A stretch of DNA of 64,000 nt from Actinomycetes bacterium (GTDB lineage: Bacteria; Actinomycetota; Acidimicrobiia; Acidimicrobiales; Bog-793), in assembly GCA_021798985.1 (NCBI GenBank), contig JAJZBI010000005.1, positions 1-64,000 of the forward strand, written 5' to 3'. Shown piece by piece: positions 1 to 64,000 of this stretch. The first letter of the stretch is position 1; every line of letters starts with the position of its first letter. The position numbers and the translations under genes were made by a program. The notes beneath the pieces are model-generated. The model had not been told where the DNA came from and ran no database searches. It saw nothing but the letters and a program-made list of their open reading frames with translations.

Positions 1-146
1 GGGAGGCTCCCGCCCTCGTTTTTCGCTGGCCGCGCCATCACCGAGAACCTCGTCCTGCCGGCGTCCGGGTCCCGCACGTCGAAGTCCCGTTACGCGAGAG
101 CGGCGCTGCGCTCCTTCATCCCATCAGAAGGCGCCCGCCGCCCAGG

Positions 147-773
147 TCAATGGCCGCGGGTGAGCCACTCGCTGAGGTGGGGCGCCTCGTCGCCGATCGT
201 GGTGTCGGGCCCGTGGCCGGGATGGACCACGGTGCCCGGATCGAGCACGAGGAGGCGGCGGGTGATCGAGTCGATGATCGTGGGGAAGTCCGAGTGCGAG
301 CGGCCGGTCGCGCCCGGGCCACCCTGGAACAGCGTGTCCCCGCTGAACAGCGTGGCCTCGCTCGGCACGTAGGCGCACACGCCGCCGGGCGAGTGGCCCG
401 GGGTGTGCAGGACCTCGATCCGAGTGCCGGCGATCTGCAGGCTCATCCCGTCGCGCAGCGGCTGGAAGCCGGCGTGGGGATGCAGCTCGCGCCAGAGCAC
501 CTCGTCGGCGGGATGCAGCAGGACCGAGGTCGAGAACAACTCGGCGAGGGCGGGCGCCACCCGGACGTGGTCGTCGTGCGCGTGGGTGCAAAAGATCGCC
601 ACCAACCGACGGCTGCCGACGAGGCGGCTGATCGCCCCGAGGTCGTGCGGGGCGTCGATGACCAGGCACTCGTCGTCGTCGCCGAGCACGAACAGGTTGT
701 TCTCGACCGCATAGACCTGGCCGTCCAGGCTGAAGGTGCCCGCGGCGACACCCCGGTCGAGGCGGAGGCCCAT
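147..773 (-). CDS. MBL-fold metallo-hydrolase, partner of the mycothiol-type formaldehyde dehydrogenase
   Basis: A 208-residue metallo-beta-lactamase-fold hydrolase. The metal site is visible: THAHDDH gives H64, H66, D68 and H69, followed by H127 in TPGHSPGG, D146 in SGDTLF and H187 in HPGHGP, the glyoxalase II-like pattern. The ATG shares one base with the stop of the upstream dehydrogenase (TGATG), so the two are translationally coupled; further upstream in-frame codons lie inside that gene and were not used. In actinobacteria such a hydrolase commonly follows S-(hydroxymethyl)mycothiol dehydrogenase, where hydrolysis of a mycothiol thioester is a reasonable but inferred role. Family is certain, substrate is not. 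Confidence 0.85.
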   Translation of the reverse strand: MGLRLDRGVAAGTFSLDGQVYAVENNLFVLGDDDECLVIDAPHDLGAISRLVGSRRLVAIFCTHAHDDHVRVAPALAELFSTSVLLHPADEVLWRELHPHAGFQPLRDGMSLQIAGTRIEVLHTPGHSPGGVCAYVPSEATLFSGDTLFQGGPGATGRSHSDFPTIIDSITRRLLVLDPGTVVHPGHGPDTTIGDEAPHLSEWLTRGH

Positions 774-1867
774 CAGAGCACCACGACCGATCGCAGCACG
801 TCGCCGTGGCGCATCTTGGAAAAGGCGGCCTCGACGTCGCCGAGGCCGATCGTCTCGCTGACGAACCGGTCGAGCGGCAGGCGGCCCTGGCGGTGGAGGT
901 CGATCAGCGTCGGGAAGTCCCGCGAGGGCAGGCAGTCGCCATACCACGAGGACTTGAGGGCGCCGCCGCGACCGAAGACGTCGATGAGGGGTAGCTCGAG
1001 GCGCGCGCTCGGGTTGGGCACCCCCACGAGGACCACGGTCCCGGCGAGGTCCCGCCCATAGAAGGCCTGCAGGTAGGTGTCGGGGAGGCCGACGGCGTCG
1101 ATCACCACGTCGGCGCCGAAGCCGCCGGTGGCGGCGCGGATCTCCTCGGCGACCTCCTCGTTGGTCCGGCCGCTCGAGGCGATCGTGTGGGTGGCCCCGA
1201 ACTCCTTGGCGACCAAGAGCTTGCGCTCGTCGACGTCGACGGCGACGATGCGGCAGGCGCCCGCGAGCCGGGCACCGGCGATCGCCGCCGCGCCCACCCC
1301 GCCGCAGCCGATCACGGCCACCGAGTCGCCGCGCCCGACGGCCCCGGTGTTGAGGGCCGCACCGAGCCCTGCCATCACTCCGCAGCCGAGCAGGCCGGCG
1401 ACCGTGGCGGGGACCTCAGCGCTCACCTTGGTGCACTGCCCGGCGGCGACGAGCGTCTTGTCGGCGAACGCGCCGATCCCGAGGGCGGGGCTGAGCGGGG
1501 TCCCGTCCGTCAAGGTCATCGGCTGGCGGGCGTTGTGGGTCGCGAAGCAGTACCAGGGCCGGCCCCGGCGACAGGCGCGGCACTCACCGCACACGGCGCG
1601 CCAGTTCAAGATGACGAAGTCACCCGGGGCGACCTCGCTCACGCCGGGTCCGACCGCCTCGACGACGCCGGCGGCCTCGTGGCCGAGCAGGAAGGGGAAG
1701 TCGTCGTTGATCGCGCCCTGCCGGTAGTGCAGGTCGGTGTGGCAGACCCCGCACGCCTGCACGGCGACGAGCGCCTCGCCCGGTCCGGGGTCGGGGACGA
1801 GGATCTCGGCGAGCTCGACGGGCCGGTGCGGGCCACGGGCGATCACGCCGTGCACGGTGCTGGTCAT
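773..1867 (-). CDS. mscR: S-(hydroxymethyl)mycothiol dehydrogenase-like zinc alcohol dehydrogenase
   Basis: A 364-residue zinc-dependent medium-chain dehydrogenase. Catalytic zinc ligands are C42, H63 and E64 (GVCHTD, GHEAAG); the structural zinc lobe has C93, C96, C99 and C107; a Rossmann motif (VIGCGGVG) follows near residue 195. The start is the ATG preceded by a GAGGAGG ribosome site six bases away. The closest family is the actinobacterial mycothiol-dependent formaldehyde dehydrogenase, which oxidises the formaldehyde-mycothiol adduct with NAD. This would suit the locus, because vanillate demethylation (vanA, 11901-12956) releases formaldehyde. A general class III-like alcohol dehydrogenase is the alternative. 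Confidence 0.8.
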
Positions 1868-2006
1868 GGCTCCTCCTCGCTCGCCCGCTGCGGGGCACAC
1901 GGTGACCATAGGTGGGCCACCGCCGCGGCGGGATGCGGCGCCGCCAGCCCGCCGACACGACCGCCTGCGGGCCTCGTCGCGTCGCCCGAGCGCGCGACGC
2001 AGCGCC

Positions 2007-2693
2007 TCAGCTCGTCACGAGCTCGACGAGGCGGTCGGTGTCGCTCAGGTCCTCGAGCACCGCCAGTGCCCCGAGCCCTTCGAGCTCGTGCACGCCGTAG
2101 CGGCCGGTCGCCACGAGGATGCAGCGCGCCCCTCCGGCCGTCGCGCATGCGAGGTCGTTCGGCGTGTCGCCGATCACGACCACCGAGCCGGCGGCGAGGT
2201 GAAGGCCGCGCCGCTCGGCCTGGCGGCGCAGCGCGATCGGCACGAGGGCGCGGCGATCGGCGTGATCGCTGCCGTAGGCGCCCGCCTCGAGGTCGAGGTA
2301 GCGCTCGAGACCGAAGGCGGAGAGCTTGACGACGGCGTTCGGGGCGATGTTGCCGGTGAGGACGGACTGGATGACCTCTGGCTCCTCGCCGAGGCGGGCG
2401 AGCGCCTTCTCGGCGCCGACGCAGACCTGCCCCTCGAGCGCGATCTGATGCGCCACCGCCGCGAGCTCGAGCTCGAGTTGCTGCAAGATGGCCGGCAGGT
2501 GCGAGGGATCGTCGAGCTGCATGAGCTCGAGGTACTCGCGCACGATCTGGGGATCGGTCTTGCCGCTCATGCGGATGCGGACGTCGGGCAGGCGGCCGAG
2601 CACGGCCTCGAGGGCGCGGTCGAAGACCACCGCGCCGAGCGCACCGGCGCGAACGAGCGTGCCGTCGATGTCCCAGAGCACGAGGCGGGTCAT
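2007..2693 (-). CDS. HAD-superfamily hydrolase
   Basis: A 228-residue haloacid dehalogenase-type phosphatase. Motif I is at the extreme N terminus ([10 protein letters not shown], nucleophile D8 and acid D10), motif II is the threonine in SVLTGN, and motif IV is [10 protein letters not shown]. The helical cap between motifs I and II is of the phosphoglycolate phosphatase/beta-phosphoglucomutase class. The ATG at 2693 was chosen because it starts directly at motif I; upstream codons in frame read across the DUF503 gene and lack conservation. Substrate cannot be told from sequence. Confidence 0.85.
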
Positions 2694-2714
2694 GTCTGGA
2701 CCGTAACGGACCGA

Positions 2715-2741
2715 GCGGCGCCTTGGCGGCGAGGGCGCCGC
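2715..2741. terminator. Hairpin between DUF503 and HAD genes
   Basis: Two 8-base arms (GCGGCGCC and GGCGCCGC) separated by 11 bases lie in the 58-base gap downstream of the DUF503 gene. There is no T-run, so this is a weak terminator or an RNA-processing hairpin. Confidence 0.35.
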
Positions 2742-2751
2742 TTGGGCGCCG

Positions 2752-3048
2752 TTATGCCTCGAGGTCGAGCCAGTGACGCGTGCAGGAGATGACGTCGTAG
2801 TCCGGGTGCGACCACACGAAGCGCTCGACGGTGTCGAGCACGGCGCTGACCTGAGCCGGCTTGGCCGCGACGGCGGCGAAGGCGAGCTCGGCGAGCTGCC
2901 AGCGGTCGTGCTCGCCGACCTCCGCGGCCGCCACGCCGTAGCGCTGACGGGCCGTGTCGAGCAGATGGCGCAAGACGGCGCGCTTTGCCTTGAGCGACGT
3001 GGCCTGGTGGAGGTGGAGCTGGACCACAAGGGCACCGCCGGCGGCCAT
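2752..3048 (-). CDS. DUF503 (YlxP-like) protein
   Basis: A 98-residue protein with the DUF503 pattern: an N-terminal beta strand (ALVVQLHLHQATSLKAKR), the SLKxKR segment, a central EVGEHDRWQ stretch and a C-terminal helix. Family members are small, ferredoxin-like proteins often found near ribosome-assembly genes; biochemical function is unknown. The ATG at 3048 fits the family's usual N terminus. It lies 66 bases after the stop of ferA on the same strand, and the hairpin at 2715-2741 follows it. Confidence 0.8.
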   Translation of the reverse strand: MAAGGALVVQLHLHQATSLKAKRAVLRHLLDTARQRYGVAAAEVGEHDRWQLAELAFAAVAAKPAQVSAVLDTVERFVWSHPDYDVISCTRHWLDLEA

Positions 3049-3114
3049 CGATGCGAATCTATGGGCGCGTGCATCACGGCGCGCCCAAGGCGAGCCGGCA
3101 GGGGCGGGCGTCAC

Positions 3115-5262
3115 TCAGCCGCTGGGTGCGCCAGGCACCGCGACGTCTGCGCCGATGATCAGGGCATCGAGGACGAGCGTGCCCTCCCCCTCGGGGAGCA
3201 CGAGCAGCGGGTTGACCTCGACCTCGCCGACCGCCGTGGTGGCCCGCATCAGCGCGCCGAGCCGAGCGATCGTGTCCATGAGCGCGCCGAGATCACTCGG
3301 TTTGTTGTCACGCAGCCCGCTGAGCTGGGCAAAGACGCGAAGCGACCGCAGCGCCTCGACGATCTCGTCCTCGTCCGCGTCGGCCATCAGCACGGCGCGG
3401 TCGCCGAGCTGCTCGGTCCACAGCCCGCCGGCGCCGATCACGAGGTAGGGGCCGAAGGCGGGGTCCCGGCGCGCCCCGATGATCATCTCGACGCCGGGCG
3501 GTGCCATCGACTCGACGAGCACGCCCTCGATCGAAAGGTCCGCCCGGGCGGCGCCCACGCGCGCCAGCACGCTCGCGTACGCCTCGGCGAGGCGGGCGCC
3601 GTGCTCGACCACGACCACGCCTCCGACCTCGCTCTTGTGCAGCAGGCCCGGGGCCGACACCTTCAACACCACTGGCAGGCCGAGCTCGCTCGCCACGGCC
3701 ACCGCCTCGTCGCTCGAGGTCACGACGCGGCCCGTTGGCACGCGCAGGCCGAGCTGGCCAAGGAGCGCCTTGGCCGGCGCCTCGTGGTAAACGCGCGCTG
3801 GTGCCACCGTCAAGGTGTCCGCCGCGTCCCGCGGCGCTCGCCGGTCGCGGCGCTCGCCGATCCGGGCGAGCGCCGAGGCGACGTGCACCCCTCGCTCGAG
3901 CGAGCGCAGCAACAACACGCCGGCGTCGTGCAGGAGCGCCACATTCGCCGCGGGCAGCGGCCAGTCGCCGCCCATGATGGTGTAGATCACCGGCTTGTCA
4001 GCCGACGCCAGGACCGGTGCGAGCGCGCCGATTTGCTCGGCGCCTTGGAGGTCCGATCCCGGCATGGCGGCGATCATGAGCGTGCCGACCGCCGGATCGG
4101 AAAGCAGCGTGTCCGCGACACGTGCGTACAGGCTCGGGTCGTTCAGACCCATGGCCGTGATGTCGACGGGGTTCTCGGCCGTTGCGAAGGGCGGGAGCTC
4201 GGCGCACAGCCGCTCGCTCGTCGGCGCCGACAGCTCGGCAAGCGTGACGCCGAGCTCGTGCGCGAGGTCGATGGCGTGGGTTTTGGCCGCGCCCGAGTCG
4301 GTCATGAAGCCCAGCCCCCGGGCGCGGGGCGCGCCGGAGCGGGCGAAGGCTCCCGCCACGTCGATGAGCCCGTCGAGCGAGTCGATGAACACCACGCCCT
4401 CGCGCCCGAGCGCGGCGCGCACGACCGCCTGGTCGCCCGCCAGGGCGCCGGTGTGGGTGAGCGACGCCCGCCGGCCCCTTGCCGAGCGTCCCGTGTGCAG
4501 CACGCACACCAGCATCGAGCGCTCGGCGGCGGCCCGCGCGAGCGCCACGAAGCGCGCTGGCTGTCGGATCTGCTCGACGAGCAGCGCGACGGCCGCCGTG
4601 CCTTCGTCCTCGAGGATGACGCTGAGGTAGTCCTCGATGCCGAGCACCGCCTCGTTGCCCGTCGAGATGGCGTGGGTCACAAAGGTGTGCTGGGCGAGCG
4701 CGGCGTAGCTGAGCGCCATCGAGAGCGCGCCGCTCTGGGCGATGACGGCGATCCCGCGTCGCAGCGGCGCGTGGTTCGGGACGATGTGCGCGAAGGTCAG
4801 CGGCGCCCGATCGAGGAAGTTCACAAAGCCGAGGCAGTTGGGCCCCGCTAGCGCCAGGTTGTGGCGACGCGCCGCTTCGGCGAGCTCGCGCTCAGCCAGC
4901 TGGCCGTCTTGGCCGACCTCGCCATAGCCCGAGGCGAAGACGACCGCGCCGCCGACGTGGCGGCGGCCCGCCGCCTCGATCGCGTCGAGGAGCCCAGGGC
5001 GCGGGATCGCTAGCACCGCGGCGTCGACGCCGTCGGGCAGCTCGTCGATCGATGCGACGCAGCGGCGGGAGCCGATTGTGCGCCGCGTCTTGGAGACGAG
5101 GTGGACCTGGCCGCGGTAGCCGAAGCGCTCGAGCATCGCGACCGGTGCGCCGCCGATCGAGGTGGGGTCGTCGGAGGCGCCGACGATCGCCACCGACGAC
5201 GGCCGCAGCAGCCGGGCGAGCCCGTTCGCGAGCCCGGCGGGGTCGTCGCTGGGCTCAGTCAC
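3115..5262 (-). CDS. ferA: Feruloyl-CoA synthetase, ADP-forming acyl-CoA synthetase type
   Basis: A 715-residue NDP-forming acyl-CoA synthetase. A CoA-binding Rossmann domain opens the protein (SVAIVGASDDPTSIGG near residue 23), followed by succinyl-CoA-ligase-like domains with GPNCLGF and a C-terminal ATP-grasp domain with LPVVLKVSAPGLLHKSEVGG near residue 525. This is the architecture of FerA from Sphingobium SYK-6, unlike the AMP-forming Fcs of Pseudomonas. It would activate ferulate and p-coumarate to CoA esters. The GTG start overlaps the ferB stop by eight bases. The specific substrate is inferred from the partner ferB and the divergent ferC; acetate- or pimeloyl-type substrates are the alternative if the context misleads. 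Confidence 0.85.
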   Translation of the reverse strand: MTEPSDDPAGLANGLARLLRPSSVAIVGASDDPTSIGGAPVAMLERFGYRGQVHLVSKTRRTIGSRRCVASIDELPDGVDAAVLAIPRPGLLDAIEAAGRRHVGGAVVFASGYGEVGQDGQLAERELAEAARRHNLALAGPNCLGFVNFLDRAPLTFAHIVPNHAPLRRGIAVIAQSGALSMALSYAALAQHTFVTHAISTGNEAVLGIEDYLSVILEDEGTAAVALLVEQIRQPARFVALARAAAERSMLVCVLHTGRSARGRRASLTHTGALAGDQAVVRAALGREGVVFIDSLDGLIDVAGAFARSGAPRARGLGFMTDSGAAKTHAIDLAHELGVTLAELSAPTSERLCAELPPFATAENPVDITAMGLNDPSLYARVADTLLSDPAVGTLMIAAMPGSDLQGAEQIGALAPVLASADKPVIYTIMGGDWPLPAANVALLHDAGVLLLRSLERGVHVASALARIGERRDRRAPRDAADTLTVAPARVYHEAPAKALLGQLGLRVPTGRVVTSSDEAVAVASELGLPVVLKVSAPGLLHKSEVGGVVVVEHGARLAEAYASVLARVGAARADLSIEGVLVESMAPPGVEMIIGARRDPAFGPYLVIGAGGLWTEQLGDRAVLMADADEDEIVEALRSLRVFAQLSGLRDNKPSDLGALMDTIARLGALMRATTAVGEVEVNPLLVLPEGEGTLVLDALIIGADVAVPGAPSG

Positions 5263-6109
5263 GGGAATAGGTCCCAAGGCCGGGGCGGAAGGACTTGGCG
5301 TCGAGGAACTCGTGCATGCCCCGCTCGCGGCTTGCCTCGGGGTCCGAGGCGACCGCCTGATCGAGCTTGGCGTACAGGTACTCCTCGGCGGCCTCCCACT
5401 CCATGGTGCTGGCGCGCTTGAAGCCTGTCTTTGCCGCGCACAGCACCTCGGGACTGAGCCGGGCCAGCTGGCGCGCGAGCTCGAGGGTGCGCGCGCGCAG
5501 CTGCCCGGCGGGCACGGCCTCGTTGACGAGGCGCAGCTCAGCCGCACGACGTCCCGTGAAGGTCTGGCCGGTCATGATGTAGTACAGGGCATCGCGGAAG
5601 GGGACGACCTCGGCGAGGGCGCGCGAGACGACCGAGCCGGGCGGGATCCCCCAGTTCACCTCCGAGAGGCCGAAGACGGCGGCTTCGTCGGCGATGGCGA
5701 GGTCGCAGGCGACCAGGGGTGTGAACGCACCGCCGAAGCACCAGCCGTTGACCATGGCGATCGTCGCCTTGGGGAAGGTGCGCAGCCTCCGGTACTGCCA
5801 CGCATTGGCGTCGCGGCGCGAGCGCGTCCTCGCCGCCGGGCCGCCCGCGTCGACGTCGCGGAAGTACTCTTTCAGGTCCATGCCCGCCGAAAAGGACGTT
5901 CCTGCCCCGGTGAGCACGAGCACACGCGCCTCGGAGGAGGCCTCGATGGCGTCCAGGACCTCGCCCATCTCCTCGTTCAGCCGCGGGTTCATCGCGTTGC
6001 GCTTCTCGGGGCGGTTGAGCGTCACCCAGGCGACGCCATCGCTGTCGAGCTCTGCGAGCACGGTCTGCCAGGTGCCGAGCGCAACGGCTCGGCTCGCACG
6101 GTCGTCCAT
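5255..6109 (-). CDS. ferB: Feruloyl/p-hydroxycinnamoyl-CoA hydratase-lyase
   Basis: A 284-residue crotonase that closely follows hydroxycinnamoyl-CoA hydratase-lyase (HCHL/Ech/FerB) through its whole length: RPEKRNAM, AGMDLKEYFRDVDAG, IAMVNGWCFGGAF, VFGLSEVNWGIPPG, YYIMTGQTFTG and a C-terminal KSFRPGL. E150 in GLSEVNWG corresponds to the catalytic glutamate of the Pseudomonas enzyme. It hydrates feruloyl-CoA and cleaves it to vanillin and acetyl-CoA; p-coumaroyl-CoA gives 4-hydroxybenzaldehyde. The ATG has a GAGGGGGACCC ribosome site. It is the first gene of ferBA, transcribed away from ferC, with the FerC palindrome in the promoter region. Confidence 0.93.
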   Translation of the reverse strand: MDDRASRAVALGTWQTVLAELDSDGVAWVTLNRPEKRNAMNPRLNEEMGEVLDAIEASSEARVLVLTGAGTSFSAGMDLKEYFRDVDAGGPAARTRSRRDANAWQYRRLRTFPKATIAMVNGWCFGGAFTPLVACDLAIADEAAVFGLSEVNWGIPPGSVVSRALAEVVPFRDALYYIMTGQTFTGRRAAELRLVNEAVPAGQLRARTLELARQLARLSPEVLCAAKTGFKRASTMEWEAAEEYLYAKLDQAVASDPEASRERGMHEFLDAKSFRPGLGTYSRD

Positions 6110-6155
6110 GGGTCCCCCTCTTTGTGCGCACGACGGGCGCAAGATCTCGATGAAG

Positions 6156-6174
6156 ATATCAAGTAACTTGATAT
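6156..6174. promoter_or_regulatory. FerC operator, 19-base palindrome between ferB and ferC
   Basis: ATATCAAGTAACTTGATAT has perfect 9-base arms around one central base and is strikingly AT-rich for this genome. It ends at the base before the ferC ATG and lies 47 bases from the ferB start, so one MarR dimer bound here could block both divergent promoters. The placement leaves no room for a ribosome site for ferC, suggesting a leaderless ferC message whose -10 lies inside the palindrome. Identification as the FerC site is inference from symmetry and position. Confidence 0.8.
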
Positions 6175-6660
6175 ATGGCAATGGTTGAGCAGCACACCGG
6201 CGCGCGGTCGCGGCGGCGCCCGCGCACGAGCTATCTCGTCAAGCGCCTCGAGACCGCGATGCGCTCGCGCCTCGACGCGCTCTGTGCTCGCCACGGGTTG
6301 AGCACGATGCAGTACGTGGCCTTGAGCGTGCTGGCGGCGAACGGGGGCATGTCGTCCGCGGAGCTGGCGATCCGGTCCTTTGTGAGCCCGCAGTCGGCGA
6401 ACCAGATGGTGGCGCTGCTCGAGCGCCGGGGGCTGATCGAGCGCCTGGCGGATCCCGCCAACCGCCGCATCCTTCGCACTCGGCTGACGAAGGCGGGCGC
6501 CGCGTTGCTCGAGGCGTGCGAGCGCGACGTCGACGCCTTCGAGCGCGAGATGTTCGCCGGCATCGGCGAAGCCGGTGAGGCCCAGCTGCGCGCCGCGCTC
6601 GATGCCTGCATCGCCAATCTCTCCGATCGCTCCGCCGTGGCGCGACCCGCCCAGCGCTGA
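6175..6660 (+). CDS. ferC: MarR-family regulator of ferBA
   Basis: A 161-residue MarR-type winged-helix protein. Helices flank a winged HTH around residues 45-105 (GLSTMQYVALSVLA, MSSAELAIRSFVSPQSANQMV, RRGLIERLADPANRR, the last being the wing). It is divergent from ferBA, as in Sphingobium SYK-6 where FerC represses ferBA and responds to hydroxycinnamoyl-CoA. The first ATG directly abuts the operator, and a second ATG lies two codons on; either could be a leaderless start, and no ribosome site is visible for either. Confidence 0.88.
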   Translation: MAMVEQHTGARSRRRPRTSYLVKRLETAMRSRLDALCARHGLSTMQYVALSVLAANGGMSSAELAIRSFVSPQSANQMVALLERRGLIERLADPANRRILRTRLTKAGAALLEACERDVDAFEREMFAGIGEAGEAQLRAALDACIANLSDRSAVARPAQR

Positions 6661-6672
6661 GCGCGGCGAGCG

Positions 6673-6709
6673 CGCGCCGCGCCGTCCGCCGGCCGGGGTG
6701 CGCGGCGCG
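6673..6709. terminator. Hairpin between convergent ferC and livM
   Basis: Perfect 10-base arms CGCGCCGCGC and GCGCGGCGCG with a 17-base loop begin 12 bases after the ferC stop. No T-run follows; it could act as an actinobacterial-type terminator for ferC. Confidence 0.5.
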
Positions 6710-6808
6710 GCGCCAGGGCGAGCCGACGGGTGATCCGAACGCGCCGCCCTCACGGAGCCGAGGCGGGGGTGGCGCCCCGGACGCTGACCCCGACGCATCG
6801 GCGCGCGC

Positions 6809-6832
6809 GGTCGTGCGCGCGGTCGTGCGCGC
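6809..6832. repeat. 12-base tandem repeat
   Basis: GGTCGTGCGCGC occurs twice head to tail, with partial copies on both sides, in the untranslated gap between the ferC and livM 3' ends. It is a simple GC-rich repeat with no apparent function. Confidence 0.6.
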
Positions 6833-6851
6833 GGTGGCGCCACCCGGGGCG

Positions 6852-7985
6852 CTACGCGGGCGGGCCGGCGGCTCCGACGGCGCCGCCACGACTGCTCGTC
6901 GGGTTGGCGGCCACGGGCGCCGGGGGCGCGCTGGCGGGCCGCGAGAGGTGCTCGACGCGGTGGCCGAGCGGGAAGAGCGAGATGGCGAAGCGCCGGTCGA
7001 TGAGGCCGAAGATGCCCTTGGGGGCCCAGATCGCGATCAGCACGGCGAGGCTGCCGAAGATGATGAGGTACCACGCGCCGTCATTGGCGAGGTTCTGCTG
7101 GAGCACGAAGAAGATCACCGTGCCGAGGATCGGGCCCTCGAGGGTCCCGATGCCTCCGATCAAAGTGGCGAAGATCATCTCCGCGGACCACTGCACGTTG
7201 AAGACCGAAGCGGGCTGGACCTGGAGCTGGCTGACCGCCAGCAACGCCCCGGCGGCGCCGCAGCCGAGTGCGGCGACGACGAAGACGATCCGCCGGGCTC
7301 GCATGACGCGCGCACCGGCGCTGCGGGCGCCGACCTCGTCGTCGCGCACCGCGGCGAGCACGAGGCCGAGCCGGCTGCGCAACAGGCCGTAAGAGGCCGC
7401 CAGCGCCAGCGCGACGACCGCCAGGGCCGCGAAGTACGTGACGCGGCCGAATGCCGCCGGGCTCAGGGAGGACAGGCCGGGGACGTTCTCGCCCGTCCCT
7501 CCGCCGACCGCGGAGATCGAGTCGATGACCTGCATCGCGAGGTCGGCGACGACCCAGGTGGCGATGGCGAAGTAACCGCCACGGAGGCGGAAGACGAGCA
7601 GGGAGACCGGCAGCGCGATGATCGCAGCGGCGATCGCCGCCAGAGGGAGGCTCGCCACGGGCTCCATCCCGCTCTTGGCGAAGATGAGCACCCCGTAGGC
7701 GCCGAGGCCGACGAAGGCCTGTTGGCCGATCGAGACCATCCCGGCGTACCCGGCGAGCAGGTTCCACATCAGCGCCATCGTCAACAGCACGAACACGTTG
7801 ACGAACAGCGCCGTCTCGGACTGCGGCGCGAATGCGGGCAGGAAGGCCAACAGGCCGAGCCCCGCCGCCGCGAGGATCGGCGTCAGCCAGTTCGGCAGGC
7901 GGCTCGCGCGGACGACGCGCAGGGTCGAGCTCGCCGTGGTCGGCGCCAGGGGGGGGACCGTCGCGTCGGTGACCGTCGTGCTCAC
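6852..7985 (-). CDS. ABC transporter permease, LivM family
   Basis: A 377-residue LivM-type permease with about ten hydrophobic segments from residue 35 onward, the NLLAGYAGMVSIGQQAFVGLGAY signature of the family, and a GRRxR-like cytoplasmic loop. The last 40 residues are a Pro/Ala-rich tail. The GTG start overlaps the livH stop by four bases (GTGA). It is the last gene of a five-gene ABC operon. The whole transporter sits between ferBA and the vanillate genes, so aromatic acids such as ferulate or p-coumarate are likelier substrates than branched-chain amino acids; compare CouPSTU of Rhodopseudomonas. Confidence 0.88.
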   Translation of the reverse strand: MSTTVTDATVPPLAPTTASSTLRVVRASRLPNWLTPILAAAGLGLLAFLPAFAPQSETALFVNVFVLLTMALMWNLLAGYAGMVSIGQQAFVGLGAYGVLIFAKSGMEPVASLPLAAIAAAIIALPVSLLVFRLRGGYFAIATWVVADLAMQVIDSISAVGGGTGENVPGLSSLSPAAFGRVTYFAALAVVALALAASYGLLRSRLGLVLAAVRDDEVGARSAGARVMRARRIVFVVAALGCGAAGALLAVSQLQVQPASVFNVQWSAEMIFATLIGGIGTLEGPILGTVIFFVLQQNLANDGAWYLIIFGSLAVLIAIWAPKGIFGLIDRRFAISLFPLGHRVEHLSRPASAPPAPVAANPTSSRGGAVGAAGPPA

Positions 7986-8851
7986 GTGGCCGCCCTCACG
8001 CCAAACAGCCCGCGGGGGCGGATCGCGAGCACGGCGAGGAAGACGAGGTGACCGGCGAGGATCTGATAGGCGGGATTGATCTGCGCCCCGACCTGCTGGG
8101 CGATGCCGAGCACGACGCCGCCGACGAGCGTCCCCCACAGCGAGCCGATACCGCCGATCACCACGGCCTCGAAGGCAAAGAGCAGGTTCGCCGACCCAGA
8201 GGAGAACGAGAACTCCGTGTACATGCCATAGGCCATTCCGGCCAGCGCCACGGTGGCAAAGGCGATGGCCGCCGCGATGGCGAACAGGTGGCGGTAGTTG
8301 GCACCCGACAGCTGGGCCGCCTCGCGGTCGTCGGCGACGGCGCGGATCAGGCGCCCGGTCATGGTCTTGCTCAAAAACAGCTGCAGGCAGGCGAGGACCA
8401 CGACGGCGATCGCCAGCACCACGAGCGAGAAGTACGAGATCGAGATGGCGGTCGAGGGGTTGAAGGAGTTGGCGATGAGGCTGCCGATGTTGAGCGACTG
8501 GCCATTGGAGGTGAAGACCTCCAAGACCACGTTCTCGATCACCACCGACAGCCCGAAGGTGACGAGCAAGGTGGTGAAGGGACTTCGGTCCAAGCTCGCC
8601 TGCAAGAGGGTGCGCTGGAGCAGGTAGCCGCCGATGGCGAAGATCGGGACCACGAGGACAAAGGACCAGACGATCGGCAGCCCCGTGGCGGGGGCGATGG
8701 TGAGGGCGATGAAGGCGGCGATCACGGCGAGGTCGCCGTGCGCCAGGTTGATGATGCCCATCACCCCGAACAACAGCGAGAGCCCACACGCGAACAGCGC
8801 GTAGAAGCCGCCGATCAAGATCCCCTGCAATAGGGCGTTCACCCAGGCCAT
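7982..8851 (-). CDS. ABC transporter permease, LivH family
   Basis: A 289-residue LivH-type inner-membrane permease with eight or so membrane segments and the family hallmark FGVMGIINLAHGDLAVIAAFIA near residues 28-49, plus GRLIRAVADDREAAQLSG facing the ATPase. It pairs with the LivM homologue to form the channel. It begins seven bases after the livF stop and ends overlapping livM, as part of one message. Assignment to family is firm; substrate is inferred from context. Confidence 0.9.
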   Translation of the reverse strand: MAWVNALLQGILIGGFYALFACGLSLLFGVMGIINLAHGDLAVIAAFIALTIAPATGLPIVWSFVLVVPIFAIGGYLLQRTLLQASLDRSPFTTLLVTFGLSVVIENVVLEVFTSNGQSLNIGSLIANSFNPSTAISISYFSLVVLAIAVVVLACLQLFLSKTMTGRLIRAVADDREAAQLSGANYRHLFAIAAAIAFATVALAGMAYGMYTEFSFSSGSANLLFAFEAVVIGGIGSLWGTLVGGVVLGIAQQVGAQINPAYQILAGHLVFLAVLAIRPRGLFGVRAAT

Positions 8852-8858
8852 CGCTGCG

Positions 8859-9611
8859 TCACTCCTTGGAGGCGTCGTGGGCGGCCAAGGCCGCGGCCGG
8901 CTGGAGCGCGCCGGTACCGAAGTAGGCAGCTTCGATCTCGTGGCGGCTGAGCTCGTGCGGCGCGCCGACGAGCGTCGTACGGCCCTCGAGCAGGCAGTGC
9001 AGCCGCCCGGCGACGCGCATCGCCTGGGAGACGTCTTGTTCGACGAGCAGCACCGCCACGCCCTCGTTGCCGAGCCGTGGGAGGAGCGCGTAGATGCGCT
9101 CCACCACGATCGGCGCGAGGCCGAGGGAGACCTCGTCGAGCAGGAGCACCCGTGGGTTGGACAACAACGCCCGGCTGATGGCGACGGCTTGCTGCTCGCC
9201 GCCCGAGAGCTGGGCGGCCCGCTGGCGCCGGCGCGCGGGCATCCAGTCGAACAGCTCATAGACGGCGGCGAGGTCGAAGGGACCCGGCCTCGCCCGGTAG
9301 GTGCCCACCAGCAGGTTCTCCTCGACGGTGAGCGAGGGGAACAGGCGGCGCCCTTCGGGGACGAGCGCGATCCCTGCACGCAGTCGGCGCTCGGCGGACT
9401 GCGCGGTCACATCCAGCCCGTCGAGCACGACGCGCCCTGCGCTCGGGCGGTGCAGCCCGGCGATCGAGCGCAGCAGCGTCGACTTGCCCGCCCCGTTGGC
9501 GCCGATGATCGCGTAGGTCTCGGCCAGGCCGACCGAGAAGCTCACCTGCTGGACCGCCGCCAGCTGTCCGTGGTGCGCGCTGAGCCGCTCGACGCACAAG
9601 AGATCGCTCAT
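8859..9611 (-). CDS. ABC transporter ATP-binding protein, LivF family
   Basis: A 250-residue ABC ATPase: Walker A GANGAGKST at residues 37-45, the LivF-type EGRRLFPSLTVEENL after the Q-loop, signature LSGGEQQAVAISRAL and Walker B RVLLLDEVSLGLAP, then the switch histidine region VEQDVSQA. In classic LivF the last motif is VEQN, here VEQD. A GAGGAG ribosome site precedes the ATG. It works with LivG as the nucleotide-binding pair for LivHM. Confidence 0.9.
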   Translation of the reverse strand: MSDLLCVERLSAHHGQLAAVQQVSFSVGLAETYAIIGANGAGKSTLLRSIAGLHRPSAGRVVLDGLDVTAQSAERRLRAGIALVPEGRRLFPSLTVEENLLVGTYRARPGPFDLAAVYELFDWMPARRRQRAAQLSGGEQQAVAISRALLSNPRVLLLDEVSLGLAPIVVERIYALLPRLGNEGVAVLLVEQDVSQAMRVAGRLHCLLEGRTTLVGAPHELSRHEIEAAYFGTGALQPAAALAAHDASKE

Positions 9612-9621
9612 CAGATCCTCC

Positions 9622-10362
9622 TCACGCCGGCACCTCGAGGTCCATCGCCGTGCCGAGGTAGACCTCGCGCACGGCGGGGCTGGCGAGCACGTCGGTGGGC
9701 GTCCCGTCGGCGATGAAGCGACCGCCGGCAAGGCACACCAGCCGGTCGACGGTGGCCATGAGCGCGCGCACCACGTGCTCGATCCACACGATCGCTACGC
9801 CATCGGCGTTCGCCGCGCGCACGATCTCGACCAGCTCGCGCACCTCGGGGTCGGTCAGGCCGCCGGCGACCTCGTCGAGCAGCAGCAGGCGCGGGCGGCT
9901 GGCGAGGGCGCGGGCAACCTCGAGGCGCTTGCGCTGGAGCAGGCCGAGGCTGGCGGCCGAGCGGTTCGCCTCGGCGGACAGTCGTGCCCGAAAGAGCGCT
10001 TGGCCCGCGAGCGCGTAGCTCGCGTTCTTCTTCGCCCCGGCACCTTGCTGGGCGGCGAGCAGGACGTTCTCGAAGACGGTGAGCCCCTCGAAGGGCCGCG
10101 GGACCTGGTAGGTGCGGCCGATCCCGGCGCGACAGCGCGCCGCGCCGTCCAGCCGGTTGATGGTTCGGCCGCCGAAGCGGACGGCTCCGTGATCGGGCCG
10201 CAGGTCGCCGGAGATGAGGCCGAACAGCGAGGTCTTGCCTGCTCCGTTCGGGCCGACGATGCCGACGGCCGCGCCCGGCTCCACCTCCAAGTTGAGGCCA
10301 TCGGCGATGACCACCTGGCCAAAGCGCTTGCTCAAGTCCTGGAGATGGAGCAGGGGCGGCAC
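9622..10362 (-). CDS. ABC transporter ATP-binding protein, LivG family
   Basis: A 246-residue LivG-type ATPase with Walker A GPNGAGKT, the family's RTYQVPRPFEGLTVFENVLLA segment, and Walker B PRLLLLDEVAGGLTDPE. The classical LSGGQ signature is replaced by LGLLQRKRLEVARAL, in which the LSxGQ residues are missing while the following helix is intact. This matches a subset of LivG proteins but is worth noting as possible asymmetry between the two ATP sites. GTG at 10362 was chosen as the start because it begins just before the first ABC strand; there are 11 bases between it and the binding-protein stop. Confidence 0.85.
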   Translation of the reverse strand: MPPLLHLQDLSKRFGQVVIADGLNLEVEPGAAVGIVGPNGAGKTSLFGLISGDLRPDHGAVRFGGRTINRLDGAARCRAGIGRTYQVPRPFEGLTVFENVLLAAQQGAGAKKNASYALAGQALFRARLSAEANRSAASLGLLQRKRLEVARALASRPRLLLLDEVAGGLTDPEVRELVEIVRAANADGVAIVWIEHVVRALMATVDRLVCLAGGRFIADGTPTDVLASPAVREVYLGTAMDLEVPA

Positions 10363-10373
10363 GTCAGGGCCAG

Positions 10374-11819
10374 CTACTTGTTGGTGGGGAGAAGCTCCCC
10401 GTTGATCGGGACGTGCTTGTTCAGCGAGTTGTCGACGACAAAGGGCTGGAAGGGGTTCTTCATCCCAAAGTCTGCGCTCGCCTTGCCGGGCCGCCACTGG
10501 ATTCCGACGGGGTAGATGATGCCGACACCGGGCGCCGGGCCCTTGTTGAAATGGATCGGGCCGCACAGGCCGCTGTAGCTCACGTTGTGCAGCGCCTTGG
10601 CGACCGCGGCCTTGTTGTGCGGGTCGCCCGAGTGCATGAAGGCTTCCACGGCGACCTCGAACAGCGAGTAGGCCGAGCCCATCGACTGGACCCACTCCTT
10701 GCCCTCTTGCTTTTGGTAGCCGATGGCGAAGTCCCTGGCGGACTCACCAGTCAGCGAGGACTTGTACGGCGCCCAGGGAGTCCACCAGGCATCGGTGGCG
10801 ATGTTGTTGACCAAGCTGCCGAGCGCGATGACGTCGCTCGGGAAGAGCAGGACCTTGGCGACCGTGGCGAGCTTGGGCCGGAAGTTCTCCTGGATCGCCT
10901 GCTTCCAGAACGTGTTGAAGTCCGGGGGCAGCGGCGCGTTGACGAAGAACTCACAACCGGCGGCCTTGAACTTCTCGATCATCGAGGAGTAGTTGGTGGT
11001 GCCGTCGCTATACGCGCCGCCGTCGACGAGCTTGTAGCCCTCCTTTGCGGCAAAGGGAGGGAAGCCGGCGCGAAAGGCGTTGCCGTCCGAGTCGTTCGGG
11101 AACATGCCGGCAAAGACTTTGGCGGCCTTGGTCTCTTTTTGGATGCGGTTCCACATCGGCAAGAAGGTGCCGGCGAACTCCTTCATGCCGAAGAAGAAGA
11201 CGGCGTTGTAGGCGAAGGTCTTCGTCGGCTTGAGCGGGTCGCCGCCGAGCCCGACATACCAGGACTCCCAGGGCACGACGGTGGCGAGGCACGGAGTGCG
11301 CAGCTGCTCGCAGGCCGCCGCGACGGGGTTGGTCGTCTCGGGTGCCGAGCTCGTCACGATCATGTCGACCTTTTGCTGGAGCACCAGCTGCTGGGCGACC
11401 TGGGCGGCCCGGTTGGGGTCGGACTGGCTGTCGGCCACGGTGATCTCGACCTTGTACTTGTGCGCTCCGACCTTGAGGCCCTTTGCGTACGCGGCGGCGG
11501 CGCGCACCTTGGAGAGCACGTACTTGTCCGACTGGGAGAAGTCCGCCAGCGCTCCGGTCTCGGGTGAGACGTAGCCGATCTTGAGGGTGCTGCCGCCGGC
11601 CGCCTGACCGCGCTCGAGCGGGGTGAGGCGTCGGTTGGACAGCGTCCCGAGCCCCTTGTTCGACACGCCGGCGACGCCGAGCGCCGCGGCCCCCAAGCCG
11701 AAGGACTTGAGCACGGCGCGCCGGCTGAGTGAGTTCTCGGCGGGGTCGTTCGCCCCCTGGGCCTGGTCGTTGCGATCTGTCGTGCTCACTGCTTCCCCCT
11801 TGTTGTCTCTGGTGTCCAT
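10374..11819 (-). CDS. Tat-exported substrate-binding protein of the Liv-type ABC importer
   Basis: A 481-residue periplasmic-binding protein type 1 (Peripla_BP_6 family). A twin-arginine signal, SRRAVLKSFGLGAAALGVAGV, begins at residue 32, so it is exported folded. The mature part starts with KIGYVSPETGALADFSQSD and contains the family's IVTSSAPETTNPVAAACE ligand-loop region. Two starts have ribosome sites: ATG at 11819 (AGGGGG five bases upstream) and GTG at 11786 (AAGGGGG); both leave the signal intact. It follows vanA by 81 bases on the same strand, which supports aromatic acid uptake. CouP-like p-coumarate/ferulate binding is inferred, not shown. Confidence 0.88.
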   Translation of the reverse strand: MDTRDNKGEAVSTTDRNDQAQGANDPAENSLSRRAVLKSFGLGAAALGVAGVSNKGLGTLSNRRLTPLERGQAAGGSTLKIGYVSPETGALADFSQSDKYVLSKVRAAAAYAKGLKVGAHKYKVEITVADSQSDPNRAAQVAQQLVLQQKVDMIVTSSAPETTNPVAAACEQLRTPCLATVVPWESWYVGLGGDPLKPTKTFAYNAVFFFGMKEFAGTFLPMWNRIQKETKAAKVFAGMFPNDSDGNAFRAGFPPFAAKEGYKLVDGGAYSDGTTNYSSMIEKFKAAGCEFFVNAPLPPDFNTFWKQAIQENFRPKLATVAKVLLFPSDVIALGSLVNNIATDAWWTPWAPYKSSLTGESARDFAIGYQKQEGKEWVQSMGSAYSLFEVAVEAFMHSGDPHNKAAVAKALHNVSYSGLCGPIHFNKGPAPGVGIIYPVGIQWRPGKASADFGMKNPFQPFVVDNSLNKHVPINGELLPTNK

Positions 11820-11900
11820 CCGAGCCCCCTGCGCCGCGGCGCTTGTCCTTCGCTCAGCGCTGCGACGCGATCGTCTCGTCGATCCGGCGCCCCACGGCCG

Positions 11901-12956
11901 TCAGCGCTTGGCGAGCGCCGGCACGTCGTGCGGCGCCTCGGTGCGGGCGGGAGCTGCACACGCCGCCGCGTAGGCGCGCCGGGCCGCCAAGCCGCCGCGA
12001 TCGGAGCGGACGCTCACCTCGAAGGCGTCGGGGTCGTCTCGGACGCGTTGTTCGAGGACGTCGAGGGCGTCCACGTCTTGGCGGACGACCGCGACCTGCA
12101 TGGCCTCCAAGAAGCGGTCTACCTCAGCGTCGTCGATCGCGAAGTCCCGGGCGAGCGCCCAGAAGTCATAGGTGGCCGAGTCGGTCGAGGGGGTCAGGCC
12201 ATAGAGGATCTTCATGTGGAACGCCCCGGCGTCGTCTCCGCCCGGTGCGAGCCCGGCCCGCGCGATCCGGGCGTGCAGGAGGTAGAAGCCAGGGGCGAAG
12301 TACTCGATGTCCTGCCAGCGATCGACGGCGCCGCTCAGTCCGGTGGAGGCGGCGTAGAAGGGCGGGCAGGCGACGGCGTCCATGTGTCGCCAGACCCGCA
12401 CCACACCGTCGTCGCCGACCGAGGAGTCGATCGGTGTGCGCGCCACCTCGGGGGTGCCGATGAACCCGGCATGGAGGTAGGTCTCGTGCGACAGGTCCAA
12501 GAGATTGTCGATCAGCAGCTCGACGCGGGCGCGAAGCGGTGCCATGCCCGAGAGCACCGCCCAGCCCGGCTCGGTGAGCCATGGGGTCGGCGGAATCTCG
12601 ACCTCATCGGCACGGCCAGCATCGCCCATGAAGATCCACGCCCAGGCCCCCTGTTCGACGAGGGGGTAGGACGCCACATTCGCACGGGCCGGGACGTGGG
12701 CCTGGCCCGGCACGGCGACGCAGCGCCCCTCGGCGTCGAAGGCAAAGCCGTGGTAGCCGCAGACGAGGTGGTCGCCATCGAGGCATCCGAGCGAGAGCGG
12801 GTAGCGGCGGTGCGGGCAGCGATCGGCGAGCGCGACCGGCCGGCCGTCGGCGAGGCGGTAGAGGACGACCGGCTCGCCGAGGATGGTCCGTCCAAGCGGC
12901 GTCGCGGTGATCTCAGCGCTCAAGGCTGCGACATACCAGTGATTCCAAGCGAACAC
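11901..12956 (-). CDS. vanA: Vanillate O-demethylase, Rieske oxygenase subunit
   Basis: A 351-residue Rieske non-heme iron oxygenase of the VanA group, the usual length. The Rieske centre is C47, H49, C66 and H69 (CPHRRYP ... CGYHG). The mononuclear iron site follows in LIDNLLDLSHETYLHAGFIG (H157 and H162). It demethylates vanillate to protocatechuate and formaldehyde. The GTG start has an AAAGGGGG ribosome site and matches VanA N termini (WYVAA). It has its own promoter with two operators. No ferredoxin-reductase partner (VanB) is found in the window, so electrons must come from elsewhere. Related demethylases of syringate or other methoxy acids remain possible. Confidence 0.9.
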   Translation of the reverse strand: MFAWNHWYVAALSAEITATPLGRTILGEPVVLYRLADGRPVALADRCPHRRYPLSLGCLDGDHLVCGYHGFAFDAEGRCVAVPGQAHVPARANVASYPLVEQGAWAWIFMGDAGRADEVEIPPTPWLTEPGWAVLSGMAPLRARVELLIDNLLDLSHETYLHAGFIGTPEVARTPIDSSVGDDGVVRVWRHMDAVACPPFYAASTGLSGAVDRWQDIEYFAPGFYLLHARIARAGLAPGGDDAGAFHMKILYGLTPSTDSATYDFWALARDFAIDDAEVDRFLEAMQVAVVRQDVDALDVLEQRVRDDPDAFEVSVRSDRGGLAARRAYAAACAAPARTEAPHDVPALAKR

Positions 12957-13007
12957 GAGCCACCCCCTTTGGAATGTCCGGCTCGCCGGCTCGTCCCCGC
13001 CGGCTGC

Positions 13008-13072
13008 GTTCGCATAGCGAACGACACTTCGTATGGTGAACAGATCGTCGCGGAGGCACGGGGGGCTGTCAA
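13008..13072 (-). promoter_or_regulatory. vanA promoter with two IclR-type operators
   Basis: Read on the minus strand: -35 TTGACA (13072-13067, overlapping the pobA stop), 17 bases, -10 GACGAT (13049-13044), then operator 1 GTTCACCATACGAAG (13041-13027) two bases later and operator 2 GTTCGCTATGCGAAC (13022-13008). Operator 2 is a palindrome with perfect 6-base arms. The same motif occurs at the pcaI promoter. It would let vanA and the transporter behind it respond separately from vdh-pobA. Confidence 0.78.
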
Positions 13073-14274
13073 GGCGTCGCGTCGGCGAACAGGCGCATCG
13101 AGGCGAGATCGACGTAGCGCTCGGCGAGATGGCGGGCGGCATCGCGCGAGCTCGTGAGCTCCTCGAGGCGGGCGAGCTGCAAGTGGTTGTTGAAGTCGTC
13201 CCCGGCAAGGGGGTGCAGGAGCGTCGTCATGAAGGTGGAGAATTCCTGGGCGTGCCACGCGCGCCGTACGCATGCGGCGGAGTAGGCCTTGAGGAACGAC
13301 TCGTCGTGGTGCACCAGCTTCGCGATGAGCGCGTGCGCGAGGTCGCGCACGTCGGCGAGCGCCAGGTTCATGCCCTTGGCGCCGGTGGGCGGCACGATGT
13401 GGGCGGCATCGCCGGCAAGTACGAGGGAGCCGATCGCCTGGGGCTCGAGGATGAAGCTGCGCATCGTCGTGATGCTGCGCTCGATGATCGGCCCATCCGC
13501 GAGCTCGAAGCCGTCCTCGGTCGCAAAGCGGCGCCGCAGCTCCGCCCAGATCGCGGCGTCGCTCCAGCGCTCGAGCGGCTCGTCGGGCGCGACCTGCAAG
13601 TAGAAGCGGCTGAGCTCAAACGAGCGCATCGAGTGCAGGGCGAAGCCCCGGTCGTGGCGGCAGTAGATGAGTTCGTCGGTCGAGGGGGCGACCTCGGCGA
13701 GGATGCCGAGCCAGGCAAAGGGGTGCACCCGCTCGAACGCGCGCGCCGCGCCCGGTGGCAGCGCCTGGCGCGAGATGCCGTGGAAGCCGTCACAGCCGGC
13801 CACGACCTCACAGGTGATGGTGGACTCGATGCCGTCGTGGCGGTAGCGGACGGTCGGCGTCGGGCCGAGCACGTCGCTGATCTCGAGGGCCTCGGCGCCA
13901 AAGCGCAGGTCGCCGCCGGCCGCTAGGCGGGCGGCGACGAGGTCCTTCACGATTTCTTGTTGGCCATAGACCGTGATGGTCTTGTTGCCGGCGAGCTCGC
14001 TCATGGCGATGCGATGCCGGCGGCCGTCAAAGCGCAGCTCGATGCCGTGGTGGACGAGGCCCTCGCGGCGCATCCGCTCGCCGAGGCCCACCGCGTCGAG
14101 GTGCTTCGCGATGCCGTGCTCGACGACGCCGGCGCGGATGCGATGCTCGAGGTAGTCGCGGCTGTGGCACTCGAGCACGATCGAGTCGATGCCGGCGCGT
14201 GCCAGCAAGTGCGACAGGAACAGCCCGGCTGGCCCGGCACCGAGGATCGCGACCTGGGTGCGCGCTCCGCTCAT
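13069..14274 (-). CDS. pobA: 4-hydroxybenzoate 3-monooxygenase
   Basis: A 401-residue class A flavoprotein hydroxylase that matches PobA throughout. FAD-binding GAGPAG is at residues 12-17; VVAGCDGFHGISR is the DG motif; GDAAHIVPPTGAKGMNLALAD is the second FAD motif with the PobA-specific PPTGAKG loop. It hydroxylates 4-hydroxybenzoate to protocatechuate with NADPH and oxygen. The ATG at 14274 lies 38 bases after the vdh stop on the same strand, so vdh-pobA are probably co-transcribed: together they handle the p-coumarate branch after FerB. Confidence 0.94.
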   Translation of the reverse strand: MSGARTQVAILGAGPAGLFLSHLLARAGIDSIVLECHSRDYLEHRIRAGVVEHGIAKHLDAVGLGERMRREGLVHHGIELRFDGRRHRIAMSELAGNKTITVYGQQEIVKDLVAARLAAGGDLRFGAEALEISDVLGPTPTVRYRHDGIESTITCEVVAGCDGFHGISRQALPPGAARAFERVHPFAWLGILAEVAPSTDELIYCRHDRGFALHSMRSFELSRFYLQVAPDEPLERWSDAAIWAELRRRFATEDGFELADGPIIERSITTMRSFILEPQAIGSLVLAGDAAHIVPPTGAKGMNLALADVRDLAHALIAKLVHHDESFLKAYSAACVRRAWHAQEFSTFMTTLLHPLAGDDFNNHLQLARLEELTSSRDAARHLAERYVDLASMRLFADATP

Positions 14275-14312
14275 CGCGCGACCACGCGGTCGGGTCGCGA
14301 CGGAACTGGCAT

Positions 14313-15773
14313 CTAGAAGGGGTAGGGCGCGATGTCGCTCCGCATCGTCACCCACTGGGTCTCGGTGAAGGCTTCGATGTTCGCCTCCGCCCCGCCAAAG
14401 CGCGCCCCGGTGCCCGAGTCGCCGACCCCGCCGAAGGGGATCTGCGCCTCGTCGTTGATCGTCTGATCGTTGATGTGCACGGCGCCAGAGGGGATCTGCT
14501 CGGCGAGGGCGAGCGCCTTTAAGGGATCTGCTGTCAAGATGCCGAGCGAGAGCCCATAGGGCGAGGCGGCGGCGAGCGCCGCGGCCTCCTCGAGGCTCGA
14601 AAAGGAGAGCACTGGGGCAACCGGGCCGAAGACCTCCTCGGCGTAGGCCGGCATCTGCACGGTGACGTCGCCGAGCACGGTCGGGCGGTAGAAGAGGCCG
14701 TCGAACTCGGCGCCGGCGAGCGCCTTCGCGCCGAGCTCGAGGCTGGCGCTGACGAGCGAGTGGATGCGGTCCCGCTGGCCCTCATCGATGACCGGGCCGA
14801 GCGCGACGTCTTCTTGGGCCGGATCGCCTACCGGCAGCGTGCGCGCCTTTGCCGCGAGCGCCTCGCCATAGGCGCCGACGAGCGACTCGTGCACGAGGTG
14901 ACGGCCCGTGGTCATGCACACCTGGCCCTGGTGGAAGAAGGACCCCCAGGCGCCGGCGGTGACCGCCTGGTCGAGGTCGGCGTCGTCGAGGACGACGAGC
15001 GCCGAGTTCCCGCCGAGCTCGAGGTGCGCCCGCTTGAGGTGCCGCCCGGCGAGCTCGCCGACGGCCCGGCCGGCCCGGGTGGAGCCGGTGAAGGAGATCA
15101 CCCGAACGGCGGGGTGGACGACGAGCGCCTCGCCGACGTCCGCGCCGCCTGGCAAGACATGGAACACCCCCTCGGGCAGCCCGGCTTGCGCAAAGATCTC
15201 GGCGAGCACGGCGCCGCCGCACACCGAGGTGCGCGGGTCGGGCTTCAAGATCACGGCGTTGCCGAGGGCGAGTGCCGGGGCGACCGAGCGGATCGACAAG
15301 ATGAGCGGGACGTTGAACGGCGAGATCACCCCGACGACGCCGGCTGGGCGTCGCCGCGCCATGCTGAGGCGCGGGGCGGAGGAGACGAGGAGTTCACCAT
15401 AGGGGCGCGAGGGGAGCGCGGCGGCTTCGTAGCACTCATTGGTCGCCACCCAGATCTCAAAGCCTGCTTTTCCCTTGGCCGATCCCGACTCGCGGACGAT
15501 CCAATCGATGATCTCCTCGGCGTGCGCTCCGATCAGGTCCCCGGCGCGACGCAGCACCCCGGCCCGCTCCTCGAAGGGCGCCGCCGCCCAGGCGCGCTGC
15601 GCGTCGAGCGCCCGCGTGGCGGCGCGGTCCACGTCGCCGGGGCTCGCCCTGCCGATGCGGGCGAGCTCCTTGCCCGTGGCGGGCTCGATGACGCCGTAGT
15701 CACCGCCCTCGGCTGGGCTCCAGCCCCCGCTGAAGATGCTGCCGGCGAAACGAGCCGGATCGAGAAGCGACAT
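14313..15773 (-). CDS. vdh: Vanillin/benzaldehyde dehydrogenase
   Basis: A 486-residue NAD(P)-dependent aldehyde dehydrogenase of the benzaldehyde/vanillin group. N154, K177, E252 (HLELGGNSALVVL) and the nucleophile C286 (GQVCMTTGRH) are present. It oxidises vanillin and 4-hydroxybenzaldehyde from FerB to vanillate and 4-hydroxybenzoate. Two ATGs lie two codons apart; the inner one (15773) is placed best for the GGGGG ribosome site. It is transcribed divergently from pcaI and followed by pobA. Aldehyde specificity is inferred from similarity and context. Confidence 0.88.
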   Translation of the reverse strand: MSLLDPARFAGSIFSGGWSPAEGGDYGVIEPATGKELARIGRASPGDVDRAATRALDAQRAWAAAPFEERAGVLRRAGDLIGAHAEEIIDWIVRESGSAKGKAGFEIWVATNECYEAAALPSRPYGELLVSSAPRLSMARRRPAGVVGVISPFNVPLILSIRSVAPALALGNAVILKPDPRTSVCGGAVLAEIFAQAGLPEGVFHVLPGGADVGEALVVHPAVRVISFTGSTRAGRAVGELAGRHLKRAHLELGGNSALVVLDDADLDQAVTAGAWGSFFHQGQVCMTTGRHLVHESLVGAYGEALAAKARTLPVGDPAQEDVALGPVIDEGQRDRIHSLVSASLELGAKALAGAEFDGLFYRPTVLGDVTVQMPAYAEEVFGPVAPVLSFSSLEEAAALAAASPYGLSLGILTADPLKALALAEQIPSGAVHINDQTINDEAQIPFGGVGDSGTGARFGGAEANIEAFTETQWVTMRSDIAPYPF

Positions 15774-15846
15774 CGCCATTCCCCCTTGGCCACCGGCGGG
15801 GCACCCGGTCCCGATCGGGTGCGAGCGGCGCCGTCGCGCCCCCGTC

Positions 15847-15918
15847 GTGCGCATTGCGAACGATGATTCGCAATGCGGCATCCTCTCGCATGTTGCTCGG
15901 GGGTCGCGCCACTGTCAA
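15847..15918 (-). promoter_or_regulatory. vdh promoter and paired operator
   Basis: Minus-strand -35 TTGACA (15918-15913), 17-base spacer and -10 CAACAT (15895-15890). Downstream, positions 15851-15876 form a 26-base inverted repeat with perfect 10-base arms (GCATTGCGAA and its complement) around a 6-base centre. It can be read as two opposed copies of the pca-type 15-mer: GTTCGCAATGCGCAC (15861-15847, minus) and a weaker one at 15866-15880 (plus). Confidence 0.75.
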
Positions 15919-15955
15919 GGGACATGCAACACCACCCCGGCGCGTACGCCGTCGG

Positions 15956-15999
15956 TTGACACGTCCCGACGTCCTTCCTAGCCTGTTCACTGAATGAAC
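15956..15999 (+). promoter_or_regulatory. pcaI promoter and operator
   Basis: A near-consensus promoter: -35 TTGACA (15956-15961), exactly 17 bases, -10 TAGCCT (15979-15984). The palindrome GTTCACTGAATGAAC (15985-15999) starts at the next base and covers the expected start site. It resembles the 15-base site remembered for Pseudomonas putida PcaR (GTTCGATAATCGCAC). The most likely ligand-responsive protein is the IclR product of 22716-23507. Confidence 0.82.
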
Positions 16000-16029
16000 G
16001 GGTGTGCGATATCCGAACGGCCCGCCTAG

Positions 16030-16842
16030 ATGGCCGAGCTCTTGGATCTCGGCCGAGCGATCGCCGAGCTGGTGCACGACGGCGACTGCGTGGCGCTCGA
16101 GGGCTTCACCCACCTCATCCCCTTCGCCGCGGCGCACGAGATCATCCGTCAGCGCCGGCGCGACCTCACCTTGGTCCGCCTCACGCCCGATCTCATCTAC
16201 GACCAGATGATCGGCATGGGCTGTGCGAGCAAGCTCGTCTTCTCCTGGGGCGGCAACCCTGGCGTCGGGTCCTTGCACCGCCTGCGCGACGCCGTCGAGC
16301 ACGACTGGCCGGCGCCGCTCGAGGTCGACGAGCACAGCCATGCGGGCCTCACGAACCGCTACGTGGCGGGCGCTGCCCGCATTCCCTTTGCCGTCCTGCG
16401 GGCCTATGTCGGCACGGGCCTCGAGGAGGTCAGCTCCACCATCGCCACGATCACCTGCCCGTTCACCGGCGAGCGGCTGACCGCGGTGCCGGCGATCAAC
16501 CCCGATGTCGGGATCATCCACGCCCAACAGGCCGATCGGCGTGGCAACGTGCAGCTCTGGGGCCTCATCGGCGTGCAAAAAGAGGTCGTGCTCGCCTCGG
16601 CGCGCTCGCTCGTCACTGTCGAGGAAGTCGTCGACGAGCTCACCTTGCGTCCCGGCGGCGTGGTGCTGCCGAGCTGGGCGGTGAGCGCGGTCGCGCTCGT
16701 GCCCGGCGGCTGTCATCCCTCCTATGCCGCTGGATACAGCGAGCGGGACAATGGCTTCTACACGGCCTGGGAGCCGATCAGCCGGGATCGCGCGGCCTTT
16801 TCGTCCTGGATGGACCAACACGTGCTTGCGGCCGGGCGATGA
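16030..16842 (+). CDS. pcaI: 3-oxoadipate CoA-transferase, subunit A
   Basis: A 270-residue class I CoA-transferase alpha subunit that follows CatI/PcaI of Pseudomonas along its length: VALEGFTHLIPFAAAHEIIRQ, LTPDLIYDQMIGMG, FSWGGNPGVGSLHRLRDA, CPFTGE and a C-terminal ERDNGFYTAWEPI. With pcaJ it moves CoA from succinyl-CoA to 3-oxoadipate. First gene of the pca operon; the predicted message begins about 40 bases upstream of the ATG. No clear ribosome site is seen. Confidence 0.93.
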   Translation: MAELLDLGRAIAELVHDGDCVALEGFTHLIPFAAAHEIIRQRRRDLTLVRLTPDLIYDQMIGMGCASKLVFSWGGNPGVGSLHRLRDAVEHDWPAPLEVDEHSHAGLTNRYVAGAARIPFAVLRAYVGTGLEEVSSTIATITCPFTGERLTAVPAINPDVGIIHAQQADRRGNVQLWGLIGVQKEVVLASARSLVTVEEVVDELTLRPGGVVLPSWAVSAVALVPGGCHPSYAAGYSERDNGFYTAWEPISRDRAAFSSWMDQHVLAAGR

Positions 16843-17609
16843 GCGACACGGCGCCGTTCAGCACCGATGAGATGATGACCGTCGCCGCGGCCCGCGAGCT
16901 GACCGACGGAAAGGTGTGCTTCGTCGGCATCGGCCTGCCGAGCACGGCGGCGAACCTCGCACGCCGGCTGCATGCACCCGATCTCGTCTTGATCTACGAA
17001 TCGGGGGCGATCGGGGCCAAGCCAAGGACCTTGCCGCTGTCGATCGGCGACGGCGAGCTCGCCGACACGGCAGACTCGGTGGTCTCGGTGCCCGAGATCT
17101 TCAACTACTGGCTCCAGGGCGGGCGCATCGACCTCGGCATGCTGGGCGCTGCCCAGGTCGATCGCCACGCCAACCTCAACACCACCGTGATCGGCCCCTA
17201 CGAACAGCCCAAGGTGCGCCTCCCTGGCGCCGGCGGCGCACCGGAGATCGCCGGCTCTTGCGGGGAGGTGATCATCGTCTTGCGCCAGAGCACCCGCACC
17301 TTCGTCGATCGCCTCGACTTCGTCACCACGGTGGGCTTTGGGGACGGGCCCGGGCACCGGGAGCGCCTCGGGCTGCGCGGGCGTGGGCCGAGCCTCGTGG
17401 TGACCGATCTCGGGCTGCTGCGCCCGGACCCGGTGACCTGCGAGCTGACCTTGACCGAGGTCCATCCGGGCGTTGGCGTCGACGAGGTCGTCCAGCGCAC
17501 CGGCTGGCCGCTCGCCGTCTCTCCGCAACTGCGCACGACCGCCCCGCCCACGCACGAGGAGCTCGCCTGGTTGCGGCGGCTCGAGGCCGAGCGGGGCACC
17601 CGTGCCTGA
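16839..17609 (+). CDS. pcaJ: 3-oxoadipate CoA-transferase, subunit B
   Basis: A 256-residue beta subunit of the same transferase. The active-site glutamate is in LIYESGAIGAKP, which forms the enzyme-CoA thioester in this family; FNYWLQGGRIDLGMLGAAQVD and the LPGAGGAPEIAG loop are also typical of CatJ. ATG overlaps the pcaI stop as ATGA, giving equal coupled expression of the two subunits. Confidence 0.93.
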   Translation: MSDTAPFSTDEMMTVAAARELTDGKVCFVGIGLPSTAANLARRLHAPDLVLIYESGAIGAKPRTLPLSIGDGELADTADSVVSVPEIFNYWLQGGRIDLGMLGAAQVDRHANLNTTVIGPYEQPKVRLPGAGGAPEIAGSCGEVIIVLRQSTRTFVDRLDFVTTVGFGDGPGHRERLGLRGRGPSLVVTDLGLLRPDPVTCELTLTEVHPGVGVDEVVQRTGWPLAVSPQLRTTAPPTHEELAWLRRLEAERGTRA

Positions 17610-18813
17610 GCGGGTGCGCGACGTCTTCATCGTCGACGCCCTGCGCACGCCGATCGGTCGCCTGGGCGGTGCGCTCGCCCGCGAGCGCCCCGACGACCTC
17701 GCTGGCGCGGTGATCTCCAGCCTCGTCGCCCGCAACCCCAACTTGGACCCCGCGGCACTCGATGACGTGATCTTTGGGGACGCGAACGGAGCGGGAGAGG
17801 ACAACCGCAATGTGGCGCGCATGGCCGTCCTGCTCGCCGGCTTGCCGACGAGCGTGCCCGGCGTCACGGTGAACCGGCTGTGCGGGTCGGGAATGCAGGC
17901 GGTGATCGACGCCGCGCGCTCGATCGCGACCGGGGACGCCGAGGTGTGCATCGCCGGCGGGGTGGAGTCGATGACCCGGGCGCCGTATGTGTTGCCCAAG
18001 GCCGAGCAGCCCTTCCCGCGCGCCGACGCCACGCTGTACTCCTCGACGCTCGGGTGGCGGATGGTCAACCCGCGTCTTTGCCCGCAATGGACCGTGGCGC
18101 TCGGCGAGGGGGCCGAGCTGCTCGCCGAGCGCTTCGGCATCGATCGCGAGGCGCAGGACCGCTTCGCGCTCGAGAGCCACCACAAGGCGGCGTCGGCCTG
18201 GGATGCCGGGGCGTTCTCCGATGAGGTGGTGTCCCTCGCGGGCGTCTCGCTCGCGCGCGACGAGTCGATCCGCTCGGACACCTCCCTCGACCAGCTCGCC
18301 CGGCTGCGGCCGGTCTTTCGCCCCGAGGGCACGGTGACCGCAGGCAACGCCTCGCCGCTCAACGACGGCGCGGCGGCGCTGCTGGTGGCGAGCGAACAGG
18401 CGATTGCTCGCCATGGGCTCCGCCCGCTCGCGCGCGTGGCGAGCCGTGCGGTGTCGGGCATCGACCCCCAGCTCTACGGGCTCGGCCCGGTCGAGGCCGC
18501 CGAGCGCGCCCTTCAGCGCGCCGGCATCGCTTGGGCGGATCTCTCGGTGCTCGAGCTCAACGAGGCCTTTGCTGCCCAGGCGCTGGCGTGCCTTTCGCAC
18601 TGGAAGGCGATCGACCCGGCGATCGTCAATCCCAAAGGCGGGGCGATCGCCATCGGCCACCCGCTCGGCTGCTCGGGGGCGCGCCTGCTCGCAACGCTGG
18701 CGTGGCAGCTCGTTCGCCGCGGCGGCGGCTACGGCTTGGCGACGATGTGCATTGGGGTCGGCCAGGGCATTGCGGTCGTGCTCGAGGCCGCCGACGGATC
18801 GGGGGAGCGCTGA
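17602..18813 (+). CDS. pcaF: 3-oxoadipyl-CoA thiolase
   Basis: A 403-residue thiolase with nucleophile C94 (NRLCGSGMQA), H353 (AIGHPLGCSG) and C383 (TMCIGVGQG). It splits 3-oxoadipyl-CoA into succinyl-CoA and acetyl-CoA, the last step of the beta-ketoadipate pathway. The GTG start overlaps the pcaJ stop by eight bases. The general thiolase family is certain; the exact role follows from operon position. Confidence 0.93.
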   Translation: MPERVRDVFIVDALRTPIGRLGGALARERPDDLAGAVISSLVARNPNLDPAALDDVIFGDANGAGEDNRNVARMAVLLAGLPTSVPGVTVNRLCGSGMQAVIDAARSIATGDAEVCIAGGVESMTRAPYVLPKAEQPFPRADATLYSSTLGWRMVNPRLCPQWTVALGEGAELLAERFGIDREAQDRFALESHHKAASAWDAGAFSDEVVSLAGVSLARDESIRSDTSLDQLARLRPVFRPEGTVTAGNASPLNDGAAALLVASEQAIARHGLRPLARVASRAVSGIDPQLYGLGPVEAAERALQRAGIAWADLSVLELNEAFAAQALACLSHWKAIDPAIVNPKGGAIAIGHPLGCSGARLLATLAWQLVRRGGGYGLATMCIGVGQGIAVVLEAADGSGER

Positions 18814-19619
18814 TGGATCACGACGAGGCCGGGCGACCCGGCGGGGCGGGGGCGCGTGGAGCAACTGACAGAGCGGACCTCGCGCCCGGGGCGGCGCGGC
18901 ACCTGCTCGGAGACAAGACGGCGCTTGGCGAGGTCGACCCCCGCACCATCGACCCGCCCTATGACGCCCCCGGCTACCGCTCGAGCACGCGGCGCTCGCC
19001 GCGGCACCCCCTGCTGGTGCTGCCGCCTTCGGTGGCAGAGCGCGCCGGGCCGCTGCTCGGGGAGGGGCGCGTCGGACCGCTCGATCACGACCTCACCCGC
19101 CAGCACCCCGGCGAGCCCATCGGCGAGCGGATCGTCGTCGAGGGGCGGCTCAGCGATGGGGACGGCCGACCGATCGCCGGCCAGCTGATCGAGCTGTGGC
19201 AGGCCAATGCCGCCGGGCGCTACGCCCATCACGTCGATGACCACCGGGCACCGCTCGATCCGAACTTCAGCGGCACCGGGCGATGTGTGACCGGCCCGGA
19301 CGGGCGCTACCGCTTCGTCACGATCCGGCCGGGCGAGTACCCCTGGGGCAACCACCACAACGCCTGGCGGCCCGCGCACCTGCACTTTTCGGTCTTCGGC
19401 CGGGCCTTCGTCGACCGCCTGGTCACCCAGATGTACTTCCCCGGCGATCCGCTGTTCGCCTACGACCCGATCTTCAACTCCGTGAACGACCCGATCGCCC
19501 GCCAGGCGATGGTTGCGGCATTCGACCTCCGCCTGACCGAGCCCGCCTTCGCCCTCGGCTACCGCTTCGACATCGTCGTCGGCGGGCCGCGCCCGACCCC
19601 CCTCGAGGACGAGCGATGA
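18813..19619 (+). CDS. pcaH: Protocatechuate 3,4-dioxygenase, beta subunit
   Basis: A 268-residue intradiol dioxygenase beta subunit. The four ferric ligands can be placed: tyrosine in AGRYAHHVD, tyrosine in GEYPWGNH and the two histidines in PAHLHFSVFG. It opens protocatechuate between the hydroxyls to give 3-carboxy-cis,cis-muconate. An N-terminal stretch of about 30 Gly/Ala-rich residues precedes the domain. ATG shares one base with the pcaF stop (TGATG). Confidence 0.95.
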   Translation: MDHDEAGRPGGAGARGATDRADLAPGAARHLLGDKTALGEVDPRTIDPPYDAPGYRSSTRRSPRHPLLVLPPSVAERAGPLLGEGRVGPLDHDLTRQHPGEPIGERIVVEGRLSDGDGRPIAGQLIELWQANAAGRYAHHVDDHRAPLDPNFSGTGRCVTGPDGRYRFVTIRPGEYPWGNHHNAWRPAHLHFSVFGRAFVDRLVTQMYFPGDPLFAYDPIFNSVNDPIARQAMVAAFDLRLTEPAFALGYRFDIVVGGPRPTPLEDER

Positions 19620-20155
19620 GCCCGATCCCCACCCCGTCCCAGACGGTCGGCCCCTTCCTCGCGATCGGGCTCGTGCCCCTCGCCAATGCCGACCTCGTCG
19701 CCCCGGGGAGCGACGGCGCGCTGTGGATCGAGGGGCGGTTGCTGGACGGGGCGGGAGCGCCCGTCCCCGATGGGATGCTCGAGATCTTCCAGGCCGATCC
19801 GCTCGGCCGCTTCCCTCCCCACACCGAGGCGCCCTGGAGCGGCTTTGGGCGCTGTCTCACCGACGCCGAGGGGCGCTTTTGCTTCACGACCCTGGCGCCC
19901 GGGCCGGTGCGGCTCGACTCAGGGGAGCTGCAGGCGCCCCATATCGAGGTGCTCGTCTTTGCCCGCGGGATGCTGCGGCCGGCGCGCACCCGCTGGTACC
20001 TGCCCGGCGAAGCCGAGCTCGCGCTCGACCCCGTGCTGGCGCGCATCGACGAGGGGCGGCGCGCGTCGCTCGTCGCCTTCGCGCGCGCGCCGGCGCGCTT
20101 GGTGATCGACGTGCACCTCCAAGGCGAGCACGAGACCGTCTTTTTCGGCTACTGA
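19616..20155 (+). CDS. pcaG: Protocatechuate 3,4-dioxygenase, alpha subunit
   Basis: A 179-residue alpha subunit, starting with the family's TPSQTVGPFLAIGL. As expected for PcaG, it lacks the second metal histidine pair of PcaH (ELQAPHIEVLVFARG), so it is structural and shapes the active site. It forms the (alpha-beta-iron) protomer with PcaH. ATGA overlap with pcaH. Confidence 0.95.
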   Translation: MSPIPTPSQTVGPFLAIGLVPLANADLVAPGSDGALWIEGRLLDGAGAPVPDGMLEIFQADPLGRFPPHTEAPWSGFGRCLTDAEGRFCFTTLAPGPVRLDSGELQAPHIEVLVFARGMLRPARTRWYLPGEAELALDPVLARIDEGRRASLVAFARAPARLVIDVHLQGEHETVFFGY

Positions 20156-20161
20156 TTGCCC

Positions 20162-21565
20162 ATGGCCGACGAGCTGTTCTCGGCGATTTTCACCAGCGAC
20201 GCGCTGGACGAGGCGACTGGCGACGCGGCGTGGCTCGCCGCCCTGGTCGCCTTCGAGGTCGAGCTGGCGGGCGCCGAGGCGGACCTGGGCGTCATCCCAG
20301 CCGACAGCGCGGCGGCGATCGCCGCCGCGGCGCAGCGGCTCCGCCTCGACGCCCCGACGCTCGCGCGCGCCGCGCGCCAGGGCGGGAACGTGGTGATTCC
20401 CCTCGTGGCGGCGTTGCGCGCCGAGGTCGGCGGTCCCCACGGCGACGCCGTCCACTTCGGCGCGACGAGCCAGGACGCCCTCGACAGTGCGGCGATGCTC
20501 GTCTCGGCCCGCGCCGGGGCGCTCGTGCGCCAGGACCTCGAGCGCGCCGCCACGGCGGCCGCCTCGTGGTGCGAGCGGGGCGCCGGGGTCGTGCTCGCCG
20601 GACGGACGCTGCTCCGCCAGGCGCTGCCGGTCACCTTCTCGTTGAAGGCCGCTGGCTGGCTGACCGGCCTACTCGAGGCGCGCCGCGGCCTTCTCGCAGT
20701 GCTCGAGACCCGCCTCGCGCTGCAGTTCGGCGGGGCGGCCGGGACGCTCGCCGCGCTCGGCGACACCGGAGTGGCGGTGGGCGCGGCGCTGGCGGCTCGA
20801 CTCGGCCTGTTCGAAGCGCTCATTCCCTGGCACAGCGAGCGCAGCCGGCTCGGTGAGCTCGCCGGCGCACTGTCGGTGTGCGCCGGGGTGGCCGGCAAGG
20901 TGGCGCTCGACGTCGCGCTGTTGTCCCAGAGCGAGGTCGCCGAGGTGCACGAGCGCGCCGGGACCGGCCGCGGGGGCTCATCGACGCTGCCGCACAAGCA
21001 GAACCCCATCGGCGCAGTGCTCGTCAACGCGGCGATGCGCCAGACGCAAGGCGCTGCCAGCGTGCTGTTGTCGGCGATGGCCCAAGAGCACGAGCGCGCG
21101 GCGGGGGCGTGGCACGCGGAGTGGCAGGCGCTCGTCGCGCTGTGGCGCGGTGCCGGCGGAGCGGTCGCCAATCTCGCCGAGCTCCTCGAGGCCCTCGAGC
21201 TCGACGAGGCGGCGATGGCCCGCAACCTCCAGGCGAGCCACGGGGTGCTGTCGGCCGAGCACGTCGTGTTCGACCTTGCCCCCGAGCTCGGGCGAGCGCG
21301 CGCCCGCGAGCTCGTGCGCGACGCGACGCGACGCGCCCTGTCCGAGCAGCGGGGCCTCGCCGAGCTGCTCGGACAGATCCCCGAGATCACCCGGCTGCGC
21401 AGCGCCGAGCAGCTGGCGTCGCTGTGCGCGCCGTCGAGCTACCTTGGCGCGAGCGAGACCTTCGCCGCCCGGGCGCTCGCCCGCTTCGCGGAGGAGCGCC
21501 AGGGGTGGAAGCGTCCGCTGCCGATGAGCGAGCGCGCCGACGAGGGGAGTGAGCGGCAACGATGA
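20162..21565 (+). CDS. pcaB: 3-carboxy-cis,cis-muconate cycloisomerase
   Basis: A 467-residue member of the fumarase/aspartase superfamily. The signature GSSTLPHKQNP is present near residue 277, with VHFGATSQDALDS containing the catalytic region upstream. It lactonises 3-carboxymuconate to gamma-carboxymuconolactone. The ATG at 20162 was preferred to a TTG two codons earlier that overlaps the pcaG stop. A 25-residue charged tail extends past the domain. Confidence 0.93.
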   Translation: MADELFSAIFTSDALDEATGDAAWLAALVAFEVELAGAEADLGVIPADSAAAIAAAAQRLRLDAPTLARAARQGGNVVIPLVAALRAEVGGPHGDAVHFGATSQDALDSAAMLVSARAGALVRQDLERAATAAASWCERGAGVVLAGRTLLRQALPVTFSLKAAGWLTGLLEARRGLLAVLETRLALQFGGAAGTLAALGDTGVAVGAALAARLGLFEALIPWHSERSRLGELAGALSVCAGVAGKVALDVALLSQSEVAEVHERAGTGRGGSSTLPHKQNPIGAVLVNAAMRQTQGAASVLLSAMAQEHERAAGAWHAEWQALVALWRGAGGAVANLAELLEALELDEAAMARNLQASHGVLSAEHVVFDLAPELGRARARELVRDATRRALSEQRGLAELLGQIPEITRLRSAEQLASLCAPSSYLGASETFAARALARFAEERQGWKRPLPMSERADEGSERQR

Positions 21566-22719
21566 GCGAGTCGTTCACCGCCACGATCAACGGGATCGAG
21601 CTGGCCTACCGTCTCGACGGCGCGCGCTCGCGCCCCGCGCTCGTGCTGGTGAACTCCCTTGGCACGACGATGGACGTGTGGGCGCCCCAGCTCGGCTCGC
21701 TGGCGAGCGAGTTCTTCGTCGTGCGCTTCGATCTGCGCGGCCATGGCCAGACCGGCGCGCCCGGCGGCCCGTATCGCATCGAAGACCTCGCCGACGACCT
21801 GGTCGGGCTCATCGACCACCTCGGCGTCGAGCGGGCCGCGATCTGTGGTCTGTCGATCGGCGGGATGATCGCCATGTCGGTGGCGGCGCGCGCCCCGGGG
21901 CGCGTGGGCTCCCTCGTGCTCGCCTGTACCGCGGCGCAGTTCTCACCGCCCGCTGCCTGGGACGAGCGCGCCGCGCACGTGCGGGCGAAGGGTGTGGCGA
22001 GCCTGACCGACGGGCTCTTTGCCCGCTGGTTCACCGAGCCGATGCGTCGCGAGCAGCCTGAGCTCCTGGCGAGGGTGGCCGCCATGTTGGCCTCGTGCGA
22101 TCCGGAGGGCTACGCCGGGTGTTGCGAGGCGATCGCTGGCGCGGATCTGACGGCGTCGCTCGGGGCGATCGAGGCGCCGACGCTCGTGATCGCCGGCAGC
22201 GAGGATCCCGTCTCGACGCCCGAAACGGGACTCCGCCTGGCCCAAGCGATCCCGGTGGCGGACTTCAGCGTCTTGTCTGGCGCGGCCCACCTCGCGAACC
22301 TCGCCCATCCGGACCGCTTCGCCGATCTCGTGGCGACGCACCTTCGCGGCGGCGCGCGCGAGCGCGGCATGGCGGTGCGCCGGGCCGTGCTCGGCGACGC
22401 CCACGTCGACCGGGCGCTCGCCGCCGCCGAGGGCTTTGGCGGCGCCTTCCAGGAGTTCATCACCGCCTACGCATGGGGGGCGGTGTGGGGGCGCCCCGGG
22501 CTCGACCGGCGGACGCGCAGCGCGATCACCTTGGCGATGCTTAGCGCGCTCGGGCGCCACGAGGAGCTGTCGTTCCACGTGCCGGCCGCGCTAAGGAACG
22601 GCTTGCGCGGCGAGGAGATCGAAGAGGTCTTGGTCCACAGCGCCGTCTACGGCGGCGTCCCGGCCGCCAACCGCGCCGTCGCTGTCGCCCGCGAGGCGTT
22701 GGCGCGGATCGAGCCATGA
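21562..22719 (+). CDS. pcaL: Fused 3-oxoadipate enol-lactonase / 4-carboxymuconolactone decarboxylase
   Basis: A 385-residue two-domain enzyme. Residues 1-258 are an alpha/beta hydrolase (PcaD) with nucleophile S98 in GLSIGG, an aspartate in AGSEDPVS and the histidine in SGAAHLAN. Residues 262-385 are a PcaC decarboxylase of the AhpD-like fold (RRAVLGDAHVDRA, GAVWGRPGLDRRTRS, VYGGVPAANRA). The fusion, called PcaL in Rhodococcus and Streptomyces, carries out two consecutive steps. ATGA overlap with pcaB. Confidence 0.95.
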   Translation: MSESFTATINGIELAYRLDGARSRPALVLVNSLGTTMDVWAPQLGSLASEFFVVRFDLRGHGQTGAPGGPYRIEDLADDLVGLIDHLGVERAAICGLSIGGMIAMSVAARAPGRVGSLVLACTAAQFSPPAAWDERAAHVRAKGVASLTDGLFARWFTEPMRREQPELLARVAAMLASCDPEGYAGCCEAIAGADLTASLGAIEAPTLVIAGSEDPVSTPETGLRLAQAIPVADFSVLSGAAHLANLAHPDRFADLVATHLRGGARERGMAVRRAVLGDAHVDRALAAAEGFGGAFQEFITAYAWGAVWGRPGLDRRTRSAITLAMLSALGRHEELSFHVPAALRNGLRGEEIEEVLVHSAVYGGVPAANRAVAVAREALARIEP

Positions 22720-23507
22720 GCGACGCGGAGCGGCGCGGCGGGGACTTCGTCCAGTCGCTCGAGCGCGGCCTGACGGTGATCCGTGCCTTCGGGCCTGGAC
22801 GCGAGCGCCTCACCCTCACCGAGGTGGCGCAGCTGACCGGGCTCACGCGCGCCGCGGCGCGGCGCTTCTTGCTCACCTTGGTCGAGCTCGGCTACGTGAG
22901 AAGCGACGGCCGGGAGTTCTCGTTGCGGCCGCGGGTGCTCGAGCTCGGCTACGCCTTTTTGTCCGGGCTCAGCCTCCCCGAGGTCGCCCAGCCCCTCGTC
23001 GAGGAATTCGTCGCCGAGGTGCACGAGTCCTCGTCGATCTCGGTGCTCGACGGGAGCGACATCGTCTACATCGTTCGCGTGCCGACGCACCGCATCATGA
23101 CGGTGGCGATCTCGGTCGGGACGCGCTTTCCCGCCTATTGCACCTCGATGGGCCGCGTGCTGCTCGCCGCGAAGAGCGACGACGATCTCGACGCCTACCT
23201 CGCCGAGGTCGAGCTCGCGGCACTGACCGAGCGCACGACGACGGACCCCGGTGAGCTCCGTGCGATCCTCGCCAAGGTGCGCGCCGAGGGCTTCGCGCTC
23301 GTCGAGCAAGAGCTCGAGGACGGCCTCACCTCGCTCGCCGTCCCGATCCGGGAGGCCAACGGCTCGGTCACCGCTGCCATGAACGTCTCGGCGAACGCGT
23401 TCCGGGTCGACGCCGAGCGGCTGGTGCGCGAGTTCTTGCCGCTGTTGCAGGAGACCGCGCGCCACATCGAAGAGGGCCTGCGCGGCCAGCCCGGTACCGG
23501 GCGATAG
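22716..23507 (+). CDS. pcaR: IclR-family regulator of the beta-ketoadipate genes
   Basis: A 263-residue IclR protein of the PcaR/PcaU/PobR group: it has an N-terminal winged HTH (FVQSLERGLTVIRAFG, LTLTEVAQLTGLTRAAARRFLLTL) and the effector domain with RFPAYCTSMGRVLLA and LEDGLTSLAVPIR. It ends the pca operon with an ATGA overlap, so it would be made together with the enzymes it controls. The 15-base palindromes at 13008-13041, 15847-15880 and 15985-15999 are its likely sites; whether it activates or represses is not evident. Confidence 0.9.
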   Translation: MSDAERRGGDFVQSLERGLTVIRAFGPGRERLTLTEVAQLTGLTRAAARRFLLTLVELGYVRSDGREFSLRPRVLELGYAFLSGLSLPEVAQPLVEEFVAEVHESSSISVLDGSDIVYIVRVPTHRIMTVAISVGTRFPAYCTSMGRVLLAAKSDDDLDAYLAEVELAALTERTTTDPGELRAILAKVRAEGFALVEQELEDGLTSLAVPIREANGSVTAAMNVSANAFRVDAERLVREFLPLLQETARHIEEGLRGQPGTGR

Positions 23508-23511
23508 CGCC

Positions 23512-24048
23512 TCAGCCCGCCGCGGCCTCATCCGCGAGCGCTTGGGCCTTGTCCTTCAGCTCGGGGCGCTTCCAGATGTCGCGGCACTCCTCGCAGATGG
23601 ACTCGGGCACGATCCCGAGGCGCATGAGCAGCGGGAAGGCCCGGCAGGCGAGGCAGATGCCAAAGCCCGCCTCCAAGCTCGCGGCGATGAGCAGCAAGGA
23701 CAGCACGCGGTAGGCGGCCCGGCGCTTGCCCAGCCCGAAGGCGAGCAGGCTGGCGGTGCCCGAGAGCACCAAGCCGATCCCCTGGGCGAGACGCTTGGGT
23801 GGGCCGGGGGAGAAGCGGTGCTCGATGCCAAGGCGTGGCGTGACAACCTTGGTGGCGAGCTGTCCGAGCGGGCTGAAGCGCGGCCCGGCGGCCAGGCGTG
23901 CGGCGAAGCCGTAGGTGAGGGGCACGAGCAGGCGCGGCTCGTCGAGCGCGATCGTCGCCGCCGTCATCGCCACGACGCCGCCGGCGACGACGCGTGCCGA
24001 GGTCTCATTCACCGGGTTCGGGAACGAGAAGAGCGCGGGCAGCTTCAC
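23512..24048 (-). CDS. DUF4395 membrane protein
   Basis: A 178-residue protein with the DUF4395 pattern: an N-terminal FPNPVNETSARVVAG, four hydrophobic segments (about residues 22-55 and 88-135), and a C-terminal GICLACRAF ... ICEECRDIW with paired cysteines. Function is unknown; relatives often sit near thioredoxin or sulfurtransferase genes. It ends four bases from the pcaR stop in convergent orientation. GTG start. Confidence 0.8.
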   Translation of the reverse strand: MKLPALFSFPNPVNETSARVVAGGVVAMTAATIALDEPRLLVPLTYGFAARLAAGPRFSPLGQLATKVVTPRLGIEHRFSPGPPKRLAQGIGLVLSGTASLLAFGLGKRRAAYRVLSLLLIAASLEAGFGICLACRAFPLLMRLGIVPESICEECRDIWKRPELKDKAQALADEAAAG

Positions 24049-24097
24049 GAGGACCTCCGAGGCGCGGGCCGGGCGCCAGGCGACGCCCGGCCCAACG

Positions 24098-24661
24098 CTA
24101 CCGGCCCGTGCGGCCGGCTTCGAGCTCGACGCGATGCGCCGAGGCGTTGGTGAGCGGTCCGAAGATCATCTCCTCACAGCCGATGCCGTCGCGTGCCGAA
24201 AGCACGCAGCGCAGCACGACGGCGTGGGTGACGACGATCGCTCCCGGCGCCAGCCGGGCCATGGCCAGCTCGGCGCGGCGATAGACGTCGCGCAGGCTCT
24301 CGCCGCCCTCGGGCGCCCGGTCCGCATCGACCACCTTCGCGTCGGCGACGCCGAAGGCGCCCGGCGGATAGCTCGAGAACGGGGCGCCCTCGGCACGGCC
24401 AAAGCCGCGCTCGTCCCAGGCCGTGTCGACCACGGGTTCGAGGCCAAGGCGCGTCCCGATCACCGCGGCGGTCTCACGGGCACGGCGCAGTGAGCTCGTG
24501 ACGAGCAGGCGGGCGCCACAGTCCGCGAGCTCGTCGGCGAGCGCGGCCGCCTGGGCCGCTCCGGTCCTGCTCAGGCCGGGCGCGTCGGGGTGCTGGCCCT
24601 GGATGAGGCCGAGGCGGTTCCACTCGCTCTCGGCGTGGCGGACGAACAGGGCGTGGCGCAT
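24098..24661 (-). CDS. Histidine phosphatase superfamily protein
   Basis: A 187-residue phosphoglycerate-mutase-like phosphatase. The catalytic motif FVRHAESEWN (RHxE-type) is at residues 6-15, SSLRRARETA gives the second arginine, and VTHAVVLR the second histidine. The ATG with GAGG upstream is at the exact N terminus of the fold. Substrate unknown; the 49-base gap to DUF4395 suggests they could share a message. Confidence 0.85.
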   Translation of the reverse strand: MRHALFVRHAESEWNRLGLIQGQHPDAPGLSRTGAAQAAALADELADCGARLLVTSSLRRARETAAVIGTRLGLEPVVDTAWDERGFGRAEGAPFSSYPPGAFGVADAKVVDADRAPEGGESLRDVYRRAELAMARLAPGAIVVTHAVVLRCVLSARDGIGCEEMIFGPLTNASAHRVELEAGRTGR

Positions 24662-25167
24662 CGAGGTCCTCGTCTTGGGCAGATGGCGGCCGGGCGAGCT
24701 TGGTGCAGCGGCGCGCGCTGTGCAACCGTCGCGACGGTGCGGCCGTTCACCTCCGAGCGCTGAAATCGCGGCGGACCGGCTGTGAGTGCGCGGGCACCAG
24801 CTGCGATTGCGCCGCTCGGGCCATCCGAGCACGCACCACTCGGATCCCGACGGGCACCGCTCGGGCTCGTGGGGAGTGGCTCGCCGCTACGCAGCGTGGC
24901 GGCGAGGTAGCGGCTCGGCCCTGATGCCGCGACATAGAGATGCCAGACGGCCGGTGGATCGCCTCGGTCGCCCGCCAGCTGCTCGACAAGCGCGCGCTCC
25001 CGAGGCTCCGCGCGCGCACCCTCGCCGACGCCGAGGTGGAGGACTGGTTCGACACGCCGGTCAGCGAGCGCGGCAAGACGGGGAATCAACGGGCTGCGGG
25101 AACCGGCCCGCGCGCTCGCGCCCGTCCTCGGACGAGACATCGAGTTCGCCACGGGGCGCAGCGCCGG
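24662..25167. other. Gap without a supportable gene
   Basis: About 500 bases upstream of the phosphatase gene. Several frames are open by composition but none shows a family motif or a good ribosome site. The plus frame from 24940 looks protein-like for about 50 residues (a tryptophan- and aspartate-containing stretch), then turns to Arg-rich noise; it may be a decayed fragment linked to the broken gene next to it. Confidence 0.5.
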
Positions 25168-25751
25168 TCATGGGCCGAGCAGCCCGACAGGGATGACGGC
25201 GATGCCGTCGGCACGGCAGTAGGCATGGGCACCGGAGGTGAGCACGGCACCGCCGAGGAAGTCGTCACCGAGCTGGTTGCGCAACCAGACCAGATGCCGG
25301 ACGTCGCCGTCGTCGACGTGCCCGCTGAGCTTGACCTCCAGGCCGAGCACCCGGTGGCCGCCGCGCTCTACGACGAGATCGAGCTCGTGCTCGCCCCGCC
25401 AGGAGCGCAAGTGCAGCACGCGTGCCTCGGCGGCCTGGGCACAGACCCGCACGACCAAGGTCGCCAGCGACTCGAACAGCGAGCCCAGGAGGTGCCGTCC
25501 CGCGCCACGATCTGGTTGCCCTCGCCGCGCAGCAATGCGCCGGCATCGACCCCGAGCAGCCGGGCGGCGAGGGCGGGATCGGCCAGGTGGTGCTTGGGCG
25601 CGGAAGAGAGCCGGCTCAGGTGGTTGAACCTCGCAGCCCAGGCCTCGAGTGGCTCCAACGCGAACAACCGTTCCATGCCATCGCGGCACGGACCGGTCGT
25701 CGTCAGCCACTTGGCAGGAGGCTCCCTTGCATAGAGAGGCTCGTCGGACAT
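25168..25751 (-). pseudogene. Broken DUF4143 ATPase gene, C-terminal part only
   Basis: Two frames together give the C-terminal half of an AAA/DUF4143 protein: first LFALEPLEAW ... LSRLSSAPKHHLADPALAARLLG, then LLGSLFESLATLVVRVCAQ, LEVKLSGHVDDGDVRHLVWLR and VIPVGLLGP. They are joined only if one base is restored near 25491 (a C missing in the ACC-CTC junction). The N-terminal P-loop ATPase domain is absent upstream. The loss of the ATPase plus a frameshift makes it a relic; a sequencing error could explain the shift but not the missing half. Confidence 0.8.
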
Positions 25752-25825
25752 CGTTCCAAAGCCGACTGCTTTCACCGCAGTCCAAAGTCCAGAGCACGGT
25801 CCAGCCGGAAGTCGCAGAAGTGGCG

Positions 25826-25871
25826 TTGACCCGCCCGGGGCGCGGCCCCTAGCATCCGGACAGGTCTAAAC
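25826..25871 (+). promoter_or_regulatory. Promoter and HutC-type operator of the permease operon
   Basis: -35 TTGACC (25826-25831), 18 bases, -10 TAGCAT (25850-25855), then GTCTAAAC (25864-25871), which fits the GT-N-TA-N-AC core bound by HutC-group GntR regulators. It overlaps the expected start site and is part of a direct repeat of ACAGGTC (25861 and 25870). The likely binder is the GntR product of the same operon. Confidence 0.65.
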
Positions 25872-25908
25872 AGGTCCGTCACGGCGACCGGGAGCAGCGG
25901 GAGGATCA

Positions 25909-27447
25909 GTGGGCAACTCGCAAGCAGGTGCAGCCACGCTGCTCGATGCGCCGGCGGCCGCCGGTGGCGGCGGTGGTGGTGGTGGCGGCGGACTGCGCAT
26001 CGAGGCGAATGGGATCAACGTCATCGAGGGCGACGAGCGCAAGGGTCGTCCGCTCGACCTGTTCTGGCCATGGTTTGCCGCCAACGTCTCGATCCTTGGC
26101 CTCAGCTATGGCTCGTTCGCCCTCGGCTTTGGCATCTCGTTCTGGCAGGCCATGATCGTCGGCCTCGTCGGCATCGTGGTCTCCTTCCTCCTTGTGGGCT
26201 TCATCGCGCTTGCTGGCAAGCGGGGGTCGGCACCCACGATGGTGCTGAGCCGCGCGGCCTTTGGGATCCGCGGCAATCGGCTGCCGACGGTCGTGTCTTG
26301 GCTCCTCACCGTCGGCTGGGAGACGGTGCTCGTGATCCTTGCCACCCAGGCGACCTCGACGGTCTTTGGCCGCTTGGCACACGCCGGGGGCACTCCGACC
26401 GAGGCGATCGCGCTCGTCGTCGTGGTCGCGCTCGTCGTCGGCGGGGGCGTCCTCGGCTTCACCACGATCATGCGCATGCAGACGGTGATCACCGCGGTGA
26501 CCGCGGTGCTGACCGTCGTCTACATCGCCCTCGTGGTCGACAAGATCCACTGGCACACCGTCTCGGCGATCCCGGCGGGCTCGACCGAGCACGCGCTGGG
26601 GGCCTTCGTCTTCTTCATGACCGGCTTCGGCCTGGGTTGGGTGAACTGCGGGGCCGACTACTCGCGCTACCTGCCCCGCAGCGCCTCGAGCCGCGGCGTC
26701 GTCGGTTGGACGACCTTCGGCTCCTCGGTGGCCCCCATCGTCTTGTTGGTCTTCGGGTTGTTGCTCGCCGGGTCGTCCAGCCACCTCTCCTCGGCGATCG
26801 CCAACGACCCGATCGGCGCGCTCACGACCGAGCTGCCGACGTGGTTCCTCATCCCCTTCGTCATCGTCGCCGTGCTCGGCCTCGTCGGCGGCGCGGTGCT
26901 CGACATCTACTCCTCGGGCCTCGCGCTCTTGAGCGCCGGATTGCGCATCCCGCGCTTTGTCGCCGCCTTCATCGACGGCACCGTGATGATCGGCGGGACG
27001 ATCTACGTCGTCTTCTTCGCCACCAACTTCATCGGCCAGTTCGAAGGCTTCCTCATCACCTTGGGCGTGCCGATCTCGGCCTGGTGCGGGGTCGTGCTCG
27101 CCGACATCGTGCTGCGTCGGCGTGACTACGACGAGGCCGACCTGTACAACAAGAACGGCCGCTACGGCGACGTGCGCTTCACGCCGATCGCCATCGTGGT
27201 CGTGGCGACCGCGCTTGGCTGGGGGCTCGTCACCAACGCCTCGGCGAGCTGGCTCACCTGGCAGGGCTACCTGCTCGGACCCTTCGGCCTTGGCGGCAAG
27301 ACGGGCGCGTGGGCCTATGCGAACCTCGGCGTGCTGATCGCCCTCGCGCTCGGCTTTCTCGCTGCGCTCGCCTTCGATCACCGCCGCATCCGGCGCCAGG
27401 AGGCGGCGCCCGCCAGCACGGCGCTGGCGGTGCCGGCGAGCCGTTGA
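25909..27447 (+). CDS. NCS1-family nucleobase:cation symporter
   Basis: A 512-residue membrane protein of the purine-cytosine permease (NCS1) family: about twelve hydrophobic segments, WPWFAANVSILGLSYGSFALGFG in the first, a GSAPTMVLSRAAFGIRGN motif after the second, and GADYSRYLPR, which is characteristic. The cytosolic N terminus carries an unbroken run of ten glycines (residues 19-28) coded by GGT/GGC repeats. GTG start with GGGAGG. Imported compound unknown; a pyrimidine or purine base is likely given the neighbouring amide/cysteine hydrolase. Confidence 0.9.
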   Translation: MGNSQAGAATLLDAPAAAGGGGGGGGGGLRIEANGINVIEGDERKGRPLDLFWPWFAANVSILGLSYGSFALGFGISFWQAMIVGLVGIVVSFLLVGFIALAGKRGSAPTMVLSRAAFGIRGNRLPTVVSWLLTVGWETVLVILATQATSTVFGRLAHAGGTPTEAIALVVVVALVVGGGVLGFTTIMRMQTVITAVTAVLTVVYIALVVDKIHWHTVSAIPAGSTEHALGAFVFFMTGFGLGWVNCGADYSRYLPRSASSRGVVGWTTFGSSVAPIVLLVFGLLLAGSSSHLSSAIANDPIGALTTELPTWFLIPFVIVAVLGLVGGAVLDIYSSGLALLSAGLRIPRFVAAFIDGTVMIGGTIYVVFFATNFIGQFEGFLITLGVPISAWCGVVLADIVLRRRDYDEADLYNKNGRYGDVRFTPIAIVVVATALGWGLVTNASASWLTWQGYLLGPFGLGGKTGAWAYANLGVLIALALGFLAALAFDHRRIRRQEAAPASTALAVPASR

Positions 27448-28025
27448 GCGCCGCCGCGCCGCCTCGGGCGCTGCTCGTCGTCATCGACCTCCAGGAGATC
27501 TTCGCCAACCCGCAAAGCGAGTGGTACAGCCCGGGGTTCTCCTCGATCCTCGATCCGGTCGACGCGCTGGTCGCCGCCTATGCCCCCCACGTCGTCTTCA
27601 CCCGCTTCGTGGCCCCTCTGGCCCCGCTCGATGCCTGGCGCGCCTATTACGAGCGTTACCCCTTCGCGCTGGTGGCCCCCGAGGATCCCGCGTACGCGCT
27701 CATCGAGCGCTACGGCGCCCACCGGAGCGAGAGCCTCGAGACGACCACCTTCTCCAAGTGGGTGCCAGGCCTGATCGAGCGCTGCGCGCCCGAGACGACG
27801 CTTGTGCTCGCCGGGGTGACCACGGACTGCTGCGTGCTCGCGACCGCGCTGCAGGCGGCGGACGCGGGCCGGGCGGTGCGCGTCGTGCGCGAGGCGTGCG
27901 CTGGGGTCAATGACGAGAGCCACGCCCAGGCGCTCGCGCTGATGCAGCTGTTCTCCCCGCTCGTCGAGGCGGTGGACCTCGACGCCGCGCTCGAGCTCGC
28001 CGCAAGGCGCGCGAGCGCGCCATGA
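27444..28025 (+). CDS. Isochorismatase-like cysteine hydrolase
   Basis: A 193-residue cysteine hydrolase with the triad D15 (VVIDLQ), K105 (FSKWVPG) and C130 (GVTTDCCVLAT), including the typical cis-peptide region GVTTD. Relatives split carbamate or amide intermediates such as N-carbamoyl compounds, ureidoacrylate or biuret in nucleobase breakdown. The TTG start overlaps the permease stop as TTGA; no other start fits before the first strand. It probably processes what the permease brings in. Confidence 0.87.
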   Translation: MSAAAPPRALLVVIDLQEIFANPQSEWYSPGFSSILDPVDALVAAYAPHVVFTRFVAPLAPLDAWRAYYERYPFALVAPEDPAYALIERYGAHRSESLETTTFSKWVPGLIERCAPETTLVLAGVTTDCCVLATALQAADAGRAVRVVREACAGVNDESHAQALALMQLFSPLVEAVDLDAALELAARRASAP

Positions 28026-28753
28026 CGACCCTCGATCGCTCGTCGCCGGTCCGCTTGAAGCACGAGGCCGTGGCCGCGGTGCTGGCGCGCGAGATCCGCT
28101 CGGGCGCCGTGCGCCGCGGCGCGCGCCTTCCCGGTGAGATCGCGCTGGCCAAGCGCTTCAAGGTGAGCCGGACCACCGTACGCGCCGCGCTCGCTCGCCT
28201 GAGCGAAGAGGGGCTCATTGCCACGCGCAATGGCAAGGGCTCCTTCGTCTGCTTCGCGGGGCAGCCCGTCGAGGCGCGCATCGGCTGGGCGTGGGCGCTC
28301 ACCGCCAAGGGTGTGGCGACCGACGTGCGCATCGACCGCCTGGCGCTCGTGCGCAACGTCCGGCTCGCCCGCACCCTCGGGCTCGCCAGTCGGGAGTTCG
28401 TCGTCGTCGAGCGCAGCTGGGTGCTGCCAAGTGGGGCCGTCGCCTGCCACGAGGCGAGCCACATCCCTGCGATCGGCGGCTTGCGGTCAATCCCTCAGCA
28501 CGGCCTGTCGGGCGGGTCGCTGACGGCGACGCTGCGCGAGGCGGGGCTGGTGCTGTCCCATGGCCGCCAGCGGATCCGGGGTCGGGCGATCGACGCGCGT
28601 GAGGCGGCGCTCGTCGGCACCCCGGTGGGCACCTGGATGCTGGAGCTCATCCGCACGAGTTATGACGCCTCGGGAGCCTTCGTCGAGCACGTCGTCGGGC
28701 TGCTCGACCCGGCGCACTTCGAAGTCGGCATCCGCTTCGGCGACGAGAGCTGA
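28022..28753 (+). CDS. GntR/HutC-family regulator
   Basis: A 243-residue GntR protein: winged HTH at residues 12-75 (LPGEIALAKRFKVSRTTVRAALARL, LIATRNGKGSFV) and a UTRA effector domain after residue 90. It overlaps the hydrolase stop (ATGA) and closes the three-gene operon, which it likely controls through the GTCTAAAC site at 25864. The ligand is probably the imported compound or its product. Confidence 0.9.
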   Translation: MTTLDRSSPVRLKHEAVAAVLAREIRSGAVRRGARLPGEIALAKRFKVSRTTVRAALARLSEEGLIATRNGKGSFVCFAGQPVEARIGWAWALTAKGVATDVRIDRLALVRNVRLARTLGLASREFVVVERSWVLPSGAVACHEASHIPAIGGLRSIPQHGLSGGSLTATLREAGLVLSHGRQRIRGRAIDAREAALVGTPVGTWMLELIRTSYDASGAFVEHVVGLLDPAHFEVGIRFGDES

Positions 28754-28913
28754 AGGTCTGCCCGAACGGGAAGGGCAGGCGGGCGTGGTCCCCGCATAGC
28801 TTTTCGACCCTTGGGGCATGAACGCGATCGCAGTGCAACAGAGCTGGAACGCCAGCTCAATGGAAAACCAGCGTCGCAGCGCCTCGGGCCGGGGGCGTGG
28901 CGGCCGGCGTAAA

Positions 28914-28954
28914 CGGGTGGCCAGCTCTTGCTCACGGAGCTGCCCACCCGTTTT
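28914..28954. terminator. Bidirectional terminator between gntR and dtd
   Basis: A 14-position stem with a single mismatch (arms 28914-28927 and 28937-28950, starting CGGGTGG and ending CCACCCG), 9-base loop, followed by TTTT on the plus strand and by TTT on the minus strand. It is placed between the convergent gntR and dtd genes, and is the clearest T-tailed terminator in the window. Confidence 0.85.
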
Positions 28955-28999
28955 GCGCGCCCTACCGAGCATCATGTGTCAGGTCTCGACGGTCTCTGC

Positions 29000-29437
29000 T
29001 CAGGTCTCGATGATCACCGTCACCGGACCGTCGTTGGTGAGTGAAACGGCCATCGACGCGCCAAAGCGCCCCGTTCGCACGGTGGCACCGAGCGCCTCGA
29101 GCGCGTTGACGAGCCGCCCAAGGAGGGGCTCGGCGACCGCGCCGGGCGCCGCGGCCTCAAAAGACGGGCGCCGTCCTTTGGTGGTGTCGCCATAAAGTGT
29201 GAACTGGCTGATCACAAGGAGCGGCAAGCCGAGTTCGGCGGCCGAGCGATTGAGGTGGGCGGCCTCGTCGGCGAAGACCCGAAGATTCCACAGGCGCTCG
29301 GCCATCTTGTTCGCCGAGGCCTCGTCGTCATCGCGTCGGATGCCGACGAGCACGCAGAGGCCGGCGTCGATCGCCCCGACGACCTCGCCCTCGACGGAAA
29401 CGGACGCACGGGTCACCCGCTGGACGACCGCGCGCAC
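29000..29437 (-). CDS. dtd: D-aminoacyl-tRNA deacylase
   Basis: A 145-residue protein of exact Dtd length: it begins [16 protein letters not shown], contains [17 protein letters not shown] and ends [12 protein letters not shown]. The catalytic SQF(T) and the cross-subunit GPVT motif that recognises D-amino acids are intact. It frees tRNA from D-amino acids. GTG start; longer reading frames upstream have no family support. Confidence 0.95.
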
Positions 29438-29556
29438 CGCGACAGGATAGGTGCGCCGCCCACCAAGTGCCTGGAGCGGCGCGTCGAGTGCCCCTGCCGG
29501 CCTCGCTCGCCCGGCGCGAGGCGCCGGGCGGCGGCGAACTGAGCGACTGGGGCCCC

Positions 29557-29780
29557 ATGACCGCCGCGGACCCATGCCGGTCGGCGGAGGTCACCATTCG
29601 CCAGATCGCCGAGGTCGCTGGGGTAACGATCGCCACGGGTGCCCCGGGTGCTGAACGGCCGGGCGGACGTCGCTGCGCAGACGCGCCAGGTTGTCCAAGG
29701 GGTCACCCGACGCCACGGCCACGCGCCGCGCCGCACCGCAGTGGCGCCGACCGTCTTGGTCGGGGTGGTCGATGTCCTTC
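29557..29780 (+). pseudogene. Broken LacI-family regulator, N-terminal fragment
   Basis: Starts with a LacI-type DNA-binding helix ([16 protein letters not shown]), then needs one extra G removed near 29640 to continue as RVLNGRADVAAQTRQVVQGV, the hinge-helix region, and VLVGVVDV, the first strand of the sugar-binding domain. After that no family sequence is seen. Both the frameshift and the loss of the ligand domain show it is dead. It lies upstream of nothing it could obviously regulate. Confidence 0.82.
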
Positions 29781-30146
29781 ACCGGCGTTCGGCGTCGCCA
29801 TGCTCACCGGGGGCTATGCGCCGCCACTCCGGAGCGCGCGGCGGCCCAGTCGACCAGTGGTCAGACGCTTTGGCCGGCCCGTAGTGCTGCAGCCCACTGC
29901 CACCCTCGGGCGCCATCGGGCGCCCTCGCGCCAGCGGCGCAGTTACTCGGCCAGGGATCTCTGAGTGCGTCGCGTCCGCCACCCAGGTGAGCGGTGGCAG
30001 CTTGTCCGCCTGAGCAAGGCTGCGCCTGCGGGCTCCCAAACGGCTTCCTGGCCCGGCCCAAGGCCGCTCGGGCGGCGGCTCCGGCCGGAGCCTCGGGCCA
30101 TCGGTGCCCCGTGACCTGACGGGCGTCGCCGCGCCGTGTGTCTCGG
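29781..30146. other. Gap without a supportable gene
   Basis: About 370 bases between the LacI relic and the PhyH gene. Frames are open through GC bias only; no motif, ribosome site or repeat was recognised. It could be degraded remains of the LacI gene's former operon. Confidence 0.5.
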
Positions 30147-31004
30147 CTACGACGTGGCGTGCCGGGGCGGGAGCCGCGGGGGGACGGGCTGGAGGATGGC
30201 GCGCCGCTCGGGGGTCAGGCGCTCGAGCAGCTCGTCGGAGTAGCGGTATCCGGAGCGCGTCGCACCCCACGAGGGTCCGTAGCGGTAGATGACCGTGCGG
30301 CGCTCGCCCTCGGGGTTGGTACGCGACGCCGCGCCGTGCGCGAGTGCGTCGCAAAAGACGAGCGCGTCGCCCTGTTTGAGGTTCGGCTGCACCACGCCGA
30401 CCATGTCATCCATCGTTCCGCTCCGGTACTGCTCGGCCTGGGGGTGCGACAGGTTCGCCTTGTGGCTGGCCGGGATGATCAAGGTCCCACCGTCGCCGGG
30501 CCCGATGTCGGAGAGCGCGACGAGCACGTTGACCTGGGCGCAGCGGAAGACGCCGTGGTCGTAGTGGTAGATGCCGCGCAGCGCCTTGCGATACCCGCCA
30601 GAGTGGACGCGCAGGTAGCCGCCCTGGCGGCGAATCGCGGCGAAGCACTCGTCGATGAACAAGCCGCTCACATAGGAGTCCTCTTCGCCGCAGTAGCGGC
30701 GCATCGAGTCGATCCAGGAGGGATGGTCGATGAGTCGCTCGAAGGGCTCGCCCGCCTCGACCACGTTCTGGAGCTCGAGACCCTTGCCTGGCTCGCTGCT
30801 CGCCGAGCGCTGGACGTTGCCCCACCATCCCTGCGGCTCGAGGTCGGCGGGGACCTGGTTGAGGAGGTCGTTCAGCGCGTCAACCAACTCGGGCGCCACG
30901 GCGCGCTCGATGATGAAGTACCCCTGCAGGTCGAATAGGTAGTCCTGCATCGCCCGCTCGGCCGCCGATGGCCGGACGTCATGCACCATGGTGTCGGTGC
31001 TCAT
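30147..31004 (-). CDS. Phytanoyl-CoA dioxygenase (PhyH) family protein
   Basis: A 285-residue Fe(II)/2-oxoglutarate-dependent oxygenase-like protein. The HxD pair can be read in GIYHYDHGVF and the distal histidine in FCDALAHGAASRT, with a 2-oxoglutarate arginine in NPEGERRTVIYRYG. Substrate unknown. The ATG has a GAGGGGG ribosome site. It follows the GH5 gene by 113 bases at the end of a sugar-use cluster, suggesting action on a glycan-derived or osmolyte compound. A promoter-like pair TTGTTG/TAAGAA on the minus strand in the 31005-31117 gap may give it its own message. Confidence 0.8.
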   Translation of the reverse strand: MSTDTMVHDVRPSAAERAMQDYLFDLQGYFIIERAVAPELVDALNDLLNQVPADLEPQGWWGNVQRSASSEPGKGLELQNVVEAGEPFERLIDHPSWIDSMRRYCGEEDSYVSGLFIDECFAAIRRQGGYLRVHSGGYRKALRGIYHYDHGVFRCAQVNVLVALSDIGPGDGGTLIIPASHKANLSHPQAEQYRSGTMDDMVGVVQPNLKQGDALVFCDALAHGAASRTNPEGERRTVIYRYGPSWGATRSGYRYSDELLERLTPERRAILQPVPPRLPPRHATS

Positions 31005-31117
31005 GGTCGCCCCCTCTCTCGCCGCGGGCGAGTGCCGGCGCCCGAGAATTAGTAACGCTACGTCCCATTCTTACCCGCGGCGATTGGCCCAACAAGGAGG
31101 CGAACTGGAAAATATGC

Positions 31118-32530
31118 TCACGGGGCGGTCGAGGTGAGCGAGCGGAGAAGCTCGACCAGCGGGGTGCGCTGCACGCAGTGCTCGAGGCGGAAGGAATCGG
31201 CGAGCGCATCGAGTTCTTGGCCAGAGAGCCCACCGAAACGTTCGGCGAACTCCACCACGAGCGGTTCGGCGAACAAGATGTGGCGGACCAGGCGGTGGAC
31301 GTAGTTGCGCGCGCCGAAGGGGTAGGGGGAGAACGCCGGGAACTCGGCGGCAAAGCGCCGTTCGAGTGGCTCGAGGACATCGGCCAGCTGGCTGGCTCGC
31401 CCCCCCCAGCCGTCCACGCCGAGCCGTGCCTTCTTCGCGATGATGCCCCCGAGGTGGGCGCGCCAAAAGGCGTCGGGCGCGAGATAGCACAGCCCCTGCA
31501 AGCCGATGTCCTTGTAGGTCCAAAGGCACCAGCTCATCTGGCGCTGTTCATAAAGCTCGATTTGGTCGCGCAACAGCCGAAGGCGCATCGCGTCCGCCCG
31601 CTCGTCGCCGACGTAGACGGGACCGAACTCACCGACGAGCGACGCCAGGTCGTGGTGCGCCATGTAGCCGGTGCGCTCGTCGATCTCCTGTGCGACCCGG
31701 CCGCGGTCGTAGTGCACCCCACCGCTCAGACCCGGATAGTCACCACCTGACAGCGAGCCGGGGTGCGGGTAGTGGTGCAGGGCATAGACGGCATTGTCGA
31801 GCGGCTCACCGATCGTGGTGAAGTCCTGTGCGTAGCGGTCCCCGTCCAAGAACAAGACGTGGCGGGAATCGATGGCCCGGATGGCGGCGGCGAGGCGGCG
31901 GTAGAGGGGGCCGAGCCCGTGGCCGGTCGGATCCGCCGGCTCGTTGACGAGGTTGTAGCCGGCGACGGTCGGTTCGTCTCGGTAGCGCTCGGCGAGGCGC
32001 TCCCACAGGCCGACCGTCCGGTCCTGGAAGTCGCGGTGGCGCCACAGCAACGGGACGTGGCTCGGGTTGTCGCTGTGCCAGTCATGGTTCTGGCCTCCGG
32101 GGAGGGCGTGGAGATCGATCAGCGCCCACAGGCCGGAGCGTCGGCACAGGCGCACCGCGCGATCGAGCTGCGCGAAGCCTGACGCCTTGAACTCGCCGGG
32201 CCGATCGTCGTCCTCGAAGTGGCGATAGTTCACCGGGAGGCGGACGAAGTTGAGCCCGATCGAAGCGATGAACTGGGCATCGGCCTCGGCGAAGAATCCG
32301 TCGAGGAACCGGGCGAAGAACGTCTCGAGCGTCTCAGGGCCGAGCACCCGGGCGAGCTCTGTGCGCAGCAGCGATTCGGTTGAGGGATGGCCGGTGATGA
32401 AGTTCTCCAAGTTCATCCAACCGCCGATCCCCACCCCGCGCAGCACGATGGGGTGGCCGTCCTCGTTGCGAAGCGCCCCGGCCTCGGCGTGCAACCACGA
32501 GGGCGCGGCGGCAGGGGAGCTAGAGGACAC
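31118..32530 (-). CDS. Glycoside hydrolase family 5 (cellulase-like)
   Basis: A 470-residue TIM-barrel glycosidase of clan A. The acid/base is E197 in NLVNEP and the nucleophile E301 in LVGEFGP; N-terminal LRGVGIGGWMNLENFITG and FVRLPVNYRHF are typical of GH5. There is no signal peptide, so it acts on imported oligosaccharides in the cytosol. The GTG start has GGAGG eight bases upstream and lies inside the end of the preceding gene (11-base overlap). A C-terminal 120-residue helical extension follows the barrel. Confidence 0.87.
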   Translation of the reverse strand: MSSSSPAAAPSWLHAEAGALRNEDGHPIVLRGVGIGGWMNLENFITGHPSTESLLRTELARVLGPETLETFFARFLDGFFAEADAQFIASIGLNFVRLPVNYRHFEDDDRPGEFKASGFAQLDRAVRLCRRSGLWALIDLHALPGGQNHDWHSDNPSHVPLLWRHRDFQDRTVGLWERLAERYRDEPTVAGYNLVNEPADPTGHGLGPLYRRLAAAIRAIDSRHVLFLDGDRYAQDFTTIGEPLDNAVYALHHYPHPGSLSGGDYPGLSGGVHYDRGRVAQEIDERTGYMAHHDLASLVGEFGPVYVGDERADAMRLRLLRDQIELYEQRQMSWCLWTYKDIGLQGLCYLAPDAFWRAHLGGIIAKKARLGVDGWGGRASQLADVLEPLERRFAAEFPAFSPYPFGARNYVHRLVRHILFAEPLVVEFAERFGGLSGQELDALADSFRLEHCVQRTPLVELLRSLTSTAP

Positions 32531-34592
32531 CTGGGAAGTCCTCCGCCGTGATCCTCCAGGCACCGTCGGCGGGGAACCCGGGCGCGGGTCGCGTCGCGCC
32601 GGGCCATCCCCCCGCCATCAGGGCGAGCGCGCTCAGCAGGGCCCCGTTGCCCGGTAGGTAGCAGGGAAGGTCCGCGCCCTGGTAGTTGTGGCCGTTCGGC
32701 AAGTAGCGATTCTTCGCCACGTCCATTGTGAGCAGCGCCACGGCGTCCTCGTCCCGGGCGAGCCGCGCTGCGCACATCGCGAGGGCGGGGAAGTCCCAGC
32801 CCCACGTGCTCGCCCAGTCCCAGTCCGCGAGCACGCTGTCGAGCGTCGCCGACATCACGGCCGGGTCGATGCGGCGACTTGGTGGCAAGAAGCCAAGGGC
32901 GAGGCACATCGCTGGGTGGTCCGAACGGGTAAGAAATGGCGGCACGCCGTTCGCCGCGTAGATGCCGTCCTGGCGAACCGGGGGGACGAGGCGCTCGGCC
33001 ACGGTGGTGAGCCACGGCGCGCACCCGAGCCCGAGACGTTCGCGCCAGGTCTGGGCGAGCTCGAGGCCGAAGGCGAAGTAGGACAGCTCGAAGGTGGGAT
33101 TGCATAGGCGCGCCCGCTCGGCCGCATCGCACTCTTGGGCGGGAACGAGCGGTGGCCCGAGCTCAAAGCCGGCAGGCGTCTCCTCGGCGAAGTCGGCCAT
33201 GAACTCGGCAGTCGCCAGAACCACCTGGCCGTAGCGCTCCAGGGTGATTGGCGAGGGGCGGGACCGATAGAGGAGCTCGGCGAGGTAGATGGGATGGGGC
33301 TGCTGCCAGATCAAAAAGGCACTGATCGGGCTGGGCCCTTCCCGCCCGTCGGGGCCGACCTGCTTTGGCCATCGGGCGCCGCGATATCCCTGGGCGCGCG
33401 CCAGCTCGCGGGCCTTCTCGAGATGGGTGCCGTACCAGGCCATGCTGGGCTCGAGGAGCTCGGGGCGGCCCCACAGGGGGAAGTGCGCGCCGTGCCAGAA
33501 GTGCATCTCCAGATGGAAGCGTCCGTACCAGCTGTTGACCGTGAGGCCGGTCTCTTGCGGGGGGAGCGAGCCGGCGCAATTGATGGCGGTCAGGTACTGC
33601 GAGAGCACTGCACGCCGTTCGAGCTCGTGGGCTCGCGGATCCTTGCTCGCCGCCAACTCGATCGCCGCGCCGTCGGTCCAGAACGCCGCCCAGTGCAGCG
33701 CCGCCGCCTCCTCAACCGAAGCAAAGCTCGGCAGCGGCGCCTCGGGCGCTTCTTCGGGCGCGAACTCGGCGACGAACCACCACGCGTCTTGGTCGCTCGA
33801 GAGCACAAAGCCGTGGGCGGCGCTGCGCTCGAGCGACGCCCCAGCGCTGGCGCGCACGGCGACGCGATAGCGGGTGTCGTCGAGCGCGCGCTCGATCCTC
33901 CAGCCGCCCGCCGTGCGCGACAGCTCGCTTCGATGCGCGTCGTCTCGGGTCCAGTCCGCGGCGAGGTTCCACGACATCGAGCCGTAGGGGAAGGCGAACG
34001 CCACGGCGATGTTGGCGCGCGCGGGGGCCGTGAGCCTCACCGCGAGCAGGTTCCGGCTCGGATGACACAGCGTGCGCACGAAGACGCCGTGCCCACCAAG
34101 TGAGAACCTGCTCTCCAGGCGTCCGGCCCACAGATCGAGCCGCTGGTGAGCGCCGTGCATCGCCGTGGGATCGAGCGCAGCACCGTCGGGGAGCCGGCAG
34201 AGCCCGATCCGGCCGAGATCGAGCCGGTGAGGGTTTGCCCGCAGCCACTGGTCGTCGTTTGGCGCCTCGCCCGGCGCGGGTTCGAGGGGGCCGCGATAGT
34301 CGAGATAGGGGACCTGGCCCTTGCGGGTGGCATAGCTGCGGCGGCTCGGTTCGGGAATGGCGCCGCCCGGGAGTGGGCAGCTGTGCCAGGCCCACTGTGC
34401 CTCGGTGGTCAGCAGGCTCCCGGGCGCGCCACCGTTGCGCGGGCCAAGGGGGTAGCGCCCAGGCAGGCTCTGTAGCCCGGTGAGATCGGCGGTGAAGCAG
34501 AACTCTCCGTTGCCGACCGAAAGTGGCGAGTCCTTGGCCACGCCGTCGATGACGACGGCGTGGCGGTCGACGAGCGCGCGCCGGTCGATCAC
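32520..34592 (-). CDS. Six-hairpin glycosidase-like protein (GH65/GH95-like), specificity unknown
   Basis: A 690-residue protein without signal peptide. The N-terminal 270 residues are beta-rich; the rest looks like an (alpha/alpha)6 barrel with GLTVNSWYGRFHLEMHFWHGAHFPLWGRPELLEPSMAWY, the region that in GH65/GH94/GH95 relatives lines the active site, and WASTWGWDFPALAMCAARL near the end. E in HLEMHFWH is a candidate catalytic acid. Close characterised relatives are not known to me. It starts four bases after the permease stop and is coupled to the GH5 gene, so it presumably processes the same imported oligosaccharide. Confidence 0.7.
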   Translation of the reverse strand: MIDRRALVDRHAVVIDGVAKDSPLSVGNGEFCFTADLTGLQSLPGRYPLGPRNGGAPGSLLTTEAQWAWHSCPLPGGAIPEPSRRSYATRKGQVPYLDYRGPLEPAPGEAPNDDQWLRANPHRLDLGRIGLCRLPDGAALDPTAMHGAHQRLDLWAGRLESRFSLGGHGVFVRTLCHPSRNLLAVRLTAPARANIAVAFAFPYGSMSWNLAADWTRDDAHRSELSRTAGGWRIERALDDTRYRVAVRASAGASLERSAAHGFVLSSDQDAWWFVAEFAPEEAPEAPLPSFASVEEAAALHWAAFWTDGAAIELAASKDPRAHELERRAVLSQYLTAINCAGSLPPQETGLTVNSWYGRFHLEMHFWHGAHFPLWGRPELLEPSMAWYGTHLEKARELARAQGYRGARWPKQVGPDGREGPSPISAFLIWQQPHPIYLAELLYRSRPSPITLERYGQVVLATAEFMADFAEETPAGFELGPPLVPAQECDAAERARLCNPTFELSYFAFGLELAQTWRERLGLGCAPWLTTVAERLVPPVRQDGIYAANGVPPFLTRSDHPAMCLALGFLPPSRRIDPAVMSATLDSVLADWDWASTWGWDFPALAMCAARLARDEDAVALLTMDVAKNRYLPNGHNYQGADLPCYLPGNGALLSALALMAGGWPGATRPAPGFPADGAWRITAEDFPGVL

Positions 34593-34596
34593 GCCA

Positions 34597-35475
34597 TCAT
34601 CCCCGCAGACCGGTCGTCGAGATGCCCTCGAGCAACAGCCGCTGGAACGCGAGGAAGAACCCGAAGATCGGGAGCAAGGAGACGACCGACATCGCCAGGA
34701 GCTGGCCCCAGGACGACTGGCTCGTGCTGTCGACGAACGCGCCGAGGGCGACGGGGATGGTGAAGTGCGCCGGGTTGCCGCTCAGGTAGATGAGCTGGGA
34801 GAAGAAGTCGCTCCAGGTCCAAAGGAAGGTGAAGATCGCGGTGGTGGCGAGCGCCGGCACGCACAGCGGCAGGATGACCGTGGCAAAGAGCCGGAACTTG
34901 CCGCACCCGTCGATCTCCGCCGAGTCGTCGAGCTCACGGGGGATGGTGCGGATGAACTGGACGAGCAGGAAGACGAAGAACGCATCGACGGCCAGGAACT
35001 TCGGCACCACGAGCGGGGCGATGGTGCCGACCCAGCCGAGATACTTAAACAAGATGTACTGGGGCACGATCGTCGCGTGCAGCGGGAGCATGATGCTCGT
35101 CAACATGATGGCGAACAGGACCCGACGCAGCGGAAAGCGCAAGCGGGCGAAGGCGAAGGCGGCGAGGCTGCAGGAGACCAGGTTGCCGAGCACGCAGAGC
35201 AGGCAGAGGACGACCGAGTTGACGAGAAAGCCGGTCATCGAATAGCCGAGACCGTCCCAGCCCTGGGTGTAGTTGGAGAAGATCCAGGTCGTGGGCACGA
35301 TGCCCGTGGTCGAGAAGATCTGGCCCTCGGGCTTGAAGGACGAACCGATCATCCAAAGCAGCGGATAGAGCATCACGACGCCGCCCGCCGCGATCAACAG
35401 GCGCCCGATCCCCCGAGGGATGCGTCGCCACGCGAGGACAGCGGTCGCCGAGCGGCTTGGGGTGAGCCTGATCAT
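34597..35475 (-). CDS. Sugar ABC transporter permease, MalG/UgpE type
   Basis: A 292-residue carbohydrate-type (CUT1) permease: six membrane segments and the EAA-loop EIDGCGKFRLFATVILPLCVPAL that contacts the ATPase. ATGA overlap with the upstream permease. No ATPase gene is in the cluster, so a shared MsiK-type ATPase elsewhere in the genome is likely, as in many actinobacteria. Confidence 0.9.
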   Translation of the reverse strand: MIRLTPSRSATAVLAWRRIPRGIGRLLIAAGGVVMLYPLLWMIGSSFKPEGQIFSTTGIVPTTWIFSNYTQGWDGLGYSMTGFLVNSVVLCLLCVLGNLVSCSLAAFAFARLRFPLRRVLFAIMLTSIMLPLHATIVPQYILFKYLGWVGTIAPLVVPKFLAVDAFFVFLLVQFIRTIPRELDDSAEIDGCGKFRLFATVILPLCVPALATTAIFTFLWTWSDFFSQLIYLSGNPAHFTIPVALGAFVDSTSQSSWGQLLAMSVVSLLPIFGFFLAFQRLLLEGISTTGLRG

Positions 35476-36449
35476 GACTGGTGGTCCATGTAGAAGACCC
35501 AGCGCCTGGAACTGGCGAAGATGGCCGCGGTGACGAGCGCGATCGCGACCAGGAGCAGCCACGCCATCGCTGCGCCATAGCCCATGTTCAGCTGCCCGAA
35601 GGCTTGTTGGTACAGATACAGGGTGTAGAAGAGGGTGCTGTTGGCCGGCCCTCCGCTCCCGCCGCTGATCACGTAGGCCGGCGTGAATGCCTGGAAGGAT
35701 GCGATCACCTGCAGCACGAGGTTGAACAAGATCAGCGGGCTGAGCAGCGGCAAGGTGACCTTGCGGAACTGCGCGAAGCGCCGGGCGCCGTCCACGCTCG
35801 CCGCCTCGTAGAGCTCCTTTGGGATGTTGCGCAGCCCGGCAAGGAAGATGATCATCGGGGCGCCGAACTGCCAGATCGCGAGGACGACGAGGGTGTAGAT
35901 CGCGGTGTGGGGGTCGTCTATCCATGCCGGCGGGTTGTGCCAGCCAAAGAACTCGACGATGCGGTCGATCGTTCCGTCGTAGCCGAACAGGGTCCGCCAC
36001 ACGATCGCGATCGCGACGCTCGAGCCGAGCAGCGAGGGTACGTAGTAGATCGCACGCACGAGCCCGAGCGCCCGCATTCCCCGGTTCAGCACGAGCGCGA
36101 GCAGCAAGGCGAAGGCGAGCTGGGAAGGCACCGAGACGCCGACGTAAAGGAGCGTCACCTTGACTGCCGTGAGAAACAGTGGGTCGTGGACTAGCGCGCT
36201 GTAGTTGCTGAAGCCGGTCCACTGCGGCGCCGACAACAGGTTGTAGCGCGTGAAGGAGAGCCACAGCGAGGCGATCATCGGGCCGAGCGTGATCCCGATC
36301 AGGCCGAGGAACCACGGCGCGAGGAACAGGTATCCGGCGAGCGCCTCCCGTTGGCGTCGCGTCAGCCGGCGTCGCGGCGGTGGGTTGCGATCGGCAACGG
36401 GAGGCGGTGCGGTCGCGTGCGCCTCGACCGTCACGCCGGGGGATGCCAC
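35472..36449 (-). CDS. Sugar ABC transporter permease, MalF/UgpA type
   Basis: A 325-residue CUT1 permease with a 40-residue basic N-terminal tail, six membrane segments starting YLFLAPWFLGLIG, and the EAA loop EAASVDGARRFAQFRKVTLPLLSP. The GTG start immediately follows the stop of the binding-protein gene without any gap. Partner of the MalG-type permease. Confidence 0.9.
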   Translation of the reverse strand: MASPGVTVEAHATAPPPVADRNPPPRRRLTRRQREALAGYLFLAPWFLGLIGITLGPMIASLWLSFTRYNLLSAPQWTGFSNYSALVHDPLFLTAVKVTLLYVGVSVPSQLAFALLLALVLNRGMRALGLVRAIYYVPSLLGSSVAIAIVWRTLFGYDGTIDRIVEFFGWHNPPAWIDDPHTAIYTLVVLAIWQFGAPMIIFLAGLRNIPKELYEAASVDGARRFAQFRKVTLPLLSPLILFNLVLQVIASFQAFTPAYVISGGSGGPANSTLFYTLYLYQQAFGQLNMGYGAAMAWLLLVAIALVTAAIFASSRRWVFYMDHQS

Positions 36450-37805
36450 CTAGCTGAGCGCCCTGCGGGCGAGGCTCATTGCCTGTTCGGAGGCCTGGGA
36501 GATGCTCGAAGTGCCGAGCGCGATGTCCTGAGCGGCGTTTTGGAAGATCGACGTGAGTGCACCACTTTTGCCCGGAGCGACCGGCTCCGCGCGGGTGAGG
36601 GGACCGTACTCGGCTTCGAAGGCCACCTCGGCGCGATCCGATGCGGTGAGCCGCGGGCTGTGGAGCACCTCCTTCTCGTTTCGCACCGCTGCAGGAATCC
36701 CGCGCTCCACCCCGAGGGCACGCACGGCATGGGGATTGTTGACGCAGAAGTTGATGAAGTTCGCCGCGACCGTTGGTGCTTTGGAGTGGGCCGAGACGCT
36801 GAAGAACTGCGATGCCTGCACGAAGTCACCGACGAGCGATCCCTTGGGGCCGAGCGGGTAGCGGATGAGCCCCACCTTGTCTTTCATCAGCGGCTGGTAC
36901 TGACTCAAGAAGTTCGAGTACTGGAAGGTGAACACCGCCTGGCCGAGTACCAGGGGATTGCCCTCGTTGGTGCCGTTCTGGATCGACGCCGCCTCGAGCG
37001 TGCCGGGCACGATCAGGCCCTTGTTCCGGAGGTTTTGCCAGTACGAGAAGTAGTCCTCGAGCTCTTTCACCCCGAAGGCGAGCTGACCGGCCGGTGTGTA
37101 CATCCGGCGGTACTTCTGCAGGACCCAGACCGACATCACCGGGCCACCGGTCCCGCTGTTGTCGTCGCAAGGGTAGACGCCGCTCGGGAGCTTCTTCTTC
37201 AGCTCCTCGAGGTAGGATTCGAACTCGGCCCAGGTGTAGTTCTTCGGCGGTGGCTGCATGCCGGCCTTTTTGATCAGGGTCTCGTTGTAGACCACCGCCG
37301 GCATGTTGCCACCGAGCGTGACCGCGTACAGGTGGCGGTTCACGGTGCCGCCGAGGAGCTGTCCCGGGTCGAAGCCGGTGAGGTCGATGACCGAGCCGCC
37401 CTTGGCATGATCGGCCTTGTCGCCATAGGAGAGGTTGTCCAAAGAGAGCAGCTGGTGCTCGTCGGCGTACTCAGGAACATAGCTCCCACCGAGCTGGACA
37501 ACATCGGGAAGGTCACCCGCCGCGGCCTTGACGTTCATCGCGTCGAAGTAGTTGGAGAAGTCCGAAAAGAACGGGGTGACGTGCCATCCCTTGTGCTGCG
37601 ACTCAAAGAGCTTGATGACCTCTTCGGTGCGCGCGTCGCGCGTCGTCCCGCCCCACCAAGCGACCTGGATATCTGCCGACTTGGGGTACTTCACCCGCGC
37701 CGCGGAGCGGACGCTCGCCGAGGCGGACTGGCCGAGCAGCGGAGCGGCCGCTGCTGCCGCCGCCGTCCCGGCCGCGAGACGCAAGAAATCACGCCGACTT
37801 ACCAC
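36450..37805 (-). CDS. Tat-exported sugar-binding protein of an ABC importer
   Basis: A 451-residue extracellular solute-binding protein (family 1). A twin-arginine signal VSRRDFLRLAAG starts at residue 2 and an alanine-rich core follows. Binding-protein features include IQVAWWGG, KAAAGDLPDVVQLGGSYV and YNETLIKKAGMQPPPKNYTWAEF. The GTG has AAGGGGG six bases upstream; a longer frame would put 24 residues before the Tat motif. First gene of the glycan-use operon. Confidence 0.9.
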   Translation of the reverse strand: MVSRRDFLRLAAGTAAAAAAAPLLGQSASASVRSAARVKYPKSADIQVAWWGGTTRDARTEEVIKLFESQHKGWHVTPFFSDFSNYFDAMNVKAAAGDLPDVVQLGGSYVPEYADEHQLLSLDNLSYGDKADHAKGGSVIDLTGFDPGQLLGGTVNRHLYAVTLGGNMPAVVYNETLIKKAGMQPPPKNYTWAEFESYLEELKKKLPSGVYPCDDNSGTGGPVMSVWVLQKYRRMYTPAGQLAFGVKELEDYFSYWQNLRNKGLIVPGTLEAASIQNGTNEGNPLVLGQAVFTFQYSNFLSQYQPLMKDKVGLIRYPLGPKGSLVGDFVQASQFFSVSAHSKAPTVAANFINFCVNNPHAVRALGVERGIPAAVRNEKEVLHSPRLTASDRAEVAFEAEYGPLTRAEPVAPGKSGALTSIFQNAAQDIALGTSSISQASEQAMSLARRALS

Positions 37806-37921
37806 TTGACTCCCCCTTGGTCCATGCCGGCCTCCGAACAGCCCGCCGCGTGGCAGGCCGAGCACCCCCGCGCCCGGCACCTCGTGAGCTCTCCATCACC
37901 GACGTCTACCCGACTAGATTT

Positions 37922-37977
37922 GTTTCGGTGTGAAACGTACTCATCGGAAAGGTACCGGTGGGCCTCGGCGCCGTCAA
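37922..37977 (-). promoter_or_regulatory. Promoter and ROK operator of the glycan operon
   Basis: Minus strand: -35 TTGACG (37977-37972), 17 bases, -10 TACCTT (37954-37949), and the 15-base palindrome GTTTCACACCGAAAC (37936-37922) about five bases after the likely start. The palindrome also lies between the divergent ROK gene and its possible upstream elements, so one site may control both. Confidence 0.72.
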
Positions 37978-37985
37978 GGTGCAAC

Positions 37986-39257
37986 ATGAGGCGGGTGTCC
38001 GGAGACGAAGGGACGGCCACGTTGGCCTCGAACCAGATGAACGACCGCCGCGGTGCAGACCACCACAGCGTGCGTCTCGCCAACCTCAGCCTCGTGCTTG
38101 AAGAGCTCCGGCGGCACGGCCCGGCGTCGCGCGCCGAGATCGCGGCGCGCGTCGGCCTGGCGCGCCCCACGCTGACGCGGCTGGTCGGCGAGCTGTTGGA
38201 CCTGCGCCTGGTTCGCGAGGCGGGCCAGAGCGGCGGACGACCGGGGCGGCCGGGGACGATGGTCGAGATCGACGGGGCGCACGTCTTCGCCGTCGGCGCG
38301 GAGATCAACGTCGACGCGATCACGCTCATCGTTCACGATCTCGCGGGGACCGAGCGCGCCCGGCGGCGCGCGGCGCTTGATGCCCGGCGTGTCGGCCCCG
38401 AGGCGAGCGTGCGGCGGCTCGCCGCCTTGCTCGGCGACGCCGTCGCCGAAGCAGCTCGCCCGCTCGAGCGACCGCCGGAGATCGCTGGGTTCGCAACGGC
38501 GGTCCCCGGCCTCGTCGACGTCGAGGGAGGTCTGCTGGTAAACGCACCGAACCTCAAGTGGCAGCGGGTCCCCTTCGCCTCGCTGTTGCGCCATGCGCTC
38601 GGTTCGGACGACGTCACGGTCAGCATCGGCAATGACGGCAACTTCGGCGCGCTGGCCGAGTACTGGCGCGGTGGAAGCGCTGGTGCCCGCCACCTCGTCG
38701 CCATCATCGGCGAGGTCGGCATCGGCGCCGGCGCCGTCGTCGATGGGCAGCTCCTCACCGGATCGCACGGCCGTGCACTCGAGGTGGGCCACCTCGTGGT
38801 CGACCCGGGCGGCCCGCGGTGCGGTTGCGGTCGGAGCGGCTGTTGGGAGGCGATCGTCGGCCTCGACGCGTTCCTCTCATCGCTCGGCATGCCGGCGAGC
38901 GGGCGGCGCCCCGAGGCGTTGGTCAAACAGGTGGTGGCGCTCGCCCGTCGCAAGGACTCCGCAGCGCTGGCGGCGCTCGAGCGGCTCGGACGCTTCGTCG
39001 GGATCGGGGTTGCCAATCTGATCAATACCTTCGATCCCGACGTGGTGGTGCTCGGCGGCTATTTCACCCACGTCGCCACCTGGCTGCTGCCCGCCCTGTG
39101 GCAATGCGTCGAGGCTCAGGTGATCGTCACGGACACCCCCGCGGAAAAGCTCGTGGTGCCATCCAGCCTCGGCTTTCGGGCGGCGGCGCTCGGTGCGGCG
39201 CTGCACGCGGCCGAGGCGGTTTTTTCCAACCCGACGCTCTTCGCCCGTCCCAGCTGA
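37986..39257 (+). CDS. ROK-family transcriptional regulator
   Basis: A 423-residue NagC/XylR-type ROK repressor: N-terminal winged HTH (GPASRAEIAARVGLARPTLTRLVGELLDL) and a sugar-kinase-like domain with IGNDGNFGALAEYW, EVGHLVVDPGGPRCGCGRSGCWEA (the zinc CxCGxxGC motif) and NLINTFDPDVVVLGG. The phosphate-binding part of a true kinase (DxGxTK) is replaced by VGAEINVDAITL, so it is a regulator, not an enzyme. ATG at 37986 (AAGG upstream) was taken; 38037 is an alternative. Divergent from the sugar operon it likely represses. Confidence 0.88.
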   Translation: MRRVSGDEGTATLASNQMNDRRGADHHSVRLANLSLVLEELRRHGPASRAEIAARVGLARPTLTRLVGELLDLRLVREAGQSGGRPGRPGTMVEIDGAHVFAVGAEINVDAITLIVHDLAGTERARRRAALDARRVGPEASVRRLAALLGDAVAEAARPLERPPEIAGFATAVPGLVDVEGGLLVNAPNLKWQRVPFASLLRHALGSDDVTVSIGNDGNFGALAEYWRGGSAGARHLVAIIGEVGIGAGAVVDGQLLTGSHGRALEVGHLVVDPGGPRCGCGRSGCWEAIVGLDAFLSSLGMPASGRRPEALVKQVVALARRKDSAALAALERLGRFVGIGVANLINTFDPDVVVLGGYFTHVATWLLPALWQCVEAQVIVTDTPAEKLVVPSSLGFRAAALGAALHAAEAVFSNPTLFARPS

Positions 39258-39749
39258 GCGCCCGGGCCTTCTGGCCCTCACCCACAGGTGACGCCACGGG
39301 CGACGCGCCGCTCCCTGGGGCGCGCGGCGGGGACCAAGGCGCCGGGCCGGCGCAGGAACGCCCGTTGCGCGTGACGCGGTCCCGTCCCACGCACGGACAT
39401 CGCGATGGTGGCCGCTTCTCGTATCGAGCTGCCGTCGCCGCCGCCGTCCATGGACCGCGCGGCCACCTCGGCTGCGCCTTGGCGATGTGGAATCGATCGC
39501 TTGGCGCGCCGGCGTGCAGACGCGGAACAGGAACTCGTCATCGGCCGTGGTGGACAAGCGCGCGGGCAGGCGTCTGCGCCGCCCGCTCGATGTCGTCGGG
39601 GAGGGGCGAGCGCACGGTGGCGTTGGTCGAAGGATTCGGCCCATGGTCCATGATCGGATGCTGGGCACGTCCGCACTCCGGGCATCCCTTGGGCGATCCG
39701 GGGTGGCTCGGCGCGGCATGGATCGGCGTGCCTGGCCAGCGCACCCCGC
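39258..39749. other. Gap without a supportable gene
   Basis: About 490 bases between the ROK gene and the phosphoesterase stop. Short frames on both strands are Arg/Pro-rich and lack motifs. A minus-frame stretch resembling LSTTADDEFLFRVCTPARQA near 39490-39560 may be a relic. No terminator with a T-run is visible after ROK. Confidence 0.5.
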
Positions 39750-40523
39750 CTACGCCACGCCGCGGTGCTCGCCTCCCCCGGTGGCGCACTCCATCTCGCT
39801 TCCTCCGAGACAGTAGATGCGGTAGGGGTGGTGGATCACCGGCTGGGCGACGTTGCGCACCACCACGCCGCCCGCGGTCACCCCGCGCTCGGTGCCGCGG
39901 TGGGCATGGCCGTGGATGGCGAGGTCGGCCCGCACGCCGGCGAGCTCGCCATCGACGGCCTCGCCCAGTACGTAGCTGCCGAGGAAGGCGTGGATCCCGA
40001 CGGGCTCGCCGGTGAGCGTGGTGTCGGTCGGCGAGAAGTGCGTGAGGGCGACGCGGTAGTCGGCCTCGAGTCGAGCAAGGGCGTCGGCCAGCCGCTCGGC
40101 GCTGTGGCGCGTGGCGCGCACGAACTGCTTCATGAGCTCCTCGCCGAACTCGGTGGCACACGCGCCCGCGAAGCCGCCGCCGAAGCCCTTCACCCCAGCG
40201 ATGCCGAGACGCTGCTCGCCGACCTCGAGGACCATCGCCTCGCCCTCGAGGAGGATGATCCCGCCCTCTTCGAGCAGCCAGGCGATCTCCTTGTCGACGC
40301 CTCCGTGGTGGTCGTGGTTGCCGAGCACCGCGACGGTGGGCACGGCGAGGTTGCCGAGCTCGGCGGCCACCACGGCGGCCTCCTCAAGGGTGCCGAGACG
40401 GGTCAGATCCCCGGCGAGCAACAAGACGTCGGCCTCGTCGGCGATCTTGGCGTAGCGCTCGCGCACGACGCCGGCGCAGTCAGTCCCGAGGTGGATGTCG
40501 CCGACCGCCGCGATGCGGATCAT
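39750..40523 (-). CDS. Calcineurin-like metallophosphoesterase
   Basis: A 257-residue protein with the metallophosphoesterase blocks VGDIHLG, AGDLTRLG, LGNHDHHGG, LTHFSP and IHGHAHRG, i.e. all two-metal ligands. ATG overlaps the BON gene stop (ATGA). The substrate is unknown; family members range from nucleotide to protein phosphatases and nucleases. Confidence 0.88.
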   Translation of the reverse strand: MIRIAAVGDIHLGTDCAGVVRERYAKIADEADVLLLAGDLTRLGTLEEAAVVAAELGNLAVPTVAVLGNHDHHGGVDKEIAWLLEEGGIILLEGEAMVLEVGEQRLGIAGVKGFGGGFAGACATEFGEELMKQFVRATRHSAERLADALARLEADYRVALTHFSPTDTTLTGEPVGIHAFLGSYVLGEAVDGELAGVRADLAIHGHAHRGTERGVTAGGVVVRNVAQPVIHHPYRIYCLGGSEMECATGGGEHRGVA

Positions 40524-40774
40524 GAGAGCCGCTCTACGCCGCCGCCCGTCGGGCTGAGGTCGGTGATCTCCACCTCGTTGCGGACCGCCAGGTCGGGCGC
40601 GACCTCGGTGATGACCGTGACGACGGCCTGGCGGCGCGCCTCGCTCTCGACTTGCCCGCGCACATGCGCGATGTCGCCCACCAGGCGCACCTCGAGGCCG
40701 AGCTCGCCAAGGCGCGGGTCGGTCGCGAATCGCTCCCGCAAGCGCTCGATCAGATAGGCGCGCGCCTCAGCCAC
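40520..40774 (-). CDS. Small BON-domain protein
   Basis: An 84-residue protein nearly all of which is a BON domain (LEVRLVGDIAHVRGQVESEARRQAV, then EVAPDLAVRNEVEIT). No signal peptide or membrane segment. Other BON proteins bind membranes or phospholipids; a lone cytosolic copy has no known job. The GTG start overlaps the nucleotidyltransferase stop by eight bases. Confidence 0.75.
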   Translation of the reverse strand: MAEARAYLIERLRERFATDPRLGELGLEVRLVGDIAHVRGQVESEARRQAVVTVITEVAPDLAVRNEVEITDLSPTGGGVERLS

Positions 40775-41420
40775 GAGGCGGACCGCTCTGGGAGCAGCAG
40801 GTGACCTGCTCGGCGAGGCGGGCGAGCGCCCACGGCGGCACGCCGAGGTCGTTGGACTGGGCGAAGGCGAGCAGGGCGAGCATGCGCCGGACGGCTTTGC
40901 GGCTGGCGCGCTCGGCGAGGTACTCCCAGTCGATCGGCGCCTGAGCGAGCACCTCGAGCGCGTCGTACCAGTGGTTGGGGACCGCCTCGGCGGTCGCGGC
41001 GGCCTTGATGAGCACGAGGTCCTCGGGCGAGACCACGCGCGCCCAGCTGGCACCCACCGGCTCGTCGCGGGCGTGGCGGCGCATCTCGGCGTCGAGGCCG
41101 ATGCCCCCGGCGCAGTGGAAGATGACGTCGACCATCACGTCGTCGAGGAATGCCTTGAACAGCCAGTCGGGGAAGGTCTCCTCGGTCCGAAAGCCCCGCT
41201 TGGCGAGCGCAGCGAGCGCCTGGTGGGCGCGCTCGGGGCGCACGAGCACGTCGATGTCATGGGTGTGGCGCGTCCGGCCGTAGGCGAAGGTGCTCAGCCC
41301 GCCGATGAGGACATAGTCCACCTCGGCATCGGCGAGGCCGGCGATCGCCTCCTCGAGCACCCGGGCGAAGCTCTCGTGCTCAGAGCCCCGAAGCGGCCGG
41401 CCGTCCGGCGTCTCCATCAC
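40767..41420 (-). CDS. Nucleotidyltransferase-fold protein
   Basis: A 217-residue protein with the MNT/AbiEii-type polymerase-beta fold: YVLIGGLSTFAYGRTRHTHDIDVLV gives GG and the metal motif DID, followed by VDVIFH for the third acid. Such proteins are antitoxin- or toxin-like or resistance-type transferases. No HEPN partner is next to it; it is coupled instead to a BON protein and a phosphoesterase. GTG start with AGAGGG; ATG one codon on is an alternative. Confidence 0.75.
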   Translation of the reverse strand: MMETPDGRPLRGSEHESFARVLEEAIAGLADAEVDYVLIGGLSTFAYGRTRHTHDIDVLVRPERAHQALAALAKRGFRTEETFPDWLFKAFLDDVMVDVIFHCAGGIGLDAEMRRHARDEPVGASWARVVSPEDLVLIKAAATAEAVPNHWYDALEVLAQAPIDWEYLAERASRKAVRRMLALLAFAQSNDLGVPPWALARLAEQVTCCSQSGPPRG

Positions 41421-42042
41421 CCCGGCCCTCTACCCCAGCGCGGTGGTCTTCGACCCGCCCCGAGCGGCGCGAGGTACCCGAAGGGCCGGCACAGACGAGT
41501 CGTGGATGAGGTGAGCGACGAGCGTTCAGGCGGCGCCGCTGCCGCGGTCGCCCTCCCGCCCCCCATCCGCCGTGCCCCGCCCCGGCGTCCTCGCCGCCCG
41601 CGGGCGTGGCGACGGCGCTCGCGCGGCGCCTCGACGTCGCGGCACGGCGCGGGTCGTCGGGCCCGGCATCGGCCTCGACGCCTCGAACCACCAGCTGGCG
41701 CGAGCGGGCTGCGCTGTGGGCCCGAGCCGGCGATGCACCCAAACGCACCCCCGCGTGGCGGCGGCGGATCTCCTCGTCGTCGCGGTCACGCAGCACCGAC
41801 AGCTGCCGGGAGATCTCCGCCGCCGGGGTCGCGTGCGCGTGCGTTCCGGGCGGCCGCAGGGCGCGAGGATCGCCGCCAGCAGATCGGGGCTCGTCTTCTC
41901 GCGTCAACCGCACGGGCGGTCGCTGCAGCGCACCTCGAGGTGGGTCACGTCGTCGACGACCCCTCCGGTGCGCTGGGCGGTCGCCCCGCAGCAGGTCTCG
42001 TCGAGCAGGCCGCCTCGAGTCGGAAGGAGCTGGCCCACCCGG
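41421..42042. other. Gap without a supportable gene
   Basis: About 620 bases between the nucleotidyltransferase and the EAL protein's stop, the longest gap in the window. Open frames on both strands consist of Arg/Pro/Ala-rich sequence typical of random GC-rich DNA. A minus frame near 41800 (SVLRDRDDEEIRRRHAGVRLG) looks mildly protein-like but lacks a family. Confidence 0.5.
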
Positions 42043-45000
42043 CTATCGGCCGCGGCGCAAAGCCAGCGTGGGTCGGGCGCTGGCGCCGGGCACCTCGGCC
42101 TGTCGCTCGATGCTGCCCGGGCGCACCCCGATCGTCGAGGCGATGTAGGGCCACAGCTTGTGCTGCTCGTAGGGGCCGCCGAACAAGATGCCCTGCGCGT
42201 AGTCGACCCCCGAGCGCCGCAGCGCCTGCAGCTGGGCCTCGGACTCGGTCCCCTGGGCGATGATCGTGAGCCCGAGCCGGCGGCCGAAGGCGACGAACAT
42301 CTTCACGATCGCCTCGTCGGGCACCGAGTCGGTGAGCTTGGTGACGAAGGCGCCGTCGATCTTCAACACGTCGAGGGGGAGCTCCTCGGCGCCGGCGAAC
42401 GCCGAGTAGCCGGTGCCGAAGTTGTCGAGCGCGACCGCGACGCCGAGCTCGCGCAGCGCGGCGAGGCTCGCGAGCGCGCGTGCCGGGTCGCGCAGCACGG
42501 TCGATTCGCTCACCTCGAGCACGAGGCGGTAAGGGGCGATGCCGGACTGGGCGAGCGCCTCGCTCACGGTCGCGAGCAGGTCCTCGTGCTCGAGGTGGCG
42601 CATCGACAGGTTCACCGAGACCGTGAGGCGTGCCCGTGAGCGCTGCCAGCTCGCCGCGGTGAAGCACGCCTCGCGCAAGACGAAGCGGCCGAGGTCACGA
42701 GCGAGCTGGCTGCTTGACTCGGCGATTGCGAGGAAGTCCCGCGGCTTGACGAGGCCAAGGCGGGGGTGCTGCCAGCGCACGAGCGCCTCCATCCCACCGA
42801 CGCCGCGCTCGTCGAGCTCGACGATCGGCTGGAAGAGGATCCGCAGCTGGCCATAGGCGATCGCCCTGGCGAGCTCGTCCTCGAGGCGCATGCGCTCGCT
42901 CGCCACCTGCTGGGGTGCGCGGGTGAACGCCGCGGTCCGGTCGTGCTCGTCGCCCCGGGCCAGCGACCGGGCGAGCTGGGCGCGGCTGAAGAGCTGCTCG
43001 GCGGTCCCGTCGGCGAGCTCGGCGACGCCGATCACCGGATTGACGCGGTGGCTCAAGCCGCCGAGCACGAAGGGGTCCGCGAGGGCGTCGCGCACGCGCC
43101 CGGCCACCGCGTCGGCGCTTGGGATGGGCGAGCGGTCGTCGAGGACGACCGCGTAGGTGTGCTCGTCGAGTCGCCCGACGGCTTCTGGATCGCCGACGGC
43201 GCGCCGCAGCCGGCGGGCGATGGCGAGGGCGAGCTCGGCGCGATGGCACTCAGCGCCCGCCTCGGCGGCCGGCGCTGGGGTGTCGAGCTCGATCACGAGC
43301 GCTGCGCAGCGTCCCGCGCGCTCGCGGGCGTCGGCGAGCAGCTGCTCGGCGCGGCGCACCATGAGGGCGCGGTTCGCGAGCCCCGAGTGTGGGTCGCGTG
43401 GCGGCTCGGCGCGCCCGCTGGCGTGCTCGGCACGCGGTGGGGAGATCTCGGCCATCGCCCCGGCGAGGAACTGGGCCACCGAGGGGGGCCCGGGCAGCGC
43501 GATCGCCTGCCAGCGGGCCCAGCGCGTGCTGCCATCGGCGGCCCGCACCCGGTGCTCGGAGGAGAACAGGCTGCTCTCGCCCGTGAGGCAGGCGTGCAGC
43601 TTCGCCACAACGACGGGTCGGTCGTCGTCGTGGACCTCGGCGAGCCAGTCGTTGACGCCAACGCACGTCCGGCTCCCGGGCGCCGGCGCATCGAGGCTGA
43701 CCGTCCCGGCCGCGACGTCATAGGAGAACAAGGTGGTGGCTTTTGCACGCGGCACTCCGCTTGGCGCCGGGGCCGCGACCTCACCAGGCGATCCGCCGAG
43801 CGCGGCGGGGAGCGCGAAGGCCGAGGGGGCGCGGCGCTTGTTGACGAGCGCTGTCGTGAGCATCTCGGCGAACGAGAACGCCACGTCGTCGCCGTCGTGC
43901 TCGGTCGCCTCCAGCGGGCCGAGGATGGCGAGCGCGCCGAAGTCGTGCTCGGGCGTGCGCAGCGGGACCACGGTGGTGACCTCGCCGTCCTGGGCGAGGT
44001 CGAGGAGCGGCGGGGGAGGGAAGTGCTCGGCGGCCACGACGGTGCCCACCTCGAGCAGGCTCCGGCGCTCGTTGTGGTAGACGGCGCGGATCTCGAGCTC
44101 GCCGAGGCGGGCGTCGTCGTCGCGCCACAGCGCGACCAGCCCGGCGCGCACGCTCGTGCGGCCGAGGAGCGCGAGGCGAGGGGTACGCGGGTCCTCAAAG
44201 CGCAACAGCGCCGGGTCGAGCTCGCTCGCCTCCCGAGCGGCCACCTGGTGCTCGGCGGGCGACAGGACGCGGCGCGAGATCGCGATGGCGAGCGCGTTCA
44301 ACAGCCGCTCGCGCGCCGGCGCGGGCGCCACGGCCACGGAAGCGGCGAGGGACCCGGGCAGGCCGGTGGCGTAGGCGCGCCCGGCCGCCAGGATCTCGGC
44401 GACCTGCTCGAGGCGGGTGAGGCCGGAGCCCAGCTGCCCCGCCAGTGCCTCGACGGCGCCGGCGTGGGTGCCGGCGGGGTCGTCGATCGCCCCCAGCAGC
44501 TGCTCGATTGGTGCGTCGATCTCCCCGAGGGGTGCCAGCCCGGCGGCCTGGTAGCACCCGAGCAGGCGCTTGCGCGCCCGCTCGCGCGGCGTGGCGCTTG
44601 GGCCGGAGGCCGCCTCGCCCCCGTGCGGGCCACAGCCACAAGACGAGCGGCGCACGAAGGTCGTGGGCACCCGGGTGATCGGTGCCAGCGCCTCGACGCC
44701 GTGTTCGGCGGCCGTCGCCAGCACCCACAGCGCGCTGGCGCCGAGCAGCCCGAGGTCCTGGTGCACGCTCGAGAGCGACCAGCTGGCGCTCCTGGCCGCG
44801 GCGATGTCGTCGAAGCCCACCACCGCCAGGTCCTTTGGGACGACCAGGCCCGCCTCGCGCACCACGCCGATCAGGCCGATGGCCACCTCGTCGGTCGCTG
44901 CGACCACGGCGCTCGCCGGCATGCCGGCGCCGAGCAGCGCGCGCCCGGCCGCCGCGCCCGCCGCCACGCTGTTCTCGCGCAGCTCGATGAAGCCCGACTC

Positions 45001-45645
45001 CTCATCGGCGCGCAGGCCGAGCTCGAGCAGCGTGGCGAGGTAGGCGTGGTAGCGCTCGCGCAGATCGTCGCTGTTGAGCGCCCCGACGAAGGCGAGGTCG
45101 CGATGGCCGTGGTCGCCGACGAGGTGGGCGACCGCCGCCTCGATCCCGCCCCGGTTGTCGGCGCTGATCGTGAGGGACTCGGCCACCTCGTCGGCCTGAC
45201 CGACGCTGACCACCACCTTGCCGGCCTGGGCGTAGCGGGCCAGGCGTTCGGCCTCGGCGGCGCCCTCGAGGACGATGACGCCGCACAGCGCGTCGCCGAG
45301 CGGCGGCGGGACCCCGGCGGTCGGGCCGCGCCGGGAGCGGCTGGAGGGTGTGGCATCGAGCGTCTGGGCGGCGATGATGGAGAGCCCGGCACTCGTCGCG
45401 GCGGCGCGCACGCCCGAGAGGACGCCCGTCGCGAAGCGGTTGCCGAGCGCGGGGGCCAAGACGGCGACGGTCGGGCGGTCGAGGCCGACGAAGCGCCGCG
45501 GCGCCAGGTGCGCGACATGGCGCGCCGCTGCCGCGTACTCCTCCCATGCCGCGCCGAGATCGGCTGCCATGTGCGAGCTATCGGTCGCCGCAAGGCCGGC
45601 CTTGAGCCCGTCTCGCTCAGCCCAGGATGCGGGGCGCTCGCTCAC
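42043..45645 (-). CDS. LacI-like sensor with degenerate GGDEF and variant EAL domain
   Basis: A 1200-residue cytosolic protein. Residues 55-330 form a LacI/periplasmic-binding-type sensor without HTH (PTVAVLAPALGNRFATGVL, CGVIVLEG, VVGFDDIAAAR), ending in SCGC at 335-338. A GAF-like or helical linker and a PAS-like segment (near 640-720) follow. The GGDEF site reads RLDEHT, so no cyclase activity is expected. The EAL domain (about 925-1175) has EALVRW at 953, SVNLS, LEVSES and LKIDG, but DDFGTG is DNFGTG (N1075) and AEGVE is AQGTE (1130-1134). Phosphodiesterase activity is therefore uncertain. GTG overlaps the preceding GGDEF gene (GTGA). Confidence 0.85.
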   Translation of the reverse strand: MSERPASWAERDGLKAGLAATDSSHMAADLGAAWEEYAAAARHVAHLAPRRFVGLDRPTVAVLAPALGNRFATGVLSGVRAAATSAGLSIIAAQTLDATPSSRSRRGPTAGVPPPLGDALCGVIVLEGAAEAERLARYAQAGKVVVSVGQADEVAESLTISADNRGGIEAAVAHLVGDHGHRDLAFVGALNSDDLRERYHAYLATLLELGLRADEESGFIELRENSVAAGAAAGRALLGAGMPASAVVAATDEVAIGLIGVVREAGLVVPKDLAVVGFDDIAAARSASWSLSSVHQDLGLLGASALWVLATAAEHGVEALAPITRVPTTFVRRSSCGCGPHGGEAASGPSATPRERARKRLLGCYQAAGLAPLGEIDAPIEQLLGAIDDPAGTHAGAVEALAGQLGSGLTRLEQVAEILAAGRAYATGLPGSLAASVAVAPAPARERLLNALAIAISRRVLSPAEHQVAAREASELDPALLRFEDPRTPRLALLGRTSVRAGLVALWRDDDARLGELEIRAVYHNERRSLLEVGTVVAAEHFPPPPLLDLAQDGEVTTVVPLRTPEHDFGALAILGPLEATEHDGDDVAFSFAEMLTTALVNKRRAPSAFALPAALGGSPGEVAAPAPSGVPRAKATTLFSYDVAAGTVSLDAPAPGSRTCVGVNDWLAEVHDDDRPVVVAKLHACLTGESSLFSSEHRVRAADGSTRWARWQAIALPGPPSVAQFLAGAMAEISPPRAEHASGRAEPPRDPHSGLANRALMVRRAEQLLADARERAGRCAALVIELDTPAPAAEAGAECHRAELALAIARRLRRAVGDPEAVGRLDEHTYAVVLDDRSPIPSADAVAGRVRDALADPFVLGGLSHRVNPVIGVAELADGTAEQLFSRAQLARSLARGDEHDRTAAFTRAPQQVASERMRLEDELARAIAYGQLRILFQPIVELDERGVGGMEALVRWQHPRLGLVKPRDFLAIAESSSQLARDLGRFVLREACFTAASWQRSRARLTVSVNLSMRHLEHEDLLATVSEALAQSGIAPYRLVLEVSESTVLRDPARALASLAALRELGVAVALDNFGTGYSAFAGAEELPLDVLKIDGAFVTKLTDSVPDEAIVKMFVAFGRRLGLTIIAQGTESEAQLQALRRSGVDYAQGILFGGPYEQHKLWPYIASTIGVRPGSIERQAEVPGASARPTLALRRGR

Positions 45646-48347
45646 GCGCCGGGCGCGGCGAGGTCCGTCGGGGGCCGGCCGAGTGCCACGTAGCGGTTCT
45701 TGCCGGTGTTCTTCGCCCGGTACATCGCGACATCGGCGTCGCGCAGCAGCTTCAATGCGCTCCCGTCGGCGGCCCATGCGGCGCCGATGCTGGCGCTGAT
45801 CGTGAGGGTCGCCTGGGGCAGGACGATCGGTCGGGCGATGGCGGCGCGTGCCCGCTCGGCGACGTCGGCCACGTCCGCACGGTTGTGGGTGGGCTCGAGG
45901 AGGACGACGAACTCGTCGCCGCCGAGACGGCCCACGTGGTCGCCGGCGCGCACCGCCTCCTCGAGACGCCGCGCCACCTCGATGAGCACGGCGTCGCCGA
46001 CGTCGTGGCCGAGGCCGTCGTTCACCGTCTTGAAGTCGTCGAGGTCGACGAAGAGCGCCGCGACCTGTCCCGTTGCGCGCGCCCGGGTCAGCAGCTCCTC
46101 GGCTCGCTCGAGGACCCAGGCGCGATTCGGCAGTCCGGTGAGCGGGTCGTGGTTCGCCTGGTGCCACAGGCGCTGCTCGAACTCCCACTGCAAGGTGATG
46201 TCGGCCGTCGAGCCAACGATCCGCCGCGCCGGGCTCGGCGCTCCCGGCACGGCAAGGGCGCGGGTGCGCGCCCAGCGCCAGCCGCCGTCGGCGGTGCGCA
46301 GCCGGTGCTCGAGGGACAGCGAGCTCTGCTGGCCGGCGATGCAGGCCGAGAGCGCCGTGGACAGCGCCGGCCGGTCCTCGGGGTGGATGCGCTCGATGAG
46401 CTCGTCGGGGCCCGAGCCGAGCGCCGTCTCGCCGACGAGCTCGTGCCAGCGCTCGGAGTAAAAGACGGCCCCGGTCGTGAGGTCGTAGTCCCACAGCGCG
46501 TCGCTCGTCGCCGCCACCGCCAGCGCGTAGCGCTCCTCGCTCGCCAGCAGCTCGCCTTGTTGGTGGCGCAGCTCGGCCTGCTGGCCGAGCAGCGAGTTGG
46601 TGAGCTCCGCCTGCTCGAGCGCGGCGGACAGCTGGGCCGCGCACTGCAGGTAGGGGTCGCGGCCGATCACCGAGGTCAGCTCCAGCTTGGTCACGAGCGC
46701 CAGCAGGCCCCAGTGGCGCTGCTCGGACTGCACCGGCAGCACGGCGACCAGCTCCCCCTCCTCGGGTCGGGCGCAAGCGACGAGGCCCTCGGGTGGGAAG
46801 GACTCGGCTGGGCAGTGCTCGGGCAACAGCAATGGCGCCTCGCCGTCGCGGGCGAACTGGCCGAGGATCTCGAGCGCCCCGCTCGTGCCGTCGCGCTCTG
46901 GCCACAGGCCGAGGCAGGCAAGGCGCGCCGGGGTGCGGGCGAGGAAGCCGAGGGAGGTCGCCTGCTTGCGATCCGCTGTGAACAGCTCCATCGCGATGAA
47001 GTACTCGTCGCGCAGCGTCTTGCCGAGGCGGCGCCGCTCCTGGCTGTGGCGGGCGGCGATCTCGGCGGACAGGGCGAGTGCGAGGCGCGTCTCGAGCTGC
47101 TGTTGGGCGAGCGCGCGTACGGCGGGCTCGCCGGTCGTGGCGATCGCCTCCCCGTAGCGCGCAACGAGCTCGAGGACCTGGGGCACCTGCTCGAAGCGGT
47201 GCAGGCTCGGCCCGAGGCGTCGCGCCAGGTGCCCGACGGCCCCTCGATCGGCCGCCTCGGGTGCGCCGATCGCGTCGGCGAGCGCGCCGATCGCGTCGGC
47301 GAGGTCGCCACGCTCGGCTGTGGACCCCCCGTCACGGACCAGTCCGGCGAGCGCTCCGACGAACTCCTCGCGCCGGGTCGGCCCGAACGCGCGCGCCGCC
47401 ATCGCTTGATCCAGGCTGCACCCGCACGAGGTGCGGCAGACAAAGCGCGCCGGCAAGCGGTGCTGGCCGGCCGCCGGGGCCTCGCCCCGCAGCGCGCCGT
47501 CGAGCAGCTCGAAGGCCCGCCGCCCGAGCTCGGCGAGGTCCTGGCGGACGGTCGAGAGCTGGACGGAGGGTGCGCTCGCCTCTTCCATGTCGTCGTAGCC
47601 GACGACGGCGACGTCACCGGGGACCGAGACGCCAGCCCGGCGCAGCTCTTCGATCAGCCCGAGGGCGTTGTAGTCGGTGGCGGCGACGATCGCGTCGAAG
47701 GGGACCCCGCGCGCGAGGAGCTGGCGCCCGGCGCTTGCTCCGCCGCGCTCGACGAGGTCGTCGGCCTCTACCACCCAGTCGGGCTCCGGGGTGATGCCCG
47801 CGGCGCGAAGCGCCTCGCGCCAGGCGGCGAGGCGCTCGGTGATGTCGTCTTGGACGGCCCGGCCGACGAAGGCGATCCGGCGGTAGGCGTGCGTGTTGAC
47901 CAGGTGCTCGATCGCCGCGGTGATCCCCGAGCGGTTGTCCGAGCTCACGACGGGCACCTCGAGGCCGGGCACCGCCCGGGCCACGCTCACGACGGGCCGG
48001 CCGCTGTCGGCGATGGCCTTGAGGTAGGCCGGCTCGACGGCCGAGACGAGAGCGATCACCCCCTCGGCGTGCTCGAGACCGACGTGCAGGCGGTAGTCGG
48101 GGGAGTCGGTCTGGTCCTCGAGGTTGGAGGAGACGGGCTCGAGGGTCTGCACCGCCACGATGCCGAACCCCGCCTCGCTCGCCGCGGCGCGGATCCCAGC
48201 CATGACGCGGGAGAAGAAGTTCGCGGCGAGCAGCGGCGACAAGACCGCGATCGTGCGACGGCGCGTCGCGTCGAACGCGCCGTCTCGGCGTGCCGCGCCC
48301 GGGGCTGGGGCGAGGCGACGCGTGGACCACGTCACCCCCGTTGTCAC
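45642..48347 (-). CDS. LacI-like sensor diguanylate cyclase
   Basis: A 901-residue cytosolic protein matching its neighbour in layout. Residues 30-300 are a LacI-like ligand domain (RTIAVLSPLLAANFFSRVMAGI, VVGYDDMEEAS), followed by CRTSCGC (SCGC at 307-310), a helical region, a PAS domain (about 600-715, ERYALAVAATSDALWDYDL, SERWHELVG) and an intact GGDEF at 809-813 in RLGGDEFVVLL. RAGD at 800-803 is the product-inhibition I-site at its normal five-residue distance. It should make c-di-GMP, probably under control of a small ligand such as a sugar. GTG at 48347 looks leaderless. The reading frame stays open upstream into a transporter relic. Confidence 0.88.
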   Translation of the reverse strand: MTTGVTWSTRRLAPAPGAARRDGAFDATRRRTIAVLSPLLAANFFSRVMAGIRAAASEAGFGIVAVQTLEPVSSNLEDQTDSPDYRLHVGLEHAEGVIALVSAVEPAYLKAIADSGRPVVSVARAVPGLEVPVVSSDNRSGITAAIEHLVNTHAYRRIAFVGRAVQDDITERLAAWREALRAAGITPEPDWVVEADDLVERGGASAGRQLLARGVPFDAIVAATDYNALGLIEELRRAGVSVPGDVAVVGYDDMEEASAPSVQLSTVRQDLAELGRRAFELLDGALRGEAPAAGQHRLPARFVCRTSCGCSLDQAMAARAFGPTRREEFVGALAGLVRDGGSTAERGDLADAIGALADAIGAPEAADRGAVGHLARRLGPSLHRFEQVPQVLELVARYGEAIATTGEPAVRALAQQQLETRLALALSAEIAARHSQERRRLGKTLRDEYFIAMELFTADRKQATSLGFLARTPARLACLGLWPERDGTSGALEILGQFARDGEAPLLLPEHCPAESFPPEGLVACARPEEGELVAVLPVQSEQRHWGLLALVTKLELTSVIGRDPYLQCAAQLSAALEQAELTNSLLGQQAELRHQQGELLASEERYALAVAATSDALWDYDLTTGAVFYSERWHELVGETALGSGPDELIERIHPEDRPALSTALSACIAGQQSSLSLEHRLRTADGGWRWARTRALAVPGAPSPARRIVGSTADITLQWEFEQRLWHQANHDPLTGLPNRAWVLERAEELLTRARATGQVAALFVDLDDFKTVNDGLGHDVGDAVLIEVARRLEEAVRAGDHVGRLGGDEFVVLLEPTHNRADVADVAERARAAIARPIVLPQATLTISASIGAAWAADGSALKLLRDADVAMYRAKNTGKNRYVALGRPPTDLAAPGA

Positions 48348-48352
48348 GCCCC

Positions 48353-48358
48353 AGATAA
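48353..48358 (-). promoter_or_regulatory. -10 element of the sensor cyclase gene
   Basis: TTATCT on the minus strand ends five bases before the GTG at 48347, the spacing expected for a leaderless message. TTCAAG about 18 bases further upstream is a possible -35. Confidence 0.5.
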
Positions 48359-48489
48359 CGGCACCCTGCCGCCGAACTTGAACCCGAAATCGGGACGAAT
48401 GGCGCAGAAAATCAGGGAGATACGGGCGACATGCGCGCGCTGCGTGGCGTAATTCGCCAACAACAGCGCGCAGCGTGGCGGCTGGTCGC

Positions 48490-49897
48490 TCAGGCGTGCT
48501 CGGCGGTGCCAGCCGCGAGGCCCGGCGCTCGAACAGCTGGGTGATCTCGTCGACCGCGCGCCCCTTGGTCTGTGGCAAGAAGCGGCGGACGAAGCCGATC
48601 GCGAGCACGCACAGGGCGGCGAAGCAGACGAGCACCCAGCTGAGGCCGATCCCCGCGTTCCAGACCGGGAAGACCTCCACGAGCGCGAAGTTCGCGAGCC
48701 AGTCGGCCCTCGCGCCGGTGGCGGCCGCCCGGCCGCGCACGGCCGTCGGGAACACCTCGCCCTGCAGCAGCCACCCGGTGCCCCCGACTCCGATCGCGAA
48801 GGACGAGATGAACAGGCACAGACCGATCATCACGACGACGGTCCGCCCGGTGCCGGACAGCCAGGCGAGGCCACCGGCCGCGAGGAGCGCGAAGACCGCC
48901 ATGCCGACGTAGCCGCCGAGCGCCAGGCGACGCCGGCCGATGCGATCGATGTAGCGGAAGCCGAAGTAGGTGGACGCGACGTTGACCGCCGTCAAGATGG
49001 CCGTCACCTCGACGCCCGCCGTGGTGACGGCGACCTTGGAGCTGCCGGACTGGAGCAGGTGGGGGCCGTACTAGAGGGGCACGTTGATGCCGGTGATCTG
49101 CTGGAAGACGAAGTAGCCGCAGATGACGACGAGGGCGCGGCGCACCCCGATGCTCCAACGGCCCGAGCGGCGCCTGCGCTCGGCGCGCGCCTCGTCGAGT
49201 CGCCGGGCGCTCACCTCGAGCTCGCCCGTCGCGACCTCGAGCCCGAAGCTCGACAAGGCGGCGCGCGCCTGATCGAAGCGGCCGTGCTGGAGCAGCCAGC
49301 GGGGGGACTCGGGCATCTCGGCGCGCAGGATCAGCCCGGCGAGCGCCGGCAGCGCGCCGAGGCCGAGGAACAAGCGCCAGTCCACGCTGTTGGCGCTGCC
49401 GGGAGCGACGCGCAAGACGTCAATCGCCACGATGTAGGCGAGGAGGATGCCGACGGTGATCATCCACTGCTGGAGCATGCTGAGCGAGCCCCCCGGTCCT
49501 TCGGGGCGTACTCGGCGATGTAGGCCGTGGCGATCGCCGAGTCGGCACCGATCGCCACGCCGATCAGGGTGCGGGCGATGAGCAGGACGGCGGCATCGAG
49601 CGTGACGGCGGACAAGAGCGCGCCGGCGGCGTAGATCCCGGCGTCGACGACGAGCAAGACCTTGCGGCCGAAGTGGTCGGTGAGGGGCCCGGCGACGATC
49701 GCGCCCGCGGCTGCGCCGAGCGAGGCGCCGGCCACGAGGTAACCCTGGGCGAAGCCACTCAGGTGCTCGGGGGTGAAGTTGAGCGCGGAACCGATGTTCG
49801 AGGTGTCATAGCCGAACAAGAAGCCGCCGAGCGTGGCGAGCAAGGTGAGGCGCCAGGAGAACGAGCTCGGGACGTGTTCGTCGAGGTCGGCCAGCAC
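48490..49897 (-). pseudogene. Broken MFS sugar-porter gene
   Basis: The three pieces together make a sugar-porter-type MFS transporter: residues from [21 protein letters not shown] to [11 protein letters not shown], then [20 protein letters not shown] to GYFVFQQITGINVPL, then YGPHLLQSGSSK to RRFLPQTKGRAVDEITQLFE. A base is missing from a run of six C near 49489-49494, and TAG at 49071-49073 stands where the family has tyrosine (VPLYYGPH). The natural stop also seems lost, since the frame runs on into the cyclase gene. Three lesions make a sequencing artefact unlikely as a full explanation. Confidence 0.85.
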
Positions 49898-49979
49898 ATC
49901 GCGGTGCTGTGCCGCAGCGATCTGGCTCGTGGCGCCTGCTTTCTGTCCCCGACGGGCCGATCCGGCTGGCCCACCCTGG

Positions 49980-50005
49980 CGCCGGGGCGCTTGGGCGCCC
50001 CGGCG
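49980..50005. repeat. Perfect 11-base-pair hairpin with TTGG loop
   Basis: Arms CGCCGGGGCGC and GCGCCCCGGCG enclose a four-base loop. It lies about 80 bases upstream of the broken MFS gene and has no T-run. It could be a second terminator for EF-G2 or an RNA structure. Confidence 0.6.
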
Positions 50006-50188
50006 TGCGAGGAGCGCCCTACCCGCTCCGGGCGCGGGGCAATCGCCGCCTTCGATCAGCCCAACGGTGCGCGCCGCGCCCGAGCGCCAGGGCGCAGGCG
50101 CCCTGTTGGTTGCGAAGTGGGCGCGAGCAAAGCCGTCTCGACACCGCCCAGCTCGCCGGGGTGTGGCGGGGGAACCGAGGGGCGCGCT

Positions 50189-50221
50189 CGCACGCTGGCG
50201 CGTCGCGCGCGCCAGCGTGCG
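50189..50221 (-). terminator. Hairpin downstream of the EF-G2 gene
   Basis: Perfect 14-base arms (CGCACGCTGGCGCG and its complement) with a 5-base loop, 17 bases after the EF-G2 stop. No T-run follows on either strand, as is common for actinobacterial hairpin terminators. Confidence 0.65.
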
Positions 50222-50238
50222 GGTGGATCAGGGACGGT

Positions 50239-52296
50239 TCAGCCCACCTTCTCGCGCTCGCGCCCGAGCAGGCGCTCGACCATGGCGACGGGCACCGGCT
50301 CGTAGTGGTCGTGCAGCGTGCGGAAGCGCCCGTGACCAGCCGTGAGCGCGCGCAGGTCGATGCCGTAGCGGGCGAGCTCGCTCGTTGGGACGAGTGCCAC
50401 CACCTGCTGGTCGCGCTCGTTCGATTCGCTCGCGAGGACGCGGGCCCGCCGGGCGTTCAAATCGCCGAGCACGTCACCGAGAAAGCGGGCCGGAATGGTG
50501 ACCTCGAGGCGTGAGATCGGCTCGAGCACCACGGGGTGGGCGGCATCGAGGGCTTCGTTGAAGCCGAGCGCGCCGGCCATCTCGAAGCTCGCCTCGGAGG
50601 AGTCGACCGGGTGGTACTTGCCGTCGTCCACGATCACCTTCACGTCGACGACGGGGAAGCCGAGCGAGCCTCCCTGGCTCATCGCCCGCCGGACGCCCTT
50701 TTCGACCGCCGGGATGAACTGGCGGGGGATCGCCCCGCCGACCACCTGGTCGACGAAGACGAAGCCGCTGCCGCGCTCGAGCGGTTCCAGACGCAGGTGC
50801 ACGACGCCGAACTGGCCGTGCCCGCCGGTCTGCTTCTTGTGCCGGCCCTCGGCGGCGGCCGCCTGGGCGATCGTCTGGCGGTAGGGGATGCGGAGCTCTT
50901 CGACGTCCGTGGCGACGTGAAACTTGGTCGCCAGGCGCTCGAGGGCGACTTGGAGGTGGGTCTCGCCCATCCCTGAGAGCACGACCTGGTGGGTCTCCGC
51001 GTTGCGTTCGACTTGCAGGCCGGGGTCTTCCTCCTGGAGCCGCTGCAGCGCCGCCATCAGCTTGTCCTCATCCCCGTTCGTGCGCGGCCGGATGGCGAGC
51101 GACAGGCTGGGCGCGGAGATGGTGATCGGCTCGCAGACCACGGGTGCCGACCGCGGCGCCAAGGTGTCGCCGACGCGGGTGTCGTGCAGCTTGGGCACGG
51201 CGATGACGTCGCCGGCGACCGCCTGGCTGACCGGGACGGCGGTCTTGCCGAGCAGGGACTCAAGGACGTGCAGGCGCTCTTCGGCGTGCGTGCGCGTGTT
51301 CACCAGCTGGATGTCGGGGCGAAGCGTTCCCGAGAGCACCTCGAGGAGGGAGATCCGGCCGACGAAGGGGTCGACGATCGTCTTGAACACGCGGGCGAGC
51401 GGCTCAGCGTCGGCGTCGGGCGCGATCTCGAGCTCCTGGTCGCCCGCCCGGACTCGGACGGGGTGGCGGCAGGACGAGAGCTCGCAGAGAAACGCCTCGA
51501 GACGGTCGACGGCGATGTCGCGCACCGCCGAGCCGCACAGGACGGGGAAGACCTTGGCCTCCGCCACGCCCACGGCGAGGGCGGCCTCGAGCTCGGCGAC
51601 GCTTGGCACGTCACCTTCGAGGTAGCGCTCCATCAGCGCATCGTCGGCGACGACGATCCCCTCGACCAAGTTGTCGTGCACGCGGGCCTCGAGCTCGGCG
51701 AGCGCCTCGGGGATCGGTCCGAGGCTCGGGGTCCCGTCACGATAGGTATGGGCCTCCTGGGCGAGCAGGTCGGCTACGCCGGTGAATTCCGGACCCGAGC
51801 CGAGCGGCATCTCGAGCGGGGCGATGCCGGCGCCGAAGGACTCCTGGAGCAGGGCGAGCGTCCCTTCGTAGTCGGCGCGCTCGTGATCGAGCTTGTTGAC
51901 AAAGATCAGTCGCGGCAGGTTGCGCGCCTCGGCGAGCCGCCAGATCGCCTCGGTCTGGGCACCGATCGCGTCGGTGGCGCTCACCACGATGACGGCGACG
52001 TCACAGACGGCGAGCGCCGCTTCGACCTCGGCGACGAAATCGGGCAGGCCGGGAGTGTCGAGAAGGTTGAAGCGGTGCCCGTCCTGCTCGAAGCTGGCGA
52101 GGGCCAGCGACAGCGAGCTGTGGCGGGCGAGCTCTTCGGGCTCGAAGTCGCAAACGGCCGTGCCGTCTTCGACGCGCCCCTTGCGGGCGATGGCGTGCGA
52201 CCCGGCGAGCAGGGCCTCAGCGAGCGAGGTCTTGCCCGCCCCCGGTTGGCCGACGAGCGCCACCTTGTGGACGTGTAAGGAACGAGCGTCGTGCAC
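50239..52296 (-). CDS. Elongation factor G-like protein (EF-G2)
   Basis: A 685-residue translational GTPase. G1 GQPGAGKTS, G3 DTPGLPDF, G4 VNKLDHE and five EF-G-like domains are present, including domain IV with GGHGQFGVV. The G1 loop has GxxGAGKTS rather than EF-G's HIDAGKTT, and switch I (RKGRVEDGTAVCDFEPEE) differs from canonical FusA, which marks the FusA2/EF-G-like actinobacterial group. Its function is not settled; roles in ribosome recycling or stress have been proposed for paralogues. GTG start with GGAGGG. It stands alone, so it is not the str-operon fusA. Confidence 0.9.
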   Translation of the reverse strand: MHDARSLHVHKVALVGQPGAGKTSLAEALLAGSHAIARKGRVEDGTAVCDFEPEELARHSSLSLALASFEQDGHRFNLLDTPGLPDFVAEVEAALAVCDVAVIVVSATDAIGAQTEAIWRLAEARNLPRLIFVNKLDHERADYEGTLALLQESFGAGIAPLEMPLGSGPEFTGVADLLAQEAHTYRDGTPSLGPIPEALAELEARVHDNLVEGIVVADDALMERYLEGDVPSVAELEAALAVGVAEAKVFPVLCGSAVRDIAVDRLEAFLCELSSCRHPVRVRAGDQELEIAPDADAEPLARVFKTIVDPFVGRISLLEVLSGTLRPDIQLVNTRTHAEERLHVLESLLGKTAVPVSQAVAGDVIAVPKLHDTRVGDTLAPRSAPVVCEPITISAPSLSLAIRPRTNGDEDKLMAALQRLQEEDPGLQVERNAETHQVVLSGMGETHLQVALERLATKFHVATDVEELRIPYRQTIAQAAAAEGRHKKQTGGHGQFGVVHLRLEPLERGSGFVFVDQVVGGAIPRQFIPAVEKGVRRAMSQGGSLGFPVVDVKVIVDDGKYHPVDSSEASFEMAGALGFNEALDAAHPVVLEPISRLEVTIPARFLGDVLGDLNARRARVLASESNERDQQVVALVPTSELARYGIDLRALTAGHGRFRTLHDHYEPVPVAMVERLLGREREKVG

Positions 52297-52455
52297 GTCG
52301 CCCTCCTCTCCCGGCCGAGCGAGCCCCGGTACCGTGCCGGGGAGCCGACCTGGTGCGGACCATCATGCTCCTCGCCTCGCCAGGAGACCAGGCCTAATGG
52401 ACCTTTTTGTCGCTGCATCGTCCGTGGCGGTGACGCGGCCGTGCGGGTGCGCCGA

Positions 52456-53106
52456 TCAGGTCGTGAGCGCGCTGTGTCCGGCTCCCGAGAAGACCTCACA
52501 GGCGCGCCAGCAGTACCAGGCGAGCACCGAGCGATACGGGCGGGCAAACTCGCCGAGCGGCTCGAGCTCCTTGTCGCTCGGCATCTCCTGGCCGTAGGCG
52601 AGGCCGAAACCCCGGCGCACGCCGAGGTCGCCGGTCGGCCAGACGTCCATGCGGCGGAGCTGGAAGAGCAGGAACATCTGCGCCGTCCACCGGCCGATGC
52701 CGCGCACGGCACACAGTCGGGCGATGACTTCCTCGTCGCTCTCTCGTCCGAGGCGCCGCGGCGCGAGCTCGACCGTGCCGTCGTGGACCTTGGCGGCGAG
52801 GTCGGTCAGGCTGCGCGCCTTGTTGCGCGACAGCCCCGCCGCCCGCAGCGCCTCGGGCGAAAGCGCCAAGAAGGCCTCGGGCGTGACCGTGTGGGCGAGG
52901 GCGTCGAGCAGCCGCCCGTGGATCGCGGCGGCCGCCGCCCCAGCGAGCTGCTGGTAGAGGACCGAGCGCAACAGGGCGGCGAAGTGGCTCTCGACCGGCG
53001 GGGCGAGGCGTGGGGGCCCGACCGCTTCGAGCAGGCCGGCGATCACCGGGTCCCGCTCGGCGAGCAGGCGCGCGGCCTGGGCGTGGCTCGGCCGCGTCGT
53101 CCCCAT
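52456..53106 (-). CDS. DNA-3-methyladenine glycosylase II (AlkA-like)
   Basis: A 216-residue HhH-GPD glycosylase. The helix-hairpin-helix is at residues 129-147 (ARLCAVRGIGRWTAQMFLL), followed by DVWPTGDLGVRRG with the catalytic aspartate D160. YQQLAGAAAAAI corresponds to the AlkA interdomain helix. It removes alkylated bases. ATG at 53106 fits the family. It lacks the N-terminal AlkA domain, so it is the short type. Confidence 0.9.
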   Translation of the reverse strand: MGTTRPSHAQAARLLAERDPVIAGLLEAVGPPRLAPPVESHFAALLRSVLYQQLAGAAAAAIHGRLLDALAHTVTPEAFLALSPEALRAAGLSRNKARSLTDLAAKVHDGTVELAPRRLGRESDEEVIARLCAVRGIGRWTAQMFLLFQLRRMDVWPTGDLGVRRGFGLAYGQEMPSDKELEPLGEFARPYRSVLAWYCWRACEVFSGAGHSALTT

Positions 53107-53163
53107 CGCCCGCCATTGTGGCGTGTGGCGCACGCAACGGGGGGCCGCAGTAGAAACAACGCC

Positions 53164-54087
53164 ATGGACGACCGCGGGGGCGCGCGCAACGACGAGGTCG
53201 TGGTGGTTGGCTCGATCAACGTCGACCTGGTCTTATCGGTCGCCCACCGGCCGGCGCCCGGCGAGACCGTCGGTGACGCCCGGCTCGAGCGCCATCCGGG
53301 CGGCAAGGGCGCGAACCAGGCACTCGCCGCCGCGCGCTCGGGGGCCCGTAGCGCCCTGATCGGGCGCGTCGGTGCCGACGCCGAGGGCGAGCGGCGCGTC
53401 GGCGAGCTCGCCGCCGGCGGGGTGCGGACCGAGCTCATCGCCACGAGCGCCACGGCCCCGACTGGTCTGGCGGTGATCACTGTCACCGAGGAGGGCGAGA
53501 ACGCCATCGTGGTCGCCCCGGGGGCGAACGGCGAGCTCGGCGCATCCGAGCTCGCGCGCGCCGAGGACGCGCTTGGTGGCGCGCGGGTCCTGGTGGTCCA
53601 GCTCGAGATCCCCCTCGGCACCGTGCGGCGGGCCGTCGAGATGGCCGGAGCGGGCACCACGGTGATCGTGAACGCTGCCCCAGCGCGCCCGCTTCCGCCC
53701 GAACTGCTCGCCAAGGTCGACCTCTTGGTGGTGAACGAGCTCGAGGCGGGCAGCCTGCTCGGCACCTCGATCGGGGGGCGCTCGGACGCCATGGCGGCCG
53801 CCGCGGCCCTCGTCGTCCTCGGGCCCGCTGGAGCGGTGATCACCCTCGGACCGCTCGGCGCCGTCGGTCACCGCCGCGGCTCGGCCGCGTTCCACGTGCC
53901 GGCGCCGCCGACCACGGTGCGTGACACCACGGGAGCCGGCGACGCGTTCGTCGGCGCCCTGGCGGCGCGACTCGCCGCTGGCGAGGGGCTCGAGGACGCG
54001 GTCGGCTTCGCCGTGGCGGTGGGCGCCGCTACGGTCGCCCACCACGGGGCCGAGCCCCACCTGCCCCCGACGTACTCCAGACGCTGA
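53164..54087 (+). CDS. Ribokinase-like PfkB-family sugar kinase
   Basis: A 307-residue PfkB kinase. GSINVDLVLSV and HPGGKGANQALAAAR (GGKGAN at 46-51) bind the sugar, and DTTGAGDAFVGAL holds the catalytic base D260 and anion hole. These fit ribokinase best, but other sugars or nucleosides are possible. No clear ribosome site precedes the ATG. Divergent from the alkA-like gene with 57 bases between starts; there is no sugar transporter next to it. Confidence 0.85.
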   Translation: MDDRGGARNDEVVVVGSINVDLVLSVAHRPAPGETVGDARLERHPGGKGANQALAAARSGARSALIGRVGADAEGERRVGELAAGGVRTELIATSATAPTGLAVITVTEEGENAIVVAPGANGELGASELARAEDALGGARVLVVQLEIPLGTVRRAVEMAGAGTTVIVNAAPARPLPPELLAKVDLLVVNELEAGSLLGTSIGGRSDAMAAAAALVVLGPAGAVITLGPLGAVGHRRGSAAFHVPAPPTTVRDTTGAGDAFVGALAARLAAGEGLEDAVGFAVAVGAATVAHHGAEPHLPPTYSRR

Positions 54088-54274
54088 CGCGCGGCGTCCT
54101 CGCGCACCGAGCGGGCGGTCGGGCGGCGGCGAGCTGAGCCGGCCGCTCGGGCAAGTCGGGGTGTTGCCACGAGCGGCCAGGGGTAGCGCGCGGGCATCGC
54201 CGTGCCCGGTGTTCGACGCGCGCCCTCGGGCACCTCGAGCCGGCGCGGCGCCCCGTCGAAGCGGAGGAGCGCGG

Positions 54275-55294
54275 ATGGCAACAGGCAAGGTAGCGGTGGT
54301 GACCGGCGGCAGCGCCGGGGTCGGACGGGCAACGGCGGAGCTCTTGGCGCGTCGCGGCTACGACGTGGCCGTGATGGCGCGAGGAGGTGCGGGCCTGGCC
54401 GGTGCCGTCGAGGACGTCGAGCGCCAAGGGCGGCGGGCGCTCGGCCTCGATGTGGACGTGAGCGACGAGAAGGCCGTCCGAGCGGCGGCCGAGCGCTGCG
54501 AGATCGAGCTCGGCGAGATCGACGCTTGGGTCAACGACGCCTTCGTCGGCACCCTGGCGTTCTCCTGGGACACCTCCATGGAGGAGTACCACCGGGTGAT
54601 GGACGTCACCTTCTTCGGCCAGGTGCACGGCACCTTGGCGGCGCTCTCGCTGATGCGGCCGAGGAACCGGGGCGTGATCGTCAACGTCGGCTCGGCGATG
54701 GCGTTCCGCTCGATCCCGCTCCAGGCGCCTTACTGCGCGGCCAAGCACGCCGTGAAGGGCTTCAGCGAGTCGGTGATGACCGAGCTGGCGCACGAAAAGA
54801 GCAAGGTCCGTGTCTGCATGGTGCAGCTCCCGGGCCTCAACACCCCGCAGTTCGACTGGAACCTGTCCAAGATGCCCGAGCATCCCATGCCGGTGCCGCC
54901 GATCTATCAGCCCGAGGTGGCCGCCCGAGGCATCGTGCACCTCGTCGAGCATCCCCGGCGCAACCTGTGGGTGGGCCTGCCGACCGCGATGACGATCCTC
55001 GGGGAGCGGGTGGCGCCGAAGCTGCTCGATCTGTACCTCGGGCGCAGCGGCGTCAAGTCCCAGCAGTCCGGCAAGGGGGCGCCGCGGCGCGGGCCGAACC
55101 TGTGGGAGCCCCAGGACGAGGCGGCCGACGCCGGGGCCCGTGGCCCCTTTAGCCAGCGCGCGCACCAGCACGATCCCGTCCTTTGGGCGGCGCTGCACCG
55201 AAGGGGCGTGATCGGGGGCCTCGTCGCCGCCGGGGCGGCGACGACCGCGCTGGCACTGTCGGGCGCGCGCGGCAACGGCCACTCGCCGGGCTGA
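54275..55294 (+). CDS. Short-chain dehydrogenase with C-terminal membrane anchor
   Basis: A 339-residue SDR. TGGSAGVGRA binds NAD(P), S in NVGSAMAF and YCAAKHAVKG form the active site. About 60 extra residues follow the fold and end in a hydrophobic stretch (RGVIGGLVAAGAATTALAL), a probable single-pass anchor. GGAGGAG precedes the ATG. SDRs with this long tail appear in actinobacterial genomes near lipid or cell-envelope genes; substrate unknown. Confidence 0.85.
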   Translation: MATGKVAVVTGGSAGVGRATAELLARRGYDVAVMARGGAGLAGAVEDVERQGRRALGLDVDVSDEKAVRAAAERCEIELGEIDAWVNDAFVGTLAFSWDTSMEEYHRVMDVTFFGQVHGTLAALSLMRPRNRGVIVNVGSAMAFRSIPLQAPYCAAKHAVKGFSESVMTELAHEKSKVRVCMVQLPGLNTPQFDWNLSKMPEHPMPVPPIYQPEVAARGIVHLVEHPRRNLWVGLPTAMTILGERVAPKLLDLYLGRSGVKSQQSGKGAPRRGPNLWEPQDEAADAGARGPFSQRAHQHDPVLWAALHRRGVIGGLVAAGAATTALALSGARGNGHSPG

Positions 55295-55327
55295 CGCGCG
55301 GGCGCGTGCGGCCATCGATCGGGGCGC

Positions 55328-55359
55328 GCCTCGACCCGGGCAAGTGCTCGGGTCGAGGC
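55328..55359. terminator. Hairpin after the SDR gene
   Basis: Perfect 11-base arms GCCTCGACCCG and CGGGTCGAGGC with a 10-base loop, 33 bases after the SDR stop, in the gap between convergent genes. Confidence 0.6.
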
Positions 55360-55405
55360 TGGCGACACTCGAGGCCGGCCACTGCGGCGCGCGACCGGTG
55401 CGCGA

Positions 55406-55436
55406 GGTGTGCCCGCCGCAAAGCGGCGGGCACACC
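55406..55436. terminator. Hairpin after the FKBP gene
   Basis: Perfect 14-base arms (GGTGTGCCCGCCGC and its complement) around AAA, ending five bases before the FKBP stop on the minus strand. It can terminate both the SDR and FKBP messages. No T-run. Confidence 0.7.
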
Positions 55437-55440
55437 AGGA

Positions 55441-56406
55441 TCAGCCCTTTGGCTCGTGGGGCTGCGCGACGAGGTCCATCACGATGGCGAAGGGGCCACC
55501 GTTGGAGCTCTTGGGCAGCTCGATGAGCACCCGGCTGCCGAGTGGCACGCCGACGAGCCCGGAGAGCGCGCTCGTCCCGGCGCCAGCCGGGATGGTCTCG
55601 CCGTCGGGAAAGCCCTGGGTGTAGGTCGAGCCGGAGACCGTGTTCTGCCAGCTCTCGGCCACGTACTGGTCGACGAGGACGCCGGGCTTGAGTTTCGGGC
55701 CATTGCCGCGGTCGAGCACCGTCACGCTGACGCCCTTTGGCTCTGGGGTCTTGGGTGCGATCTTGATCGTCGGGACGTGGCCGAGCTTGCCGCTCACCGT
55801 CACGCCCTTCACCGTCTTGTGCAGCACGGTGGCGTGCACGTCACCGTGCGCCGTGTGGTTGTAGACGGCGACGACGTCGATGACGAAGGCGAGCGTGGCG
55901 TTCTTCGGGATGCCGGCGGAGGGCTGACCGGCCTTGCCGTAGGCCTCGCCGGGCGGGATCACGAGGAGCACGCGCGAACCGGCGTGCACGCCGACGAGCC
56001 CTTTGTCCCAGCCGGGGATCACGGCGCCGACGCCGATCGGGGTGGGGAACAGGCCCCGCCCGAAGGAGGTGTCAAAGACCTTGCCGCGCCACACCTGGCC
56101 GTAGTAGTTGCACACGATGAGATCGGGGTTGCGCACCACCGGCCCGTTGCCCTGGTGCAGCACCTTCACCTCGAGCGAGCCGGAGGGCTTGGTGTTAGGG
56201 AAGGTCAGCTTCGGCCGCACGCCATAGCCACCCTTCACGCTCGGCATCGGGGCGCTCGAGGTGGCGGCAGCGGCGTGGTGGTGGTGCTGGGGGCGCTGGG
56301 CGGCCGAGGCGACGGCCGGCCCAGCGAGCGAGAGCCCGGCGCAGGCCAGCGCGCCGACGGCGAGCGCGCGGCGCGGACGCGACAAGGTGAACGGAACGTG
56401 AGGCAT
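55441..56406 (-). CDS. Secreted FKBP-type peptidyl-prolyl isomerase, two domains
   Basis: A 321-residue exported protein. Residues 1-36 form a signal peptide (basic start, ALAVGALACAGLSLAGPAVASAA). Two FKBP domains follow, about 75-180 (YYGQVWRGKVFDTSFGRG, VIPGWDKGLVGVHAGSRVLLVIPPGEAYG) and 210-315, the second more divergent (QYVAESW, SALSGLVGVPLGSRVLIELP). It would assist folding of exported proteins outside the membrane. A His/Ala-rich linker follows the signal. Confidence 0.9.
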   Translation of the reverse strand: MPHVPFTLSRPRRALAVGALACAGLSLAGPAVASAAQRPQHHHHAAAATSSAPMPSVKGGYGVRPKLTFPNTKPSGSLEVKVLHQGNGPVVRNPDLIVCNYYGQVWRGKVFDTSFGRGLFPTPIGVGAVIPGWDKGLVGVHAGSRVLLVIPPGEAYGKAGQPSAGIPKNATLAFVIDVVAVYNHTAHGDVHATVLHKTVKGVTVSGKLGHVPTIKIAPKTPEPKGVSVTVLDRGNGPKLKPGVLVDQYVAESWQNTVSGSTYTQGFPDGETIPAGAGTSALSGLVGVPLGSRVLIELPKSSNGGPFAIVMDLVAQPHEPKG

Positions 56407-56442
56407 CGGCGAAGGCTACCCCTCGATCCTGAGGAGCTGCTG

Positions 56443-56679
56443 TCAGCGCCCTGACGGCGCGGCCGGCACCGCCCGGTAGCGGCGCAGGGCGACGAAGGCC
56501 CAGATGGCCTCGACCACGCCGAAGGGCCAGGCCGAGGAGAGAAAGCCGTAGGCGCTCGAGAGCAGACAGCCCCCGGCGAAGGCCAAGATGAAGCGGCGGT
56601 GCCGGCCCTCGAGGGCGTACATCGCCATCATGTACGAGACGGCGATGACGCCGTAGACCGTCACCCACCAGCCGTGCAT
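56443..56679 (-). CDS. Small membrane protein
   Basis: A 78-residue protein with three hydrophobic stretches (residues 4-20, 30-44, 50-63) and a basic tail. It resembles the short unnamed membrane proteins of actinobacteria (WAFVALRRYRA at the end is common), function unknown. Located upstream of the FKBP gene on the same strand, 36 bases apart. Confidence 0.7.
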   Translation of the reverse strand: MHGWWVTVYGVIAVSYMMAMYALEGRHRRFILAFAGGCLLSSAYGFLSSAWPFGVVEAIWAFVALRRYRAVPAAPSGR

Positions 56680-56736
56680 CTGCTCAGTCCATCACTCGAG
56701 CGCGCGCGACGTCACCTGGAGCCCGTCGGGCCCGTG

Positions 56737-59289
56737 TCACCGAACGCCCGTCGGCCCCGCATCGCCGGGCCCGACGCGGGCACCAGGGAGGCGCCGTGCG
56801 CTCTGCTCGAGGATCGCCTGGCGCAGGGCGCGCGCGAATGCGCCCGGGCCCCAGGCGCCCGCCCCGACCAGGCGGGCGAGCTCGCGGCGCTCGAGCGGAC
56901 CGTGCTCGGCGAGCGTTCGGGCGATGGCGCGCACCTGCTCGTCCAGGGCGGCCTCGGGCTCGGGGGCGGGGAAGGCGAAGCTGCGGAGGGCGCCGCGCTC
57001 GGCCGGTCCGGGGCGGTAGCGGCGCAAGCCGGAGGTCTCGGCGCGCCGGCGTGCGGCGATCCGTTCGCGCAGCTGGGCTTCGGCGAGGCGCTGCTCGGCG
57101 ATCTCGGCGGCGAGGCGTCGCGAGGCCTCGGCCCGCTCGGCCTCACCAAGGGCCCGGCGCGCCTCGGCCCGCTGGGTCGCGGCTTCGGCACGACAGGACT
57201 TCGCACGCGCCACCGCCTCGAGCCGCTCGGCTTCCTCCAGCCCGGCGCGTTCGCCTGCTGCGTCGCCGCTGGCGCCCGCCTCGTGCGCCATGGCGCGGGC
57301 GCCATAGGCATCGCCCCAGGCGCGATGCAGCGCCGCGGCCGCCTCGTGGGGCTCGCGCTCGGCTGGCTCGGCTTCTTCGACGCGCCCTTCGGCCTGCTCG
57401 GCGAGGGCGACGTGCTCGTGGCGACGCGCCCGGGCGAGCGCTGCCTCGGCGAGCGCCCGATGGCGCGACGCGGCCGCGGCGTCTGCGGCGGCGAGGGCAC
57501 GGGCCCGCTCGTCGTGTGACCGCGAACGCTCGAGCGCCGCGGCGGCGCGCGCGGGAAGCTCGGCGTCTGGCTCGTCCGGGCGCGCCGACGGACTCGCCCC
57601 GGCGTCAGCCGCCGCCGCCTGCTCGTCTTGTGCCATGGCGAGCTCGTCAGCGACGGCGGCGAGCAGGTGCTCGTCCTCGATGCGGTTGCGCTCGCTGGCG
57701 GGCGCGGCCGCGAGCTCGTGGGCGACCGCCCGGTGCTCAGCGGCGCGCGCCCGCTGCTCGGCGGCACGCTGGCGGGCCGCCAGGGCCTCGGTCCTGTTAG
57801 CCGTCGCTGCCGCTTTGGCGGATTGCCCGTCGACGGCGGTCATCGGCGCGGCGATGTCCTCCAGCTCGGCGCGCTCGGCCTTGACGCCAAAGAAGAGCTC
57901 GGCGATCCCTCCGATCGCCATCACCCCGGCGCCGATGAAAAAGGCGAGGGCGACGAGGTGCCGGTTGCCGCTCGCGATGAAGCCGGCGAACAACAGCGGC
58001 CCGAGGATGCCGCCAAGCGCCGTGCCGATGGCATAGAAGAGCGCGATGGCGAGTGCTCGCATCTCCATCGGAAAGATCTCCGACGCCGTGAGGTAGGCCG
58101 CGCTCGCGCCCGCCGAGGCGAGGAAGAAGGTCGCGAGCAACAGCGCCATGAACGTCCAGGCGTTGAGGCTCCCTTTGGAAAGGAACAAGACGGCGAGCAG
58201 GGCACCGAGGCCCGCTGAGCCGATATAGGTGCCGCTGATCATCGGGCGGCGGCCGATCGTGTCGAAGAGCCGGCCGATGCTGAGGGGCCCGGCGAGGTTG
58301 GAGGCGCCGTAGACGATCGTGAACAGGGGCACCGCCCCCGAGGCCACCCCGAAGAAGGTGCCGAGCAAGGTGCCGATGTTGAAGGTGATGCCGTTGTAGA
58401 TGAACGCCTGGCCGACAAAGAGCGCCAGCGCCAGCACGGCGCGCTTTGGATAGCGGTGGGTCGCGGTGGCGGCGATCTCCGACAGGGGGGTGCGCTCGCG
58501 CGGCTCGACCTCGATGCTGCGGCGCACCGGCGCCAGCTCGGCACCGGTCTGCTCGGTGACCTCTTTCTCGATCGCGTCGAGGAGTCGCTCGGCCTCCTCC
58601 TCCCGGCCGTGCAGGAAGAGCCAGCGGGGGCTCTCTGGCACGTTGCGCCGCACGAGCAGCACGAACAGGCCGAGGACGACCCCCATCCCAAAGGCGAGGC
58701 GCCAGCCGACGTCGGCAGGCAGCAGCGCCTCGTCCAGTAGGACTAAGGCGAGCGCCGAGCCGGCGATCGAGCCGGCCCAGTACGAGCCGTTGATCGACAG
58801 GTCGATCGTGCCGCGCGCCCGCGCCGGGATGAGCTCGTCGATCGCCGAGTTGATCGAGGCGTACTCCCCGCCGATCCCCATCCCGGTGAGGAAGCGGAAG
58901 ATCATGAAGTACCACCAGGTGAAAGAGAGCCCGGTGGCGGCCGTGCAGACGATGTAGATCCCGAGGGTGATCATGAAGAGTCGTTTTCGCCCGAAGCGGT
59001 CGGTGAGGTAGCCGAAGATGAGCGCGCCGAGGCAGGCACCGGCGACATAGGCGCCACCCGCCAGCCCGACCTGTCCGGAGCTGATCGAGATGCCGCTGCC
59101 GTGCGAGGTCAAGCGGGCAGCGACGGTCCCGACGATCGTGACCTCGAGGCCGTCGAGGATCCACACGGTCCCGAGGCCGATGACGATCCGCCAGTGGAAG
59201 CGCGACCAGGGGAGGCGGTCGAGGCGGAAGGGGACCTTGGTGCGGATCGTCCGGTGCGCGGCGGCGGTGGCGACCGCCTGGCTGCTCAT
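56737..59289 (-). CDS. MFS transporter with long charged helical C-terminal extension
   Basis: An 850-residue protein. Residues 1-470 are a sugar/aromatic-acid-type MFS transporter: WILDGLEVTIVG, GYLTDRFGRKRLFM, FLTGMGIGGEYASINSAIDEL, PESPRWL and GRLFDTIGRRPMIS are its signatures. From about 480 to 775 follows an Ala/Glu/Arg-rich region without Pro/Gly breaks, probably a long helix or coiled coil facing the cytosol, and residues 782-835 (LDEQVRAIARTLAEHGPLERRELARLVG) look like a winged-helix fold. The frame is continuous and codon use is uniform, so the fusion appears real. Confidence 0.8.
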   Translation of the reverse strand: MSSQAVATAAAHRTIRTKVPFRLDRLPWSRFHWRIVIGLGTVWILDGLEVTIVGTVAARLTSHGSGISISSGQVGLAGGAYVAGACLGALIFGYLTDRFGRKRLFMITLGIYIVCTAATGLSFTWWYFMIFRFLTGMGIGGEYASINSAIDELIPARARGTIDLSINGSYWAGSIAGSALALVLLDEALLPADVGWRLAFGMGVVLGLFVLLVRRNVPESPRWLFLHGREEEAERLLDAIEKEVTEQTGAELAPVRRSIEVEPRERTPLSEIAATATHRYPKRAVLALALFVGQAFIYNGITFNIGTLLGTFFGVASGAVPLFTIVYGASNLAGPLSIGRLFDTIGRRPMISGTYIGSAGLGALLAVLFLSKGSLNAWTFMALLLATFFLASAGASAAYLTASEIFPMEMRALAIALFYAIGTALGGILGPLLFAGFIASGNRHLVALAFFIGAGVMAIGGIAELFFGVKAERAELEDIAAPMTAVDGQSAKAAATANRTEALAARQRAAEQRARAAEHRAVAHELAAAPASERNRIEDEHLLAAVADELAMAQDEQAAAADAGASPSARPDEPDAELPARAAAALERSRSHDERARALAAADAAAASRHRALAEAALARARRHEHVALAEQAEGRVEEAEPAEREPHEAAAALHRAWGDAYGARAMAHEAGASGDAAGERAGLEEAERLEAVARAKSCRAEAATQRAEARRALGEAERAEASRRLAAEIAEQRLAEAQLRERIAARRRAETSGLRRYRPGPAERGALRSFAFPAPEPEAALDEQVRAIARTLAEHGPLERRELARLVGAGAWGPGAFARALRQAILEQSARRLPGARVGPGDAGPTGVR

Positions 59290-59351
59290 CGCCCGCCCGC
59301 CCGGTGCGGCCGGTCGGCGGCGGGCGCTAGAACCTCTGCGGGGAGGTCGTG

Positions 59352-59648
59352 ATGTACGACGCAGCGACCAGGAGGAGGCGGCGCGGCCGCTGCGTACTGG
59401 TCGGCCATCGCTATCGCTTCGTCGCCGACGGGGCGACGATGCGGTGGTCGTGCGTGCGGGGCTGTCCCGGCGGGGGCGAACGGCGTTACGCGAGCGCCGT
59501 CGAGGCCCGGCGCTACGCCGAGGCGCTGGATCGCGATCCGATCGACGAGCTCGGCCGTCGGGCGCCGCTCGGCCTGTTCCCCTTGCGCATCGCCCGGTGG
59601 TGGCGTCGACGCTCCGAACAACGCCCGGCGAGGTCCGAGCGCGCGTAG
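59352..59648 (+). CDS. Small basic protein of unknown function
   Basis: A 98-residue protein. GHRYRFVADGATMRWSCVRGCPG with two cysteines resembles the short HxxRW...CxxC proteins of actinobacteria. The tail is Arg-rich. The ATG at 59352 has GGGAGG five bases away. It is divergent from the MFS fusion gene, with 62 bases between starts. Confidence 0.65.
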   Translation: MYDAATRRRRRGRCVLVGHRYRFVADGATMRWSCVRGCPGGGERRYASAVEARRYAEALDRDPIDELGRRAPLGLFPLRIARWWRRRSEQRPARSERA

Positions 59649-59693
59649 CGCACCGCAACGCGCCGGAGCGAAGCGTCCAAGCGGTTGCACACG

Positions 59694-59713
59694 ATCGGGC
59701 ACTATTGCCCGAT
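59694..59713. repeat. 8-base inverted repeat upstream of the acidic protein gene
   Basis: ATCGGGCA and TGCCCGAT flank CTAT; the right half's ATTGCCCGA is repeated as a direct copy near 59754. It may be an operator pair for the gene at 59806 or a terminator for the one at 59352. Confidence 0.5.
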
Positions 59714-59805
59714 TCCCAACATTGCGGTCGGATCAAACGCGGCGCGCACGCCACAATTGCCCGACGTCGCGGTGCAGGGAGACGCAGATCGGGTACGACT
59801 AGGAC

Positions 59806-60270
59806 ATGCACCCTGACGAGAATCCGACCGAGAGCCTCGACGACGAGGGGATGCCGGACCTCTACGACCAGCCGCCCGGCATCGACGTCGAGACCGAGCA
59901 GGAGGGCATGATGCCCCCCGCAGAGCACTCGATCGCGACCGGGAGCGATCCTGCCTACCCCAACACGCCCGCCGAGGAGCGGCGAGGCGAGACGGTGGCC
60001 GAGCGCGCGGCCCGCGAGCTCCCAGACCTCGGCGAGGGGGATCTCGACGACGTCGACGAGCGCGCGGCGGACCGCGCGCTGCCGCACCACCTGGTCGACG
60101 TCGACGAGCTCAATGGCCAGGACGTCGAAGACGAGGAGATCGCCGAGGTCGCCGAGTTCGAGGACGAGTCGGACGCCCCCGAGGAGTCCGCGCTCCACCT
60201 CGCCGACGACGCAGAGATCGACGATCTCGATCCCGAGATCGAGCGCGCGCAGTACCTCGAGGGTCGCTGA
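59806..60270 (+). CDS. Acidic DUF5709-like protein
   Basis: A 154-residue protein that is about one third Asp and Glu. ERRGETVAERAARELPD resembles the conserved GETLDxRLAxExPD of actinobacterial DUF5709 proteins, in which acidic repeats surround that motif. No membrane segment. The ATG lies just after TACGACT and may be leaderless. Function is unknown. Confidence 0.65.
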   Translation: MHPDENPTESLDDEGMPDLYDQPPGIDVETEQEGMMPPAEHSIATGSDPAYPNTPAEERRGETVAERAARELPDLGEGDLDDVDERAADRALPHHLVDVDELNGQDVEDEEIAEVAEFEDESDAPEESALHLADDAEIDDLDPEIERAQYLEGR

Positions 60271-60441
60271 TGCGTCCCGCCCCAGGCACATAGCGCACTT
60301 CGCGGCCCGGCGCCGACCCGCGGTTCGGGACGTGTCGCTGTGGGCTCAAGAAAGGACCCATGGGGTGCCGATAGCTCTGACGGCACGCGGCTCCCCGGCT
60401 GAGGATCCCCACGGCCGAGGGCGCACGGGGCGAGGGACCCG

Positions 60442-61533
60442 ATGGAGCAAGAGGACCTCTATGAGATCCTTGGCATCGCCAAGGACGCGAGCGAGCCGGA
60501 GGTGCGCGCGGCCTGTCGACGGCTCCTCGGCCAGGTCCACCCCGACCACGGCGGCTCAGACGCCTTGTTCCGGGTCGTCTATCGCGCGTATGCCGTGCTC
60601 ACCGATCCTGCCCGACGTGCCGCCTATGACGAGCAGCTCCGGCGGGGGAGCGAGCCGACCTCGGACGAGCCGGCGCCCGAGCCACCGGCAGGAGGCGACG
60701 ACGAGCTCGGCCCGTGGCTCCTTCCTCAGCCAGGACCGCTCCGAGCAAGCGCGGCGCGCTCCCCGCAAGCCGAGCGCCACCCCGGGGCGATCGCGCTCAT
60801 GCACCACCCCTCCTTGTCGCTGCTTCTCGCCGCCCTCGTGCTCGTCGTCGCCGCACGGATCGCGGAGCTCCACGGTCTCGCCGCGCTCGCCCTCGGCCTC
60901 GGTGGCCTTGCGGCGCTCGGCCAGATCGGCCACCGGCGTGCCCTTGAGTCCGAGGCGGCCCGTCGGGCGCGCATTCGCGAGCTGGATCAGACGAGCGATG
61001 AGGACTTTCAGTCCCAGCTGGTCAGCGTGCTGCGGCGCGACGGCTTCGCCGTCCGCGTCGTGACCAAGCGCAAGGACGCCCGCGCCGACCTGATCGTGAA
61101 GAAGGACGGCGTCACGACCGCGGTGGTGCTGGAACGGGGGCGCGAGGCCGTGGAGGCCGATGCGGTGCGGGGTCTTGGTGGTGCGAGGGCGCGCTATCGG
61201 GTCGACCGGACGCTTGTGGTCAGCAATGCGGACTTCACCGCGCCGGCCGTGGCCGCGGCGGAGGACGAAGAGGTCGCGCTCATCGGTCGCCGCGAGCTCA
61301 TCGCGTTGATGGCGGCGCAGGTGGACCGGTCGCCGCTGCGCGGCTGGGAGCTGCTGCGGGGCGAGCTCGTCCATGGCCTGCCCGCCGCCATCGGCCTGGC
61401 GGCCAGTGCGCTGTTGGGGTTGCAATCCCTGCTCGACGCGGCGATCGCGCTCGCCGCCAACACGATGGTCCTCGAGGATCAGCCCGCGGCGCGCGGAGAC
61501 CAGACGCTCGGGCGCGACGCCGCAGCGAGCTGA
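60442..61533 (+). CDS. J-domain protein with membrane segments and Mrr-like domain
   Basis: A 363-residue three-part protein. Residues 4-66 are a J-domain with HPD at 33-35 (QVHPDHGG) and LTDPARRAAYD. Residues 123-161 contain two adjacent hydrophobic helices. Residues 185-290 match an Mrr-type restriction-endonuclease fold (DEDFQSQLVSVLRRDGFAV, RADLIVKKDGVTTAVVLE, VRGLGGARARYRVDRTLVV). D216 is kept, but the expected Q-x-K reads V229-L230-E231, so nuclease activity is doubtful. A further hydrophobic helix lies at 312-330. ATG with GAGGG upstream. Confidence 0.83.
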   Translation: MEQEDLYEILGIAKDASEPEVRAACRRLLGQVHPDHGGSDALFRVVYRAYAVLTDPARRAAYDEQLRRGSEPTSDEPAPEPPAGGDDELGPWLLPQPGPLRASAARSPQAERHPGAIALMHHPSLSLLLAALVLVVAARIAELHGLAALALGLGGLAALGQIGHRRALESEAARRARIRELDQTSDEDFQSQLVSVLRRDGFAVRVVTKRKDARADLIVKKDGVTTAVVLERGREAVEADAVRGLGGARARYRVDRTLVVSNADFTAPAVAAAEDEEVALIGRRELIALMAAQVDRSPLRGWELLRGELVHGLPAAIGLAASALLGLQSLLDAAIALAANTMVLEDQPAARGDQTLGRDAAAS

Positions 61534-61592
61534 CCCGGGCGATGTCGCTGCGGCCGCGGCCACCTGGCGCGTGCGACCTCCCCGGGACGCGA

Positions 61593-61620
61593 GACGACCC
61601 CGGCCGGGGCCGGGGTCGTC
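61593..61620. terminator. Hairpin between the J-domain and GH1 genes
   Basis: Perfect 12-base arms GACGACCCCGGC and GCCGGGGTCGTC with loop CGGG, located between convergent genes. Probably a bidirectional terminator, without a T-run. Confidence 0.7.
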
Positions 61621-61686
61621 GCTGGCTCGACTGCCGGAGCCGGGGGGTGCACCGGCAGGAGCCAGGCCGGTCGCGCCGAGGGGCGC

Positions 61687-63108
61687 TCAGCGCGCAGGTA
61701 GCGGCGGGAGCGCCCCCGTGCGCGCCACGTGGGCGTAGAAGTGGGCGGACGCCTTCGGCGTGCGCCGCTGGGTGCCGAAGTCCACGTAGACGATGCCGAA
61801 CCGCTTTTGGTATCCCCAGGCCCACTCGAAGTTGTCGAGCAGCGACCAGACGTAGTAGCCGGCGAGGTTGGCCCCCTCGCTGATGGCCTGGTGCGCCGCC
61901 GCCAGGTGCCGGTGTAGGTACTCGACGCGCTCGAGGTCGTTCACCTGGCCCGCGGGGTTGACGTAGTCGTCGGCGGCGCAGCCGTTCTCGGTGATGTAGA
62001 GCGGGATGCCGGGGGCCTCGGCGCTGAGACGCACCAGCAGCTCGCGCAGCGCGTCCGGGTCGACCAGCCAGCCCATTGGCGTCCGGGCGAGCCAGTCCGG
62101 CTGATACTCGACGACCCCGGGCACCCCGCTCGTCGGAACCGATTCTCCGATCCGGAGGTCCTCGGGGTCTCCGGGGCGCAAATAGACCGGCGCGTAGTAG
62201 TTGATCCCGAGGAAGTCGATTGGCTGGCTGATGAGCGCGAGGTCGCCGTCGCGCACGAGCGCGGGCGGCGGGAGGAGGTGCGGGCGGGCGTGGGTGGGGT
62301 AGCGGCCGTGCAGGACCGGCTCGAGGTACAGGCCGTTCTGCTCGGCGTCGGTGACAAGGCGCGCCCGTTCGAGGTCGTCGCCGAGCCCTTCGCCGAGGAC
62401 GCGCACCGGGTGGAGGTCGAAGGTGATGCCGACGCGCGCGCCGGCAGGTAGCTCGTTGCGCAGCGCCTGCAAGGCGAGCCCGTGCGCGACGAGCAGGTGG
62501 TGGTTGGTCGCGGTCGCCGCCTCGTTGTCCTTGAGGCCCGGGGCGTGCTCCCCGAAGCGATAGCCGTGGCTCGCCACGACCTGCGGCTCGTTCAACGTGA
62601 TCCAGCGGTCCACGCCGTCGCCGAGGACCTCGGCGACGATGCCGGCGTATTCGGCGAAACGCTCGGCGGTCGAGCGCACCGCCCAGCCGCCTTCGTCCTG
62701 GAGTGCCTGGGGCAGGTCCCAGTGGAACAGCGTCGCGGCCGGAGCGATGTCGTGCTCACGCAGCTCGTCGACGAGCGCGCGGTAGTAGTCGAGGCCCTTT
62801 TGGTTGGCCGGCCCGCTCCCGGTCGGCTGCACCCGGGCCCAGGAGACCGAGAAGCGGTACGCCTTCAGGCCGAGCGAGGCCATCATCGCGACGTCGTCGC
62901 GGAAGCGGTGGTAGCTGTCGCAGGCGACATCTCCCGTGTCACCGTGCAGCACCTTGCCGGGCGTGCGGCTGAAGGTGTCCCACACCGAAGGGCCGCGTCC
63001 GTCCTCGTTCGCCGCGCCTTCGATCTGGTAGGCGGCCGTCGCGGCCCCGAAGAGAAAGCCCTTGGGAAAGCTGAGGCTTTCTTCGGTGCCTGCTGCCGTC
63101 GTCGTCAT
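61687..63108 (-). CDS. GH1 beta-glucosidase
   Basis: A 473-residue family 1 glycosidase. Acid/base E174 is in TLNEPQV and nucleophile E374 in YITENGC; the start FPKGFLFGAATAAYQIEGA is the family signature and DNFEWAWGY binds the sugar. It has no signal peptide, so acts on imported beta-glucosides such as cellobiose. ATG at 63108 has GGGAGG four bases away; ATG at 63126 is a second candidate. Divergent from a LacI gene and preceded by two LacI-type operators. Confidence 0.95.
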   Translation of the reverse strand: MTTTAAGTEESLSFPKGFLFGAATAAYQIEGAANEDGRGPSVWDTFSRTPGKVLHGDTGDVACDSYHRFRDDVAMMASLGLKAYRFSVSWARVQPTGSGPANQKGLDYYRALVDELREHDIAPAATLFHWDLPQALQDEGGWAVRSTAERFAEYAGIVAEVLGDGVDRWITLNEPQVVASHGYRFGEHAPGLKDNEAATATNHHLLVAHGLALQALRNELPAGARVGITFDLHPVRVLGEGLGDDLERARLVTDAEQNGLYLEPVLHGRYPTHARPHLLPPPALVRDGDLALISQPIDFLGINYYAPVYLRPGDPEDLRIGESVPTSGVPGVVEYQPDWLARTPMGWLVDPDALRELLVRLSAEAPGIPLYITENGCAADDYVNPAGQVNDLERVEYLHRHLAAAHQAISEGANLAGYYVWSLLDNFEWAWGYQKRFGIVYVDFGTQRRTPKASAHFYAHVARTGALPPLPAR

Positions 63109-63197
63109 GAATCCTCCCTTGGCCATCTGGAATCCCCCCACTTGGCGCTCGGCACCCCTCGCCGCTTCGCCTTGACGACCCCGATGACGCACCTTAG

Positions 63198-63232
63198 TGT
63201 AAGCGCTTAGACGACGGATGTAACCGCTTAGA
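63198..63232. promoter_or_regulatory. Two LacI-type operators upstream of the GH1 gene
   Basis: TGTAAGCGCTTAGA (63198-63211) and TGTAACCGCTTAGA (63219-63232) fit the LacI-family consensus (central CG, TAAGCGCTTA is a perfect palindrome). They are 21 bases apart, about two helical turns, suiting cooperative binding by two dimers. They lie about 90 bases from the GH1 ATG and 150 from the LacI start. Confidence 0.82.
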
Positions 63233-63279
63233 TCCCCACCGGAGCGGCAAGGCGGTCGTTCAGCCGGGGGTCAGCGACA

Positions 63280-63307
63280 TTACGCTACGGTTACGCTGTA
63301 TTACGTT
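63280..63307 (+). repeat. Three direct repeats of TTACGYT
   Basis: TTACGCT at 63280 and 63291 and TTACGTT at 63301, spaced 11 and 10 bases, on one face of the helix. The AT-rich stretch also contains likely -10 elements. This could be a second regulator's site or the lacI promoter. Confidence 0.5.
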
Positions 63308-63379
63308 TAGGTTGCGGGAGACTCAGAGAGGGATCCCGACAGGTCAGGGGGGAGCGGGCACGGCGGGGATGACCTACCG

Positions 63380-64000
63380 ATGCCCACGGCAGGCGCGCGG
63401 GGAGACCCGACGCCGCCGGTGACAGAGGAGTTGGGGAAGACGGCAACGCTCTATGATGTCGCGCGCCTCGCGGGCGTTTCCACGGCGACGGTTTCACGGG
63501 TCGTGCACGGACATGACCGCGTGAAGGCGGACACCCGGGACCGGGTGCAGGCCGTGATCGAAGAGCTCGGCTACGTGCCCGACGGCGCGGCCCAGAGCCT
63601 GTCGCGGCGCCGCAAGGAGATCATTGGGTTGGTCTCTGAAGCCCGCAAAGCGGCACAGTACGACGTCGAGAACATGAGCCTGCTCTTTTACGACGAGGTG
63701 CTGCACGGCGTCGAGGCGAAGATCCGCGATCACGGCTGGTCGCTTCTCATCAGCTACATCACGGGCGAGGATCCCGACGGGTTCGAGCGGCTGCAGGCCA
63801 TGTCGGCCAAGGTCGACGGCTTGCTGATCGGCGAGGGCATCGTCGAGTCCAAGCGACTGGCCCAGCTCGCGGCGCGCGTGCCCGTGGTGGTGATCGCGGG
63901 TGCACCAGACGAGCGCTCGGTCGACGTGATCACCGCCGGCAACCGCTCGGGCGCCTTCGCGCTGGTGAGCCACCTTGTGGCCGAGCACGGTCGACGCCGC
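63380..64000 (+). CDS. LacI-family regulator (cut by the window end)
   Basis: The first 207 codons of a LacI/GalR regulator. TATLYDVARLAGVSTATVSRVV is the HTH and hinge, IIGLVSEARKAAQYDVENMSLLF starts the ligand domain, and KVDGLLIGEGI and VPVVVIAG are its sugar-binding strands. It faces the GH1 gene and very likely binds the two operators between them. The ATG at 63380 was chosen; GTG at 63419 is possible. No ribosome site is clear for either. Confidence 0.9.
   Translation, partial: MPTAGARGDPTPPVTEELGKTATLYDVARLAGVSTATVSRVVHGHDRVKADTRDRVQAVIEELGYVPDGAAQSLSRRRKEIIGLVSEARKAAQYDVENMSLLFYDEVLHGVEAKIRDHGWSLLISYITGEDPDGFERLQAMSAKVDGLLIGEGIVESKRLAQLAARVPVVVIAGAPDERSVDVITAGNRSGAFALVSHLVAEHGRRR

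Follow-up and report, generated by a model that had tools for sequence, protein, structure and literature searches.

A LacI-type receptor pair with a conserved Cys-His triad at the sensor exit: a predicted diguanylate cyclase and a probably non-hydrolysing paralogue

What does a LacI-type ligand domain do when it is followed by c-di-GMP domains? According to a 2022 review (PMC8846402), PBP/LacI-type inputs are common in c-di-GMP proteins, where their function is mostly untested, and the LacI-like Periplas_BP domains in such proteins are without a validated function. The question is raised by two adjacent genes of a soil-type Acidimicrobiales bacterium (assembly GCA_021798985.1, contig JAJZBI010000005.1), located in a window of 64,000 nucleotides, i.e. 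the whole stretch of DNA that was analysed. A preliminary description of the locus had proposed that the encoded proteins, here termed p1 and p2, make and remove c-di-GMP, respectively, in response to a small molecule, possibly through a metal or redox centre at an SCGC motif present in both.

Translation of the locus confirmed two adjoining reading frames of 901 and 1200 residues, with GTGA as their 4-nt overlap (Table 1). The Pfam matches were Peripla_BP_3 (residues 147–308), PAS_3 (628–710) and GGDEF (731–885) in p1, and Peripla_BP_3 (178–336), PAS_3 (664–716), a weak GGDEF (751–892) and EAL (923–1158) in p2, and the LacI helix-turn-helix (HTH) domain, PF00356, gave no match in either protein at E-values up to 1. 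Thus, the LacI/PBP-type domain without an HTH and the PAS-like and c-di-GMP domains described earlier are all found in both proteins. The two are paralogues (34% identity across 884 residues, E = 2e-99), and their alignment bore out the equal position of SCGC, which is in register. The pair is likely the product of a tandem duplication. The sister grouping of p1 and p2 is weak (61/81), both sit on long branches (2.19 for p2 versus 1.01), and p2 might be decaying.

The MFS gene of the Sugar_tr type upstream of the pair is, as had been noted, broken: its fragments lie in different frames, and one of them ends at TAG. The 3' part (48348-49007) is in frame with p1 with no intervening stop, so that a frame of 1121 residues spans both, probably because the stop codon of the transporter gene has decayed. 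A sugar ABC transporter (solute-binding protein and permeases) adjoining a ROK-family regulator lies a few kb away, at positions 34597-39257 of the contig. About 15 kb from the pair, an ordinary HTH-containing LacI repressor runs from 63311 to beyond 64000 (L016:832-2274); it has SCGC, the equivalent of His153 of p1 and a tail of 95 residues after SCGC.

Table 1. Features of the p1/p2 locus (positions in the window; aa, residues of the respective protein).
Feature	Position	Strand	Basis or remark
p1, 901 aa	45642..48347	-	LacI-type sensor, SCGC, helical and GAF transmitter, PAS, GGDEF; start GTG
p2, 1200 aa	42043..45645	-	p1-type sensor and transmitter, PAS, dead GGDEF, degenerate EAL; start GTG
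GTGA, overlap of p1 stop (TGA) and p2 start (GTG), 4 nt	45642..45645	-	
p1 LacI/PBP-type sensor without HTH, aa 28-306	47430..48266	-	Pfam, structural alignment
p1 His153, third triad residue	47889..47891	-	co-occurrence with CGC
p1 SCGC, aa 307-310 (Cys308, Cys310)	47418..47429	-	paralogue and relative alignments
p1 transmitter (helical bundle, GAF-like domain, long helix), aa 311-615	46503..47417	-	AlphaFold, Foldseek, hhalign
p1 PAS, aa 616-716	46200..46502	-	Pfam, AlphaFold model
p1 GGDEF domain, aa 731-885	45693..46157	-	Pfam
p1 GGDEF motif, intact, aa 809-813	45909-45923	-	
p1 I-site RAGD (RxxD), aa 800-803	45939-45950	-	five residues upstream of GGDEF
p2 LacI/PBP-type sensor, aa 56-334	44644..45480	-	Pfam, alignment to p1
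p2 His179, counterpart of p1 His153	45109..45111	-	paralogue alignment
p2 SCGC, aa 335-338	44632..44643	-	alignment
p2 helical and GAF transmitter, aa 339-632	43750..44631	-	
p2 PAS match, aa 664-716	43498..43656	-	Pfam PAS_3
p2 degenerate GGDEF, aa 751-892	42970..43395	-	weak Pfam match
p2 RLDEHT (aa 825) replacing GGDEF	43156-43173	-	alignment
p2 EAL domain, catalytically degenerate, aa 923-1158	42172..42879	-	Pfam and alignment
p2 Asn1075 in DNFG, position of RocR Asp296	42421..42423	-	alignment; PMC7911125, PMC5301497
p2 Gln1131 in AQG, position of RocR Glu352	42253..42255	-	alignment; PMC7911125
Broken MFS Sugar_tr-type transporter gene upstream of the pair	48510..49897	-	

The AlphaFold model of p1 (mean pLDDT 86.7) showed that the sensor has the LacI fold, since over its entire length it aligned with the effector domains of LacI, CcpA and Thermobifida CelR (PDB 5ysz) at Z 24–26 and 22–37% identity. 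The pocket Arg and Asp of the LacI/GalR family are also kept in sensors of the p1/p2 type: R172 and D225, which align with pocket residues of LacI, are invariant in the fusions and D252 is present in 83%. Unlike that family, the pair lacks the HTH, carries C-terminal signalling domains, and has CGC and His153 (H153) in place of the usual RxST and LGH. On the strength of this relationship, the sensor probably binds a sugar or glycoside inside the cell. In two metagenome-assembled genomes, a GH94 glycoside phosphorylase gene lies directly downstream of a homologue (L104:9549-12011 and L105:6515-8836), and in Cellulomonas biazotea the neighbours of another (L113:98-2713) include a GH6 cellulase and an HTH LacI repressor, which hints at beta-glucosidic ligands for these homologues. 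Circumstantial as they are, LacI ancestry and the GH94/GH6 neighbours of relatives are a better basis for a sugar ligand than the broken MFS gene, from which the preliminary description had drawn the same conclusion on weak grounds.

SCGC is more than a coincidence: both of its cysteines were invariant in 18/18 first-round sequences, one of which reads TCGC. The motif occupies the site at which most LacI proteins end with RxST. A search of the kind proposed earlier, for proteins combining a PBP-type domain, SCGC and GGDEF/EAL, retrieved relatives, and the composite receptor (PBP domain, SCGC, helical and GAF-like region) was found in at least five phyla, with GGDEF, EAL, HD-GYP, histidine kinase, MCP, SpoIIE or LuxR-HTH outputs. 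SCGC is present in histidine kinases of Chloroflexi, in SpoIIE, HD-GYP, MCP and LuxR-HTH proteins, and in some HTH repressors, being a minority feature among ordinary LacI repressors. We therefore rejected the possibility that it is a c-di-GMP-specific motif: rather than marking c-di-GMP pairs, it is part of a receptor module that is combined with many kinds of output, and it also occurs in some plain repressors.

In a Pfam-based sample from Chloroflexi-type and Spirochaetota-type genomes, SCGC was found in 26/28 fusions (two of the 28 being duplicate loci) and in 0/61 stand-alone repressors; the pooled non-redundant set gave 56/61 and 17/174, respectively. Three of the five exceptions among the fusions are another kind of fusion, that of an HTH-LacI repressor with an aldehyde dehydrogenase, and with these set aside SCGC is present in 56/58 signalling fusions. 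The fusions form nearly one clade, with 4–6 changes on the tree, so many of them may simply have inherited SCGC, and the tree contains too few independent pairs to show an association of SCGC with fusion beyond ancestry.

Two kinds of protein met in these searches deserve separate mention. Three relatives from the same family encode, in one frame, a complete HTH LacI repressor fused to an aldehyde dehydrogenase, with the domains identified by Pfam in one (L102:5285-8308) and by similarity in the others (L100 and L266); it is uncommon for a repressor to be fused with an enzyme. In Spirochaetota-type genomes, a cytosolic LacI-SCGC receptor carries an MCP signalling domain, confirmed for L339:856-3237 and attributed to its close relative L340:675-3089; these proteins are possibly soluble chemoreceptors for an intracellular ligand.

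To judge by named relatives such as L103 and L124, the source genome belongs to an Acidimicrobiaceae-like group of Actinomycetota. In its family, the architecture was found in 11/35 genomes, mostly as a single protein with both GGDEF and EAL, and as the cyclase only in one genus group. Two genomes of the same genus lacked it, one of them just 68% complete. Relatives were also seen in genera such as Cellulomonas, Promicromonospora and Catellatospora. When 396 Actinomycetota genomes were searched with strict settings and three candidates per genome were scored, the full architecture was seen in the source genome only, a weak negative. The plasmid search matched the PAS-GGDEF part only, viral contigs gave two weak loci, and a 36-residue consensus query for solved structures with the motif returned only two chance matches, both snake toxins.

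When fusions were contrasted with stand-alone repressors, H153 stood out beside the two cysteines (95% versus 11%); it stands where LGH usually has its Leu, and many members therefore read HGH. Among the stand-alone repressors, H153 was found in 17/17 sequences with CGC and in 2/157 without it, and in the pooled sensors in 77/77 and 5/195, respectively, in a collection whose stand-alone members had in part been gathered with patterns containing HGH, most of those with CGC through H153+CGC profiles or patterns. Of all columns compared in the stand-alone repressors, only H153 tracked CGC (1.00 versus 0.01), with D168 doing so partly. Sampling was repeated with a core-only query containing neither the His nor the Cys residues and with further Pfam-listed sensors. 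The 50 new non-redundant sensors showed H153 in 3/3 with CGC and in 1/47 without (chance approximately 2e-4), bringing the totals to 80/80 and 6/242. On the best tree, 13 disjoint pairs differed in CGC; H153 followed in 9–10 of these and opposed in none, the CGC-negative member of the remaining pairs still having the His. With well-supported branches only, the tree test of the coupling was underpowered (median p 0.25).

In the sensors examined, CGC was thus never seen without H153. This is support, though not proof, for a metal or redox site of the Cys2His type formed by H153, Cys308 and Cys310 at the sensor exit, and gives the centre proposed in the preliminary description an indirect backing. 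No fourth metal ligand was found. A third conserved Cys, located before xVSSDN in Acidimicrobiaceae relatives, was discarded as a candidate, as it is missing from p1 and p2 and is not general. One repressor (L456:481-1557) combines His153 with SCGQH in place of CGC, possibly an alternative ligand set of Cys and His. By the LacI topology, the helix that precedes strand RIAFVG would end with H153, on that pole of the C-subdomain which faces away from the cleft. The final strand would run from the hinge to this pole, where SCGC begins; from this we infer that H153 is close to CGC in space.

The possibility exists that SCGC and H153 reflect structure or lineage alone and involve no metal or redox chemistry, with the cysteines aiding the packing of the C-terminal strand. 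The near-single clade of the fusions is consistent with this, as is the finding that many LacI repressors have the first Cys alone (25% of the CGC-negative stand-alones have Cys at 308), but in several phyla the second Cys and H153 also come as a pair in stand-alone repressors, a pattern that no other column shows. We consider this explanation unlikely, while giving it appreciable weight. It is also conceivable, though improbable, that the CGC cysteines act as a thiol-disulfide redox switch for which His153 is the base, and that the receptors read the redox state as well as the ligand. A Cys-x-Cys pair with a conserved His would suit such a role, and the motif occurs both in anaerobe-rich groups and in aerobes; however, the cytosol is reducing, and in the homologue neighbourhoods that were checked no redox partner gene was recognised.

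The stretch between SCGC and PAS, in which the preliminary description had overlooked a GAF-like transmitter, has no Pfam match, and none to GAF in particular. VIA-align and Foldseek searches with the full model were swamped by the LacI and GGDEF domains, and the middle region of p1 was therefore folded separately. The resulting AlphaFold model (pLDDT 89.4) consists of a helical bundle, a GAF-like domain and a long helix, and the top Foldseek matches of approximately residues 408–615 were mostly GAF or phytochrome GAF domains (E from 2e-4), indicating a GAF fold. The top Foldseek match to p1 was the bacteriophytochrome-diguanylate cyclase 5llw (589 columns), which, like other GAF-helix-GGDEF receptors and p1, leads from GAF through long signalling helices into GGDEF; in p1, a LacI-type domain, a helical bundle and PAS replace the PAS-GAF-PHY photosensor. 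Transmitter homology among Spirochaetota, Bacillota, Chloroflexi and Myxococcota was detected by hhalign at 97–99.9%. The Actinomycetota transmitter matched that of Chloroflexi at 93% (E = 2.5e-7), and its direct hhalign comparisons with Spirochaetota, Bacillota and Myxococcota were not significant. As judged from these profiles, the p1 transmitter is homologous to the Chloroflexi module and, via Chloroflexi, to the Spirochaete modules. Because the fusions form a near-single clade and the transmitter is homologous across phyla, the receptor module seems to have spread with exchange of its outputs.

The genome has 22 GGDEF and 17 EAL matches, and c-di-GMP signalling is well represented in it. 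The GGDEF domain of p1 is complete (PF00990, 145.8 bits), and its GGDEF signature and RxxD inhibitory site (RAGD), the latter dispensable for activity, are intact, as had been reported; p1 should be an active diguanylate cyclase subject to feedback inhibition. In p2, the dead GGDEF (RLDEHT) and the presence of an EAL fold domain (PF00563, 211.9 bits) were likewise verified. The earlier account had missed that this EAL domain is degenerate: DDFG has become DNFG and AEG has become AQG, and all EAL-bearing relatives aligned keep DDFG and AEG. Residues of p2 were related to RocR numbering by a constant offset from the EAL motif. The metal ligands of RocR are E175, N233, E265, D295, D296 and E352 (PMC7911125), and in PA3825 the second Asp of DDFG binds the M2 magnesium (PMC5301497). 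In p2, N1075 and Q1131 stand for D296 and E352, so that the full set is not present, and p2 is not expected to hydrolyse c-di-GMP because these two equivalents are lost. It is very unlikely that p1 and p2 are opposed enzymes making and degrading c-di-GMP in response to the same ligand: p2 retains the E of EAL, the Asn, the second Glu, the first Asp and the Lys of the active site, and single-chain relatives bear GGDEF and EAL with their motifs intact, but the D296 and E352 equivalents are lost only in p2.

We therefore abandoned the phosphodiesterase as the leading view of p2, which should not be annotated under that name. Contrary to the earlier proposal, p2 probably does not remove c-di-GMP, although, with the other EAL active-site residues remaining, it may hydrolyse it weakly; p2 is likelier to serve as a receptor for c-di-GMP or as a regulatory partner than as a phosphodiesterase. 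The GGDEF and EAL motifs of p2 are both degenerate (RLDEHT, DNFG, AQG), and p2 resembles the degenerate GGDEF-EAL receptors of the LapD and FimX type in combining a dead GGDEF with an EAL that is not expected to hydrolyse. In contrast with these, p2 has preserved the EAL signature itself, and its input domain is of the LacI type.

Taken together, p1 and p2 would be cytosolic one-component receptors whose two-lobed LacI-type domain binds a small molecule. Closing of the lobes would be relayed through the SCGC exit to the helical bundle and GAF-like domain, from there to PAS, and finally to the output, which in p1 would be an active, feedback-inhibited diguanylate cyclase. His153, Cys308 and Cys310 would together make up a single site on the C-subdomain, at its distal pole. 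The best candidate is a metal staple (Zn or Fe), with a redox switch as the alternative. Either would hold the C-terminal exit against the sensor, coupling hinge motion to output, and would influence the way in which lobe closure is passed to the next helix; in p1, this would determine the activity of the cyclase. Having kept the sensor, triad and transmitter, p2 would most likely be a catalytically dead partner of p1 that binds c-di-GMP or forms a hetero-oligomer with p1. As a whole, we regard this scheme as evenly poised between right and wrong.

In the literature searched, which covered few subscription papers, there was no account of SCGC (nor the term ‘SCGC motif’), of the His partner or of the shared transmitter, nothing on a LacI metal site, and no paper pairing Peripla_BP_3 with GGDEF. 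The Peripla_BP c-di-GMP proteins of PMC8846402 are alike in architecture class, and the accessible part of that review names neither the Cys motif nor the His partner nor the transmitter; p2 differs from the proteins described there in that both of its output domains are degenerate. Thus, LacI-type domains in c-di-GMP proteins are already known, and the triad and the shared transmitter appear to be undescribed, as far as this weak evidence goes.

A signature of three mutable residues, in a soluble family extending across phyla and outputs, makes the question of how these receptors signal directly testable, and a dependence on metal or redox state would be predicted for some ordinary LacI repressors as well. 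We tentatively propose, at somewhat less than an even chance, that a large branch of LacI-type proteins, comprising repressors and receptors with many outputs, has gone unrecognised and has a Cys2His metal or redox centre at the sensor exit, here controlling a cyclase and its dead regulatory paralogue. If this is true, a well-studied ligand domain would have a second input, or a metal staple required for signal relay.
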